Below, in pieces: positions 1 to 53,361 of a DNA stretch of 53,361 nucleotides. The notes under the pieces were generated by a model. It made no database searches, was not told the origin of the DNA, and worked only from the letters and a program-made list of their open reading frames with translations. This stretch comes from Candidatus Nanopelagicales bacterium (lineage in GTDB: Bacteria > Actinomycetota > Actinomycetes > S36-B12), in the NCBI GenBank assembly GCA_018609125.1, contig JABAYF010000025.1, forward strand, positions 61,486 through 114,846, written 5' to 3'. Within the stretch, counting starts at the first letter, position 1; the number at the start of each line of letters is the position of its first letter. Made by a program: the position numbers and the translations under genes.

Positions 1-75
1 CTTACGTGCCGGTGCCTTCTTGGCAGTCTTCTTGGCGGCTGTCTTACGTGCCGGTGCCTTCTTGGCAGTCTTCTT
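1..75. repeat. 42-nt in-frame tandem repeat in the Lys/Ala-rich gene
   Basis: Bases 1-33 recur exactly at 43-75, giving a 42-nt period or 14 codons. The repeat keeps frame and encodes alternating Lys-Lys and Ala/Pro/Arg units. Exact nucleotide identity, not only amino-acid similarity, suggests recent duplication by slippage or recombination, so tail length may vary among strains. Confidence 0.8.
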
Positions 76-132
76 CGCTGCAGTTTTCTTTGCTGTTGCC
101 TTGCGTGCCGTGGTCTTCTTTGCGACCGCCAC
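1..132 (-). CDS. Lys/Ala-rich basic protein, N-terminal part only
   Basis: Partial gene that runs off the left edge; 44 codons are visible from a GTG start at 132. An AGGAGG Shine-Dalgarno (137-142) sits 4 nt upstream, which decides the start. The visible residues are almost only Lys, Ala, Thr, Arg and Pro in repeated KKTAKKAPARK-type blocks, as in histone H1-like proteins and in basic N-terminal extensions of actinobacterial nucleoid or DksA/TraR-type proteins. Such tails bind nucleic acid by charge. The folded domain lies outside the window, so the family cannot be settled. It is divergent from the F420 oxidoreductase gene across 140 bp. Confidence 0.75.
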   Translation of the reverse strand, partial: MAVAKKTTARKATAKKTAAKKTAKKAPARKTAAKKTAKKAPARK

Positions 133-272
133 GGTGCCTCCTGAATGTCATTTCTCGCCCGTTGACGAGATGGTTAACAACAACTGTGACAGAAAAGCGA
201 CAAAAAACCCATTTATTTGCACTCTGGGGGTTCTGTGTGTCGCATCGTTGCGTCATCTGCAACCATCTAAAC

Positions 273-983
273 ATGTTGAATCAGACTGAAACTTCCGCCA
301 CCCCTACCGCGCAACCGTCAGGTACGCAGGATGTTTCGCATGTGCGCATCGGAATCATCGGTGGCACAGGCGAGCAGGGCAGGGGACTAGCAAAGCGATT
401 TTCCAATGCCGGACTCAAGGTGACAATTGGTTCCCGAGATGCAACGAGAGCCGCGGAAGTTGCAGCTGGACTGCCGGAAGTTTTAGGAGTGAGCAATAAC
501 GAATGTGCGGCAAACTGCGATGTTGCCATTGTCGCTGTGCCGTGGTCTGCGCATGCTGACACACTGCGTCCACTTGCAGATGCGCTAGCAAACAAGATTG
601 TTGTGGACTGCGTAAATCCGCTTGGATTCGACAAGCAGGGTGCGTTCGCGTTGTCCGTCGAAGAGGGTTCTGCTGCTGCTCAAGCAGCAGCGCTGTTGCC
701 CGAAAGTACGGTGGTAGCTGCTTTTCATCACGTGTCAGCGGTTTTGCTACTTGATGATGACGTTGCCACGATTGATATTGACGTTCTGGTTTTAGGCGAT
801 AACAGGGAAGCTACCGACACTGTTCAACGCATCGCAGCCCAGATCCCAGGAGTTCGGGGCATCTATGGCGGCCGACTTCGAAATGCCGGGCAGGTGGAGG
901 CTTTTACGGCGAACTTGATTTCGATGAACCGCCGTTACAAAGCCCACGCGGGAGTGCGGATCACCGACGTGGATTCTGTCTGA
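273..983 (+). CDS. npdG: NADPH:coenzyme F420 oxidoreductase (Fno/NpdG type)
   Basis: Predicted to move hydride between NADP(H) and coenzyme F420 in the cytoplasm. The 236-residue protein has the dinucleotide-binding signature GIIGGTGEQGRG near residue 26, a second Rossmann strand followed by GSRD (NADP phosphate contact), and the family's conserved FHHVSA and GGRLRNAGQVE segments. Length suits the family. The ATG at 273 is the first plausible start; no clear Shine-Dalgarno precedes it, and a GTG at 342 just before the Rossmann fold is an alternative. In-frame codons upstream of 273 are read-through of the divergent leader. It implies F420-dependent metabolism, although no F420 biosynthesis gene is in view. 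Confidence 0.85.
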   Translation: MLNQTETSATPTAQPSGTQDVSHVRIGIIGGTGEQGRGLAKRFSNAGLKVTIGSRDATRAAEVAAGLPEVLGVSNNECAANCDVAIVAVPWSAHADTLRPLADALANKIVVDCVNPLGFDKQGAFALSVEEGSAAAQAAALLPESTVVAAFHHVSAVLLLDDDVATIDIDVLVLGDNREATDTVQRIAAQIPGVRGIYGGRLRNAGQVEAFTANLISMNRRYKAHAGVRITDVDSV

Positions 984-997
984 TCTCCCGTTGGGGG

Positions 998-1028
998 CAC
1001 CGACACGAGGAGTGGCTGGTCGTCGGTG
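998..1028. terminator. weak hairpin between convergent genes
   Basis: CACCGAC at 998-1004 can pair with GTCGGTG at 1022-1028 around a 17-nt loop, just between the convergent npdG and panB ends. There is no T-run on either strand. It may be a factor-assisted or bidirectional terminator, but the stem is short. Confidence 0.25.
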
Positions 1029-1877
1029 TCACTGGTAGGTGTGGCTGGAATCTGGATAGTGGCCCGAGCGTACGTCCTCTGCCCATCTAGCTACAGCATC
1101 GGCAATCACGCCGCGTGTGTCTGCATAGCGCGGCACAAATTTCGGCGCCGGGTCATCGGTGAGACCACAGAGGTCTTGCCACACGAGTACCTGCGCATCG
1201 GTACCACCGCCAGCCCCGATACCGATCGTAGGTATGGGTAGTGCAGCAGTGACGCGCGTTGCTAATTCCGCGGGTACGCATTCCAGGACGATCGCGCTGA
1301 CTCCAACCGCAGCCAATGATTTCGCGTCTTGCAACAGCTTTTCACCAGATTCACCTCTGCCCTGAACGCGGTATCCACCGAGGACGTTGACCGACTGTGG
1401 GGTGAGGCCTAGGTGACCGATGACGGGGATGCCCGCAGCCACAAGCGCTTCTGCCTGGGGAAGAATCCGCTGCCCACCTTCAAGTTTCACCGCGTGCGCA
1501 CCTGCCTCCTTCATGAATCGCGTAGCCGTGTCCACCGCTTGCATCACGCTGGACTGGTAGGACCCAAACGGAAGGTCAGCAATGACGAGGGCGCGTGAGC
1601 TGCCGCGAACCACTGCACGAGTGAGTGGAATCAGTTCATCCACGGTCACCGGAATAGTCGAGTCGTAGCCATAGACCACCATGGCGGCTGAGTCGCCCAC
1701 CAAAATTGCTGGGAATCCGGCCTCGTCGAAAATCTTGGCCGTGAGTGCGTCGTAGGCGGTAATCATGGGCCACCGCTCACCGCGAGTCTTGGCGTGAATG
1801 AGATCGGTGATGCTGATGCGGCCGCGACGCACTCCGCCGTAGAGGGTGGGGCCGGGCTGATTTTCTTGACTTGACAT
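1029..1877 (-). CDS. panB: 3-methyl-2-oxobutanoate hydroxymethyltransferase (ketopantoate hydroxymethyltransferase)
   Basis: First committed step of pantothenate and CoA synthesis: transfers a hydroxymethyl group from methylene-tetrahydrofolate to 2-oxoisovalerate. The 282-residue TIM-barrel protein shows PMITAYDALTAKIFDEAG, the metal-binding VGDSAAMVVYG, GAHAVKLEGG, GIPVIGHLGLTPQ and the active-site VLECVP motif followed by the IGIGAG loop. The ATG at 1877 is chosen because GGAG stands 6 nt upstream and the family motifs begin soon after; longer readings run into the divergent promoter. No panC or panD is next to it. Confidence 0.95.
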   Translation of the reverse strand: MSSQENQPGPTLYGGVRRGRISITDLIHAKTRGERWPMITAYDALTAKIFDEAGFPAILVGDSAAMVVYGYDSTIPVTVDELIPLTRAVVRGSSRALVIADLPFGSYQSSVMQAVDTATRFMKEAGAHAVKLEGGQRILPQAEALVAAGIPVIGHLGLTPQSVNVLGGYRVQGRGESGEKLLQDAKSLAAVGVSAIVLECVPAELATRVTAALPIPTIGIGAGGGTDAQVLVWQDLCGLTDDPAPKFVPRYADTRGVIADAVARWAEDVRSGHYPDSSHTYQ

Positions 1878-2020
1878 CGTGAACTCCAATCTCGAGGCTC
1901 CCGTGCGGAGTCCCCGGACGCCCTCATAGTGCCACATCTGCGCGATATCCGGGCCCGGCTTCGGCCTGATGACGCCCGGAGGAGTTTTGAAAGCGGCGAC
2001 GGGGAGTAGCCTCAGGGGAA

Positions 2021-3736
2021 ATGAAGACCCACGCTGCTCCAGAAGCCGAGTGGATGACCAGTGGCGTCGGCCATCCTCGGCGCTGGCCGATCCTGGCCGT
2101 GTTGGTCGTCTCGCTCCTCGTTGTGGTTCTGGACAACACGGTCCTGAACATTGCATTGCCGACCATTCAGCAGGATTTGAAGGCGACGCCATCAGAGTTG
2201 GTGTGGGCGGTGGACAGTTATATTTTGACCTTCGCTGCGCTGTTGTTTACCTGGGGCGTTTTGGGTGACCGTCTGGGCAGAAAACGTGTGCTCATTTTCG
2301 GTCTTGTTCTGTTCGCCGCGGCTTCTGTGGTGTGTGCGTTTTCAGTGGACCCCGGCATGCTTATCGGCTTCCGAGCACTGATGGGTGTGGGTGGCGCGGC
2401 GGTCTTACCCACGACGCTGGCCATCATTACCGTTGTTTTTCCGCCGCACGAACGCGGGAAAGCCATTGGCCTGTGGGCCGGTGCCGTGGGCGCAGCGGTG
2501 GCGCTCGGTCCCGTTTTGGGTGGCCTACTGCTACAACATCCCGATTGGTTTCGCTGGCTGACCGGCAATGATTGGGGCGCTGTTTTCCTCATCAATGCAC
2601 CCATCGTGGTGGTCGGCCTTATCGCAATCTTGCGGGTTGTGCCCGAAACAAAAAACCCTGCGCCGAAACGACTCGATGTGACTGGTCTGTTGGTCTCCAT
2701 CACCGGCCTCACCCTGCTGATCTACGGCATTATTGACGCGTCCCGCACGCGCGACTGGCTCGCACCAACCGTTATCGGCCCCATCATCGCCGGTATCGCC
2801 ATCATCGGACTCTTCCTGTGGATCGAGGCACGCAGCGATCACGGCTCCTTCGATGTTGGTCTCTTCCGCAACCGTGGCTATGCCGTGAGTTTGGTGGCCG
2901 TCTCTTTCGCCTTTTTCGCCCTGTCGGGGATCACATTCACGCTGCCCTTCTACCTGCAGATTCTGCGAGGGTTTGACCCGCTCATGGCCGGACTCTGTTT
3001 TGTGCCCTTTGCCGCTGGACAGTTGATTGCCGCACCGCAAAGTGCGGCGATGGTGGCGAAGTTGGGTTATCGAGCAGTCATGACCACGGGCCTATTGCTC
3101 GTGGCGTTGTCGTTGATCGGACTGACCCTGATCAGTCGTGACTCACCGATCTGGATGCTCCTGGTGGGCTTTTTTATCTTCGGTCTCGGCATGGGCAGCG
3201 TGATTGCCCCGGCCTCCACGGTGATGCAAAACGTGCTACCTCTCGCCCGGGCCGGAGCCGGATCAGCGGTGCAAAACACGGTTCGACAGGTTGGTGGTGC
3301 TTTGGGAGTGGCAATCATTGGCACGCTATTGGCCACGCAGTACTCAGCCTTAGCAACACCGATTCTGGCCCAACTTGGATTGTCTGATGAGGTGGTGGCA
3401 ACTGCTGCTGAGTCCATTATTGCCACCGATGCTGTGCTCAATAGCTTGCCGGCGGCGATATCAGCCCAAGCCCAAAGTCAGTTGTTCACAGTATTTCTCG
3501 ATGCTTCCCACATGACCTACTTTGTATCACTCGCGATAGTGCTCATCGCTGCGGTCATCGTGGGCTTTGGCCTACCGCACATCACTCCACCCAAGGCACA
3601 CAGGCCAATTCCGGCCGATAGTTCTGTGGATGAACTTATTGCTCATGAAGTTCAGGTGTATCCCACCGAGTTGGCCGAAGAGATGAACGACTCCGATGCT
3701 CAGCCCGAAACGGAACCGCCTGTTTCGCGCCAGTGA
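2021..3736 (+). CDS. MFS transporter, DHA2 (14-TM, EmrB/QacA) drug:H+ antiporter family
   Basis: Integral membrane exporter of 571 residues, the usual size for the 14-helix DHA2 family. Visible signatures are the helix-1 LDNTVLNIALPTIQQDL motif, motif A in the 2-3 loop (GVLGDRLGRKR), and motif C-like glycines in helix 5 (GAVGAAVALGPVLGGLL). Alternating hydrophobic stretches continue to about residue 520, followed by a charged, Pro/Glu-rich cytoplasmic tail. Substrate cannot be read from sequence. The start at 2021 is the first ATG; GGGGA lies too close to be ideal, and an internal ATG at 2054 is possible. Its 3' end overlaps the convergent NAD+ synthetase gene by 37 bp. Confidence 0.9.
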   Translation: MKTHAAPEAEWMTSGVGHPRRWPILAVLVVSLLVVVLDNTVLNIALPTIQQDLKATPSELVWAVDSYILTFAALLFTWGVLGDRLGRKRVLIFGLVLFAAASVVCAFSVDPGMLIGFRALMGVGGAAVLPTTLAIITVVFPPHERGKAIGLWAGAVGAAVALGPVLGGLLLQHPDWFRWLTGNDWGAVFLINAPIVVVGLIAILRVVPETKNPAPKRLDVTGLLVSITGLTLLIYGIIDASRTRDWLAPTVIGPIIAGIAIIGLFLWIEARSDHGSFDVGLFRNRGYAVSLVAVSFAFFALSGITFTLPFYLQILRGFDPLMAGLCFVPFAAGQLIAAPQSAAMVAKLGYRAVMTTGLLLVALSLIGLTLISRDSPIWMLLVGFFIFGLGMGSVIAPASTVMQNVLPLARAGAGSAVQNTVRQVGGALGVAIIGTLLATQYSALATPILAQLGLSDEVVATAAESIIATDAVLNSLPAAISAQAQSQLFTVFLDASHMTYFVSLAIVLIAAVIVGFGLPHITPPKAHRPIPADSSVDELIAHEVQVYPTELAEEMNDSDAQPETEPPVSRQ

Positions 3737-5391
3737 TGCGTGATCGGTAGTCGACGGTCACGGCCGAAAGCTTTCGCCGAAACTTTGGTTCCCGGCGGAT
3801 ACTGGCGTCGTTTGTATTCGGCGCGATCAACAAGGGTCAGCACCTGTTCGACGAGTGCTGAATCAAAGCCCAACCGGGTGAGTTCTTCGACACCTTGATC
3901 GCCTTCGACATAGTGATCGAGGATACGGTCGAGGACTTCATAGTCGGGAAGGGAATCGGAGTCTCTCTGATCCGGGCGAAGTTCAGCGCTGGGCTCCTTG
4001 GTGATGCTGGACTCCGGAATCGGAGGCACCTCACCGCGCTGCACTGCAACTGAGTTTCGCCAGCGCGCCAACTGCCACACCTGAGTTTTGGATACATCCT
4101 TGATCGGTGCGAAGCCACCCACGGCGTCCCCGTAGATCGTGGAATAGCCGACCGCGAGTTCGCTTTTGTTGCCGGTTGCAAGTACCAGCCGTCCATGCGC
4201 GTTGGACATTGCCATGAGGGTGATTCCGCGAAGACGGGCCTGCAGGTTCTCTTCGGCTAGCCCGGATAGTTCCAGGGTCTGGCCGATCAGGTCGACGAAG
4301 GGCGCGATGCTGACCTGTTCAAAATTCAAGCCGGTGCGCTGTGCAAGATCAGCCGCATCATCTCGGGAATGCTGCGAGGAGTACGCGCTGGGCATTCCGA
4401 TTCCGAACACATGATCAGCGCCGAGCGCGTCACAGGCGATCGCGGCAACCAATGCTGAGTCGATCCCGCCAGAAAGCCCGAGCGTGACGTCGGTGAATCG
4501 GTTTTTGTGGACATAGTCACGCAACCCGGTGACGAGCGCCTCGAATAGTTCTTCCTCGTCGCTGAGTGCAACTGCGATTCCCGGGATCAGATGACGGCCC
4601 TGCGCACGACTGACAGGTGAAGTCATGACCGTGGCTAACTGGGAGGTGACCGGCAGATCAAGATCTACCGTCATTGTGCCCTCCACGAACTGGGGTGCAC
4701 GTGCGATGAGTTGACCGTCTCGGTCGACGACGAGCGAGTCTCCATCAAAGACCAGTTCGTCCTGTCCGCCAACGAGGTTGACATAGGCCAGCGCACACCG
4801 GGCCGAACGGGCGCGCCGGACGCAGAGTTGCAGCCGCTGGTCATCCTTATGCTTCTCGTAGGGAGAACCGTTGAGCACTACCAGCAGGTCAATGCCGTCC
4901 TGCCACGGCTGCTCCGTGGTGTCTGACCAAATGTCTTCACAAATCGCCACGCCCACATTGACACCGGACACGTTGATCGTGAGGGGGTGCGTGCCCGGGG
5001 CGAAGTATCGATACTCATCGAATACTCCGTAGTTGGGAAGGTGGTGCTTGTCGTAGGTCGCTACCACCAGCCCGGCGTGGATGACCACGGCAGTGTTCAG
5101 TGGGCGTCCGTCAGCTGTGGTGCACAAAGTGCCCACGACGACCGTGGTGTCACCTAGTCCAACCTCGACGAGGTCATCGGCGAGCATCTGCAGTTGCCCG
5201 GCCGCTGCTCGCTGAAAACTGGGGCGGAGGGCGAGATCTTCGATGGGATACCCGGTGAGGGCCATTTCCGGGAAGACCAGGAGGTCGACATCGATCGCTG
5301 TTTTAGCCCACTGGACAATCAGGCGGCGATTTTCTGCGAGGTCGCCCACGGTGGGGTTGACCTGGCCGAGTCCCACGCGAATTCGGGTCAC
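3700..5391 (-). CDS. nadE: glutamine-dependent NAD+ synthetase
   Basis: Last step of NAD synthesis: amidates nicotinate adenine dinucleotide using ATP and glutamine. The N-terminal nitrilase-type glutaminase domain (about 1-270) has its Glu-Lys-Cys triad at E42, K115 and C151 (FPEMALTGYP, DKHHLP, VAICEDIW). The C-terminal synthetase domain has the PP-loop SGGIDSALV near residue 305 and ATGNKSE. The GTG start at 5391 gives 563 residues, normal for the two-domain form, and begins directly on the nitrilase fold. TACCCT 8 nt upstream suggests a leaderless transcript. An ATG at 5442 is an alternative start, but it would overlap the divergent glnA2 start. Confidence 0.93.
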   Translation of the reverse strand: MTRIRVGLGQVNPTVGDLAENRRLIVQWAKTAIDVDLLVFPEMALTGYPIEDLALRPSFQRAAAGQLQMLADDLVEVGLGDTTVVVGTLCTTADGRPLNTAVVIHAGLVVATYDKHHLPNYGVFDEYRYFAPGTHPLTINVSGVNVGVAICEDIWSDTTEQPWQDGIDLLVVLNGSPYEKHKDDQRLQLCVRRARSARCALAYVNLVGGQDELVFDGDSLVVDRDGQLIARAPQFVEGTMTVDLDLPVTSQLATVMTSPVSRAQGRHLIPGIAVALSDEEELFEALVTGLRDYVHKNRFTDVTLGLSGGIDSALVAAIACDALGADHVFGIGMPSAYSSQHSRDDAADLAQRTGLNFEQVSIAPFVDLIGQTLELSGLAEENLQARLRGITLMAMSNAHGRLVLATGNKSELAVGYSTIYGDAVGGFAPIKDVSKTQVWQLARWRNSVAVQRGEVPPIPESSITKEPSAELRPDQRDSDSLPDYEVLDRILDHYVEGDQGVEELTRLGFDSALVEQVLTLVDRAEYKRRQYPPGTKVSAKAFGRDRRLPITHHWRETGGSVSG

Positions 5392-5399
5392 ACCGTGGG

Positions 5400-5405
5400 A
5401 GGGTA
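5400..5405 (-). promoter_or_regulatory. candidate -10 element for leaderless nadE
   Basis: Read on the minus strand this is TACCCT followed by 8 nt and the nadE GTG. The same hexamer and spacing occur before lipB. Only 49 bp separate the nadE and glnA2 starts, so there is little room for a leader. Confidence 0.4.
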
Positions 5406-5440
5406 ACTCAACGGAAACATTGACCCGGCAGGATGGTCCC

Positions 5441-6775
5441 ATGGACAAGCAAACTGACTTCGTGCTGCGCACCGTTGAAGAGCGCGATATCCGCTTCGTA
5501 CGGCTGTGGTTCACCGATGTCTTGGGCACCTTGAAGTCTGTCGCCGTCGCCCCCGCTGAGTTGGAGGCGGCTTTCGAAGAGGGCTTGGGATTTGATGGTT
5601 CGGCCATCGAAGGGTTCGCGCGCGTGTCGGAGGCGGACATGCTGGCTAAACCGGATCCTGCCACCTTCGCGGTATTGCCATGGCGATCAGACGCTGCCGG
5701 CGTGGCGCGCATGTTTTGCGATATTCATCTGCCTGACGGATCACCGTCCTATGCCGATCCGCGGTGGGTGCTCCGTCGAGCTCTTGGGCGTGCGGCCGAT
5801 ATGGGCTTCACCTTCTACACGCATCCGGAGGTGGAGTTTTACCTCATGAAGGACACACCCGATAAGGGTCCGCCAGAACCAATCGACCACTACGGCTACT
5901 TCGACAATTCACCACAGGCCATCGGCTATGACTTCCGTCGCCAAGCGATCGCAATGCTTGAAGCGATGGGGATCTCGGTGGAGTTCAGCCACCACGAGGG
6001 TGGCCCTGGCCAGCAGGAAATCGATCTGCGTTACGCCGATGCTTTGTCTACAGCGGACAATTTGATGACTTTTCGACTCGTGGTCAAAGAGGTCGCATTG
6101 GAGCAGGGCATCTACGCCACGTTCATGCCCAAGCCGTTCCGTGATGCCCCGGGATCGGGCATGCACACGCACCTGTCCTTGTTCGAGGGAGACCGCAACG
6201 CATTTTTCGAGGCGGGCGCTGCCTACCAACTGTCACAGGTCGCGCGGTCGTTCATGGCTGGCCTTTTGCACCACGCGCCCGAAATTAGCGCGATTACTAA
6301 TCAATGGGTCAATTCCTACAAGCGCCTTGCCGGTGGTGGCGAGGCGCCAGAGTGGATCTGCTGGGGCCATAACAATCGTTCGGCGTTGGTGCGGGTGCCG
6401 ATGTATAAGCCTTCCAAGGGTAATTCGACCAGGCTGGAGTTTCGCTCGGTTGATAGTGCGTGTAACCCCTATCTCACCTTCGCCGTCATCTTGGCGGCTG
6501 GGCTGAAAGGGATCGAGGAGGGCTATGAATTGCCGGCGGGTAGTGATGATGATGTGTGGGGATTGACGAACGCTGAGCGACGCGCGATGGGCATGAAGGC
6601 CCTGCCGAGCAGTTTGAATCAAGCCATTCAGGCGATGGAACGTTCTGAGCTAGTTGCGGAAACCCTCGGGGAACACGTATTTGATTTTTTCCTGCGCAAC
6701 AAGAAAGCCGAGTGGGAAGAGTACCGGCGCCAGGTCAATTCGTGGGAGATCGATCGGTATCTCCCACTGCTGTGA
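5441..6775 (+). CDS. glnA2: glutamine synthetase GlnA2 type (GSI-alpha-like, not adenylylatable)
   Basis: Type I glutamine synthetase family, 444 residues. It has the N-terminal beta-grasp segment (RFVRLWFTDVLGTLKS), FDGSAIEGFARV, metal and ATP ligands in EVEFYL, HHEGGPGQQEIDLRY and GSGMHTHLSL, and the NRSALVRVP and RLEFRS active-site strands. At the position of the adenylylated Tyr of GlnA1 it has Trp373 (DDDVWGLT), so GlnE cannot modify it there. In mycobacteria and streptomycetes the paralogue next to glnE is GlnA2, and this one has the same position. AGGA lies 8-9 nt before the ATG. True glutamine synthesis versus a gamma-glutamylation role is not decided by sequence. Confidence 0.92.
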   Translation: MDKQTDFVLRTVEERDIRFVRLWFTDVLGTLKSVAVAPAELEAAFEEGLGFDGSAIEGFARVSEADMLAKPDPATFAVLPWRSDAAGVARMFCDIHLPDGSPSYADPRWVLRRALGRAADMGFTFYTHPEVEFYLMKDTPDKGPPEPIDHYGYFDNSPQAIGYDFRRQAIAMLEAMGISVEFSHHEGGPGQQEIDLRYADALSTADNLMTFRLVVKEVALEQGIYATFMPKPFRDAPGSGMHTHLSLFEGDRNAFFEAGAAYQLSQVARSFMAGLLHHAPEISAITNQWVNSYKRLAGGGEAPEWICWGHNNRSALVRVPMYKPSKGNSTRLEFRSVDSACNPYLTFAVILAAGLKGIEEGYELPAGSDDDVWGLTNAERRAMGMKALPSSLNQAIQAMERSELVAETLGEHVFDFFLRNKKAEWEEYRRQVNSWEIDRYLPLL

Positions 6776-9756
6776 ATCAGAGTCGAGCGCTTTCGCTGTC
6801 TGCGCGGCTCGCTCGGGCGGGCAGTCAAAACTCGGCTATCCACGCACCTATCGTGGCCGGCTGGGACTTAACGCGAGATGACACTGAACGCCTGCTCAGT
6901 GTCATCGCCTCGGCAGCAGACCCGGACTGGGCCCTGGATGCATTGGCTGAACTCTCAGTCGATGATCGAGAAGCGCTTTTCTTCAGCCCCGATTCTCTCT
7001 TTAGATTTGTCACACTCGCGGGAGCTTCGAAGCCTCTGGGCATTCATTTGGTCCGGCATCCGGAACAGATCCGCGCACTCGCCGCAGTTACCGCTGAACC
7101 GCAGACCTCGGTTGAGTACCGCCAGGTTCTGCTCGCCGCGGTTGGGGCTGATCCGAAGGCTGAAGCACCTACGGCAACCGATTCTTCAGATGCCACCCTA
7201 AACGCTTTGCGCGTCGCCTATCGCGGTGCTCTCGCCTGTATCGCCGTGCGTGACCTGGTGCACGCTGTCGTGGTTGATCAGACCGCGGCCGAACTCGCCG
7301 ATCTGACGGATGCAGCGCTAGAGGCTGGCCTTGCCATTGCCCGTTGCGATGTTTCCCCCGACGCAACTCCATGCCGGTTCGCAGTCATCGCAATGGGCAA
7401 GTGTGGCGGCCGAGAACTGAACTATATCAGCGATGTCGACGTCGTGTTCGTTGCGGAGTCAGCGGCAATTGATGAAAGTAGTGAAGAAGAAACTGATGCG
7501 CTCCGAACGGCGACGCAATTAGCCATCGGGTTGATTAGAGCCTGCAGCACACAGACCTCGGAAGGCTCGCTGTGGGACGTCGATGCCGCGCTACGGCCGG
7601 AAGGCAAGGCTGGTGCGCTCGTGCGCACAGTGGCGTCACACCGTGGCTACTACCTGCGCTGGGCATCCACGTGGGAGTTTCAGGCACTCCTCAAGGCTCG
7701 CTTCGCGGCGGGGGAGAAAGCCCTGGGTGATGAATACGTGGACACCATGAGTGAGTTTGTTTGGGCAGCGGCGGACCGAGACGGTTTCGTCGCGGATGTA
7801 CAGGGCATGCGCCGACGTGTGGAAGACAATATTCCAGCACATGAAGCAGACCGTGAGATAAAACTTGGACGCGGTGGTCTGCGAGATGTGGAATTCAGCG
7901 TTCAACTCCTGCAGTTAGTGCACGGACGCACTGACATGATGCTGCGCTCACCCACGACGTTGAGTGCGTTGGAAGCCCTGGCAGTGTGGGGATACGTTGG
8001 ACGCGAAGACGGTGCGGTTTTAGCCGAGGCCTACCGCTTCTTGCGAACGCTTGAACATCGTATCCAACTGCAGCACCTGCGTCGCACTCATGTCATGCCC
8101 GAGGAAAAAACAGACCTTCGCCGGTTGGGCCGTTCGATGGGCTTGCGGCAAGACCCGATTGAACAGTTGACGCGGGCTTGGAAGCAGCACACGCGGGAAG
8201 TACGACGGATTCATGAGAAACTGTTTTACCGGCCGCTACTCCAGGCGGTCGCTCGGCTTAATGCACCTGATGCGCGACTAAGCGTGGCCGCTGCTGAACA
8301 GAGACTTTCCGCGCTTGGCTATATCGACTCGCAAGGAGCATTGCGTCACCTCGAGGCGCTCACCTCCGGAGTTTCTCGCCGCGCGGCGATACAGCGGACA
8401 CTCCTGCCGGTGCTGCTTGACTGGTTCGCACGCGGTCCGGATCCAGATGCAGCGCTTCTGGGTTTTCGTCGACTCAGTGAAGATTTGGGATCAACTCCAT
8501 GGTACCTGCGGCTATTGCGCGATGAATCCGTTGCAGCCGAACGAATGTCGGAGTTAATGTCTAGTTCACGCTACGCGACAGATCTTCTCTTGCGTTCACC
8601 AGATGCGTTGCCCATGCTCGCTGAAGACAGTGGTCTCCTTCCTCGACGTCGCGAACAGTTGATGACTGAAATGCTGGCGTCCACCGCGCGGCAGATATCG
8701 GCATCAGACGCCGTCGCTTTTATTCGCGCGGTGCGCAGACGCGAGCTCTTCCGGTTGTCCGCCGGCAATATTTTGGGACTCACGAGCACCGTTCCGGCCA
8801 TGCAGGGACTCACCGCTGTGACCGAGGCGGCGTTGGCAGCGGCGCTGGACGCATCAATGCGGACCGTGGCGTCCGAAAGAGGTGAGCCTTTTCCCACGCG
8901 CGTAGCGATCATTGCACTGGGTCGTTTCGGCGGAGCTGAGCTTGGTTTCGGTTCTGATGCTGATGTGTTGTTCGTGCATGACCCTCTCCCGGGGGTGGCG
9001 GAGTCTGCGGCAACCGCCGCCGCACTTGCCGCGATCAACGAAATGCGTCGTTTGCTCTCGTTACCATCACCGGATCCGGAGTTGATTATTGATGCGGATC
9101 TGCGACCGGAAGGCCGCCAGGGCCCACTCGTGCGAACGCTAGCCTCCTATGCGGCCTACTACGCCCGATGGTCGGCACCTTGGGAAGCCCAGGCGCTACT
9201 TCGAGCACGTGCGGTGGCTGGCGATGAAGCGCTGGGGCATGCTTTTACGCATTTGATTGATCCGCTGCGCTGGCCGGCAGCGGGTATCGGAGACGACGCT
9301 TTGATGCAGATGCGCAGGCTCAAGGCCCGGATGGAATCTGAACGCCTACCACGAGGTGCTGATCCGACCCTGCACACGAAGTTGGGTCGCGGAGGATTGT
9401 CAGATGTGGAGTGGGTCGCGCAACTGATCCAATTACGCCACGCGGCGCATAACGCGTCCCTACGCACGACATCGACCCTTCGGGTACTCGAAGGGTCCGT
9501 GGCGGCTGATCTGATGGATGCGTCCGATGCAGATGTACTGACCGATGCATGGTTACTGGCCACGCGGGTGCGCAATGCCATTGTTTTAGCATCGGGCAAG
9601 GTCAGCGATGTTGTCCCGGCCGGCCCGCCAGATTTGGTTGGGGTGAGGCATCTGCTTGGTTACCGACCAGGCCAGGGTGGAGTTTTCCTGGAGGACTATC
9701 GCCGCATCACCCGACGGGCGCGTCAGGTGATGGAACGGCTGTTTTACGAGCAGTAA
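6772..9756 (+). CDS. glnE: bifunctional glutamine synthetase adenylyltransferase/deadenylase
   Basis: Adenylylates and deadenylylates glutamine synthetase according to nitrogen status. The protein has 994 residues and two nucleotidyltransferase domains: an N-terminal one with AMGKCGGRELNYISDVDVVF near 207 and a C-terminal one with ALGRFGGAELGFGSDADVLF near 713. Both keep the paired Asp signature, and each is followed by a helical domain with KLGRGGLRDVEF/KLGRGGLSDVEW. The GTG start overlaps the glnA2 stop by 4 nt (GTGA), indicating translational coupling. Its substrate is expected to be GlnA1 (10168-11592), which keeps the target Tyr, rather than its operon partner. Confidence 0.95.
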   Translation: MNQSRALSLSARLARAGSQNSAIHAPIVAGWDLTRDDTERLLSVIASAADPDWALDALAELSVDDREALFFSPDSLFRFVTLAGASKPLGIHLVRHPEQIRALAAVTAEPQTSVEYRQVLLAAVGADPKAEAPTATDSSDATLNALRVAYRGALACIAVRDLVHAVVVDQTAAELADLTDAALEAGLAIARCDVSPDATPCRFAVIAMGKCGGRELNYISDVDVVFVAESAAIDESSEEETDALRTATQLAIGLIRACSTQTSEGSLWDVDAALRPEGKAGALVRTVASHRGYYLRWASTWEFQALLKARFAAGEKALGDEYVDTMSEFVWAAADRDGFVADVQGMRRRVEDNIPAHEADREIKLGRGGLRDVEFSVQLLQLVHGRTDMMLRSPTTLSALEALAVWGYVGREDGAVLAEAYRFLRTLEHRIQLQHLRRTHVMPEEKTDLRRLGRSMGLRQDPIEQLTRAWKQHTREVRRIHEKLFYRPLLQAVARLNAPDARLSVAAAEQRLSALGYIDSQGALRHLEALTSGVSRRAAIQRTLLPVLLDWFARGPDPDAALLGFRRLSEDLGSTPWYLRLLRDESVAAERMSELMSSSRYATDLLLRSPDALPMLAEDSGLLPRRREQLMTEMLASTARQISASDAVAFIRAVRRRELFRLSAGNILGLTSTVPAMQGLTAVTEAALAAALDASMRTVASERGEPFPTRVAIIALGRFGGAELGFGSDADVLFVHDPLPGVAESAATAAALAAINEMRRLLSLPSPDPELIIDADLRPEGRQGPLVRTLASYAAYYARWSAPWEAQALLRARAVAGDEALGHAFTHLIDPLRWPAAGIGDDALMQMRRLKARMESERLPRGADPTLHTKLGRGGLSDVEWVAQLIQLRHAAHNASLRTTSTLRVLEGSVAADLMDASDADVLTDAWLLATRVRNAIVLASGKVSDVVPAGPPDLVGVRHLLGYRPGQGGVFLEDYRRITRRARQVMERLFYEQ

Positions 9757-9769
9757 CCGACCTTCGCCC

Positions 9770-9775
9770 TACACT
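9770..9775 (+). promoter_or_regulatory. candidate -10 element for the leaderless membrane protein gene
   Basis: TACACT followed by 6 nt and the ATG at 9782. The TANNNT-N6-8-start layout recurs at several genes in this window and fits leaderless actinobacterial transcripts. Confidence 0.4.
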
Positions 9776-9781
9776 GCGCTC

Positions 9782-10069
9782 ATGACTCTCTGGGCAGTTG
9801 TTATCGGGTGGGTGGGTTCCGGTCTGATCCTGCTGGCCTATGCGTTGGTCGCAACCCGACGTTTTTCGTCGCACAGCGTTGCTTTTCATGTGGTGACACT
9901 GCTGGGTAGCCTTGGCTTGACGGTGTATGCCGTTACCATTTCGGCCTGGCCCAACGTCGCACTGAACGGTGTCATGGGGGTGGTCGCCATGGTGGGCACC
10001 TTCATGGCGATTCGAGTCGTCCGGCACCTTAAGGCAGAAGCCGACCGAATCACGCAGACTTCAGGCTGA
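9782..10069 (+). CDS. small three-helix membrane protein (CBU_0592-like family)
   Basis: A 95-residue protein with three predicted membrane helices (about 5-23, 34-52, 56-77) and a short charged C-terminal tail. The pattern (GWVGSGLILLAYAL, then a Gly/Leu helix ending in a conserved WP-N segment) resembles the CBU_0592-type family of unknown function, assigned from memory. It lies between glnE and glnA1 with a probable leaderless promoter. Location alone does not show a role in nitrogen control. Confidence 0.65.
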   Translation: MTLWAVVIGWVGSGLILLAYALVATRRFSSHSVAFHVVTLLGSLGLTVYAVTISAWPNVALNGVMGVVAMVGTFMAIRVVRHLKAEADRITQTSG

Positions 10070-10078
10070 AACGCAAGA

Positions 10079-10112
10079 TGGGGGTGAGCCACCCGAAGAT
10101 GACCCACCCCCA
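10079..10112. terminator. hairpin between convergent genes
   Basis: TGGGGGTG (10079-10086) pairs perfectly with CACCCCCA (10105-10112) around an 18-nt loop that can itself rearrange into a small GGGTG/CACCC hairpin. It lies just downstream of the plus-strand membrane protein gene and before the minus-strand glnA1 stop, so it could serve both strands. No T-run follows. Confidence 0.45.
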
Positions 10113-10167
10113 CCTAACCCGGTCCGCGAGGCGATGCGAACCGAGAAACGGGTAGTTGTGCGCTGGA

Positions 10168-11592
10168 TCAGATGTCGTAGTACATCTCAAACTCGTGCGG
10201 GTGCGGGCGCAACCGGATGGGGTCAACCTCGTTGACTCGCTTCCAATCCACCCAGGTTTCAATCAGGTCGGAGGGGAACACATTTCCGGCCTGGAGGTAG
10301 TCGTTATCGGCTTCCAGGGCTGCCAGCGCTGCCGGTAGCGAGTCAGGTACCTGGGCGATGTTGGCCAGTTCCTCAGGGGGTAACTCGTACAGATCCTTGT
10401 CCACTGGATTGGGCGGCTCGATCTTGTTCTTGATGCCGTCGATTCCGGCCATGAGCATGGCCGAGAAAGCCAAATACGGGTTGGAGGAGGGATCGGGAAC
10501 CCGGAATTCGACTCGCTTCGCCTTGGGCGAAGTGCCGGTAACCGGAATGCGAATGCAGGCAGAGCGGTTGCGTGCGGAGTAAACAAGATTGACCGGTGCT
10601 TCGTAGCCGGGTACGAGTCGGTGGTAGGAGTTCATGGTGGGGTTGGTGAATGCCAGCAGCGACGGGGCATGTGCCAGCAGACCGCCGATGTACCAGCGGG
10701 CCATGTCCGACAGTCCGCCGTAGCCCGTTTCGTCATAGAACAGGGGCTCCCCGCCCTTCCACAGTGACTGGTGGCAGTGCATGCCTGAACCGTTGTCACC
10801 GAAGATCGGCTTAGGCATGAACGTCACGGTTTTCCCGTTGGCCCACGCTACGTTCTTGACCACGTACTTAAACATCATGAGTTCGTCAGCTGCCAGCCGC
10901 AAACTGTTGAACCGGTAGTTGATTTCACTCTGACCAGCGGTGCCCACCTCGTGGTGAGCGCGCTCCACAGACAGGCCTACCTGTTCCAGTGCGACGACCA
11001 TCTCATCTCGCAGGTCGGCGTAGTGGTCGACCGGCGGCACCGGGAAGTAGCCGCCCTTGAATCGGGTCTTGTAGCCGAGGTTGCCGCCCTCTTCAACGCG
11101 GCCGGTGTTCCAGGCTGCCTCAATTGAGTCGATGTAGTAGTAGCCGGCATTTGCCTTGGTCTCGAATCGGACGTCATCGAAAATATAAAATTCAGCCTCC
11201 GCCCCGAAGAAAACGGTGTCAGCGATGCCGGTGGAAGACAGGTAGGCCTCAGCCTTGGCGGCGATATTGCGTGGGTCCCGACCGTACGGCTCATCGGTGA
11301 ACGGGTCTCGAATGGAATGGTTGATCACCAGCGTCTTTTCGATGCGGAATGGATCCAGGAACGCGGTGGTGGGGTCTGGGATGAGCTTCATATCCGATTC
11401 GTGAATCGCCTGGAAACCTCGGATGGAGGAGCCATCAAACATGAGCCCGTCGGTGAATGCGGCGTCAGCAAAGGCAGCGGCGGGCATCGTAAAGTGCTGC
11501 ATCACTCCGGGAAGATCAACAAATCGCACATCAATGAATCGCACATCTTCGTTGCGGATGTAAGCCAAGACTTCATCGGCACTTGTAAACAT
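10168..11592 (-). CDS. glnA: glutamine synthetase type I, adenylylation-regulated (GSI-beta)
   Basis: Main ammonium-assimilating enzyme: glutamate + NH3 + ATP to glutamine. The 474-residue protein has [60 protein letters not shown] and the NRSACIRIP strand. The adenylylation site [10 protein letters not shown] is intact with target Tyr402, matching the nearby glnE. The start is the ATG at 11592, with GGAGGA 6-7 nt upstream; a further in-frame ATG at 11604 overlaps that Shine-Dalgarno and is less likely. A GlnR-type operator lies about 110-145 bp upstream, which suggests induction under nitrogen limitation. Confidence 0.97.
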
Positions 11593-11700
11593 TTCTTCCT
11601 CCATGAACTCACCGACCGTGGTGAGATGTTCGCCTCTTCAGCACCCGGGAGTGCTGTGGCAGGGTGGTTACCCTGATGTAGACGACCTTAGGCCTGCCCG

Positions 11701-11738
11701 ATTTCGCGGGGATGTACCCATTGTTTCGCCTGTGTTAC
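11701..11738 (-). promoter_or_regulatory. GlnR-type operator (two a/b half-site pairs)
   Basis: On the minus strand, toward glnA1, four pentamers lie exactly 11 bp apart: GTAAC, GAAAC, TACAT and GAAAT, each separated by 6 nt. This matches the known actinobacterial GlnR layout of gTnAC-n6-GAAAC repeated; the third box is degenerate. The site lies between glnA1 and the divergent RDD gene. No glnR gene is in the window, so the regulator is inferred. Confidence 0.6.
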
Positions 11739-11789
11739 GCGACACAGGCGGTAGGGGTGATCTACGTCACTCGCGCTAGCGTGGAGTAT

Positions 11790-12206
11790 GTGAAATCTGC
11801 AGCGCACCCGCCTCGTCCCGTACCCGTCGAACCAGCCGGGATCGGGCGGAGACTCGCGGCCCTGATTTTGGACTGGGTCGCCAGCCTCCTCCTTGTGCGT
11901 CTGATCTTCTCCGGGTTGGAATTTCCAGGAAACGAGTCTGCCGCAGCGACTTTGGGCGTGTTCTTCGTTGAGGTGACGGCCTTCACCTGGCTGATGGGCT
12001 CATCCTTTGGGCAGCGCATCACGGGTGTCGCTGTGGTGTCGGATAGAGGAGGCCGCATGTCCCTGTGGCGCATCATGGTGCGCACGGCGCTGCTCTGCCT
12101 GGTTATCCCCGCGGTGGTGTTTGATTCCCGGGGGCGCGGCCTGCATGACAAAGCGGCAGATTCGATTGCGGTCCTGCGCTCATCGGTCGTTGAACCCAAA
12201 CCCTGA
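11790..12206 (+). CDS. RDD family membrane protein
   Basis: A 138-residue protein with three hydrophobic segments (about 24-44, 50-72, 97-112). It has the family features GIGRRLAALILDW (the Arg and first Asp), FGQRITGV in the second loop and RGLHDKAADSIAV at the C-terminus. Function is unknown; some RDD proteins have been linked to Na+/H+ antiport. The GTG at 11790 is selected because GGAG precedes it by 5 nt; an in-frame ATG at 11712 would place coding sequence over the GlnR site. The glnA1-RDD-DUF4191 neighbourhood is conserved in mycobacteria. Confidence 0.85.
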   Translation: MKSAAHPPRPVPVEPAGIGRRLAALILDWVASLLLVRLIFSGLEFPGNESAAATLGVFFVEVTAFTWLMGSSFGQRITGVAVVSDRGGRMSLWRIMVRTALLCLVIPAVVFDSRGRGLHDKAADSIAVLRSSVVEPKP

Positions 12207-12212
12207 CAGGTG

Positions 12213-12917
12213 CTACCCACGCATGGATTTGGGAATCTTGGTGCTTTTGGGCATCGGCCCTTTAGGAATAGGCAACGGATTATCGCGGGCGGATAAGGCC
12301 TCGAGCCGACGGCGCAAGTCAAGGATTTGGCTGCCTTTGAGTCCACCGGGTAGGCGAGTGAGTGTCGACTGCAGTTTGGCAATGTTCACCTGATCGGGCT
12401 CAGTACCGACCTGGATTTCAAAAATGGGGGTTTCTGGGAGCCAACGGGCGGTCTTTTTGCGTTCATTGGCCAGCAGATGGGTAATCCGAGAAGAGGGCCC
12501 CTCGCCTACGAGGACAACCCCGCACTTGCCGATTACCCGCGACACGATGTCGGAGTTTTTCGACACTGAAACGGCCGGAGTGACCCACCATTTGCCACGC
12601 ATATTTTCAACGACGGCTGCGGCGGCGCCGGGTTGGCCTTCGATGCCGCGGTAGGCAGCGTTCATGGCACGACGACTAAACCAGAAGGTGGCGGCGAGCA
12701 AACCCAAGGGAAGACCGAGCAGGACCCCGGTGGGCCAGTTCAGCAATAAACCCACGGGGGTGGCCACGACAGCGGTGGTGAGGATGAACAGGCCGAGCAT
12801 CTCAAAGCCCACCCATCGGTGGTGCTTACGGGTCATGCGGTAGTTCTCGCGCAATGAGCCAAGCCCCGACCTGAAACGTGCGAGTCTCTTGGTTTTTACA
12901 GGAGTGGCATCCGACAT
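12213..12917 (-). CDS. DUF4191 family membrane protein
   Basis: A 234-residue actinobacterial protein of unknown function. A basic N-terminus is followed by two membrane helices (about 37-57 and 60-80), then a cytoplasmic domain with SRRAMNAAYRGIEGQPGAA, KWWVTPAVSVSKNSDIVSR and the conserved GVVLVGEGPSSR segment. It is found beside lipA in mycobacteria (Rv2219), as here. The ATG at 12917 is 7 nt after a TAGGGT hexamer with no Shine-Dalgarno, so the transcript is probably leaderless. It is convergent with the RDD gene, 6 bp apart. Confidence 0.88.
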   Translation of the reverse strand: MSDATPVKTKRLARFRSGLGSLRENYRMTRKHHRWVGFEMLGLFILTTAVVATPVGLLLNWPTGVLLGLPLGLLAATFWFSRRAMNAAYRGIEGQPGAAAAVVENMRGKWWVTPAVSVSKNSDIVSRVIGKCGVVLVGEGPSSRITHLLANERKKTARWLPETPIFEIQVGTEPDQVNIAKLQSTLTRLPGGLKGSQILDLRRRLEALSARDNPLPIPKGPMPKSTKIPKSMRG

Positions 12918-12924
12918 GGGGTCT

Positions 12925-12930
12925 ACCCTA
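12925..12930 (-). promoter_or_regulatory. candidate -10 of DUF4191 overlapping the MOSC stop codon
   Basis: TAGGGT on the minus strand, 7 nt before the DUF4191 ATG. Its first three bases are the TAG stop of the upstream MOSC gene (12928-12930). Confidence 0.5.
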
Positions 12931-13467
12931 CGGCGCGATGGCTGTCACGGTGTCACCTGGCCGAATCACACCCGGATGCTCCACCCAGCCGGTGATTCCG
13001 CGCAGATCGGTGGCAGCCGATACGAACCTGTTGTGATCGCTGCCGTAGACATCCCCCACCAGGCGCCCGGCAATGGTGCACGGGTGATTCTCGCCTCCGG
13101 TCATCACGACAGCGCCGCTGGAAAAAACAAGACGCGTCATGGGCGCGAGGTCGGTGAGATGGTCAAATCCTCGGGTTGCGATGTTGTCGGCGATAACGCC
13201 TGGAGCGATTTCATCGATGCCGAGGCTCACCGCGATCTGCCGCAGTTCAGCCACATCCACCAGGGAGATCTGCCGATGATTTCTGATCTCGGTGCCGCGA
13301 GGGAAAACCGGGCGCTGTCTGGAATCGGAGTTCATCACTAGTCCGTGGTGGCGATCTCCGATCACGCCACCCCAATCTAGGGTGATGTCGTCAACGTGCA
13401 GCGGGGTTTCGTTCTGGGCCGGCCACACATGTACGGCGACGACCTCGCCCTGGCCCACGTTGTTCAT
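12928..13467 (-). CDS. MOSC domain protein
   Basis: A 179-residue stand-alone MOSC (molybdenum cofactor sulfurase C-terminal) protein. It shows LDWGGVIGDRHHG, FPRGTEIRNHRQISLVD and the conserved Cys in the GGENHPCTIAGR region, which in related proteins carries sulfur or binds Mo cofactor. Such proteins are thought to take part in Mo-enzyme sulfur chemistry or molybdopterin-dependent reductions, but the partner is not visible here. It sits between lipA and DUF4191 on the same strand, 34 bp after lipA. The start at 13467 lacks a strong Shine-Dalgarno. Confidence 0.85.
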   Translation of the reverse strand: MNNVGQGEVVAVHVWPAQNETPLHVDDITLDWGGVIGDRHHGLVMNSDSRQRPVFPRGTEIRNHRQISLVDVAELRQIAVSLGIDEIAPGVIADNIATRGFDHLTDLAPMTRLVFSSGAVVMTGGENHPCTIAGRLVGDVYGSDHNRFVSAATDLRGITGWVEHPGVIRPGDTVTAIAP

Positions 13468-13501
13468 GGCTGCTGATTTCCCGTGGCCATCGGTGTAGCC
13501 A

Positions 13502-14476
13502 TCAGTGAGCGGCGCGGGCGGCCATGGCCTGGGTGTACAAACGCCCGGCTCGGTAACTCGACCGAACGAGGGGTCCGCTCATCACGCCGGCGAAGCCAAT
13601 TTCGCCAGCTCGTTCCTGCCAGGTGAGAAAGTCTTCTGGCACCACCCACCGTTCCACCGGATGGTGGCGAGGTGATGGGCGCAGATACTGCGTGATCGTG
13701 ATGAGTTCGCAGCCGGCGGCATGCAGATCAACAAGGGCGGTGTCTATCTCGTCGTCGGTTTCACCGAGCCCGAGGATGAGATTGCTTTTGGTCACCAGCC
13801 CGGCCGAACGTGATTGGGTGATCACGTCAAGGCTGCGCTCGTAAGTGAACGCCGGGCGAATTTGCTTGAAGATGCGAGGAACCGTCTCGACATTGTGGGC
13901 GAGCACGCTGGGTTCGGTGGAGAAGACCTCGCCGAGGAGGTCGGGATTCCCGGAAAAATCTGGGATCAGTAGTTCAACTCCGCAGCCGGGATTGAACTGC
14001 TTAATGAGCCGCACGGTTTCGGCATAAAGCCAGGCCCCCTCGTCGGGCAGGTCATCGCGTGCCACTCCGGTGACCGTGGCGTAGCGCAACTGCATGGTGC
14101 GCACCGACTCGGCCACACGGCGCGGTTCGTCGGTATCCAGCGGTGCGGGTTTTCCGGTGTCTATCTGGCAGAAGTCACAGCGTCGGGTGCATTGTTCGCC
14201 ACCGATCAAAAAGGTCGCTTCTCGATCTTCCCAGCATTCGAAAATATTGGGGCAGCCAGCCTCCTGGCAGACCGTGTGAAGTCCTTCGGCGGCAACGAGT
14301 TCACGAACGGCCGTGTACTCCGGCCCGGTGCGCATGCGCGTCTTGATCCAGGCCGGTTTCCGTTCGATCGGTACGGCCGAATTGCGTGCTTCTATCCGGA
14401 GCAGTTTCCGACCTTCGGAATTTTTGCCGCCGTATGCGGGATCCAGGGGTGAGGTGTCCGTGGGAGCCGTGGTCAT
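13502..14476 (-). CDS. lipA: lipoyl synthase
   Basis: Radical-SAM enzyme that inserts two sulfurs into octanoyl-lipoyl domains. The 324-residue protein has the auxiliary cluster cysteines C70, C75, C81 ([12 protein letters not shown]), the radical-SAM triplet C96, C100, C103 (CTRRCDFC) and the C-terminal RSSYRAG motif that supplies a serine ligand. The ATG at 14476 follows TAGGGT by 7 nt and has no Shine-Dalgarno; a further upstream ATG at 14485 would overlap this element. It partners lipB directly upstream. Confidence 0.97.
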
Positions 14477-14483
14477 ACGTGCC

Positions 14484-14489
14484 ACCCTA
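14484..14489 (-). promoter_or_regulatory. candidate -10 of lipA overlapping the lipB stop codon
   Basis: TAGGGT on the minus strand, 7 nt before the lipA ATG. The lipB stop codon TAG (14487-14489) forms its first half. Arrangement and spacing are identical to the DUF4191 promoter. Confidence 0.5.
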
Positions 14490-15128
14490 CGCCGAAGCGT
14501 CGAGACTGCCCAGGTGCATGTCCAGGGCGCGGCGAACCAGAGGAAGCACCTCAGCCACGGTCACCGTGCGTCGCAGTTCCAGGCTGAGGCTGGTTACTCC
14601 AGCGTCGGTGATGCCGCAGGGCACGAAGTTGTCGAACGCAGACATATCGCAGTCGCAGTTCAAGGCAAAGCCGTGCGTGGTGACTCCTTGAGCCACACGC
14701 ACCCCGATTGCGGCAATTTTTCGCTCGGGGCGCGTCGCGTCAGCGGCCACCCAGACGCCACTTCGGCCATCAACCTGGCACGTGTCCAAGCCCAGATCAG
14801 AGCACACCCGCATCAGCAGCCTTTCCAGACGGCGCACGTGATCGACGACGGCGAAGGGTTGGGGGAGGCGAACGATGGGGTAGCCGACGAGCTGGCCCGG
14901 TCCATGCCAGGTGATGCGTCCACCTCTATCCACATCGATGACGAGCGCACCATCGCGCGGGCGATCCTGGGGCTCTGTGCGGCGACCGGCAGTGAACACC
15001 TCAGCATGTTCAAGTAGGAGCACGGTGTCTTCGCGGGTGCCAGCAACCACCTCAGCGTGGATAGCCTTTTGCAGTTGGGTCGTTTCGCTGTAGGACTGCG
15101 GTGTTGGCCCGAGATGAACTACCTGCAT
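14487..15128 (-). CDS. lipB: octanoyl-(acyl-carrier-protein):protein octanoyltransferase
   Basis: Transfers octanoate from acyl carrier protein to lipoyl domains, the step before LipA. The 213-residue protein has the signature [18 protein letters not shown], the catalytic Lys137 in ERKIAAIGV and the acyl-accepting Cys171 in NFVPCGI. The ATG at 15128 is chosen by family start; TACCCT lies 8 nt upstream and there is no Shine-Dalgarno. Longer in-frame reading would enter the end of the TSUP gene. Confidence 0.96.
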
Positions 15129-15136
15129 GAAGACCC

Positions 15137-15142
15137 AGGGTA
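15137..15142 (-). promoter_or_regulatory. candidate -10 element for leaderless lipB
   Basis: TACCCT on the minus strand, 8 nt before the lipB ATG, the same hexamer and spacing as at nadE. It lies in the 25-bp gap after the TSUP gene, so lipB may be expressed both alone and by read-through. Confidence 0.35.
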
Positions 15143-15153
15143 TCGCGAGAAAT

Positions 15154-16047
15154 TCATTCGCGAATTTCTTGACGAGCAAGCCGTTGACGCACGATATAAA
15201 ACAGCACAACGGCGATTCCACCTATGGCAATTCCACCGGCCAGTTCGGCGGGTGCACCGAGTAGTCGCACCGCAATCGCAGCGAGAATCACCATCAGCAG
15301 CCATCGCAGCGCTAGCCCGTCGTAGCGACTCGACATGCGTGCACCGATCCATACGCCTGGAATTTGACCGACCAATAAGGATGCGGTCACTGCCCAATCC
15401 ACCCCGCCGATACCGGCATGAGCGATGGCACCGACCATGAGCATGGGCACCGCTTGGGTGAGGTCGGTACCCACCAAAACACTGGGGCGCAGTAGCGGAT
15501 AGAGCAGAAGCATTGTGGTGACGACAAGTGAGCCTGAACCTACGCTGGTGGTTCCCACCAAAATGCCGACGATAAGGCCGAGGAGCACGGTGGGCACAAT
15601 CTTGACCGGCGCCTCAATGCCTTCCAAGACGGCTGGACCACGCAGGCGTTCAGCGCGCGCGGATACCAGTGCGCGACCGAGCATGGCTACCAGAGCCAGA
15701 ATGAGAACGATTCCGATCCACACGCGCACGGTTTCTTCCACACCTTCGGTGTCTGCGACCTGAGAAAAGATTGCGGTGCCGATAAGAACGCCCGGAATCG
15801 AACCGGCCGATAGCCAGATGACAATGCCCCAGTGCACGGTGCGATGACGAATGTGGACGAAGGCACCGACAGGTTTCATGACCGCCGATGCGACGACATC
15901 TGAACTCACTGCAGCTGCGGCTGGCACGTTAAAGAACAGCACCAGCATGGGGGTCACCAGGGCAGCACCGCCCATGCCGGTGAGACCGACCATGACTCCA
16001 GCGAAGAGACCACCGGCGCTGAGCCCAGGGTCAAGCCATTCCCACAT
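15154..16047 (-). CDS. TSUP (TauE/SafE/YfcA) family membrane permease
   Basis: A 297-residue protein with about eight hydrophobic helices arranged as two repeats. Each repeat begins with the family's Gly-rich motif ([15 protein letters not shown] near 22 and [17 protein letters not shown] near 166). TSUP proteins carry small organic or sulfur-containing anions such as sulfoacetate, taurine or sulfite. It starts 6 nt after ureC on the same strand, so it is very likely co-transcribed with the agmatine deiminase-urease-like genes and may serve their substrate or product. The real substrate is unknown. Confidence 0.85.
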
Positions 16048-16053
16048 CGCGAT

Positions 16054-17718
16054 CTACCAGAAATGTAAGCGAGACAGAGGTGTGTGCGTTACCGGTGCCA
16101 TCGTCAGGGCCTCGCCGCGCCATGTCACGCGTGGTTGCTGCATCGGTGATGTTGCAGCAACGACCTTGACCGGCCCGGCAAGACCATGACGAACCATGTC
16201 GGTGTTTCGCACCTGGCGACACCCGCGCACGGTGAGAGTGCGGCGGGCCGTCCCCGGTGCGCTTTCGGCCACCGCAATCTGATTGCTAAGCAGGTAGGAC
16301 AAGTCGCTGGGTCCGGATGCGTACGCGCCAAATTGCTCAGCGATGATCAGCGGTTCGGCCGAATCGATACTGGCGTTGGGGTCACCGGTCTGGCCCCAGA
16401 CAGGGAATCCACTTTTGAGAATGAGTTGTGGTTTGGCTGCGAACCGTTCAGGTTGCCACAGCACGATATCAGCGATGTAGCCCTCAGCTAGGCGTCCTAG
16501 TTCATGGGAAATTCCGTGGGTAATCGCTGGGTTAATCGTGATTTTCGCGAGGTAACGAAGAATGCGTTCATTGTCGTTATCTGATACCTCCGCGGGTGAG
16601 TCGTCACCCTTCATGACAGCTGCGAGAGCAAAGGTGCGCCACCATGTTTCACCTGCTCGGCCCATGCCCTGTGCGTCCGAGGACGTGATAGGTATGACCC
16701 CAAGATCGTGCAGCCGATTTTCCGCTGCCATCGTTGCCGAACGGACGCGTGCCCTGGCAATACGCACGTCGGATTCACGATCGGCATGCATTGCGTGAGT
16801 GAGCATAATCATGTCGACATGTTCGTCCACCGCATTGATTCCGTAGGGCAGGGTAGGGTTCGTTGAGGAGGCTAAAATATTGTCGTGGCCAGCCAGACTC
16901 AGCACGTCCGGCGAGTGTCCACCGCCGCAGCCCTCAACGTGATAGGCGTGGATGACTCGGCCGTCGAGAACCGCGATGGTGTCACTGGCCGAGAGCGACT
17001 CATTGAGACTGTCGGTGTGTACGGCTACCTGCACATCGGCTTCGTCAGCGGCCCGTAACGCGGTGTCGAGCGTGCGCAGCGTCGTGCCGGTGTCTTCGTG
17101 AACCTTGAAGCCGCACACGTGCGCTTCGACGGCTTCTCGAGTCACCGCTTCGTGGGAGGTGGAACCCCGACCAAGAAGTCCGATGTTGATGGCAAAATTA
17201 TCCATGGTTCGGTAGGCCTGGCGCAACATACGCGCTGACCCGATTCCCACACCCCACACCGGTCCGGTCTCTTGTGCGATCACCGTTGTGATGCCACTGG
17301 AGATCAGCGAGTCAAAAACCCTGGGGCTCAACGAGTGAACGTGTGTATCGATCCCTCCGGGAGTTGCAATCAATCCATCGGCATCAATAACCACGGTCCC
17401 AGATCCCACCACGACGTCAATGTTGTTCGTCGTGTCGGGATTGCCTGCCTTTCCGACGCCAGAAATGCGACCATCCTTGATGCCGATGCTGGCCACGCGA
17501 ACACCGGTGATCGGATCGAGCACGATGGCATTGGACAGCACCACGTCACATGATTGGGTCGTCGGGATTGCCTTCAGCCCGATGCCATCACGCCCTGTCT
17601 TGGCAAAGCCAACGCGGAATTCGTCGTGGGTATCGGCAACTCGGTCATCGATGTGTAGAGCCAAACCGGTGCCGCCGAGCACGACGGTGTCCCCGGCTCG
17701 CGGGCCGTAGACGCTCAT
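16054..17718 (-). CDS. ureC: urease alpha subunit-like amidohydrolase, variant
   Basis: Urease alpha-type dinickel amidohydrolase of 554 residues. Nickel ligands are all present: H126/H128 (GIDTHVH), the carbamylated Lys K205 (FKVHED), H207, H234, H260 and D348; the active-site acid H308 and R324 are also kept. Differences from the Klebsiella enzyme: flap Cys319 is Thr307, Ala363 is Gly351, and the stretch after TGP (around 155-162) is divergent and four residues shorter. The genuine C-terminus (RLHFW) is intact. It overlaps ureAB by 4 nt. ureD/E/F/G are absent nearby. It may be a true urease or an enzyme for a larger ureido substrate. Confidence 0.88.
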   Translation of the reverse strand: MSVYGPRAGDTVVLGGTGLALHIDDRVADTHDEFRVGFAKTGRDGIGLKAIPTTQSCDVVLSNAIVLDPITGVRVASIGIKDGRISGVGKAGNPDTTNNIDVVVGSGTVVIDADGLIATPGGIDTHVHSLSPRVFDSLISSGITTVIAQETGPVWGVGIGSARMLRQAYRTMDNFAINIGLLGRGSTSHEAVTREAVEAHVCGFKVHEDTGTTLRTLDTALRAADEADVQVAVHTDSLNESLSASDTIAVLDGRVIHAYHVEGCGGGHSPDVLSLAGHDNILASSTNPTLPYGINAVDEHVDMIMLTHAMHADRESDVRIARARVRSATMAAENRLHDLGVIPITSSDAQGMGRAGETWWRTFALAAVMKGDDSPAEVSDNDNERILRYLAKITINPAITHGISHELGRLAEGYIADIVLWQPERFAAKPQLILKSGFPVWGQTGDPNASIDSAEPLIIAEQFGAYASGPSDLSYLLSNQIAVAESAPGTARRTLTVRGCRQVRNTDMVRHGLAGPVKVVAATSPMQQPRVTWRGEALTMAPVTHTPLSRLHFW

Positions 17719-18500
17719 GCGTGAAACATTCCGTCGGATTGCGCCCGCCGTTGCTGCAGGGTTGTCAAGGCAGCACCTGCGGCAAGTTCTGCTCGGTTAA
17801 GATCGACCGAGGTTGGGTCACCAACGAATGTGAGTCCGAACGAGTCGAGATAGCCGCAGCGTCGAAGATCAGCTATTGCGCGGGCCCGCACCGCCGGATC
17901 ATCGACAGGGCCATCAATTAACCCGGAGTTGCCGATGATGATGCGATCACCGGTGATGGGCACCATTCCGATTTCGATTATTTCGCCGGGTGCGAGCAAT
18001 AACGTGTCGCCCGTGGGCAGTGCTAAACGCATGCCCAGCGCGCTTTCGCGATCTAGGCGAATTCGGGGATTGACCTCGGCAAGGTGCATGTGTGACGTGA
18101 TTCCGATGTCGATGTCGGCGCAGTTGCGTAGCTGGATCTGTGCGACTGATTCCGGAGCTGTCAGATCTTGTTGTTGAAGGAGTTCATCGTTGGAACCGGC
18201 ACCAAAGGGGTTGGTCACGACAACAAGTCGCGTTCCATCATCGAAGCGTGCTTCCACCTTGATCTGGGTCACGATTCCGGGCACTTCGGGTAGCACGTCT
18301 TCAGAAGACAGGACAGAGCGTGCATCCTGGCGCACCGTGGCAAGGTCACGTCCATCTCGTGCCCACTCACAAATCTGGTGGGCGATGAGCGCGGTGGCTT
18401 CGGGAACATTGAGGCGTAAACCCCGGTCACGACGTTGCTGGGCAAGTTGTGCCTGGGTGAACAGCAGTAGGTGGTCAGCCTCGCTGGGTGTCAGGGGCAT
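17715..18500 (-). CDS. ureAB: fused urease gamma-beta subunit
   Basis: A 261-residue fusion. Residues 1 to about 100 are UreA-like (PLTPSEADHLLLF, RRDRGLRLNVPEATALI, VEARFDDGTRLVVVTNPF). Residues about 125-200 are UreB-like (GITSHMHLAEVNPRIRLDR, GMRLALPTGDT, GPVDD). A C-terminal extension of some 55 residues follows that standard UreB lacks. Gamma-beta fusion is known from Helicobacter UreA and some actinobacteria. It would form the structural scaffold for the alpha subunit. It starts one base within the stop of the agmatine deiminase gene (TGATG) and overlaps ureC, so all three are translationally coupled. Confidence 0.88.
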   Translation of the reverse strand: MPLTPSEADHLLLFTQAQLAQQRRDRGLRLNVPEATALIAHQICEWARDGRDLATVRQDARSVLSSEDVLPEVPGIVTQIKVEARFDDGTRLVVVTNPFGAGSNDELLQQQDLTAPESVAQIQLRNCADIDIGITSHMHLAEVNPRIRLDRESALGMRLALPTGDTLLLAPGEIIEIGMVPITGDRIIIGNSGLIDGPVDDPAVRARAIADLRRCGYLDSFGLTFVGDPTSVDLNRAELAAGAALTTLQQRRAQSDGMFHA

Positions 18501-19522
18501 CAGATCACCTGCGGCTGCTGCTGGGTGATGCAGTGAATACCGCCACCGAGGGCGAAGATGTGCCGGGCGTCAACGCGGACGATTTGGCGGCCGGGGTACA
18601 CCCTGGCCATGATGTCAGCCGCTTCATCGTCGTGGGGGTCGTTGAATGCACACACGATGACCCCGCCGTTGACGACGTAGTGATTGATGTAGCTGTAGTC
18701 CACGAACCCGATCTCATCTCGCAGTGTTGCCGGAGCGGGTACATCGACAACCGAGAACCCTTCGCCGGTCAAGAACTGTCGAATCTGCTGGGAAACGGCG
18801 TGGTCTGGATGGTCTGGATTGCGCTGGTCATGCAGAAGGACTGACCCGTCTGGAGCAAAACACGCAACGATATCGACATGGCCGCGAGTGCCAAACTCGT
18901 CGTAATCTCGCGTGAGGCCTTGTGGGAGCCATACGACCCGGTTGACACCGAGTTTGTTCTTAAGCTCAGCCTCCACATCGTGTCTGGTCCACGTGCCGTT
19001 GCGCTGTGGATCTCGCTGAACCGTCTCAGTGATGAGTGCCGTCCCGCGTCCGTCTACATGGATGCCACCTCCTTCGTTGACAAGGGGTGATCGACTGACG
19101 CCCACTCCCGCTGCATGACACACGGCAGCGGCCACTTCATCATCGTTCTTCCAACGTGCCCAGGACTGCTGTCCCCAGCCATTGAACGTCCAGTCAATGC
19201 CATGCACGGACGGTGTGCCGCCGCCATCGTTGATGACGAAGGTCGGTCCCGTGTCGCGCACCCACGAATCGTCCAACGGCAGCGGCAATACGGTGATGGG
19301 GTGCGGGGCATCCACCTGCACGTAGGTGCGCACAGAGGATTCGACGGCCGGGTCTACCAAGAGGGTGACGGGTTCGAACATGGCAACGGCCTGCGCGACC
19401 CCCGCCCACGCCGTCCACGACTGTGCCGCCATCCGTGCCTTATCGCCCAGGGCGTAGGCAGCGCACGGCCATGCCATCCAGGTGCGCTCGTGTGGTTCCC
19501 ACTCGGCAGGCATGCGCAGCAT
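18500..19522 (-). CDS. aguA: agmatine deiminase family enzyme (guanidino-group hydrolase)
   Basis: Family enzymes convert agmatine to N-carbamoylputrescine and NH3 through a Cys-amidino intermediate. The 340-residue protein carries the expected residues: D90 (DDSWVRDTGP), E150 (NEGGGIHVDG), H215 and D217 (GHVDIVACF) and the nucleophile C331 (GGGIHC). The N-terminus MPAEWEPHERTWMAWP is typical. It heads the minus-strand operon with ureAB, ureC and TSUP. CATACT 7 nt before the ATG suggests a leaderless transcript. No N-carbamoylputrescine amidase (aguB) is in the window, which makes the urease-like partner notable. Other guanidino substrates are possible. Confidence 0.9.
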   Translation of the reverse strand: MLRMPAEWEPHERTWMAWPCAAYALGDKARMAAQSWTAWAGVAQAVAMFEPVTLLVDPAVESSVRTYVQVDAPHPITVLPLPLDDSWVRDTGPTFVINDGGGTPSVHGIDWTFNGWGQQSWARWKNDDEVAAAVCHAAGVGVSRSPLVNEGGGIHVDGRGTALITETVQRDPQRNGTWTRHDVEAELKNKLGVNRVVWLPQGLTRDYDEFGTRGHVDIVACFAPDGSVLLHDQRNPDHPDHAVSQQIRQFLTGEGFSVVDVPAPATLRDEIGFVDYSYINHYVVNGGVIVCAFNDPHDDEAADIMARVYPGRQIVRVDARHIFALGGGIHCITQQQPQVI

Positions 19523-19529
19523 AATTTTT

Positions 19530-19535
19530 AGTATG
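19530..19535 (-). promoter_or_regulatory. candidate -10 element for the agmatine deiminase operon
   Basis: CATACT on the minus strand, 7 nt before the ATG at 19522. There is no Shine-Dalgarno between, consistent with leaderless initiation. Confidence 0.4.
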
Positions 19536-19574
19536 CCCGCTTCGTGAGGGTCGTTGAAGCACGACCTCAGGCAA

Positions 19575-19590
19575 ATACCCCCGGGAGTAT
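19575..19590 (+). promoter_or_regulatory. CsoR/CstR-like palindromic operator
   Basis: ATACCCCCGGGAGTAT is palindromic at 14 of 16 positions. C-rich/G-rich arms flanked by ATA/TAT are the style of operators for CsoR-family repressors, whose CstR branch senses persulfide and controls sulfide-oxidation genes. It covers the expected -35 position for the TATAGT box at 19603, so binding would block transcription of the sulfide:quinone oxidoreductase gene. The regulator gene is not in the window. Confidence 0.45.
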
Positions 19591-19602
19591 ATGGATGAGC
19601 CC

Positions 19603-19608
19603 TATAGT
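19603..19608 (+). promoter_or_regulatory. -10 box of the sulfide:quinone oxidoreductase promoter
   Basis: TATAGT, one base from the consensus TATAAT. The -35 region 17 bp upstream falls in the palindrome at 19575-19590. Transcription would begin near 19615, leaving a leader of about 45 nt with a GGAGG Shine-Dalgarno 6 nt before the ATG at 19661. Confidence 0.5.
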
Positions 19609-19660
19609 GGGGTTAATCGACCACGTCATTACACGTGTTTCCTGCGCCTGGAGGTTTGCC

Positions 19661-20857
19661 ATGTCTACCCACTATCAGATCGTCATCATCGGCGGCGGGT
19701 CAGCCGGCATTACGGTTGCCGCTCGGTTGAAGCGGTCCGGAGCTCGCGATGTTGCGGTCATTGAACCCTCCGATGTGCACTACTACCAGCCGTTGTGGAC
19801 TTTGGTGGGCGGTGGGCGGGCCAAGGATGCCGAAAGTGTGCGACCCATGGCCTGGGTGATGCCTCGAGGCGTGACGTGGATTCATGATGCGGCGAGTGGA
19901 ATTGATCCTGAGGCTAACTCCGTGCAGCTAGCCAGCGGCACGACTGTCACTTACGATCGACTCATCGTCGCCCCTGGAATTCAGTTGAATTGGAACGGAA
20001 TCCCGGGTCTGGCTGACGCTATGGGCAAGGATGGCGTTTCGTCGAATTATGACTACTACCTGGCACCCAAGACCTGGGAAAACGTGCAGCGCACGCGCTC
20101 AGGAACCGCGGTATTCCACATGCCTGCCGGGCCGATCAAATGCGCTGGCGCGCCACAAAAAATCGCGTACCTGGCCGCTGATTTCTGGCGTGAACAGGGT
20201 GTGCTGGACAACATTCGCAAGGTCATGATCTTGCCCACGCCAGGAATGTTCGGGGTCAAGGTGTGGTCGGACGTGTTGGTGGATGTTGCGGCCCGGTACG
20301 GATTCGAGGTTCACCTCAACAGTGTGGTCACGAGCATGGACGGTGCGGCCAACACCATGGAGGTCAAGAACAACGAAACCGGTGAAACGCAGACCCTGCC
20401 GTATAACTTCGCCCACATGGTGCCCCCGCAGAGCGCACCAGACTGGCTGGCAAAGACGTCTCTGGTGGATCCGGCTAGTCCCTTCGGCTACATGGCAGTT
20501 GACAAGCACACTCTGCAGAGCACGATCTATCCCGAGGTGTTCGGTCTTGGAGATTGCACCAATTCACCAAACTCCAAAACCGGTGCTGCAATCCGTAAAC
20601 AGGCACCGGTAGTGGTAGATAACGTGATGGCATCGCTGAAGGGCGGTGTGGGCGCTGGTCACTACGACGGTTATGCCTCCTGTCCCATCACCACTAGCCG
20701 CAAGAAGTTGCTTCTGTGCGAGTTCGATTACGACCTCAATCCGCGCCCCTCACTCAAGGGTGTCAATCAGATGAAGGAGATCACGGACTTCAACCGGTTC
20801 AAGAAGGTGGGCTTGCCGCGCCTGTACTGGGACCTCATGTTGAAGGGGCGCGTTTAG
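19661..20857 (+). CDS. sqr: sulfide:quinone oxidoreductase, type II
   Basis: Membrane-associated flavoprotein that oxidises sulfide and passes electrons to quinone, forming persulfide. The 398-residue protein has the FAD motif IIGGGSAGITVAARL at residue 9, HYYQPLWTLVGGG, a second FAD segment VFGLGDCTNSPNSKTGAAIRKQ, and the two redox cysteines C161 (GPIKCAGAPQK) and C341 (YASCPITTSRKK) that mark the eukaryote-like type II enzymes. GGAGG 6 nt upstream fixes the start. It is followed after 30 bp by an acetaldehyde dehydrogenase gene, an unusual partner. It probably serves sulfide detoxification in aerobic growth. Confidence 0.9.
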   Translation: MSTHYQIVIIGGGSAGITVAARLKRSGARDVAVIEPSDVHYYQPLWTLVGGGRAKDAESVRPMAWVMPRGVTWIHDAASGIDPEANSVQLASGTTVTYDRLIVAPGIQLNWNGIPGLADAMGKDGVSSNYDYYLAPKTWENVQRTRSGTAVFHMPAGPIKCAGAPQKIAYLAADFWREQGVLDNIRKVMILPTPGMFGVKVWSDVLVDVAARYGFEVHLNSVVTSMDGAANTMEVKNNETGETQTLPYNFAHMVPPQSAPDWLAKTSLVDPASPFGYMAVDKHTLQSTIYPEVFGLGDCTNSPNSKTGAAIRKQAPVVVDNVMASLKGGVGAGHYDGYASCPITTSRKKLLLCEFDYDLNPRPSLKGVNQMKEITDFNRFKKVGLPRLYWDLMLKGRV

Positions 20858-20887
20858 GCAGCGATTTTGCCGGGAGAGGATGTGCCC

Positions 20888-21814
20888 ATGGCCCTTCGCT
20901 GCGCAATCATTGGTTCAGGCAATATCGGCACCGACCTCATGATCAAAATGCTGCGCTCGGACACCCTCAACCTGACGGCGTTGGTTGGCATTGACCCTGA
21001 CAGCGACGGCCTGAAGCGGGCAAAATCACTCGGCTTGCAAGCACCACATGATGGGCCGGACTGGGTGCTGAAGCACGCTCATGAGTTCGACATGATTTTT
21101 GACGCAACCAGCGCCTACGTACACGTGCGCTATCACCACAAGTATCAAGACGCCGGTATCACCGCCATTGATCTCACTCCTGCTGCCCGCGGACCCAAAG
21201 TGATCGCCGCGGTCAATATGCACGAGCATCTGGATGCGCCCAACATCAATCTGGTCACCTGCGGGGGGCAAGCCACAACACCCATGGTGTTCGCCGTGAG
21301 ACGTGCACTGAACGCCCTTCCCTATGCCGAAATGGTGTCGACGGTGGCCAGTCGCTCAGCCGGGCCTGGCACTCGACAAAATATTGATGAGTTCACCAAG
21401 ACGACATCAATGGCGCTGCGTGAAATTGGCGGCGCCGAGCATGCCAAGGCCATCATCGTGCTAAATCCGGCCGACCCACCGATCATGATGCGCAACACGG
21501 TATTCGCTGGAATTCCCGAGGGATCTGATCATGATGCGGTCATCAACTCGGTCTACGACATGGAAAAGCAGGTGACATCATTCGTGCCCGGGTATCGCTT
21601 GAAAAATCCTCCGGTGATTGAGGAAGGTCCTTTCCACACACCCGGTGGGGTTGTGCCGCATCGCGCAGTGATTTTGCTGGAGGTTGCCGGTGCTGGTGAC
21701 TATCTGCCGGAGTACGCGGGAAACCTCGACATTATGACGGCGGCGGCGATGCGGGTGGGCGAGGCTGTGGCAAAGCATCGGGTTACCGGTTTGAGCGAGC
21801 CGGCGCAGTTATGA
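20888..21814 (+). CDS. mhpF: acetaldehyde dehydrogenase (acylating)
   Basis: Oxidises acetaldehyde (or propanal) to acetyl-CoA (propanoyl-CoA) with NAD+ and CoA; works in a complex with the aldolase encoded next. The 308-residue protein has the Rossmann motif IIGSGNIGTDL, FDATSAYVH, the catalytic Cys in NLVTCGGQATTP, and SRSAGPGTRQNIDEF. The ATG at 20888 follows GGAGAGG with good spacing; the in-frame ATG at 20867 lies before that site. It overlaps the aldolase gene by 4 nt. Confidence 0.95.
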   Translation: MALRCAIIGSGNIGTDLMIKMLRSDTLNLTALVGIDPDSDGLKRAKSLGLQAPHDGPDWVLKHAHEFDMIFDATSAYVHVRYHHKYQDAGITAIDLTPAARGPKVIAAVNMHEHLDAPNINLVTCGGQATTPMVFAVRRALNALPYAEMVSTVASRSAGPGTRQNIDEFTKTTSMALREIGGAEHAKAIIVLNPADPPIMMRNTVFAGIPEGSDHDAVINSVYDMEKQVTSFVPGYRLKNPPVIEEGPFHTPGGVVPHRAVILLEVAGAGDYLPEYAGNLDIMTAAAMRVGEAVAKHRVTGLSEPAQL

Positions 21815-22833
21815 GTACAACAGCAGATTTTCGACTTATTGACTCCACGCTGCGTGACGGCTCCCACGCAATTAGTCACCAGTACTACGCCGAAGATGTC
21901 ATGAAGATCGTGCAGGGACTCGATGCAGCGGGTGTGCAGGTGATCGAGATTGCTCACGGTGATGGACTTGGTGGATCCAGTTTCAACTACGGGTTTTCCG
22001 CGGTTCCAGAGAAGGATCTGATCGCCCAGGCATGTGAAGTTTCAGGTAACGCCAAAATTGCGTGCCTGCTACTGCCTGGCATTGGGCTTGCGGATGACTT
22101 ACGCGAGGTGAAGGAACTCGGTGTTGGCATGGCTCGCATAGCCACGCACTGCACCGAAGCTGATATTTCCGAACAGCACATCAAGGTCGCCAAAAGCCTG
22201 GGCATGGAGACCATCGGCTTTTTGATGATGTCGCACATGAACTCACCGGAGGGACTCGCCGAGCAGGCACTGCTCATGCAGTCTTACGGCGCGGACTCCA
22301 TTTATATCGCCGACTCTGCCGGTGCCATGACCACCGAGGATGTACGCCGTCGAGTGGGCGCGCTCGTGGCTGCCCTGGATGTTCCGGTCGGCGTTCATGC
22401 GCACAACAATTTATCTATGGCGGTGGCTAATTCAATTGCGGCCTATGAAGAAGGTGCGGCCAACCTGGACGGTACATCGGCGGGCCTGGGAGCTGGTGCG
22501 GGAAACTGCCCGACCGAAATTCTCGCAGCGGTCAGTGACCGATACGGAATCATGACCGGCGTGGATCCGCTCAAGCTGATGGATCTTGCTGAAGAAATTG
22601 TGCGTCCGCTGATGCCGCGCCAGCAGGTGATTGATCGTGCCGGACTATTGCTGGGCTACGCTGGTGTCTACGGGTCATTCTTGTTGCACTCTCAGCGCGC
22701 AGCGGAGCGGTACAACGTTTCCCAGGCAGAGATCTTGCTTGAGCTTGGTCGACGCAAAGTGGTGGGTGGTCAAGAAGACATGATTATTGACGTGGCGTTA
22801 GAACTGGCGGCAATGCACGCTCAAGAAGAATGA
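21811..22833 (+). CDS. mhpE: 4-hydroxy-2-oxovalerate aldolase
   Basis: Splits 4-hydroxy-2-oxopentanoate (or its six-carbon homologue) to pyruvate and an aldehyde that is channelled to the dehydrogenase. The 340-residue protein has the TIM-barrel start IDSTLRDGSHAISHQY, with metal-binding residues there and in GVHAHNNLSMAVANS, followed by GTSAGLGAGAGNCPTE and the C-terminal DmpG-type domain. The ATGA overlap with the dehydrogenase gene is normal for this pair. The usual partners of meta-cleavage pathways (hydratase, ring-cleavage dioxygenase, hydrolase) are not in the window, so the precursor is unknown. Confidence 0.95.
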   Translation: MSTTADFRLIDSTLRDGSHAISHQYYAEDVMKIVQGLDAAGVQVIEIAHGDGLGGSSFNYGFSAVPEKDLIAQACEVSGNAKIACLLLPGIGLADDLREVKELGVGMARIATHCTEADISEQHIKVAKSLGMETIGFLMMSHMNSPEGLAEQALLMQSYGADSIYIADSAGAMTTEDVRRRVGALVAALDVPVGVHAHNNLSMAVANSIAAYEEGAANLDGTSAGLGAGAGNCPTEILAAVSDRYGIMTGVDPLKLMDLAEEIVRPLMPRQQVIDRAGLLLGYAGVYGSFLLHSQRAAERYNVSQAEILLELGRRKVVGGQEDMIIDVALELAAMHAQEE

Positions 22834-22839
22834 GGGTGG

Positions 22840-23862
22840 CTAGTTAGACGTTGTCGCGGCCGGAGGAGGCAGGGGCTCAACCGAGCCCGTGATCACACGA
22901 ATCTGGAACGTAGGCGTGTACCAAAGAACCTGATTGAAGTTGTCGAAAAACACGGCCGTGTCGGGTAACGGTCCATCACCAATGACGGTGATCACGAAAC
23001 CGTCTGGTGCGGGAGTCACGCTGGTGACCGCGTATTTGCTGTCTTGGAGCCATTTCGTGGCTGAGACTTCAACGCGAGTGACTTCAATGGCCTGGGCCAC
23101 GGTTTGTGCGCTGGTTACGGCCAAGAATGAGACCAAGACGAGGGTGAGGCCGGCAACGATGATGATGGGCCGACGCACCTCGCTTCGCGACCTTCGGGCA
23201 GCAGCGTTGTAACCGGCGATAGTGAAGACCAATGCACCAGCACCGATCATGGCCACGGTATTGGAGAGGAACAGAAGAAGCGCGCCGAACGCCTGGCTGA
23301 ACCCACCGGCAGACAGAGCCACACCCACGACAGACAGCGGCGGCACCAGACTGATGGCAATGGCCACACCGGGCAACACTCCGGCGAGGTCGCTGCGGGA
23401 GATGGCGAAACCGCCCACGAGTCCGGTTGCCACAGCGATGAGCAGGTCAATGAGGTTGGGTGAGATGCGACCGGTGATTTGGGAGTTCTGGTCGAGGTTG
23501 ACCGCAGCTGGTAGCACGGCACTGAGCACAACTCCCACCAGGATCACGAAGGCCACCGACGCCACGATGATCAGTCCGGAGGTGGCAACCTGCCGTGGTC
23601 GCACGGTGATGATGGCCAAGCCAACGGCCAGAATCGGGGTCGCCAGCGGGGCCACGATCATTGCTCCGATGACCGTGGCGGTGGAATCCACGAGCACACC
23701 ACCGGTGGCAATTACCGCAGAAAGGGTAAGGAGCACCGCGTAGCGAACGAATCGGTCAATACCACTGTCTTTGGTGACGAGGAAGAGTTGTTCGCATACG
23801 CCATCGAGGGGCGTCGTCTTATTGCCGCCATCAAACAACACGTCGCTCAAACGGCTGGCCAT
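22840..23862 (-). CDS. DUF389 family membrane protein
   Basis: A 340-residue protein with six to seven hydrophobic helices. It has the family hallmarks VDSTATVIGAMIVAPLATPIL, RSDLAGVLPGVAIAISLVPPL and LLLFLSNTVAMIGAGALVF, followed by a soluble C-terminal domain of about 90 residues that ends in a Pro-rich tail. Function is unknown across the family. It is convergent with the aldolase gene (6 bp apart) and divergent from the next gene by 72 bp. Confidence 0.88.
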   Translation of the reverse strand: MASRLSDVLFDGGNKTTPLDGVCEQLFLVTKDSGIDRFVRYAVLLTLSAVIATGGVLVDSTATVIGAMIVAPLATPILAVGLAIITVRPRQVATSGLIIVASVAFVILVGVVLSAVLPAAVNLDQNSQITGRISPNLIDLLIAVATGLVGGFAISRSDLAGVLPGVAIAISLVPPLSVVGVALSAGGFSQAFGALLLFLSNTVAMIGAGALVFTIAGYNAAARRSRSEVRRPIIIVAGLTLVLVSFLAVTSAQTVAQAIEVTRVEVSATKWLQDSKYAVTSVTPAPDGFVITVIGDGPLPDTAVFFDNFNQVLWYTPTFQIRVITGSVEPLPPPAATTSN

Positions 23863-23934
23863 GGCACTATCTGAGCAGACGGCTCGGGCTGCTGCAACGT
23901 CGCTACCAGGATCGGTGCCCGGGAGTCTCGATTA

Positions 23935-25512
23935 ATGCCCGCACCATCAGTCGTTGCGAGTACCTTTGCCAGGGTGCAGCGGCGAACGATCTCCACATTG
24001 GTTCTCACCGCTGTCGCTCTCGTACTGGCGCTACCGGCGATGTGGGGGGTAGCCACGGCAAATAGCGATCTTCAGCACACTCGGAAAACCGTCAATGGCA
24101 TCCCGGTCACGTTGATTCAGCCGACTGCTGCCGCACCTGGTCGCCCTGCGGTGATCATGCTGCATGGTTTCGCGGCCTCCTCGGTGATCATGGAGCCGTT
24201 GGGCCGAGTCTTGGCGCGCGCGGGCTACATCGTGGCCCTACCCGATCAACGCGGCCATGGCGCGAACTCCAACGCGGCGAGTATTGACGACACCACTCGT
24301 CCTGATCTGCAGGTTGATCTCGGCATTATTCGTGATTGGTTGGTGCAGCAGCCCGGGGTTGATGCTGCACGCATCGGACTGGTGGGCCATTCCATGGGCG
24401 CAGGTGCTGTCGTGCGCTTCGCTATTGATAATCCCGATCAGTCAGCGGGCACGGTGAGTTTGAGCCTGCCCGATGCGACGCCGGTCCTTAATCGCCCGAC
24501 GAACCTGCTGCTGCTTTACGGCGCCAATGAACCGGAGAGATTTCAGATCGCAGCCCAACAACAACTTGATCTTCTGCAGCCTGCGGGCGTGGAGGGCACG
24601 CGATACGGGGATTTTGCTGTCGGAACCGCTGTGGAGGTGCAGGTGATTCCTGCCGTGGAACACATCACGATTATCTGGTCGGACACCACCGCGCAGTTGA
24701 TGTTGGACTGGCTAGATTCTTCTATGCAGCAACGGGGTGCACCGGTTGCCGATCTTGATCAGGCGTGGTTGTGGCTGCTGCTGTTCTTGGTAGCCGGCGG
24801 GTTGCTTGCGGTACCATTGGCTCGCATACTGTTCGGGCCCAATCGACCTGCGATCGCGCAAAAAAGTGTGCGGGGGTGGCAGGGTCTGGTGATCACCCTG
24901 GGCTCAGCCATTGCGGGCGTGGTGGTGCTTGGGTTGATTCCGCAGAATGTGACCGGTGTCCTGCCGGTAGCGGTGGCCGGATATCTCGCCGGTTGGTTCC
25001 TACTTATGGCGATCGTCGTTGCCGTGACGCTGCGATTCGTGGGATCGCTGCCGCGGCGCGAATATGGGCCACCGGATCTTCGTGGAATCCTGGCATCGTC
25101 GGGCTTCGCTTTAGCGGTGACCGCGCTCATGGTTGTGAGCGCTAGGGTCACCTGGGCCACGACGGCTTTCGTCGGACCCCGCTGGTGGGTGTCGGTAGTT
25201 TTGGCACTGTCGCTGTTTGCCTACTTTTACGCTGATGCCGTGCTCGTCAGTCGACCAAGTCGACGTTGGCGCATCGGCCTCCTCATTGGCTACCGCGTGA
25301 TCATCACGGTGGTGCTCTTGGCGGCTGTGGCGTTGCTGGGGGCACCGAGCATCCTGACCCTACTTATTCCATTCATGGTGCTACTTTTCGCCGTGTTGGG
25401 TTTCTTCGCCATCGTGGTGAGCAACTACACCGGGCTTCGGTTTGCTCCAGCGATCGTGCAGTCGCTGCCGTTGGCCGCCATCATCGGATCAGGTTTCCCG
25501 CTCATCGTTTAG
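23935..25512 (+). CDS. membrane-anchored alpha/beta hydrolase fused to a multi-helix membrane domain
   Basis: A 525-residue protein. One N-terminal membrane helix (about 20-42) is followed by an extracytoplasmic alpha/beta hydrolase domain (about 45-265) with IMLHGFAASS (oxyanion region), DQRGHGANS, the nucleophile elbow GHSMGAGAV and a late His in PAVEHITIIW. From about 280 the protein continues with seven or eight membrane helices and almost no loops. Dienelactone-hydrolase-like or esterase activity is plausible; the membrane half is not recognised. The gene stands alone on its strand, with hairpins after its stop. Confidence 0.75.
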   Translation: MPAPSVVASTFARVQRRTISTLVLTAVALVLALPAMWGVATANSDLQHTRKTVNGIPVTLIQPTAAAPGRPAVIMLHGFAASSVIMEPLGRVLARAGYIVALPDQRGHGANSNAASIDDTTRPDLQVDLGIIRDWLVQQPGVDAARIGLVGHSMGAGAVVRFAIDNPDQSAGTVSLSLPDATPVLNRPTNLLLLYGANEPERFQIAAQQQLDLLQPAGVEGTRYGDFAVGTAVEVQVIPAVEHITIIWSDTTAQLMLDWLDSSMQQRGAPVADLDQAWLWLLLFLVAGGLLAVPLARILFGPNRPAIAQKSVRGWQGLVITLGSAIAGVVVLGLIPQNVTGVLPVAVAGYLAGWFLLMAIVVAVTLRFVGSLPRREYGPPDLRGILASSGFALAVTALMVVSARVTWATTAFVGPRWWVSVVLALSLFAYFYADAVLVSRPSRRWRIGLLIGYRVIITVVLLAAVALLGAPSILTLLIPFMVLLFAVLGFFAIVVSNYTGLRFAPAIVQSLPLAAIIGSGFPLIV

Positions 25513-25515
25513 CTT

Positions 25516-25531
25516 GGCCCAAGGTAGGGCC
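25516..25531 (+). terminator. small hairpin after the hydrolase-membrane fusion gene
   Basis: GGCCC and GGGCC pair around a 6-nt loop 4 nt after the stop codon. A second short CTGG/CCAG hairpin follows. No T-run, so the terminator role is tentative. Confidence 0.3.
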
Positions 25532-25593
25532 ACTGGTTAGGGCCAGACGGTAGCGATGCTGCCTTGCCGGCAACTGCGGCCCGTGAAGGGTAA

Positions 25594-25636
25594 CCCCGCG
25601 GTCTACGGGGGTGGAGACTCGCGGGGCTACCACCCC
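25594..25636 (+). other. mutually exclusive hairpins upstream of rmuC
   Basis: Hairpin A pairs CCCCGCGGTCT (25594-25604) with AGAC-T-CGCGGGG (25615-25626, one bulged T) around a 10-nt loop. The loop bases GGGGTGG (25608-25614) are also perfectly complementary to CCACCCC (25630-25636), forming hairpin B. The two cannot coexist because only 3 nt connect them. No T-run follows. It could be a terminator, an attenuator-like leader or a small RNA in the 220-bp gap before rmuC. Confidence 0.45.
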
Positions 25637-25732
25637 TAGGTTGCCACGTTTTACCTCAACCTTGCCGCAGGACACACAAAATGTCAGACGATGCGGCTAG
25701 GTTCGGCTGCGTCAAAGAGAGGACACATTCCC

Positions 25733-26878
25733 GTGTTGATCGCCGTCATCGTTACCGGTATTGCCTGCCTCGTGCTCGGGGTTTCCTTGGGTTGGCTGCT
25801 GGCCAGCCGCAAGGGCGACCGTGCTGCCAGCGCAGAGCAGGCTCGTCTCCACAGTGAGATGACCCTCCTGCGCTCTGAGCGGGATCGCCTTGCGCTAGAA
25901 CATAGCGATCGGTCGGCCCTTGACGAGCGATTGCAACCACTGCGAGATTCAGTTGAAGGGCTGCGCCGGCAGGCACAGGACGCAGAAGTGCAACGAGCGG
26001 CAGCGGCGGCCACCTTGCGCGAGCAAATCGACGCAGTGCAGCGCAACTACACAACTCTGGAAGCTGCTACCGCACAACTGGTGGCGGCCATGTCCTCTGG
26101 TCAGTCGCGTGGACAATGGGGTGAGATGCAGTTGGAACAGTTACTCACCTATTCCGGTCTCATCGAAGGGATCCACTTTCACAGTCAGGTACATCAGGTC
26201 GAAAGCGGTTTACGGCCCGACATTGTTGTGTCGATGCCCGGTGGCGGAGAGATCTTCGTCGATGCCAAGTTTCCCTTCGATTCCTACTGGAGGGGAATTC
26301 AGGCAGATGACCCCGCGCAGGCGCATACGCACTTGGTAAAGCACGCCGCCGATGTGCTCGCCCGGGCCAAAGAGTTGGCGAAAAAGGGGTATTCTGCCGG
26401 CGCCCAGAGCCCTGACTTCGTCATCATGTTTTTGCCCTTGGAGTCGCTGCTGTCGACCGCGCTTGAGGCTGACGGTGATTTGCTCGTTCAGGCTTTTGAG
26501 TTGAATGTCATCTTGGCGACGCCAACGTCGATGCTGGCCATGCTGCGCACCATTGATGCCGGACACCAACGCGGGCGGATAGCCGCCAATGCCGAGGAGA
26601 TCCGCGCGCAGGGGGCCCTCATGCTGCAACGGCTAGAGACGTTGGCCGGCCATGTGGGTGGAGTGGAACGCGGCTTGACCCAGGCAGTCAGGGCCTACAA
26701 CGCCCTTGTTGGTTCCTTTGATCACCGGGTGCTGACCCAGGCCCGGAAAATGCAGGAACTTGGTGTCAGTTCCCAAACAGCACTATCTGCACCAGCACAG
26801 GTGACCGAGTCGATCCGGGTGAGCGCCTCCCAGGATCTTCCACTGCCTGAGCACCCAGGGGCAGACCCCGGCAACTAG
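25733..26878 (+). CDS. rmuC: RmuC family DNA recombination-limiting protein
   Basis: RmuC proteins are putative nucleases that limit inversions and rearrangements. The protein has 381 residues from the GTG at 25733: an N-terminal membrane helix, a coiled coil (about 30-110), then the RmuC nuclease-fold core with GQWGEMQLEQLL, RPDIVVSMPGGGEIFVDAKFP (the Asp...DAK nuclease motif), PDFVIMFLPLE and ILATPTSMLAMLRTI. AGAGAGGA lies upstream of the GTG. An in-frame ATG at 25691 is an alternative, but TAGGTT between the two looks like a -10 box. Its TAG stop is shared with the promoter of the next gene. Confidence 0.9.
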   Translation: MLIAVIVTGIACLVLGVSLGWLLASRKGDRAASAEQARLHSEMTLLRSERDRLALEHSDRSALDERLQPLRDSVEGLRRQAQDAEVQRAAAAATLREQIDAVQRNYTTLEAATAQLVAAMSSGQSRGQWGEMQLEQLLTYSGLIEGIHFHSQVHQVESGLRPDIVVSMPGGGEIFVDAKFPFDSYWRGIQADDPAQAHTHLVKHAADVLARAKELAKKGYSAGAQSPDFVIMFLPLESLLSTALEADGDLLVQAFELNVILATPTSMLAMLRTIDAGHQRGRIAANAEEIRAQGALMLQRLETLAGHVGGVERGLTQAVRAYNALVGSFDHRVLTQARKMQELGVSSQTALSAPAQVTESIRVSASQDLPLPEHPGADPGN

Positions 26879-26881
26879 GCT
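26876..26881 (+). promoter_or_regulatory. candidate -10 of the DoxX-like gene overlapping the rmuC stop
   Basis: TAGGCT followed by 6 nt and the ATG at 26888. Its first three bases are the rmuC stop codon. Third case of this arrangement in the window. Confidence 0.45.
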
Positions 26882-26887
26882 TGCCAG

Positions 26888-27313
26888 ATGCTCATCACCG
26901 TTGCACGTCTTGTCCTGGGGGCTGTGCTTCTCGTGGCTGGCGTGGGTCATTTTGTCAATGCCGATGAGTTTTTGGCCCAGGTTCCAAGTATTTTCCCGGC
27001 CCCTGAATTCATCGTTGCCGCATCCGGAGTTGTTGAGATTCTCCTCGGCGTGGCGCTTATCGGGCTCCCCGCGCGCTACCGTCCTGCGCTCGGCTGGATC
27101 GTGGGCGCGTTTTTCGTGGTGATTTTTCCTGGCAATATCGCCCAGTTCATTGAAGGCACGCCCGCGTTTGGCTTGGATTCCGACGCGGCGCGATTTGTGC
27201 GGTTGCTGTTCCAACCCGTGCTTGTGGCTTGGGCGCTATGGAGCACTGGAGCGTGGTCAGATTGGCGTGCGCGTCGGCTCACACCTCGCCGGCTCAGAGA
27301 CGCTCAGCGCTAG
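26888..27313 (+). CDS. DoxX-like four-helix membrane protein
   Basis: A 141-residue protein with four hydrophobic helices. It starts with the DoxX-type pattern ARLVLGAVLLVAGVGHFVN and continues with a Gly/Glu helix (SGVVEILLGVALIGL) and GWIVGAFFVVIFPGNIAQF. The C-terminal tail is very basic. DoxX-like proteins have been connected with thiosulfate oxidation and with redox stress complexes, but this member cannot be assigned. Probably leaderless. Confidence 0.75.
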   Translation: MLITVARLVLGAVLLVAGVGHFVNADEFLAQVPSIFPAPEFIVAASGVVEILLGVALIGLPARYRPALGWIVGAFFVVIFPGNIAQFIEGTPAFGLDSDAARFVRLLFQPVLVAWALWSTGAWSDWRARRLTPRRLRDAQR

Positions 27314-27319
27314 CCCAGC

Positions 27320-27691
27320 TCAGGTGCGAAGGTCGGTGGGTCGAGCGGCTTGGAATCCGTGCACCAGGTTAGCCACTTGTTCGGTGGATGCACTGATGAG
27401 TAGCCGAGCAAACTCCGCGCTGTGCAGGGCGATCGTGACACCTGGCTGGTCCCGGTAAATGGCGGCGAAGTCCTTGACCCCGTTGTGTCTCATCGTGCCC
27501 AGCATGATGACGCGGGGAAGGCCGGTCCCGGGTGCCCGAATTCCACGCAGGGCCGACCAGAGGTTTGCGGTGGGTTCGATGTCTACCACCTGCTGCCAAC
27601 GCAGGAAGAACCCGCGATGTAGTGCACCGGCGGTTTCCCATCGGGAAAGGTGCACCGTAAATCCATCGCGGTCCGTGCGAAGCGTGGCCAT
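27320..27691 (-). CDS. small protein of unknown function, possibly PH-like fold
   Basis: A 123-residue soluble protein with no membrane helix or signal peptide. The alternating strand pattern and central segments (HRGFFLRWQQVVDIEP, GLPRVIMLGTMRHNGVKDFA, GVTIALHSAEFARLLI) followed by a C-terminal helix resemble bacterial PH-like proteins, which is only an impression. It lies 14 bp after the alpha/beta hydrolase gene on the same strand and may be co-transcribed. It is convergent with the DoxX-like gene. Confidence 0.6.
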   Translation of the reverse strand: MATLRTDRDGFTVHLSRWETAGALHRGFFLRWQQVVDIEPTANLWSALRGIRAPGTGLPRVIMLGTMRHNGVKDFAAIYRDQPGVTIALHSAEFARLLISASTEQVANLVHGFQAARPTDLRT

Positions 27692-27705
27692 GCGACTAGA
27701 CGGTA

Positions 27706-28623
27706 CTAGGCGCTGGAGTGATCGAGCGCATCGACAACTTTGATGTGTCGTAGGAGCTCTAGCATCACCCGATCGGGGGCGTCATCGTGCGGATGATGCC
27801 CAGCATCGACGACCTGAACGAATCGGCTCCCGGGCAGTAGTTCATGGGCGCGTTGCCCGTGTTCCATCGGCACCATGGCATCAGCATCGCCCCACATGAT
27901 GGTGACTCGTTCACCCTGGAGTCGTTGAAGTTTGTCCAGAGCCTGCACGCGTTGACCTTCCGGGCCAACCACGGACCTAACGGTGGAAACGAAACCACCA
28001 AGTCGATACGCGTCTTGTAGTTGACGCATCTTGGTCACCGTGTGGCTACTCACGCCTCGATGGCGTAGTCCCACGGTGCCGAGCGCCTCAGCACCAAGAT
28101 CGAGCAATCGAAGTACGCGCGGGTGAACTGCTTGGCGAAGAACCCACTCGGAGCCGGGCAGGCTGGCTGCGCGTAGCCCGAAATGAACGTCGGTACCAAG
28201 GCCACCGCTAGAGATTAAGACAACGGAGCGCACTCGCTCAGGGAACTGATAGGAGAATTGCATGCTGACACCTCCGCCGAAGGAATGACCCACGATGTGC
28301 ACCTGCTGTATGCCCAATGCATCGAGGAGATCCCGAAGTGTGCTTGCGTTCGCACCCAGACTGAAGTCGCCGTTGCCCCCACGCGACTCGCCATGGCCAA
28401 TCAGGTCCACGCAAATTACGCGTTGACCAGCGGCTGCTAGCTCGGCGGGGAGACTGCCCCAGGTGGCGGTGCTAGATCCCACCCCGTGCACCATCAGCAG
28501 GGGAATGGTCGACCCACCCGTGTCGGAATAGGCCAAACTCACACCATCGAGTTCCACCCTTGAAGTTGCGGTTGGCCGCGAGTCTGTTGCGGTGGGTATA
28601 TGCGTTGATGTTGTTAACGTCAC
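27706..28623 (-). CDS. alpha/beta hydrolase
   Basis: Serine hydrolase of 305 residues. It shows the oxyanion HG motif (LLMVHGVGSS), DLIGHGESRG, the nucleophile elbow IVGHSFGGGVSM, the acid in MWGDADAMVP and the base His in DAGHHPHDD, so the Ser-Asp-His triad is complete. The GTG start at 28623 has GAGGAG 6-7 nt upstream; longer readings run through the promoter. It is divergent from the monooxygenase-SDR pair, with tandem palindromes in its promoter. Likely substrate is an ester or lactone, possibly the product of the neighbouring monooxygenase. Confidence 0.88.
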   Translation of the reverse strand: MTLTTSTHIPTATDSRPTATSRVELDGVSLAYSDTGGSTIPLLMVHGVGSSTATWGSLPAELAAAGQRVICVDLIGHGESRGGNGDFSLGANASTLRDLLDALGIQQVHIVGHSFGGGVSMQFSYQFPERVRSVVLISSGGLGTDVHFGLRAASLPGSEWVLRQAVHPRVLRLLDLGAEALGTVGLRHRGVSSHTVTKMRQLQDAYRLGGFVSTVRSVVGPEGQRVQALDKLQRLQGERVTIMWGDADAMVPMEHGQRAHELLPGSRFVQVVDAGHHPHDDAPDRVMLELLRHIKVVDALDHSSA

Positions 28624-28666
28624 GGTTGGCTCCTCACCAGGCGCATGGAAGGTTGCGCTCTTTGTA

Positions 28667-28696
28667 CCTACGCTAGCGTAACCTACGGAGGCGTAA
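28667..28696. promoter_or_regulatory. tandem palindromic operators (TetR-like)
   Basis: Two 15-bp units stand directly side by side: CCTACGCTAGCGTAA (28667-28681) and CCTACGGAGGCGTAA (28682-28696), identical at 12 of 15 positions. Each has inverted TACG/CGTA arms; the first has the perfect 12-bp palindrome TACGCTAGCGTA. They lie 44 bp upstream of the hydrolase GTG and about 170 bp upstream of the divergent monooxygenase. The form suits a TetR-family dimer pair. No regulator gene lies nearby. Confidence 0.6.
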
Positions 28697-28868
28697 GTTA
28701 GCGAATTCAGCGAGTTACCCCGACGTGGTGATCGCTGGCCTAGGCTTATCGCGCGTTCCGTTTGGTGGTGCTGGCACTGACCTACGTATCTGTCGGTGCC
28801 GCTCGCTCTCTGTCGCTTTTTGGCCACTTTTGGCTTCGGCTCTATTCCGTTGTGAGGATTGAGGGTTC

Positions 28869-30338
28869 ATGAGCAGGCACGTGCGAGTTTCCATTGTGGG
28901 TGCTGGGTTTTCCGGGATAGCCGCTGCTATCAGTCTGCGTCGGGCAGGCATTACTGACATTGCCATCATTGATCGAGCAGATCGGGTGGGTGGGGCGTGG
29001 ACGGCAAATACCTATCCGGGCTGTGCGTGCGATGTGCCCAGTCGACTCTATGAACTTGATGCGGCCCCGTGGCCGGACTGGTCGAGAAAGTTTGCTGGAC
29101 AGGCGGAAATTCAGCGATATCTAGAGCAAATGGTGTTGGCCTTCGGTCTGGGCCCCATGATCGAACTGAACACCGAGCTCATCTCGTCGTGCTGGGATCA
29201 AACCGAGCAAAGATGGTGCACTCAGACCAGCACTGGTGAAATCACATCGGATTACGCGATTAGTGCCTGCGGGGGACTCACCGAGCCGCTCGTTCCAGAC
29301 ATTGAAGGTGTGGCGGACTTCAACGGCGCCCAAATGCACACGTCGCGCTGGGATCATGGAATTGACTTACACGGCAAGCGGGTAGCCGTGGTGGGCACTG
29401 GTGCTTCTGCGATACAAGTCGTCCCGGCAATCGCTGATCAGGTCAGTCAACTCGTGCTATTGCAACGCACACCCCCTTGGATTATTCCGCGCGGAGATAA
29501 AAACATTCCGCTGTGGCAGCAGCGCCTTTTGGGTTTTGTTCCCATCGCTCAGCGAGCCGTTCGCAACCTCACCATGTGGTCGCGAGACGTCCAACTTCTA
29601 TCTTTCACGCGCCAGGGACGCTGGCAGGCGATCGGTGCCGGCATCGCGCGTCGACATCTGCGGCGCCAGGTAAGTGATCCACAGTTGCGGGCGGCGGTGA
29701 CCCCCAACTACGCGATGGGTTGTAAGCGTGTACTCCTTAGTGACGACTACTATCCAGCGCTTCAGCGATCTCATGTGGTCATAGCCCCAGCACTGCAACG
29801 GGTAACAGCAACGGGTGTGGTTGATGCCGACGGCAATGAGATCGAAGTGGATGTCATTGTCTGGGCGACCGGCTTTAAGGTCATGGATCCACCATTGGCC
29901 GACCGCACGATCGGTTCGACTGGTCGTACCTTGGCCGAGGTTTTTTATGACACACACATGGCGGCATATCGGGGCACAACGGTGTCTGGTTTTCCCAACC
30001 TCTTCATTTTGCAGGGGCCAAATACCGGTCTCGGTCACTCGTCCGTGGTGCTGATGACAGAGGCCCAGGTTGGTTACGTGACCCAAGCCATCTGTTCCGG
30101 TGAGGTGTTTGACGTTGATGCAGATCGACAACGAGCCTATGTGAACAGCCTAGATCAGCGACTCGCGACTACCGTGTGGGAACAGGGTGGCTGTAGATCG
30201 TGGTATCAAGATGGGCGCGGCAGAAATATTGCGCTGTGGCCGGGCTCAACGCACAGCTTTGCTCGACAAATGCAGCGTTTTGACCCCGATGCTTATCACC
30301 AACTGCACCGATGGGAATCAGTCGATGCCGAAAAGTAG
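28869..30338 (+). CDS. flavin-containing monooxygenase, Baeyer-Villiger type
   Basis: FAD/NADPH enzyme that inserts oxygen into ketones or oxidises heteroatoms. The 489-residue protein has the FAD-binding IVGAGFSGIAAAISL at residue 9, RVGGAWTANTYPGCACDVPS, the Baeyer-Villiger fingerprint FNGAQMHTSRWDHG near 150 (FxGxxxHxxxW type), the NADPH motif VVGTGASAIQVVP near 175, and VDVIVWATGFKV. It most resembles EthA/MymA-type actinobacterial enzymes. The ATG follows GAGGG closely. It overlaps the SDR gene by 14 nt and is divergent from a hydrolase that could cleave ester products. Confidence 0.9.
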   Translation: MSRHVRVSIVGAGFSGIAAAISLRRAGITDIAIIDRADRVGGAWTANTYPGCACDVPSRLYELDAAPWPDWSRKFAGQAEIQRYLEQMVLAFGLGPMIELNTELISSCWDQTEQRWCTQTSTGEITSDYAISACGGLTEPLVPDIEGVADFNGAQMHTSRWDHGIDLHGKRVAVVGTGASAIQVVPAIADQVSQLVLLQRTPPWIIPRGDKNIPLWQQRLLGFVPIAQRAVRNLTMWSRDVQLLSFTRQGRWQAIGAGIARRHLRRQVSDPQLRAAVTPNYAMGCKRVLLSDDYYPALQRSHVVIAPALQRVTATGVVDADGNEIEVDVIVWATGFKVMDPPLADRTIGSTGRTLAEVFYDTHMAAYRGTTVSGFPNLFILQGPNTGLGHSSVVLMTEAQVGYVTQAICSGEVFDVDADRQRAYVNSLDQRLATTVWEQGGCRSWYQDGRGRNIALWPGSTHSFARQMQRFDPDAYHQLHRWESVDAEK

Positions 30339-31182
30339 TCGTTACCCCTTTGCCGGTGGCACCGCAGTTATCACCGGGGCGGCGGGCGGAATCGGCTCAG
30401 CCCTGGCTAGTCAACTTGCCATCCGTGGGAGCCATCTCGCACTGGTAGACAAAAACGAATTCGGTTTGGCTCAATTGCGTGACGAAATCGGTTCACATGC
30501 ACCTCATGCACGAATCACCACTCACCACCTTGACCTTTCGCAATCCGATGCGGCTGAACGTCTTCGAACTGAAGTTATTGATGCGCACCAGAATCCAACA
30601 TTGATCATCAATAACGCTGGGGTTGCTCTTGGCGGCATGTTTGAGCAAGTCTCGATGGCCGATGTTGACTGGCTGTTGTCCATCAACCTGCGGGGAACCC
30701 TCGCGGTGACCTCCGCTTTTCTGCCACACCTTCAACAGGGGGCGCACATTACGAATGTTTCCTCTCTTTTTGGTCTGGTGGCGCCGGTGGGCAATGCCAC
30801 CTATGCCGCGAGCAAGTTTGCGGTGCGAGGATTCAGCATTGCTTTGCGCGAAGAGTTAAAACCTCGCGGGATCAGCGTCACTTCGGTGCATCCAGGAGGC
30901 GTCCGCACATCAATCGCCTTGAGTTCTCGACGAGGGCCCGGAGTGAGCGATGAACAGTGGGCCTGGGGGCAGGCTGAGGCATCGAGATTGTTAACGCGTG
31001 ACCCGCAGGCTGCCGCCGCATCGATCCTGAAAGCGATTTATCGCCGCCGCCCACGCGTTTTGATTGGTCCAGAAGCCTATGCCGGTGATGTTCTTGCTCG
31101 CCTTGCTCCGGCCCGAGCCACCGCCGTTATCGGGGGGCTCATCCGTTGGCGCGCGGGTGGACAAGCACCGCCGGTGCGCTAG
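30325..31182 (+). CDS. short-chain dehydrogenase/reductase
   Basis: Classical SDR of 285 residues with a cofactor motif TGAAGGIG at about 17-24, NNAG near 97, catalytic Ser in VSSLFG and YAASK near 159. ALVDKN after the second strand, with Asp at the tip, suggests NAD(H) preference. A basic C-terminus follows. The ATG at 30325 lies inside the monooxygenase gene end, implying coupling. The pair could interconvert an alcohol and the ketone used by the monooxygenase, as proposed for the mycobacterial mymA operon. Confidence 0.9.
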   Translation: MPKSSRYPFAGGTAVITGAAGGIGSALASQLAIRGSHLALVDKNEFGLAQLRDEIGSHAPHARITTHHLDLSQSDAAERLRTEVIDAHQNPTLIINNAGVALGGMFEQVSMADVDWLLSINLRGTLAVTSAFLPHLQQGAHITNVSSLFGLVAPVGNATYAASKFAVRGFSIALREELKPRGISVTSVHPGGVRTSIALSSRRGPGVSDEQWAWGQAEASRLLTRDPQAAAASILKAIYRRRPRVLIGPEAYAGDVLARLAPARATAVIGGLIRWRAGGQAPPVR

Positions 31183-31257
31183 CACATCGCCCGTACCCGA
31201 TCACCTGTTCGAAACCTCCCCGCACAGTGGTGGAGTTTTAGTGAAAAAAGGGCCGTG

Positions 31258-31291
31258 GTGGTTGATTGTGGAGGAAAGTGGGATAAAGTGG
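31258..31291 (+). promoter_or_regulatory. MraZ-type operator, four GTGG repeats at 10-bp spacing
   Basis: GTGG occurs at 31258, 31268, 31278 and 31288, exactly 10 bp apart and all in the same direction, 70-103 bp before the mraZ ATG. Direct TGGG/GTGG-type repeats with a 10-bp period are the known binding pattern of the MraZ autorepressor. AT-rich stretches between the last two repeats (GATAAAG) may hold the -10 region. Confidence 0.7.
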
Positions 31292-31360
31292 CGCAGTCAG
31301 GGCTGAGAGCCCATGATGCGACCGTTTTTGGGCGCTGGATTCGAGTCGAAGGGTGCCGCC

Positions 31361-31792
31361 ATGTTTCTAGGTACGCATTCCCCGCGACTCGACGAGAAAG
31401 GTCGCCTCGTGCTTCCGGCGAAATTTCGCGACGGATTGGCTGCCGGGGTCGTCTTGACGAAGGGTCAGGATCGATCCGTCATCGTGTGGCCCGCCGCTGA
31501 ATTCAGTGGTTATTCCCAGCGGCTCAATGACGCGTCACGTTCGGATGCTCGAGTGCGCGCCTATCTCCGGCTCCTCTTTTCCGGGGCAACCGATGAAGTA
31601 CCCGATCGTCAGGGTCGAATCAGTCTCACCCCAGGTTTGCGCGATTACGCCGGCCTTGATCGAGATGTCGTCGTCGTCGGCAACGGAAACACCTGTGAAA
31701 TTTGGGATTCCACAGCCTGGTCTCAGTATTTGGCTGGACAAGAAGATGGGTTCAGCGACCTGAGCGAGGAGGTGATTCCGGGGGTGATCTAA
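31361..31792 (+). CDS. mraZ: transcriptional regulator MraZ
   Basis: First gene of the division/cell-wall cluster and its DNA-binding regulator. The 143-residue protein has two SpoVT/AbrB-like repeats: FLGTHSPRLDEKGRLVLPAKFR at the N-terminus and a second DRQGRISLTPGLRDYAGLDRDVVVVG. The ATG at 31361 matches the family start, with GAAGGG 8 nt upstream. The GTGG repeats upstream fit autoregulation. The 175 bp after its stop contain the structured RNA candidate. Confidence 0.96.
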   Translation: MFLGTHSPRLDEKGRLVLPAKFRDGLAAGVVLTKGQDRSVIVWPAAEFSGYSQRLNDASRSDARVRAYLRLLFSGATDEVPDRQGRISLTPGLRDYAGLDRDVVVVGNGNTCEIWDSTAWSQYLAGQEDGFSDLSEEVIPGVI

Positions 31793-31846
31793 CCCGATGC
31801 GGTGATACCGGCTCCGCTCGCATGAGGTCTCATCCCGCGTGCTCCT

Positions 31847-31908
31847 GGCCTCACTTCCCCGATGCCAGGCGCGGATCCCCGCGGGAGGGGACCTGATGTG
31901 AGCAGGCC
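31847..31908 (+). ncRNA. structured RNA in the mraZ-rsmH gap, candidate mraW leader motif
   Basis: A nested stem-loop is visible. Outer arms GGCCTCAC (31847-31854) pair with GTGAG..GCC (31898-31908) with a 3-nt bulge; middle arms TCCCC (31856-31860) pair with GGGGA (31887-31891); the apex is CGCGG-ATCC-CCGCG (31870-31883). An actinobacterial RNA motif upstream of mraW (rsmH) is known, and position agrees. I could not compare this sequence with that consensus. Two smaller hairpins precede it (CGGT/ACCG near 31800 and ATGA/TCAT near 31822). Confidence 0.5.
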
Positions 31909-31967
31909 GATCAACGAAGAACAGAAAAATTGACCGAATCCACTCAAAGGACAGGAAGTTCATCTTC

Positions 31968-32129
31968 GTGTACACAGTTTTTGATCCCGCCGATGTCACC
32001 ACCCCCGTGGTGGGTGTGGTGCGAGAGGTACTACCGCGAACTCGGCGCATTGCCCTCGCTGTTAGCGCGGGGCTGGTGACCGCGGCTGTTGTGGGTCTAG
32101 CCTCCGGTATAGCCGGGCACTGGGGATAA
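31968..32129 (+). CDS. 53-residue single-helix membrane protein upstream of rsmH
   Basis: A short frame from GTG at 31968 to TAA at 32127-32129. The protein begins VYTVFDPADVTTPVVG, has a basic segment (LPRTRR, residues 22-27) and then one hydrophobic helix (about 28-50) rich in Ala, Val and Gly. The basic flank predicts an N-in orientation with very few residues outside. A purine-rich AGGACAGGAAG precedes the GTG, though spacing is long. The stop is 5 nt before the rsmH ATG, compatible with coupling. I do not recognise the family. Frame length, helix pattern and tight fit to rsmH support it. Confidence 0.55.
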   Translation: MYTVFDPADVTTPVVGVVREVLPRTRRIALAVSAGLVTAAVVGLASGIAGHWG

Positions 32130-32134
32130 CAATC

Positions 32135-33103
32135 ATGGCCGACGATTCGACGCTCAGTAGTGGACTTGGGCACGTGCCAGTCCTGCAGGATCGCATCGTT
32201 GGCCTACTTGCTCCAGCGCTTTGCGCCCCGGGCGCTGTCTATGTTGACGCCACCCTCGGTCTTGGCGGTCATGCTCAAGCGGTGCTGCAGCAAGTTCCCA
32301 CCTGTCGAGTTATTGGCATCGATCGTGATACGCAAGCATTATCGAGGGCGCAGGAAGTCCTTGCACCCTGGTCGGATCAGGTCACGCTAATTCATGCCGT
32401 CTACGATGAACTACCCCGGATTCTGGACGACCTTGGCATCGACTTCGTCCAGGGTATTTTGTTCGACCTCGGAGTTTCGTCGATGCAGTTGGATCGCGTA
32501 GATCGCGGGTTCTCCTACAGCCAGGATGCGCCGTTGGACATGCGTATGAACCCCGGTTCCGGAGACACTGCCGCAGACATCCTCAACTCTTACACGGTGC
32601 CCGAACTCACCCGGGTACTGCGCGATTACGGTGATGAAAAATTCGCTCGACGTATCGCACAACGTATTGTGGCTCAACGCGAAGCGCAGACCTGGACCAC
32701 GAGTGGGCCGTTGGTTGAATTGATCAGATCGGCAATTCCAGCCCCAGCTCGCCGCACCGGTGGAAACCCAGCCAAGCGCACTTTTCAGGCACTTCGGATC
32801 GAGGTGAATGACGAACTTGGGGTGCTCCAAGCCGCGATCCCGGCGGCGCTCAGCGTTCTTGCCCTTCATGGGCGACTAGTCGTGATGAGTTATCAGTCCC
32901 TGGAAGACAAAATTGTTAAATCGGCCCTACGCCCAGGTCTGCATCCTGATGTGCCTCACGGGCTGCCAGTTATTCCGGATGAGCTCATGCCATGGCTGCA
33001 GGATTTAAGTCGGGGCTCGATCACTGCAGGAGAGCAGGAAATTGAGCACAACCCTCGCGCATCAAGCGTGCGTGTGCGTGCGGTCGAGCGGGTGGCGGCA
33101 TGA
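32135..33103 (+). CDS. rsmH: 16S rRNA (cytosine1402-N4)-methyltransferase
   Basis: SAM-dependent enzyme that methylates C1402 in the ribosomal P site. The 322-residue protein has GHVPVL at the start, the SAM site VDATLGLGGHAQAVL near 40, GIDRDTQAL, the GILFDLGVSSMQLD signature and the C-terminal NPAKRTFQALRIEVNDEL and MSYQSLEDKIVK motifs. The first ATG gives full family length. Its end overlaps ftsL by 4 nt, starting the chain of coupled genes. Confidence 0.97.
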   Translation: MADDSTLSSGLGHVPVLQDRIVGLLAPALCAPGAVYVDATLGLGGHAQAVLQQVPTCRVIGIDRDTQALSRAQEVLAPWSDQVTLIHAVYDELPRILDDLGIDFVQGILFDLGVSSMQLDRVDRGFSYSQDAPLDMRMNPGSGDTAADILNSYTVPELTRVLRDYGDEKFARRIAQRIVAQREAQTWTTSGPLVELIRSAIPAPARRTGGNPAKRTFQALRIEVNDELGVLQAAIPAALSVLALHGRLVVMSYQSLEDKIVKSALRPGLHPDVPHGLPVIPDELMPWLQDLSRGSITAGEQEIEHNPRASSVRVRAVERVAA

Positions 33104-33660
33104 GTTCATCTGCGCAGACGGTCGTTGTCGCTCGTGAGACTGGCGATACATCCAGTCCCCAGCCGCGTAGGAGAAGTCGGCCTACGCATGTGCGTGCCGT
33201 GGAGCGGCAGCCCGAACGCGAGTCCATGCCTAAGTTGCTTCCGCATGCACAGACTAAGTACTTTGCGATTCTGGTTGTGTCGGTACTTACCGCCGGGCTA
33301 CTGACGATGCTCATGGTGAATACCGCGTTGGCGCAGGGAGCATTCGTTGAGTCAGACCTGCAACAGCAACGTACCCAGCTGCTCGAGGCGGAGCAGGCTT
33401 TGCGTGCCGAACTCGCGGTGGCGGAGGCTCCCACCCAGGTGGAGGCATCTGCGCGAGAACTAGGCATGGTGCCCCAGGATGTGCCTGTCTTTGTGCGGCT
33501 TTCTGATGGAGCGATTCTAGGCAACCCGATTCCTCAGCCTGCACCCATCGTGGCAGAACCCGTTGATGAATCTGCTGTCAGCGATGAGGTAGTCGTCGAT
33601 CCTGGAGTTGATGTAGCTGTAGTTGACGTTGCTGGAGTCGACGACGTGGTACAACCATGA
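33100..33660 (+). CDS. ftsL: cell division protein FtsL-like
   Basis: Bitopic divisome protein at the standard locus between rsmH and ftsI. A basic cytoplasmic N-terminus (1-50) is followed by one membrane helix (about 55-77), then a short periplasmic coiled coil (about 84-110) and a conserved EASARELGMVPQDVPVFVRL segment. The last 45 residues are an acidic, Val/Pro-rich low-complexity tail. At 186 residues it is longer than the minimal FtsL. It would bridge FtsQ/FtsB and the FtsW-FtsI synthase. It overlaps neighbours by 4 nt at both ends. Confidence 0.85.
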   Translation: MSSSAQTVVVARETGDTSSPQPRRRSRPTHVRAVERQPERESMPKLLPHAQTKYFAILVVSVLTAGLLTMLMVNTALAQGAFVESDLQQQRTQLLEAEQALRAELAVAEAPTQVEASARELGMVPQDVPVFVRLSDGAILGNPIPQPAPIVAEPVDESAVSDEVVVDPGVDVAVVDVAGVDDVVQP

Positions 33661-35420
33661 GTCAAGGATCAACGCTTCGATTGGGTAATACTCGACGTCG
33701 CGCGGGTCTGCTCATTATCTTTTCTTTGTTTATCCTCACCATCTTTGGTGGTCGACTATTCGAACTCCAGGCTTTTCGCGGTGACGCGCTTGCCGCCGAG
33801 GCGGTTGATCAGCGCACCCGGACGGTGACGGTTCCGGCTGATCGAGGAGCGATCACCGACGCTAAAGGGGTGCCGCTGGCCAGCACGGTGGAAGCCCGAC
33901 ACATCACGGCAGATCAAACGTTGATTACTGATCCACTACTCACCGCGGTAGCTCTTTCTCCCTATGTGGGGATGCAGGTGGGTGATCTCGCTGAACGGCT
34001 GACCGGTGACCGGCGTTTTGTCTATGTTGCCAAAGACATCACGCCCGAAATGTGGCGAACGATTGACGAATTAGGCCTGGTAGGGATTTTCTCCGAGCGC
34101 ACCACCAAGAGGGTGTATCCGGCAGGTGAGGTGGCGGCCAACGTCCTTGGCTTCGTGGGTGCTGACGGGGTCGGCCTGGCCGGAATCGAGTACGCGAACG
34201 AAGACGTACTGGCCGGTGTCGACGGTTGGAAAACCTTTGAGCGCGGTGCAGCGGGTCCGGCAATTCCCACCGCTGAGGTGACCGGTGATGAGCCGATACC
34301 TGGGCAGACAATCGCCTTGACCATCGATCGTGATCTCCAATATGTGGCGCAGCGAATTTTGGAAAATGCTGTTGCCGAATCTGGTTCTGAGTCGGGCTCA
34401 ATCGTGGTCATGGACCCGCGCACTGGAGACATCGTAGCCCTGGCCTCGGCACCGACGTTTGATCCGAATAATCCTGGGGCAGCCGAACCGAACGACCTTG
34501 GCAATCGCGCATTAACTGATGCGTTCGAGCCAGGGTCAACGACGAAAGTCATCACCATGGCCGGTGTGCTGGAGGAGGGTGGCGCGAAACCGGACACCAT
34601 CTTTGAAATTCCGCCCACCTTGACTCGGTCTGGCAAGGTTTTCCACGACGCGACCGACCATGGTGACTACACCTGGGACCTCGCTACCGTGCTCAGCAGG
34701 TCGAGCAACATCGGAACGATTCTTGCCGCTGAGACTGTCGGGGGTGACGTACTCCTTGATTACCTGCAACGTTTCGGCATCGGTCAGCCGACGGGGCTCG
34801 GTTTTCCCGGTGAGACCGCCGGTTATTTGCCGCCTAAGGACGAGTGGTCTGGAACTACTTTCCCTACCTTGACATTTGGTCAGGGCCTATCGGTCAATGC
34901 GGTGCAAGTTGCCAGCGTATTTGCCACCATCGCTAACGACGGCGTGCGGTTGCCTGCCCGGCTAGTCGGAGGTGTCACGGCAGCCGACGGTGTGGCAGTT
35001 GCTATCCCTGTGCCGGAAGGCACCCGCGTTATTTCAGAAAATACTGCTCGACAGGTTCGTGAAATGTTGGAGCAGGTAGTGGTAGTCGGTGGCACCGCAC
35101 CGATGGCCGGAATTCCGGGATACCGCATTGGTGGAAAGACCGGAACAGCTCAGGTGATTAACCCTGAATGTGGTTGCTACGAGGATGCAACCGTCGGATC
35201 ATTTATTGGCATGGCTCCCATCGAGAGCCCCGAATTGGTTATCGGTGTCACTTTCGTGCGGCCAACGGTTCAGCAGCTTGGCGGTGAACTCGCCGGACCT
35301 GTGTTTCGCGAAATCATGGCGTATGCGCTTCAGGCCCGTCAGGTCGCGCCGATCACAGGTCCGCAAACAACCTCTGCGCAGGCTGCCATTGCCCTTCGCA
35401 ATGACAACGATTCCGACTGA
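33657..35420 (+). CDS. ftsI: division-specific peptidoglycan transpeptidase FtsI (PBP3, class B)
   Basis: Crosslinks septal peptidoglycan together with FtsW. The 587-residue protein has a short N-terminus, one membrane helix (about 14-34), a dimerisation/pedestal domain (RTVTVPADRGAITDAKG) and the transpeptidase domain. The active-site motifs are STTK (near 293), SSN (near 349) and KTGTA (near 493). Low-complexity Gln/Ala residues end the protein. It starts inside the ftsL stop (ATGA). Confidence 0.96.
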   Translation: MSQGSTLRLGNTRRRAGLLIIFSLFILTIFGGRLFELQAFRGDALAAEAVDQRTRTVTVPADRGAITDAKGVPLASTVEARHITADQTLITDPLLTAVALSPYVGMQVGDLAERLTGDRRFVYVAKDITPEMWRTIDELGLVGIFSERTTKRVYPAGEVAANVLGFVGADGVGLAGIEYANEDVLAGVDGWKTFERGAAGPAIPTAEVTGDEPIPGQTIALTIDRDLQYVAQRILENAVAESGSESGSIVVMDPRTGDIVALASAPTFDPNNPGAAEPNDLGNRALTDAFEPGSTTKVITMAGVLEEGGAKPDTIFEIPPTLTRSGKVFHDATDHGDYTWDLATVLSRSSNIGTILAAETVGGDVLLDYLQRFGIGQPTGLGFPGETAGYLPPKDEWSGTTFPTLTFGQGLSVNAVQVASVFATIANDGVRLPARLVGGVTAADGVAVAIPVPEGTRVISENTARQVREMLEQVVVVGGTAPMAGIPGYRIGGKTGTAQVINPECGCYEDATVGSFIGMAPIESPELVIGVTFVRPTVQQLGGELAGPVFREIMAYALQARQVAPITGPQTTSAQAAIALRNDNDSD

Positions 35421-35428
35421 CATTCACG

Positions 35429-36961
35429 ATGGGCATGCAGCAGCCTCCGGTATCGGCGGATCGTCCTGTGGCAGCGCCGGTGTCTTTGCAGGCGATTGTG
35501 GATGCGCACCCTCGGCTTGAGCTTCGTGGCGAACCAGAGCTCGTTGTCACTGGAATCACCCTAAATTCTGCATCAGTGAGACCCGGAGATCTGTTCGCAG
35601 CCTTGCCAGGCGAGGTTTCGCACGGGGTCCAGTTTCTAGACGAAGCGATTCGACTCGGCGCGGTTGCCTGCCTGACCGACGAAGCAGGGCTTTCTGGCGT
35701 GGGCGATTTACCCACCCTCATTTCTCATTCCCCCCGTGCTGCATTGGGAGGGGTAGCGGCTCAGATCTTCGGCTATCCCGCGCAGCAACTGGCGATGGTG
35801 GGAATTACTGGAACGAATGGCAAGACGACGGTGGCGCACTTGACCGGTGGGGCCTTGCGCGAATGTGGAACACGGACCGGAATCATCGGTACTGCCGGCG
35901 TTTCTACCGATGATCGATTTGCACTAGCCACGCGAACAACCCCGGAAGCCCCTGCGCTGCAAGGTCTTCTTGCCCAGCTTCGGAGTGAAGGCATGCAGGC
36001 TGTGTGCATGGAAGTATCCAGTCATGCCCTTAAATTGAATCGGGTAGATGGTGTGCGCTTCGATCTTGCTGCCTTTACGAATCTGAGCCAAGATCACCTT
36101 GATTTTCACGGCACGATGGAAAACTACTTTGAAGCGAAAGCGATGCTTTTCACTCCCCAGCGCTGCGCTCGCGCAGTCGTTTGTATTGATGATGAATGGG
36201 GTGTGCGACTTGCCCAAGAAGTGCAGGTGCCTCTGGTCACCGTGTCGGTGACGGGTGTGCCTGCTGCTGACTATCGGTGCACGAGCGTGGAATCACAAGC
36301 AGATGGGAGTCAGCGGCTGATCATCGTCGGACCCAACCGCGACGAACATCTCATCAACATTAGTTTGCCAGGGTCTTTCAACGCGGAAAACGCACTGGTC
36401 GCCTGGACGCTGGCACACCTGCTCAGCGTGGATGATTCGTGCATAGACGAAGCTTTCACCCAGGCGCGTGTGCCCGGGCGCATGGAGTTGGTTGATGCCG
36501 GTCAAGACTTCAGCGTCGTGGTCGACTACGCGCACACACCAGATGCGGTAGAGCGGGTACTACGCTCACTGCGCGAAAGCACGCTGCGCACGGGGAGTTC
36601 GCTGATCTGCGTTTTGGGTTGCGGAGGTGATCGAGACCGTGAAAAAAGACCGGAAATGGGGCGAATTGCTGCCACCAACGCTGATCTGGTGATCATCACC
36701 GATGACAACCCGCGTGGCGAGGAAGCTGAGGCGATTCGATCATCCATGATGGTCACGATGAATGGCGACCAACGTGAGCGGGTCGTTGACCTTGGCGATC
36801 GCGATGAGGCGATCTCTGTCGCTATTGAGCGCGCCCGACAGGGCGATGTTGTCGCGATTTTGGGCAAGGGACATGAATCCGGCCAGGAAATCAAAGGCAC
36901 CGTCTATCCCTTTGATGATCGTTCCGTCGCCCTCACTCATCTGCGTCGGGTAGCGCGATGA
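35429..36961 (+). CDS. murE: UDP-MurNAc-L-Ala-D-Glu:meso-diaminopimelate ligase
   Basis: Adds the third residue to the stem peptide. The 510-residue Mur ligase has the P-loop GITGTNGKTTV near 126, the carbamylated-Lys region (HGTMENYFEAKAMLF) and CGGDRDREKRPEMG. The DNPR motif near 425 (ITDDNPRGEE) is the known determinant for meso-diaminopimelate rather than lysine, so the wall is predicted to be the DAP type. It starts 8 bp after ftsI, the only gap in this coupled chain; an in-frame ATG two codons in is equally possible. Confidence 0.96.
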   Translation: MGMQQPPVSADRPVAAPVSLQAIVDAHPRLELRGEPELVVTGITLNSASVRPGDLFAALPGEVSHGVQFLDEAIRLGAVACLTDEAGLSGVGDLPTLISHSPRAALGGVAAQIFGYPAQQLAMVGITGTNGKTTVAHLTGGALRECGTRTGIIGTAGVSTDDRFALATRTTPEAPALQGLLAQLRSEGMQAVCMEVSSHALKLNRVDGVRFDLAAFTNLSQDHLDFHGTMENYFEAKAMLFTPQRCARAVVCIDDEWGVRLAQEVQVPLVTVSVTGVPAADYRCTSVESQADGSQRLIIVGPNRDEHLINISLPGSFNAENALVAWTLAHLLSVDDSCIDEAFTQARVPGRMELVDAGQDFSVVVDYAHTPDAVERVLRSLRESTLRTGSSLICVLGCGGDRDREKRPEMGRIAATNADLVIITDDNPRGEEAEAIRSSMMVTMNGDQRERVVDLGDRDEAISVAIERARQGDVVAILGKGHESGQEIKGTVYPFDDRSVALTHLRRVAR

Positions 36962-38349
36962 TCCCGTGGAGTGTCGCGCAGATCAGTGCGGCGATTAGCG
37001 GGGAACCTGATCTGGTCGATCCAGCCTCACTGGTCAGTGCGGTGGTGTGTGATTCACGGCAGGTGGTCCCCGGATCCATGTTTGTTGCCATCCCCGGAGA
37101 TCGCGTCGATGGGCACAGTTTTGCCGCGGAAGTCATCGCAGCGGGCGCGGTCGTAGTGCTGGCCGAGCGGCCCGTCGGTGTGCCGGCCATTATCGTGTCT
37201 AATTCCGTCGCCGCCCTCGGCGAACTGGCCGCGGCATACGTGAGGTCATTACCCGAAATCACCGTGTTGGCACTGACCGGTTCAAGCGGCAAGACCACAA
37301 CGAAGGACATGCTGGCCTACATTTTGGAGCCGATCGCTGCGACCGTAGTGCCGCAGGGTTCATACAACTCTGAAGTTGGGCTTCCCCTCACGATTCTCGC
37401 ATGCAACGTAGACACCCGATACCTCGTCTTGGAAATGGGCATGCGTGGTTTGGGGCACATTGCGTATCTGTGCCGCATCGGTGCGCCACAGATCGGTGGC
37501 CTCATTAACGTGGGTAGTGCGCACCTGGGCGAACTCGGCTCACGCGAAGCCATTGCTGAAGCCAAGGGCGAGATTTTGGCCGGATTACCGTCGGCAGCAG
37601 ACGGTGGAATCGCAGTGGTGCACGCAGATAATCCGTTGGTGCGTGCCCAAGAAGCACGCACGACGGCGCGCATAATTTCCTTTGGGGAGTCCGTTGATTC
37701 CGACGTTCGGGCCAGCCGCGTGACTATTGATGAACTTGCTCGAGCTGGATTTGAATTGGAGTTTGATGGTGACATCGGCAGCGTGCAGTTGCAACTGGCC
37801 GGTGAACATCAGGTGGCCAACGCTTGTGCTGCTGCAGCGCTCGCGCTGGCTGCCGGTGTGGATTTTTCCGATGTTATTACCGGGCTTAACTCAGCCCAAC
37901 CGCGCAGTCGTTGGCGCATGGAGATCACCAACCGAAGCGATGGTGTCACCGTCATCAACGATGCTTACAACGCGAATCCGGAATCGATGCGTGCCGCGCT
38001 CAAGGCCCTTGTGGCGCTTGGGCAAGGTCGGCGCACCTGGGCGGTCCTAGGCGAGATGGGCGAACTCGGCGCTGACAGTCAAGACGAGCACGATGCGTTG
38101 GGGCGCATGATCGTTCGGCTTGATGTCTCGCAACTAATTGCGGTCGGCTCGGGCACTCGGGCGCTGTATCTAGGCGCGAACCTCGAGGGGTCCTGGGGCG
38201 ATGAGGCAGCCTGGGTAGAAGACGTAGACGCAGCGATCGAAATGCTAAAGGCGAACCTACGGCCAGGAGATGTGGTCCTCATCAAGGCATCGCGCTCATT
38301 CGGCCTGGAGCGTGTTGCCCAGGCACTGCTGGCGCAGGAACTGCCATGA
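36958..38349 (+). CDS. murF: UDP-MurNAc-tripeptide:D-alanyl-D-alanine ligase
   Basis: Completes the cytoplasmic pentapeptide by adding D-Ala-D-Ala. The 463-residue protein has ALTGSSGKTTTKDML near 103, SYNSEVGLPLT, LEMGMRGLGHI and the conserved VINDAYNANPESMRAAL segment typical of MurF. It overlaps murE and mraY by 4 nt each. Confidence 0.96.
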   Translation: MIPWSVAQISAAISGEPDLVDPASLVSAVVCDSRQVVPGSMFVAIPGDRVDGHSFAAEVIAAGAVVVLAERPVGVPAIIVSNSVAALGELAAAYVRSLPEITVLALTGSSGKTTTKDMLAYILEPIAATVVPQGSYNSEVGLPLTILACNVDTRYLVLEMGMRGLGHIAYLCRIGAPQIGGLINVGSAHLGELGSREAIAEAKGEILAGLPSAADGGIAVVHADNPLVRAQEARTTARIISFGESVDSDVRASRVTIDELARAGFELEFDGDIGSVQLQLAGEHQVANACAAAALALAAGVDFSDVITGLNSAQPRSRWRMEITNRSDGVTVINDAYNANPESMRAALKALVALGQGRRTWAVLGEMGELGADSQDEHDALGRMIVRLDVSQLIAVGSGTRALYLGANLEGSWGDEAAWVEDVDAAIEMLKANLRPGDVVLIKASRSFGLERVAQALLAQELP

Positions 38350-39413
38350 GGCTCGTCGTTGTTTCCGGACTGATTTCGGCTCTCTTCGTTTTTGTTGCCA
38401 CTCCTTTGCTCATTACCTTTTTGCGCCGGCACGGTTATGCCCAGGCCATCAGAGTGTCGACTGAGGATGAGCCCTATCCCGAGCATGAATCGAAGCGCGG
38501 CACTCCATCCATGGGTGGTGTGGCTATCGTTTTGGCTGTTTTGGTCTCCTATCTCCTCACGCATCTACTCCTGTGGCAACCACCTACTCCCAGCGCGCTC
38601 CTGGTGCTGTTTTTAATGCTCGGCCTCGGTGGCGTCGGTGTCGCTGATGATTACTTAAAGATCTTCAAGCAGCGTGCAACAGGGCTTCGTGCCCGCACCA
38701 AACTTATTGGTCAGGCGATTGTCGCCCTTGCGTTCGCTGTTCTTGCGCTTCAGTTTCCCAATGCCGCGGGAGAGACCCCAGCCTCCACCGCCCTGTCCTT
38801 TGTTCGCGATACCGGTTTTGTTTTGCCTACGGCAGTTTTCGTTTTGTGGGTGTGGTTCCTTGTTACCGCCACAACGAATGGTGTCAACCTCACCGATGGG
38901 CTCGATGGGCTAGCAACGGGTGCAGCCACGATGACATTCGTTGCATACATCCTGATCGGCATTTGGCAGTTCAATCAAAGTTGCTTCTCCAACTCCGGAC
39001 CGACCTGCTACGACACCGCTGCGCCCCTGGACTTAGCCGTCGTTGCGGCCGGTCTCGCCGGAGCATGCTTCGCTTTTCTTTGGCACAACACCGCCCCCGC
39101 TCGTATTTTCATGGGAGACACCGGATCACTTGCTATAGGTGGCGCGATCGCCGGCCTGGCAGTGGTCAGCCGAACCGAACTGCTTCTTGCGCTGCTCGGT
39201 GGGCTGTTCCTACTCGTGTCGATGTCGGTGATTGGCCAGGTGGCCTCATACCGGCTGCTGCACCGGCGGCTGTTGCTGATGGCGCCCCTTCATCACCACT
39301 TCGAGATGAAGGGGTGGCCGGAGATCCAAATCGTTGTTCGGTTTTGGATCATTCAAGGACTCTTCATCGGTCTTGGACTCACGCTGTTTTACACCGAGTG
39401 GGTGAACGCATGA
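38346..39413 (+). CDS. mraY: phospho-MurNAc-pentapeptide translocase (lipid I synthase)
   Basis: Integral membrane enzyme that couples phospho-MurNAc-pentapeptide to undecaprenyl phosphate. The 355-residue protein has about ten helices and the family motifs KRGTPSMGG, VADDYLKI (Asp pair for Mg), NLTDGLDGLA, FMGDTGSLAIGG and PLHHHFEMKGW. The actinobacterial length is normal. Overlaps of 4 nt on both sides. Confidence 0.97.
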   Translation: MRLVVVSGLISALFVFVATPLLITFLRRHGYAQAIRVSTEDEPYPEHESKRGTPSMGGVAIVLAVLVSYLLTHLLLWQPPTPSALLVLFLMLGLGGVGVADDYLKIFKQRATGLRARTKLIGQAIVALAFAVLALQFPNAAGETPASTALSFVRDTGFVLPTAVFVLWVWFLVTATTNGVNLTDGLDGLATGAATMTFVAYILIGIWQFNQSCFSNSGPTCYDTAAPLDLAVVAAGLAGACFAFLWHNTAPARIFMGDTGSLAIGGAIAGLAVVSRTELLLALLGGLFLLVSMSVIGQVASYRLLHRRLLLMAPLHHHFEMKGWPEIQIVVRFWIIQGLFIGLGLTLFYTEWVNA

Positions 39414-40858
39414 GCACTCGTGATGTGAGCAAGCTGGTGGATGCCAGCAGCGACTGGTTGGGCTTAACTGTGACCGTTGCCGGGCTCGGTGTTGCTGGTT
39501 ACGCAGCGGCCACCGCACTTGTTGATGTTGGGGCTAACGTCACCGTGCTCGACCCAGCCGACACGCAGACACTGCGAGAGCGTGCTGAAATTGTGGAAGT
39601 ACTCGGTGGAGTGGTGCGGCTGGGCTGCAGCGACGGACCTGATTCAGAGGCAGAGGTCTTCGTCGTATCACCGGGTATCAAACCCTCCAGCGATCTCATC
39701 GTTGACGCGCAACACCGTGGGATCACAGTGTGGGGCGAACTTGAATTGGCCTGGCGGTTACGGCCCCGTGACAATCCCGCACCCTGGCTATGCATCACCG
39801 GAACCAACGGAAAAACCACTGCAACTTTGATGCTTGCGGCCATGCTTGCGGCCGATGGACGGTCGGTGGCTGCGGCGGGCAACGTGGGTGACTCACTGAT
39901 TGACGCGGTCCGCCATCCAGGCCTTGACGTGATCGCGGTGGAGGTTAGCGCCACCCAGATGCCTTTCGTGACAAGCATGTCCCCGTATGCGGCAGTGTGT
40001 CTCAACCTCGCACCGGATCACCTTGATTTTTTCACATCCATGCGTGACTACGCTGACAATAAAGCGTTGGTGTATCGCAACACCCAGGTGGTATGCGTGT
40101 ACAACGTCGAAGACCCCGTCACCGAGCAGATGGTGATTGAGGCCGATGTGGTGGAAGGTTGCCGAGCAGTAGGTTTCACACTCCGTGCCCCTTCTATTGG
40201 AATGGTCGGAGTGGTTGATGACCTTCTGGTCGACCGTGCATTTATCGACGATCGAGCAACCCATGGGCAAGAACTTGCCACCATCAGCGATGTGCCGGTC
40301 GACGCACCCGCATACATCGCAAATGCACTGGCGGCGGCTGCAATGGCACGGGCGATCGGCGTATCGCCGGCCTCGATACGTGCGGGTTTGCAGACGTTTG
40401 CTCCGGCTCCGCATCGCATTGCATTGGTGGGCGAGGTGGGTGGCGTGAGGTTTGTTAATGACTCTAAAGCCACCAATGCCCATGCCGCGACAACTTCGTT
40501 GGGGGCTTTTGAGTCCGTGGTATGGATTGCCGGCGGGTTAGCGAAGGGTCAGTCATTTGATGAACTCATTGAACGCGTGGCCACCCGTTTGCGCGGTGTC
40601 GTGCTCATGGGGACCGATCGTGAGGTCATTCGCCGCTCGCTTGAGCTGCATGCTCCGCTGGTTCCGATCATGGAGGTGGCATCTAGAGATCCTGATGCCA
40701 TGACCGAAGTAGTCCGGCTCGCACACCGACTCGCCCAACCCGCAGATACTGTGCTTTTGGCTCCCGCCTGTGCATCCTGGGACATGTTCGCCAACTATGG
40801 CGACCGCGGTGATCGATTCACCCGCGCCGTGCGTGAATTAGTGGCGGAGGAATCATGA
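39410..40858 (+). CDS. murD: UDP-MurNAc-L-alanine:D-glutamate ligase
   Basis: Adds D-Glu to UDP-MurNAc-L-Ala. The 482-residue Mur ligase has a Rossmann-like first domain (VAGLGVAGYAAATAL), the P-loop CITGTNGKTTATL near 129, NLAPDHLDFFTSMRDYADNK and the third-domain FVNDSKATNAHA. The ATG at 39410 lies in the mraY stop (ATGA); longer in-frame reading upstream only shadows mraY. Confidence 0.96.
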   Translation: MSTRDVSKLVDASSDWLGLTVTVAGLGVAGYAAATALVDVGANVTVLDPADTQTLRERAEIVEVLGGVVRLGCSDGPDSEAEVFVVSPGIKPSSDLIVDAQHRGITVWGELELAWRLRPRDNPAPWLCITGTNGKTTATLMLAAMLAADGRSVAAAGNVGDSLIDAVRHPGLDVIAVEVSATQMPFVTSMSPYAAVCLNLAPDHLDFFTSMRDYADNKALVYRNTQVVCVYNVEDPVTEQMVIEADVVEGCRAVGFTLRAPSIGMVGVVDDLLVDRAFIDDRATHGQELATISDVPVDAPAYIANALAAAAMARAIGVSPASIRAGLQTFAPAPHRIALVGEVGGVRFVNDSKATNAHAATTSLGAFESVVWIAGGLAKGQSFDELIERVATRLRGVVLMGTDREVIRRSLELHAPLVPIMEVASRDPDAMTEVVRLAHRLAQPADTVLLAPACASWDMFANYGDRGDRFTRAVRELVAEES

Positions 40859-42024
40859 GCGCACCCGCCGCACCTGACACCCCGGTTGCTTCTCGCACCG
40901 TTGCCGGACACCCCCGCGGACTCTTTCATTTACTCCTGGGGGCCACAGTGCTATTGCTGGCTCTTGGGCTGGTCATGGTGCTGTCTGCATCAAGTATCGT
41001 CAGCCTCAGGCTGCATGATTCGGTGTACACCCTTGCCCAGCGTCAGGGGCTGTTCGCGCTACTGGGCATGGCTGTATTGCTCGTTGCCAGTCGAATGCCC
41101 GTGGGCTTCTGGCGGAAGATGGCCTGGCCCGCGCTGGTGGTTGCCTTGATTCTGCTCGTGGCAGTTCTCCTCATCGGCGTTGAGGTGGCGGGGCAAAAGA
41201 ACTGGATCGATATTGTCGGGCCATTCCGACTGCAGCCGTCAGAAATCACTAAGTTGGCGATCATTTTGTGGTCGGCAGACTTGCTTGCACGCAAGGAATT
41301 CCTACTGGATCGCTGGTCCCACCTGCTGGTGCCACTCCTGCCCGTTGCCGGCCTCATCTTGGTACTGGTGCTCCTGGAAGGCGACGTTGGCAACACAATC
41401 ATTCTCTCGACCATCATTGGCGGAATTCTGTTCGCAGCTGGTGCTCCGCTGCGCTTATTTGCCGCGCTCAGCGCAGTCGCGCTGGCCGCGATCGCGGCAC
41501 TCACCTTCGCTGCTCCCTATCGATTGAGTCGATTCACGTCCTGGCTTGACCCGAATGCTGACCGCCTCGGCGATGGCTGGCAGCTCATTCAAGGTCAATA
41601 TGCACTCGGCACAGGTGGATGGTGGGGTGTAGGTCTTGGTGCCAGTCGCGAAAAATGGGGCAGCCTGCCCGAAGCGCACACCGACTTCATCTTTTCAGTC
41701 ATCGGTGAAGAGTTAGGTCTCATCGGAACCATCATGGTGCTCATCCTTTTCGGCGTGATTGCCTTTGTTGCCTTCCGATTGGTGCAAAAGTCAACGGATA
41801 CATTTATCCGATTGGCCTCGGCAGGAATCGGCACCTGGATTGTTGCGCAAGCAATTGTCAATATCGGTGCGGTGTTGGGTTTGCTGCCCATCACCGGCGT
41901 TCCACTCCCGCTGGTGAGTTACGGCGGATCTTCCCTGGTGCCGTTGTTGCTGTCGCTAGGGATTTTGCTGTCCTTCACACGAAATGCGACAGAACCGGCG
42001 CCGGTTGTAGCCGAGGAGAAATGA
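40855..42024 (+). CDS. ftsW: septal peptidoglycan glycosyltransferase FtsW (SEDS family)
   Basis: Polymerises lipid II at the septum with FtsI. The 389-residue protein has about ten helices, with the SEDS signatures RLQPSEITKLAIILWSADLL, LLEGDVGNTII, the extracellular loop with the catalytic Asp region (ALGTGGWWGVGLGASREKWG, LPEAHTDFIFSVIGEELG) and VPLPLVSYGGSSL near the end. The start overlaps murD by 4 nt. Confidence 0.95.
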   Translation: MSAPAAPDTPVASRTVAGHPRGLFHLLLGATVLLLALGLVMVLSASSIVSLRLHDSVYTLAQRQGLFALLGMAVLLVASRMPVGFWRKMAWPALVVALILLVAVLLIGVEVAGQKNWIDIVGPFRLQPSEITKLAIILWSADLLARKEFLLDRWSHLLVPLLPVAGLILVLVLLEGDVGNTIILSTIIGGILFAAGAPLRLFAALSAVALAAIAALTFAAPYRLSRFTSWLDPNADRLGDGWQLIQGQYALGTGGWWGVGLGASREKWGSLPEAHTDFIFSVIGEELGLIGTIMVLILFGVIAFVAFRLVQKSTDTFIRLASAGIGTWIVAQAIVNIGAVLGLLPITGVPLPLVSYGGSSLVPLLLSLGILLSFTRNATEPAPVVAEEK

Positions 42025-43142
42025 AGGTTCTCATTGCCGCTGGTGGCTCCGCGGGCCATGTCGAGCCAGCCCTCACCCTGGCCGATGCGCTCACGCGTCG
42101 AGATAAGCCTGCCGAGGTGGTTTTTGTTGGCACGGCGCACGGAATCGAAGACTCACTCGTCGTGCCGCGTGGCTATCCACTCCGACACGTTCTTGCGGCA
42201 GCGCTGCCGCGCCGGGTTAACCGTGATCTTTTTGCAACGCCGGTGCGTTTGCGGGCCGCGCTTCGTTCGGTTCTCGCCGTTATTGAGGACGAAAATGTTG
42301 ACGTGGTGGTCGGGTTTGGTGGCTATGTGGCACTGCCCGCATATCTGGCAGCACGCCGACGGGGATTGCCGTTAGTGATTCACGAAGCGAACGCACGTGC
42401 TGGCCTAGCTAACAAGGTGGGGGCACGACTGACTAGGTGGCAGGCTCAATCGGTGCCCGGGGCCCTTCCGCGCGCGGCCGTTATTGGCATGCCGCTGCGC
42501 GAATCTATTCAACGTGTTGCTGCCATGCCACCGGTGGAGCGAGCCACCGCGAAGAAAGAAGCTCGCAAGGCTCTTGGGCTGGATCCCGGGTGCAACACGC
42601 TCCTCGTGTTCGGTGGGTCCCTTGGTGCACGTCGCATCAATGAGGCGATGGCAGCGATGGAGCCTGGCCTGGCTGACCGTGGCATACAAGTGCTTCATAT
42701 CACCGGGAAACAAGGTGCCGGGCTCCCAGAACAGTGGCCGCCGCTTCGCGCCGAAGGGCAACCCGCCTATGTGAGCGTGCCCTATTTCGCGTCAATGCAG
42801 ACCGCGTTTTCCGCAGCCGACCTTGTGCTATGTCGAGCCGGTGCCATGACGTGTGCAGAGTTGGCGGCATTAGGACTCCCCGCGATTTACGTTCCGTTGC
42901 CGATCGGAAATGGTGAACAGGAACTCAATGCCCGCCCGGTGACCGAGGCCGGTGGCGGCTTTGTCGTACTCGATGCAGATGTGGTCTCAGCCACCGTCTC
43001 CGAAACAATCGGCACACTTTTCGCTTCCCCAGATCGACTCTCACAGATGAGTGCAGCAGCTCAAGGCTTGGGCGTTACCAATGCTGACGAACAGTTAGCC
43101 GACATGGTCAATGCCGCGGCGGCCATGGGGGGTCGAGAGTGA
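42021..43142 (+). CDS. murG: undecaprenyl-PP-MurNAc-pentapeptide GlcNAc transferase (lipid II synthase)
   Basis: Membrane-associated GT-B glycosyltransferase that adds GlcNAc to lipid I. The 373-residue protein has the Gly-rich N-domain loop AAGGSAGHVEPALTLAD, VVGFGGYVALPAYLAA with HEANARAGLANK, and the C-domain FGGSLGARRINEA plus the nucleotide-sugar site CRAGAMTCAELAALGLPAIYVPLP. Overlaps of 4 nt with ftsW and murC. Confidence 0.96.
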   Translation: MKVLIAAGGSAGHVEPALTLADALTRRDKPAEVVFVGTAHGIEDSLVVPRGYPLRHVLAAALPRRVNRDLFATPVRLRAALRSVLAVIEDENVDVVVGFGGYVALPAYLAARRRGLPLVIHEANARAGLANKVGARLTRWQAQSVPGALPRAAVIGMPLRESIQRVAAMPPVERATAKKEARKALGLDPGCNTLLVFGGSLGARRINEAMAAMEPGLADRGIQVLHITGKQGAGLPEQWPPLRAEGQPAYVSVPYFASMQTAFSAADLVLCRAGAMTCAELAALGLPAIYVPLPIGNGEQELNARPVTEAGGGFVVLDADVVSATVSETIGTLFASPDRLSQMSAAAQGLGVTNADEQLADMVNAAAAMGGRE

Positions 43143-44617
43143 GTGCCGAAAGGATTCACCTCATCGGTATTGGTGGGGCAGGCATGTCTGGCATTGCTCG
43201 CGTACTGATTGCCCAAGGTGCATCGATTTCTGGATCCGATGCGAAGGAGTCGCGTCGGTTGACCGCCCTTCGTGCGCTGGGGGCGGAAATTACGATCGGC
43301 CACGACCCCGTTGGACTCACGAGGCCTGACGATCCGGTGGGCGTTGTGGTGGCGTCCACAGCAATCCCTGCAGATAATATTGAATTGCAAGTGGCTCGCG
43401 AACAGGGCATTGCGGTGTGGACGCGAGCGACCGCACTGGCCTACATCATGCGCGATCACCAGGGGGTAGCAATTGCGGGTACGCACGGTAAGACAACGAC
43501 GACCTCCATGCTGACCGTCGCCTTGCAAGCTGCCGGCGGCGATCCGTCGTTCGTCATTGGCAGTGAGTTGCAGGCCTCGGGTGCTAATGCTCACCTGGGG
43601 TCAGGTCCAAGTTTCGTCGTGGAGGCAGATGAGAGTGACGGCTCCTTTTTGCAGTTGACGCCACACATCGCGGTGGTGACCAACGTTGAAGCTGATCACC
43701 TAGACCACTGGGCTGATGCTGCACAGATCGATGAGGCCTTCGCCGATTTTGTCGCCCTGGTCAATCAAGATCGAGTCGAATCACGAGCCGGAGTGGCGCA
43801 CCCCGGCAATGGCACAGCGGTAATCTGCATCGACGATCCAGGGGGACGGCGACTCGTTGATCGAGCACGTCAGCAGCCGATCAACGTCATTACCTACGGT
43901 ACGTCGCCGGATGCTGATTTCCGCATCGATCGACTCAGCCGATCAGACACGAGCAGCACACAGATTTCTGGTGCGTTGGGTTGGACATTCGATGTGGTGC
44001 AAACCGGCGTCCGACTCGGGCCGATCACCTTGGCCGTGCCGGGTCACCACAATGCTCTCAACGCCACCGCTGCCCTAGCCGCCGGTGTCGTCATGGGATA
44101 TCCAGAGGCTGCGCTGCGAGCGGGTCTGGCCGGCTTTACCGGAACGCGCAGACGCTTTGAGTTACGCGGCACCGTCGATGACATTCGCGTGTTCGATGAC
44201 TACGCGCACCATCCAACCGAGGTCACCGCAACGCTGGCGGCCGCCCGAGAAATTGCCGGTGCCGGCAGGGTAGTCGTGGCCTTCCAAAGCCACCGCTACA
44301 CCCGAACTGCAGCATTTATGCAGGAGTTCGCTCAAGCATTGGCCGCTGCCGATGAGGTCGTCGTGCTCGAGGTCTACCCGGCCGGAGAAGATCCGATCCT
44401 GGGTGCCAGCGGCGAAGTGCTTGCGGATGCACTGGTCAATGCAGGTCTCATCTCGGCCATTTTTGAGCCGTCTTGGTCGTCTGTACCGCAGCGCGTTGCC
44501 GATGTGGCTCTCCCGGGAGACGTCGTGTTAACCATGGGTGCCGGCGACGTCGGCATGCTCGCACCGCAAATCATTGACCGCCTGCGTGCAACGGCGCATG
44601 TTGGCGGTGACGAATGA
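43139..44617 (+). CDS. murC: UDP-MurNAc:L-alanine ligase
   Basis: First amino-acid addition to UDP-MurNAc. The 492-residue protein begins HLIGIGGAGMSGIARVL, has the P-loop AIAGTHGKTTTTSML near 111, EADESDGSFLQL, VTNVEADHLDHW and the third-domain DDYAHHPTEVTATL motif. The GTG start shares bases with the murG stop. No murB lies between murC and ftsQ, as is usual in actinobacteria. Confidence 0.96.
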   Translation: MSAERIHLIGIGGAGMSGIARVLIAQGASISGSDAKESRRLTALRALGAEITIGHDPVGLTRPDDPVGVVVASTAIPADNIELQVAREQGIAVWTRATALAYIMRDHQGVAIAGTHGKTTTTSMLTVALQAAGGDPSFVIGSELQASGANAHLGSGPSFVVEADESDGSFLQLTPHIAVVTNVEADHLDHWADAAQIDEAFADFVALVNQDRVESRAGVAHPGNGTAVICIDDPGGRRLVDRARQQPINVITYGTSPDADFRIDRLSRSDTSSTQISGALGWTFDVVQTGVRLGPITLAVPGHHNALNATAALAAGVVMGYPEAALRAGLAGFTGTRRRFELRGTVDDIRVFDDYAHHPTEVTATLAAAREIAGAGRVVVAFQSHRYTRTAAFMQEFAQALAAADEVVVLEVYPAGEDPILGASGEVLADALVNAGLISAIFEPSWSSVPQRVADVALPGDVVLTMGAGDVGMLAPQIIDRLRATAHVGGDE

Positions 44618-45357
44618 GGCCACCGGCCGCGCAGTCCGATGAACAAACCGTTCGCCCGCGCCCCGTCCCGAAAGATTCGCGAAAATCTCGTTGGCGTATC
44701 CTGTTATGGGTAACCGTGGTGCTCGTTCCCATTGCGGTAGTAAGTATTTGGTTGTTGTGGTTTTCTAGTTTTTTGACGGTTGCAAAAGTACAGGTGATCG
44801 TAACCGCTGTTCCCAGTTTCGCTTCCGTAGCCGAAGTCCAAGATCAGGTCACCATCGTTGCGGACGTACCACCGCAGTCGGCCATGGTCGCCGTAGATAC
44901 CGCTCAACTGGCTGGTCGAATTTCTGCGCTGCCCGCAATTCAGTCGGTCGCGATTGACCGTGATTGGCCAGACACCCTGGTCATCACCGTCACTCCACGA
45001 GTTGTTGTCGCGGCAGCTCGTGGTGCAGATGGCTTCGACTGGGTCGATGCGGGTGGCATGGTGATCCAAAGTACCGCGGCGAAACCGCCCGGTGTGCCAC
45101 TCGTCGACGCGAGCGGAGCGGGGCTTGCCCCTGCGCTTGCCGTGGCTGCCGCACTGCCGCAGTGGCTGCGCACAGAGACCGAAGTCATCGCCGCCTCGAC
45201 TCGAAATGATGTCGAGTTGCAGTTGTCCGGTGGCAGCCTGGTTCGGTGGGGGAGCGCTGCCGATGGGGACCTGAAAGCCACGGTGCTCGCTGCCCTGCTT
45301 CCGGGCGAGTGGTCGGTCTACGACCTGTCAGCACCGCAGGTTCCGACCACGTCGTAG
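44614..45357 (+). CDS. ftsQ: cell division protein FtsQ
   Basis: Bitopic divisome scaffold. The 247-residue protein has a basic cytoplasmic tail, one membrane helix (about 28-50), a POTRA-like domain (FLTVAKVQVIV to DWPDTLVITVTPRVVVAAA) and the beta domain GFDWVDAGGMVIQ, ending in a region that aligns with the actinobacterial FtsQ C-terminus. The divergent sequence is normal for FtsQ. It overlaps murC by 4 nt and is the last member of the coupled chain; ftsZ follows after 152 bp. Confidence 0.92.
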   Translation: MRPPAAQSDEQTVRPRPVPKDSRKSRWRILLWVTVVLVPIAVVSIWLLWFSSFLTVAKVQVIVTAVPSFASVAEVQDQVTIVADVPPQSAMVAVDTAQLAGRISALPAIQSVAIDRDWPDTLVITVTPRVVVAAARGADGFDWVDAGGMVIQSTAAKPPGVPLVDASGAGLAPALAVAAALPQWLRTETEVIAASTRNDVELQLSGGSLVRWGSAADGDLKATVLAALLPGEWSVYDLSAPQVPTTS

Positions 45358-45427
45358 CCGCGTGGCGGCTTGCGTCAGGTCGCGGATGCCACCTACCCTC
45401 ATCCACGAGGAACGCGCGATCAATCTT

Positions 45428-45444
45428 GACCTTAACGTGAGGTC
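45428..45444. promoter_or_regulatory. inverted repeat in the ftsQ-ftsZ gap
   Basis: GACCT (45428-45432) and AGGTC (45440-45444) form a 5-bp inverted repeat with a 7-nt spacer, directly after TT so that the left arm also reads TTGACC, a good -35 hexamer. It lies about 65-80 bp before the ftsZ start in a 152-bp gap that otherwise holds nothing recognisable. It could be an operator over an ftsZ promoter. Confidence 0.35.
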
Positions 45445-45509
45445 GAGATCCGTGTGTCAAAGACGCAGCCGCAGGTGGACGCACCTTGGGTTGCCGAAAG
45501 GAATCGCTC

Positions 45510-46682
45510 GTGGCCGCACCGCAGAATTACCTAGCCGTGATCAAGGTCGTCGGAATTGGCGGAGGCGGCGTCAACGCGGTCAACCGCATGATCGACGTTG
45601 GCTTAAAGGGCGTTGAATTCGTCGCCATTAATACCGACGCGCAGGCGCTGTTGATGAGCGATGCAGACGTCAAACTTGATATTGGTCGCGATCTCACCCG
45701 AGGTCTTGGCGCCGGCGCCGACCCCGATGTGGGTCGTCAGGCAGCTGAAGATCATGCCGATGAGATCGAAGAGGTCCTCCGCGGCGCCGATATGGTTTTC
45801 GTGACGGCAGGCGAGGGCGGTGGCACCGGCACCGGTGGCGCGCCTGTCGTTGCGCGCATCGCACGTGGTCTCGGCGCCCTCACCATCGGTGTCGTTACGC
45901 GTCCGTTCGGTTTCGAAGGTCGTCGACGCTCCACCCAGGCGGAGATCGGCGTGGAAAGTCTTCGCGATGAAGTCGACACCCTGATTGTGATTCCCAACGA
46001 CCGTCTCTTGACTTTGGCTGATCGCAACATCAGTGTGATTGACGCATTCCGGCAGGCAGATCATGTCTTGCTGCAGGGGGTGTCCGGTATTACCGACCTC
46101 ATCACGACACCCGGGTTAATTAACCTCGACTTCGCCGACGTCAAGAGTGTTATGCAGGGCGCGGGTTCGGCCCTGATGGGTATCGGGTCGGCGCGTGGTG
46201 AAGACCGCGCCGTCGAAGCGGCAGAACGTGCGATCTCATCGCCTTTACTTGAGGCCAGCATCGAAGGCGCCCACGGCGTGTTGTTGAGCATCTGCGGTGG
46301 TAGTGATCTTGGCCTGTTCGAAATCAACGAGGCTGCTCGCATGGTGTCGGACTCAGCCCATCCCGACGCGAACATCATCTTCGGGGCTGTCATTGATGAC
46401 ACATTGGCTGATGAAGTGCGAATCACCGTCATTGCTGCCGGTTTCGATGGCGGGACGCCCCCCGCTCGGCGTAGCCAGCCGGTGACCCGCAAGGTTTCCG
46501 ATGAGACGCCGGTTGCTGCCGAAGTTGCGGCGAGCACTTCCCAGGAGCGCCAACCCTCCATCCCCGTGACGCCGCCCACACCACAACCGGTCCCTGTTCG
46601 GCCACTGACGCCTCCTCGCACGATTGTCTTCGAGGACGATTCGCGCGAGGACGATCTCGACGTACCTGACTTCTTGAAGTAG
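45510..46682 (+). CDS. ftsZ: cell division GTPase FtsZ
   Basis: Tubulin homologue forming the Z-ring. The 390-residue protein has [15 protein letters not shown] at the start, the GTP-binding tubulin signature [13 protein letters not shown] near 105, the T7 loop with [11 protein letters not shown], a variable Pro-rich linker (about 320-375) and the C-terminal peptide [10 protein letters not shown], which binds partners such as SepF. The GTG at 45510 is preferred because AAAGGA precedes it and the family N-terminus starts here; a TTG 24 nt upstream is in frame. It likely has its own promoter in the gap after ftsQ. Confidence 0.97.
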
Positions 46683-46691
46683 GTAACCGCC

Positions 46692-47429
46692 GTGGGTGTG
46701 CATACCCGGGGTCGGTGGGTCTGGGACGACCTCCAAGTGGATTGGGCCTTCAGTGATCGAACCCACGGTGAAAGTTCCGGTGCCTATGCGCAGGCGAACC
46801 TCGGCCTCCATGTGGGTGATGATCCGGCGTGCGTTGGCGCGAACCGTGCCGCCTTAGCCGCGATGGTGGAGGTAGGCGAGGACCGCTTGGTCACCATGAA
46901 GCAGGTGCACGGTTGCCAGGTCGTTAACGTCGAACAGGCTTTCCGTGCACCTCCGACGGCGGATGCGGTGTGGACTGGAGAAACCGAACTTGGTTTAGTC
47001 ACTCAGGTGGCTGATTGCGTGCCGATCCTCCTAGCCGCACCCACCGGTCAAGTCGCTGCCATACATGCAGGTTGGCGCGGTGTGGTTGTCGGCGTGGTAG
47101 ACGAGGCGATGCGTGCACTTGCCCAGGACGGGGTAACCCCAGACCAGGTCCGTGCGGTGATCGGTCCTTCTATCTGCGCCGGCTGCTATGAAGTGGGTGC
47201 AGATGTGGCTGAGCAGATGGCAGAAGTTGCTGATGCTTCCACCGCACGCACCCGGCTGGGATCCATCTCCGTTGACGTGAGTGCCGGAGTTGTTCAACAA
47301 CTATCGCGCTGGAACGTACAGGCCCGGGTAGTGTCGGGGTGCACGTTTGAAGACCCGACCCTGTTTTCCTACCGTCGCGATGGCGTTACCGGACGTCAGG
47401 CTGGCGTTATTGTGCGGCGGAGTCGATGA
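46692..47429 (+). CDS. pgeF: peptidoglycan editing factor PgeF (YfiH/LACC1 family)
   Basis: Copper/zinc-containing polyphenol-oxidase fold protein; in E. coli it removes wrongly incorporated L-Ser from UDP-MurNAc peptide. The 245-residue protein has the metal ligands H73 (KQVHGC), C109 (VADCVPIL) and H125 (IHAGWRG), followed by IGPSICAGCYEV. The GTG start is 9 nt after the ftsZ stop. The end overlaps yggS by 4 nt. Confidence 0.93.
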   Translation: MGVHTRGRWVWDDLQVDWAFSDRTHGESSGAYAQANLGLHVGDDPACVGANRAALAAMVEVGEDRLVTMKQVHGCQVVNVEQAFRAPPTADAVWTGETELGLVTQVADCVPILLAAPTGQVAAIHAGWRGVVVGVVDEAMRALAQDGVTPDQVRAVIGPSICAGCYEVGADVAEQMAEVADASTARTRLGSISVDVSAGVVQQLSRWNVQARVVSGCTFEDPTLFSYRRDGVTGRQAGVIVRRSR

Positions 47430-48178
47430 GCCGGGAAGTACGTCAGGGTAAACCTGACGACGCACGCCACAGTGAACTAGGCCGGCGTCTCGTTGCGGTC
47501 CAAGAACACATTGACCGCGTCTGCGCTGAGGTACAGCGTCCGGCATCGGGGGTCACCTTGATTGTGGTGACCAAAACCTGGCCGGAGGAGGATATTGAAC
47601 GCCTCGTTCGACTTGGAGTTTCCGATGTGGGCGAGAACAAAGCCCAGGAGTTAAGCGCGAAATTTGACCAATTCGCCACCGTCGCCCCCGCAGATGTTGC
47701 GTTGCGTTGGCACTTCATCGGACAACTGCAAACCAACAAGGCAGCGATCGTTGCTCAACGAGCTGACGTGGTGCACTGCATTGATCGACTCCGCCTCGTC
47801 CCCGCTCTGGCCAAGGGGCTCAGCGGCCGAACCCGACCACTGGACGGGTTGGTTCAGGTTTCCCTTGACCCACCGGGTACCAGCGCATCTCACCGCGGCG
47901 GAGTTCCTGCGGATCAACTCGATGAGCTAGCAGCGCAGGTCCAGCAACAGCAAGGAATGACCCTTCGCGGCGTCATGGGTGTTGCACCACATGATGGCGA
48001 TGCGCGGCCAGCCTTCGCGCGATTGCAAGAAATTTCCGCTCATCTGCGCGAAACGTATCCGCATGCCACCTGGATTTCGGCGGGAATGAGTGGCGATCTT
48101 GATGCTGCCCTTGAGTTTGGGGCGACACACCTGCGCGTGGGCAGCGCGATACTCGGGCAACGACCACTACTCGGGTAA
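47426..48178 (+). CDS. yggS: PLP homeostasis protein (YggS/PROSC family)
   Basis: Single-domain fold-type III PLP-binding protein that buffers pyridoxal phosphate rather than catalysing a known reaction. The 250-residue protein has the PLP Lys50 in LIVVTKTWPEEDI, then DVGENKAQEL, WHFIGQLQTNKA, VMGVAPHDGD and the phosphate-binding SAGMSGDLDAALEFGATHLRVGSAIL. Location between pgeF and sepF is standard. Confidence 0.95.
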   Translation: MSREVRQGKPDDARHSELGRRLVAVQEHIDRVCAEVQRPASGVTLIVVTKTWPEEDIERLVRLGVSDVGENKAQELSAKFDQFATVAPADVALRWHFIGQLQTNKAAIVAQRADVVHCIDRLRLVPALAKGLSGRTRPLDGLVQVSLDPPGTSASHRGGVPADQLDELAAQVQQQQGMTLRGVMGVAPHDGDARPAFARLQEISAHLRETYPHATWISAGMSGDLDAALEFGATHLRVGSAILGQRPLLG

Positions 48179-48233
48179 CGTGCTACTAGGTGCCCTGTGA
48201 ACCTGGGGCTGGGCAAATCATGAAGGGCGTGTA

Positions 48234-48830
48234 ATGGCTGGATCAATGCGCAAGATGGCGGTGTATTTGGGCCTCGTTGAAGACGATGGCACCTACCGCG
48301 GCGATCAGGGAGAGGACGATGCAGACTTCGAGCAGGATCAGCCAGAACGCCGGGAACGTCGTTCCAATGTCCGCACATCACAGCGCTCCGGTGTATCTGA
48401 CTACCGTTCGGTTACCGTCACTGAGCCGCCGTCTTCATCGGTGCGAACCTTTCGCGACGAGCGCGCCCCAAGCGAGCGCAGTAATGACTTCTTCGACGAC
48501 ATGCCCGATCGTCCCGTTGCCGTAGCACCCCCGGTTGCCGGCGGCATCGATCTCTATCGCATCACCACTATTCATCCACATACCTACAACGATGCCCGGC
48601 GCATTGGCGAAGAGTTTCGCGAAAGTGTTCCGGTCATCATGAACCTGACCGAGATGGAAGACGGTGACGCCAAGCGAATCGTTGACTTCGCCGCAGGTCT
48701 CGTTTTCGGCCTCCACGGCACCATTGAGCGGGTGACGAACAAGGTGTTCTTGCTGTCGCCGGCAAATGTGGATGTAGCGGCTGAGGCTCGGGCGCAAGTG
48801 GCACAGAATGGTTTTTTCAATCAGAGTTAG
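48234..48830 (+). CDS. sepF: cell division protein SepF
   Basis: Membrane anchor and organiser of FtsZ in actinobacteria, which lack FtsA. The 198-residue protein has an N-terminal amphipathic membrane-targeting helix ([16 protein letters not shown]), a charged disordered linker (about 20-98) and the C-terminal core with [43 protein letters not shown] and [18 protein letters not shown] lies 6-7 nt before the ATG. The 55-bp gap to yggS is short but may hold a promoter. Confidence 0.96.
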
Positions 48831-48871
48831 TGTCAGCGCGATGGGCAGAAGTAAAGAGATTGGGGTAGGGC

Positions 48872-49156
48872 GTGGGTGCGGTCGGTGACGTTATTGCGAC
48901 CGTCTTATGGCTGTACTGGCTGGTATTAATCGGCAGGTTGATTTTTGATTTCGTTCAGATTTTCGCCCGCTCCTGGCGCCCTCGTGGACCGCTCCTGTTC
49001 GTAGCAGAACTCATTTACAGCGTGACAGATCCACCGCTGCGCCTGCTGCGGCGAGTAATTCCGCCGTTAAAACTTGGTGGGATCCAGTTTGATCTTGCTT
49101 TCTTGATTCTCATCATCGCGGTTCAGATATTGATCAATGTGGCGCTTGCCCTGTAG
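48872..49156 (+). CDS. yggT: YggT family membrane protein
   Basis: A 94-residue protein with two membrane helices (about 8-30 and 73-92) connected by the conserved SVTDPPLRLLRRVIPPLKLGG segment. Found between sepF and divIVA in most actinobacteria and implicated in division or osmotic tolerance, but the molecular role is unknown. GTG start. Co-directional with its neighbours. Confidence 0.93.
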   Translation: MGAVGDVIATVLWLYWLVLIGRLIFDFVQIFARSWRPRGPLLFVAELIYSVTDPPLRLLRRVIPPLKLGGIQFDLAFLILIIAVQILINVALAL

Positions 49157-49186
49157 CGCTTCCCACCGGCAAAGGAGATTATGGTC

Positions 49187-49963
49187 ATGGCCCTCACCCC
49201 TACTGAAGTTCACGCACAGCAGTTCACCACTGTGCGGATGCGTACCGGCTATGACATGGATGAGGTTGATGCCTTTCTCGATGTAGTGGAGGCGGAAATA
49301 TCCCGTCTCCTCGGCGACAACGATGACTTGCGGGCCCAACTCACCCAGGCTCAATCGCGAGTATTGGCCGCCGAGCAGAAATCTGCGCGCGCTGAAGGAG
49401 CCGGGAAAGAGGAAGCGAAATCACCCAGCCCCCGACAGGGCAGCAACGTGACACAGGTGCAGGCCAGTATCGTCGCCACGCCGGAGCCCACCCCGGTCCC
49501 AGCCTCTGACCCGACCCCTGTCCCTGTTTCGGCTCCTGTCCCAGATCCTGTTTCAGCATCGGTGCCGACTTCGCAGACCCCAGCTCCGCAAGACAAGCCC
49601 GATGCCACGGCAATCTCGGCGCAGGCCTTTGCGATGCTCGAAATCGCTCAGCGCACAGCGGAGGAAACCGTGTCGACTGCGAAGGCGGAGGCCACTCAAA
49701 TTGTGTCTTCAGCCCGCGCCGAAGCGCGCGTTGTGACGGCTGACCTTGACTCTCAGCGCGATGCACTGGAGACCCAGGTGGGGCGCCTGCGAACCTTCGA
49801 GCGGAACTATCGGGTGAAGTTGCGCGACCATATTGCGGCACAGCTTAAGCAGTTTGATGCTGCAGCGCATGAAGAAAACGTTGCGGCTGAGTCTGGTCCC
49901 GAAGAACTCGTTGCTGCTGCAGAGCAGGCCGCCCTGCCCGGCGCCCCTGAACATCAGCGGTAG
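49187..49963 (+). CDS. divIVA: polar growth/division protein DivIVA (Wag31)
   Basis: Coiled-coil scaffold that recognises negative membrane curvature and directs wall growth. The 258-residue protein starts ALTPTEVHAQQFTTVRMRTGYDMDEVDAFLD, the DivIVA membrane-binding domain, then a first coiled coil, a Pro/Val/Thr-rich linker (about 95-145) and a second coiled coil to about 235. The second ATG (49187) is chosen: AAGGAG is 9 nt from it but only 3 nt from the ATG at 49181. Last gene of the cluster, convergent with ileS. Confidence 0.94.
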   Translation: MALTPTEVHAQQFTTVRMRTGYDMDEVDAFLDVVEAEISRLLGDNDDLRAQLTQAQSRVLAAEQKSARAEGAGKEEAKSPSPRQGSNVTQVQASIVATPEPTPVPASDPTPVPVSAPVPDPVSASVPTSQTPAPQDKPDATAISAQAFAMLEIAQRTAEETVSTAKAEATQIVSSARAEARVVTADLDSQRDALETQVGRLRTFERNYRVKLRDHIAAQLKQFDAAAHEENVAAESGPEELVAAAEQAALPGAPEHQR

Positions 49964-49984
49964 AGATGTTTAACGCCCCCGTCA

Positions 49985-52900
49985 CTATTGAGACTGCGTG
50001 AGCAAATATGTAAGGTCTAGTTCTTCAACGTAGGTCACGTCGGCATCGGGGTCTAGACCCTTTACAAAAGACACCGCGAGTATCTCCCCGGCTATGACAT
50101 CTGCGTGTTCATCCATGGTGTGCCGAAGTTCCTCGCTTCCTGATTCCCAGCGCACCATGATGCGATCGCTGACATCAAGGCCGGAGACTTTCCTCGCCTC
50201 TTGCAATATGCGCACGACTTCACGGGCGAGGCCGGCGCGTCGTAACTCGTCGGTGATGTGCAGGTCGAGTGCGACAGTATCGCCCCGTGAGCTGGCAACT
50301 GCCCAGCCCTCGCGAGGTGTTTCGGTGACGATGAGATCGTCAGCTTGGAGTTCAACCTCGCCGATGCCGGTGACGGTGACCCGGGCTGGCTCACCGGCTT
50401 GCACGGCTGATCCGATGGTCGCATCTGCAGCGATTGCAGCGGCCACATCAGGTGTGGATTTCCCAAATCGCTTGCCAAGGGAGCGAAAGTTGGCTTTAAC
50501 CGTGATGTCCACTAGGTCACCCACCTCGTCCTTAAGGCCCCTGACCTGTTCAACGTTGAGTTCCGCAGCGACCTCACCGATAAGTTCTGGCGGCATCTTG
50601 GCCCAGTCGGTACCAGAAACTAAGGCGCGACTCAGCGGCTGACGGGTGCGCACACCTGAACTGGCTCGAGCAGCCCGACCGAGTTCAACTACGTTGCGTA
50701 CCAAGGACATTTGTTGTGCAAGTTCATTGTCAATGAGGGCGTGATCGACGGTTGGCCACGTGGACAAATGAACCGATTCGGGTGCCTGCGGACGAGTCGG
50801 TCGGACCAGTAGTTGCCATACCTGCTCGGTAATGAACGGTGTGAACGGAGCCATAACGGCGGTGACGATGCGCAGCGCTTCATCGAGGGTGGCCAGAGCG
50901 GCGGGATCGCCATCCCAGAAACGTCGACGACTGCGCCGGACATACCAATTGGACAGGTCGTCAACGAAGGTTGAGATCAGGCGACCGCCCTTTTGGGTAT
51001 CAAAATTTTCTAGCGCTTCATCAACCTCGGTCACGAGGCGATGCGCTTCAGATAACACCCAACGGTCGAGAACGGATCGTTCAGCGGGTAGTGGAGACTC
51101 GTGCTGGGGAGACCACTGTGCCGAACGAGCGTATAGCGATTGAAACGAGGCGGTATTCCAGTAGGTCAACAACACCTTGCGTACTACTTCGGCAATCGCC
51201 GCGTGGCCGACGCGACGCGATTGCCACGGCGATCCTGACGCGAGCATGAACCAACGTACGGCGTCTGCGCCGTGCTCGTCCATGAGCGAGATCGGCTCAA
51301 GTACGTTGCCGACGTGCTTGCTCATCTTGCGACCATCCTCGTCGAGGATGTGCCCAAGGCAGACCACGTTCTTATATGCGGACTCATCAAAGACCAGGGT
51401 GCCAATGGCCATCAGCGTGTAGAACCAGCCACGGGTTTGATCGATGGCTTCACAGATGTAGTCGGCTGGGTACCTGGAGGTAAAGGTTTCTTCGCCGCGA
51501 TGGGGATAACCCCACTGGGCAAAGGGCATGGCCCCAGAGTCGTACCAGCAGTCGATGACCTCTGGAACGCGATGTGCGAGAGCTTGGCACTCAGGACAGG
51601 TGATCACGACATCGTCGACGAAGGGTCGATGCGGGTCGAGTGCGTTGAGATCTAATCCGGCCAGTTGTCCAAGTTCGGCGAGGGAGCCCACCACGGTGAG
51701 GTGATCATCAGGACAGCGCCAGATGGGCAGGGGCGTGCCCCAGTAGCGATTACGCGATAGCGCCCAGTCGACGTTGTTGTTGAGCCAGTCGCCATATCGG
51801 CCCCATTTGATGGTTTCTGGGTACCAGTTCGTTGCCTCGTTTTGTCGTAACAGTTCGTCCTTGATCGACGTGGTCTTGATGTACCACGATGGTTGGGCGT
51901 AGTAAATGAGTGCGGTGTGGCATCGCCAACAATGCGGGTAGGAGTGTTCGTAGGGTACGTGGCGGACCAGCAGACCTCGGTCACGCAAATTATCAACCAG
52001 GATCTTGTCGGCATCCTTAAAGAAGGCGCCGCCCACAAGTGTGAGTGCTGACTCGAAGGTGCCGTCCGGGAGAATCGGGTTGATGACCGGGAGTCCGTAG
52101 GCGCGACAACTGATGAGGTCCTCTGCGCCGAAGGCTGGCGCCTGGTGCACGAGGCCGGAGCCGTCGTCGGTGGTGACGTAGTCAGCCAGAATTACGAAGT
52201 GGGCGTCAGGGATTTCTACGAGATCGAACGGGGGCAGATAGTAGGTGCGTTCCAGATCTTGGCCAGAAAACGTTTCAATGATGGCAGCGTCGTCGCCGAG
52301 AAGTAGCGTGGAAAGACCTGCAGCCACGATGAAGTATTCGTCTTCAGCGGTGCGAACGACGGCGTACTCGGCTTCAGGATTGACGGCAACCGCGGTATTA
52401 CTCACCAGGGTCCAGGGAGTGGTCGTCCAGACCAGTAGCGAAAGGCCGGGGTAGGTCTGAGCTAGTCGGCCGCCAACGACGGGAAAACGAACGTATACCG
52501 ACGGGTCAACTACGTCTTCGTAGCCCTGCGCAAGTTCGTGGTCACTCAGCCCGGTTCCGCAACGTGGGCAGTAGGGAGATACGCGATGGTCTTGCACGAG
52601 TAGGCCGCGCTGGTAAATCTGTTTGAGGGACCACCACACACTTTCGATGTATTCGGGGTTCATCGTCCAGTAGGCATCATCGGTATCTACCCAAAAGCCC
52701 ATTCGATGGGTCATGGCGTCAAACTCACTGACGTGGCGCAGCACTGATTCGCGGCAGCGAGCGTTGAACTCCTCAATACCGAAAGCCTCAATGTCCTTCT
52801 TGCCCGAGAATCCCAACTCTTTTTCCACCGCGAGCTCGACTGGAAGGCCGTGGCAGTCCCATCCGGCCTTGCGCGGAACGTGATAACCCTTCATCGTGCG

Positions 52901-53113
52901 ATAACGGGGGAAGATGTCCTTGAAGACTCGGGCCTCAACGTGATGCGTGCCCGGTGTGCCATTGGCGGTGGGCGGCCCTTCCAAAAAAACCCATAGTGGG
53001 CGACCCTCGCTTTGAGCCAGTGATTGATGGAAGGTGTCTTCGGTGCGCCACAGATCCAAAATGTCGTGCTCCATCGCGCGCAGATCAAGATGTGCGGGGA
53101 CTGGACGATACAT
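49985..53113 (-). CDS. ileS: isoleucyl-tRNA synthetase
   Basis: Class I aminoacyl-tRNA synthetase charging tRNA-Ile. The 1042-residue protein has the HIGH-equivalent GTHHVEARVF near 50, AGWDCHGLPVELAVEKELG, the CP1 editing domain with LVWTTTPWTLVSNTAVAV, the KMSKH loop near 597 (DEDGRKMSKHVGN) and the C-terminal anticodon-binding helices. Length and motif wording match the long, eukaryote-like form seen in streptomycetes, a type often insensitive to mupirocin. The ATG at 53113 has GGAGG 4 nt upstream; a further in-frame ATG at 53191 would add a basic 26-residue lead without support. Confidence 0.96.
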   Translation of the reverse strand: MYRPVPAHLDLRAMEHDILDLWRTEDTFHQSLAQSEGRPLWVFLEGPPTANGTPGTHHVEARVFKDIFPRYRTMKGYHVPRKAGWDCHGLPVELAVEKELGFSGKKDIEAFGIEEFNARCRESVLRHVSEFDAMTHRMGFWVDTDDAYWTMNPEYIESVWWSLKQIYQRGLLVQDHRVSPYCPRCGTGLSDHELAQGYEDVVDPSVYVRFPVVGGRLAQTYPGLSLLVWTTTPWTLVSNTAVAVNPEAEYAVVRTAEDEYFIVAAGLSTLLLGDDAAIIETFSGQDLERTYYLPPFDLVEIPDAHFVILADYVTTDDGSGLVHQAPAFGAEDLISCRAYGLPVINPILPDGTFESALTLVGGAFFKDADKILVDNLRDRGLLVRHVPYEHSYPHCWRCHTALIYYAQPSWYIKTTSIKDELLRQNEATNWYPETIKWGRYGDWLNNNVDWALSRNRYWGTPLPIWRCPDDHLTVVGSLAELGQLAGLDLNALDPHRPFVDDVVITCPECQALAHRVPEVIDCWYDSGAMPFAQWGYPHRGEETFTSRYPADYICEAIDQTRGWFYTLMAIGTLVFDESAYKNVVCLGHILDEDGRKMSKHVGNVLEPISLMDEHGADAVRWFMLASGSPWQSRRVGHAAIAEVVRKVLLTYWNTASFQSLYARSAQWSPQHESPLPAERSVLDRWVLSEAHRLVTEVDEALENFDTQKGGRLISTFVDDLSNWYVRRSRRRFWDGDPAALATLDEALRIVTAVMAPFTPFITEQVWQLLVRPTRPQAPESVHLSTWPTVDHALIDNELAQQMSLVRNVVELGRAARASSGVRTRQPLSRALVSGTDWAKMPPELIGEVAAELNVEQVRGLKDEVGDLVDITVKANFRSLGKRFGKSTPDVAAAIAADATIGSAVQAGEPARVTVTGIGEVELQADDLIVTETPREGWAVASSRGDTVALDLHITDELRRAGLAREVVRILQEARKVSGLDVSDRIMVRWESGSEELRHTMDEHADVIAGEILAVSFVKGLDPDADVTYVEELDLTYLLTQSQ

Positions 53114-53263
53114 TGGGCCTCCGAAGACTGTATTGGGCGACCAGAGCCTATCTGGCGCAGGTTGCCGCGAACGGCGCGCCTGTTTGCTCAAGATCGCTTT
53201 GCCCCCTAGCCTCGGCTGCTACTCACTTGACTGCGAGCGCACGGACGATGGACGGGGAGCCCC

Positions 53264-53361
53264 ATGGCCACTGCATCCAAGAAGGCAACACCGGTGAAGA
53301 AAGCCGCGCCGGCGAAGAAGGTCGCTCCAGCCAAGAAGGCAACGCCAGCCAAGAAGGTCGC
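53264..53361 (+). CDS. Lys/Ala/Pro-rich N-terminus, probably a DksA/TraR-type zinc finger protein (partial)
   Basis: Partial gene that runs off the right edge; 32 codons are visible. GGGGAG lies 4 nt before the ATG. The visible part repeats PAKKA/PAKKV pentads. In actinobacteria the gene divergent from ileS at this place commonly encodes a DksA/TraR-family C4 zinc-finger protein with such a basic extension, followed by lspA; that assignment rests on context. The 150 bp between the two starts show no T-box and no other gene. Confidence 0.7.
   Translation, partial: MATASKKATPVKKAAPAKKVAPAKKATPAKKV
53275..53361 (+). repeat. 15-nt coding repeats (PAKKA/V pentads)
   Basis: Units of GCC-AAG-AAG-G with CCA/CCG and variable third positions recur each 15 nt up to the window edge. 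The repeat differs in period and wording from the 42-nt repeat at the left edge, so the two genes are not simple copies. Confidence 0.7.

Follow-up and report, generated by a model that had tools for sequence, protein, structure and literature searches.

A candidate two-step agmatine degradation operon with a variant urease-type enzyme in a Nanopelagicales bacterium

Introduction

Agmatine is converted to putrescine by several known routes. In the AguA-AguB pair, the first enzyme is homologous to the deiminase of the operon described here, and the second catalyzes the reaction that we propose below for a urease-type complex (UreAB-UreC), the hydrolysis of N-carbamoylputrescine (NCP), although AguB is a cysteine nitrilase and the proposed second enzyme is a urease-fold metalloenzyme. 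In 2025 another NCP-hydrolyzing enzyme, AguY, was described in Shewanella and in the actinobacterium Microterricola gilva (584 aa), after having been picked by its adjacency to aguA (PMC12283126). The AguA-AguY case follows the same gene-neighbor logic as the present locus, likewise in Actinomycetota, and our deiminase groups with deiminases that lie next to AguY-like amidases; AguY itself, an amidase-signature protein, is unrelated to UreAB-UreC. That report makes no mention of urease (PMC12283126), and in the open-access literature we found nothing tying a urease-type enzyme to NCP hydrolysis, or a urease to non-ribosomal peptide synthetase (NRPS) clusters.

The other system to be compared is the conventional nickel urease (UreABC together with UreDEFG, for example in Klebsiella aerogenes), which shares with the present complex its subunits, its fold (TM about 0.9), every metal ligand, the carbamylated lysine and residues H219, H320, R336 and D360. 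The present complex differs in that no accessory genes were found in its host genome, the loop near the urea site has a new sequence and has lost 4 aa, changes are seen at A167 and A363, H321 is lost and the genes are linked to a deiminase. The iron urease of Helicobacter mustelae (UreA2B2) works without nickel and without the nickel accessory proteins, and is a precedent for the missing UreDEFG. This protein (PDB 3qga) is, by a narrow margin, the top PDB sequence match of our UreC (455 vs 453 bits), but it is a urease, it is only 41% identical, and we know of no deiminase partner for it. Finally, ure(AB)C clusters in Streptomyces have been counted as ureolysis genes (PMC5489568), and these most likely represent pairs of the type seen here (a UreAB fusion plus UreC, with no accessory genes); in the part of that paper available to us they are treated as urea hydrolysis and a deiminase link is not reported. 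The urease fold is already known, and what is new here is the proposed function and the accessory independence.

The operon and its host genome

The window, the whole 53,361-nucleotide stretch analyzed here, contains four tightly packed open reading frames, all on the minus strand. The first gene (18500-19522) codes for a guanidino (agmatine-type) deiminase of the pentein fold (340 aa; PF04371, 337 bits, E 1.6e-100), and is followed by a fused urease-type gamma-beta subunit, UreAB (17715-18500; 261 aa; PF00547, 116 bits, and PF00699, 71 bits), a variant urease-type alpha subunit, UreC (16054-17718; 554 aa; PF00449, 96 bits, and PF01979, 160 bits), and a TSUP/TauE-family permease as the last gene (15154-16047; 297 aa; PF01925, 143 bits, E 1.5e-41). 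UreAB overlaps the deiminase gene by 1 nt, UreC overlaps UreAB by 4 nt and the TSUP gene starts 6 nt past UreC, so that the four-gene coupling and the families described in an earlier note on this DNA are confirmed from the reading frames and the profile matches. Divergent from the operon (19544-22833, plus strand) are consecutive genes for a sulfide-quinone-reductase-like flavoprotein, an acetylating acetaldehyde dehydrogenase and a 4-hydroxy-2-oxovalerate aldolase.

The host genome is actinobacterial (2.15 Mb in 31 contigs, 97.3% complete), and the closest relatives of its UreC come from aquatic Actinobacteria MAGs, several of them named Nanopelagicales. Gene absence was judged by family (profile) searches across all contigs. 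PF00449 gave a single match, inside the operon, which means that there is only one ureC, and no UreD or UreG was found anywhere in the genome; the earlier note had named a genome with ureDEFG and no other ureC as evidence against its reading, and the host lacks both ureD and ureG. No AguB exceeded the curated cut-off (top score 99 bits vs 410) and no putrescine carbamoyltransferase did so either (best 256 vs 500 bits), the latter match being compatible with an ornithine carbamoyltransferase. The absence of accessory genes and of aguB, noted before for the window, therefore extends to the whole genome with respect to UreD, UreG and AguB. The same searches returned no arginase/agmatinase and no NicO nickel transporter; the deiminase family has a single member, and a PotB-like permease is encoded away from the operon. 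Since neither AguB nor putrescine carbamoyltransferase scored above its cut-off, the urease-like complex would be the sole recognized consumer of NCP among the families searched, if the deiminase makes this compound.

The deiminase

The nearest PDB matches of the window deiminase are agmatine deiminases, although it scores 260 bits against the agmatine deiminase equivalog (TIGR03380), under the cut-off of 381.8. Taking the roles of the residues from PMC6447857, the catalytic Cys, His and Asp and the guanidine-binding Asp are all present (C331, H215, D217 and D90). D85, W87, D90, W116, H215 and D217 are kept in 36/36 deiminases of the cluster examined, and C331 in 35/36. In the plant enzyme, D220 is the Asp that binds the terminal amine of agmatine (PMC6447857); where plant enzymes carry this residue, the window deiminase has an insert before GHVD, DYDEFGTRGHVD, which is common to its close relatives with amidase or nitrilase partners. 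The score below the agmatine deiminase cut-off and this insert leave room for a different guanidino substrate.

The urease-type subunits

UreAB scores 235 bits against NF009671, slightly below the cut-off of 243, and UreC reaches 614 bits against NF009686 and 522 bits against the urease alpha equivalog (TIGR01792), whose cut-off is 680. The AlphaFold model of UreC (mean pLDDT 80.7, pTM 0.88) matches ureases with TM values of 0.88-0.90, so it has a urease fold and not the nitrilase or amidase-signature fold that homology to AguB or AguY would entail.

The active site was compared in an alignment (K. aerogenes numbering) of 14 conventional UreC proteins with 85 proteins of the clade to which the window UreC belongs, window included (group A), and with group B, a family (f13) represented here by incomplete genomes only. 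H134, H136, K217 (the carbamylated lysine), H219, H246, H272, H320, R336 and D360 are invariant in 85/85 group A proteins, and the window UreC keeps every metal ligand as well as K205, H207, H308, R324 and D348. The urea site, in contrast, is rewritten. In urease structures, the main-chain oxygens of A167 and A363 bind the NH2 groups of urea. The segment containing A167 is 34 aa long in all 85 group A proteins, 38 aa in 12/14 conventional ones and 27 aa in group B; A167 itself is replaced by Val, Leu or Ile throughout group A, A363 is Gly in 81 of the 85 proteins, position 321 is rarely or never His, and the C319 position is variable. In the window UreC these positions are I159, G351, A309 and T307, respectively, and the loop has 34 instead of 38 aa. 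A substrate alkylated at one of the urea nitrogens would presumably require a reshaped A167/A363 region of this kind.

Distribution and phylogeny of the variant UreC

In a sample of 149 genomes of the phylum, UreC was present in 30 and UreG in 21, and the genomes with UreC and lacking UreG were exactly those with the variant UreC alone, the one exception being G124, where a partial UreC sits at the end of a contig. Scanning GTDB genomes yielded 80 relatives of the window UreC. Among the loci examined, no UreD, UreE, UreF or UreG clearly adjoined the variant genes, while the 15 conventional urease loci had an adjoining UreG or, in a single locus truncated at the end of its contig, UreF. Of 35 variant-bearing genomes searched, host included, both UreG and UreD are missing from 20; the others are large genomes, from Streptomyces, Nonomuraea, Kribbella and comparable genera, that separately encode a conventional urease. 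The locus survey and the UreG search bear out the statement of the earlier note that Streptomyces carries deiminase/urease-like loci beside a separate conventional urease.

In the UreC tree, a branch with a support of 99 splits conventional ureases from group A, group B and one Streptomyces plasmid sequence. One locus (L040, in G074), which diverges basally on the conventional side with a long branch, combines a fused UreAB, a UreC in which 319 is Val, 321 is not His and 363 is Gly, and adjoining UreG and UreD. Five loci (L062, L067, L074, L075 and L122) come from MAGs titled 'Bifidobacterium breve'; those included in the UreC tree group with aquatic Actinobacteria, and the titles are probably wrong.

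Neighborhoods of the urease-like genes

Gene calls in the compared loci were made in this analysis, and contig ends conceal part of the neighbors. A deiminase lies within about 5 kb of UreC in 34/82 group A loci, in four arrangements (upstream or downstream on the same strand, upstream divergent and downstream on the opposite strand), and counted on a thinned UreC tree this linkage changes at least seven times; near the conventional ureases no deiminase was seen (0/15 loci examined). Conservation of the pair in relatives, which had been posed as a test, therefore holds far beyond the genus. Next to the pair, TSUP genes also occur in L061 (87% over the portion available) and in a distant group B locus, L036 (47%), the latter with the order TSUP, universal stress protein, deiminase, UreAB, UreC. 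TSUP proteins elsewhere transport sulfur compounds. In many loci the urease-like genes have Pot-type polyamine ABC genes as neighbors, whether a deiminase is present (L082, L089) or not. Streptomyces loci carry a divergent NCS1 permease, and in L172 and L173 a permease of the same family is found 5' of the paired deiminase and amidase genes.

Many members of the clade have no linked deiminase. An Amidohydro_3 protein (PF07969, about 535 aa) is encoded in 31/82 group A loci (for example L070:7673-9283 and L107:7692-9257), as well as in L039 and L056, and never in one of the 34 loci with a deiminase; by the counts this exclusion is striking, but it is only a lead, because it amounts to 2-3 informative pairs once relatedness is counted. 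Amidohydro_3 could perhaps supply a ureido substrate in another way, or take the place of the deiminase. As so many members are accompanied by Amidohydro_3 or other enzymes, the clade may have several substrates.

Other contexts were also observed. In L104 and L110, a peptide-type ABC transporter and a molybdenum hydroxylase of the xanthine-dehydrogenase type are encoded immediately 5' of UreAB-UreC, which suggests a heterocyclic or ureido substrate. In L105, L107, L109 and L130, B12-dependent diol-dehydratase-type genes with a reactivase are on one side of UreAB-UreC, and a C45 hydrolase, an FAD amine/amino-acid dehydrogenase and Pot ABC genes on the other. On plasmids of Streptomyces, Embleya and Kitasatospora (L052-L055), UreAB and UreC (50-52% identical to the window UreC) are part of a conserved NRPS-type cluster without UreDEFG, which in L052 has the order adenylation, condensation, phosphotransferase, 528-aa hypothetical protein, UreAB, UreC, 2OG-Fe oxygenase; a ureido hydrolase of a natural-product pathway is a possible role for these subunits.

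Exchange of partners seen from the deiminase

To avoid picking loci by their UreC, 396 genomes of the phylum were searched with the deiminase alone and the best 30 loci were taken. In these, 12 deiminases are adjacent to a variant UreC (window included), 9 to a nitrilase, 4 to an amidase and 5 to none of them (2 of these 5 loci stop at a contig end), and no locus has two partner types. The top profile of the partner nitrilases is TIGR03381 (N-carbamoylputrescine amidase); one of them passes its cut-off (420.2 vs 410.25 bits) and the others score 172-217 bits, with 172 bits for the nitrilase next to the closest relatives of the window. The two partner amidases tested (577 and 580 aa; NF005127, 1043 bits) fit AguY in size, family and position.

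In the deiminase tree the partner type switches at least six times. The window deiminase falls within a set of 10 (support 97/99) whose partners are 4 UreC, 4 amidases and 2 nitrilases, and together with that of L061 it is sister (93/82) to those partnered by amidase (4) and nitrilase (2). The urease-like genes thus adjoin an agmatine-type deiminase in alternation with an AguB-type nitrilase and an AguY-like amidase. That no deiminase has more than one partner type, swapped among UreC, nitrilase and amidase, indicates that the urease-like complex fills the slot of the NCP hydrolase; the simplest account would be that three unrelated enzymes occupy one slot, hydrolyzing the ureido product of the deiminase.

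Proposed pathway and alternatives

On these grounds the operon is probably a two-step agmatine degradation unit in which UreAB-UreC hydrolyzes NCP. The two-step route from a guanidino compound to an amine, put forward in the earlier note, gains support from the replacement of the urease-like pair by nitrilase or amidase elsewhere and from the recurrence of Pot-type ABC genes. The operon, the conserved metal site, the altered pocket, the lack in the host genome of UreD, UreG and other recognized second-step enzymes, the recurrent linkage and the exchange of partners are read from the sequences, and we infer the reaction, agmatine as the substrate, which metal is bound and what the transporter does. 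The Cys-dependent deiminase would convert agmatine and water to NCP and ammonia. In UreAB-UreC, a dinuclear metallohydrolase of urease fold with a remodeled pocket, a metal-bound hydroxide would then attack the ureido carbon, releasing putrescine and carbamate, or ammonia and N-carboxyputrescine, either pair yielding putrescine, CO2 and NH3 on decay. Loading of the metal center would be independent of UreDEFG, and the TSUP permease would import or export some substrate or product.

The same two-step logic could apply to another guanidino/ureido pair (a guanidino acid, a sulfonate or a modified agmatine), a reading that we consider rather unlikely, and which draws on the sub-threshold score of the deiminase and its altered substrate-end loop, on the sulfur compounds carried by TSUP proteins elsewhere, and on the occurrence of clade UreC with Amidohydro_3, with the molybdenum hydroxylase and peptide-type ABC transporter, or in plasmid NRPS clusters (Streptomyces); the clade is probably not restricted to a single substrate. 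Agmatine is favored because other deiminases of this type, which carry the insert too, have an AguY-like amidase or an AguB-type nitrilase as their partner, because Pot-type transporters recur and because the core agmatine-binding residues are intact.

It is improbable that the complex is an ordinary urease hydrolyzing urea, with the deiminase an incidental neighbor or one only co-regulated for nitrogen. The urease fold and the full set of metal ligands would agree with this, and the flap Cys is not strictly essential in K. aerogenes urease, of which C319A/S variants exist in the PDB. Streptomyces ure(AB)C clusters have, moreover, been counted for ureolysis (PMC5489568). However, the host has no UreG or UreD, the deiminase yields no urea, the linkage is recurrent and is absent from the conventional urease loci (0/15 examined), the urea-contact loop is rewritten in all members, and NCP hydrolases replace the pair elsewhere. 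That the complex is catalytically inactive or vestigial can be given hardly any credence: the known maturation proteins UreD and UreG were indeed not found in the host genome, but the catalytic residues are invariant in 85 divergent members, the reading frames are intact and the operon is conserved.

Beyond the operon, it seems an even call whether the entire Actinomycetota-wide clade of the urease family, whose members usually carry a urease annotation, is something other than urease, namely accessory-independent, possibly non-nickel hydrolases of N-substituted ureas, acting in agmatine breakdown and in other ureido pathways, including natural-product clusters. If NCP is indeed hydrolyzed to putrescine by a urease-like enzyme, this would be a further, previously unreported agmatine route, another enzyme would join those known from agmatine to putrescine, and the urease fold would gain a natural substrate besides urea; free-living bacteria would then be able to assemble a urease-type dinuclear site without the help of UreDEFG. 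Since urease is the annotation given to many ure(AB)C pairs in Streptomyces and in freshwater Actinobacteria, ureolysis predictions based on ureC counts in metagenomes would then be inflated.

Elsewhere in the window, two glutamine-synthetase-like genes (5243-6775, plus strand, and 10168-11604, minus strand) are located on either side of a GlnE-like gene (1014 aa), and this cluster (5243-11604) is a few kb away from the putative ammonia-releasing operon.
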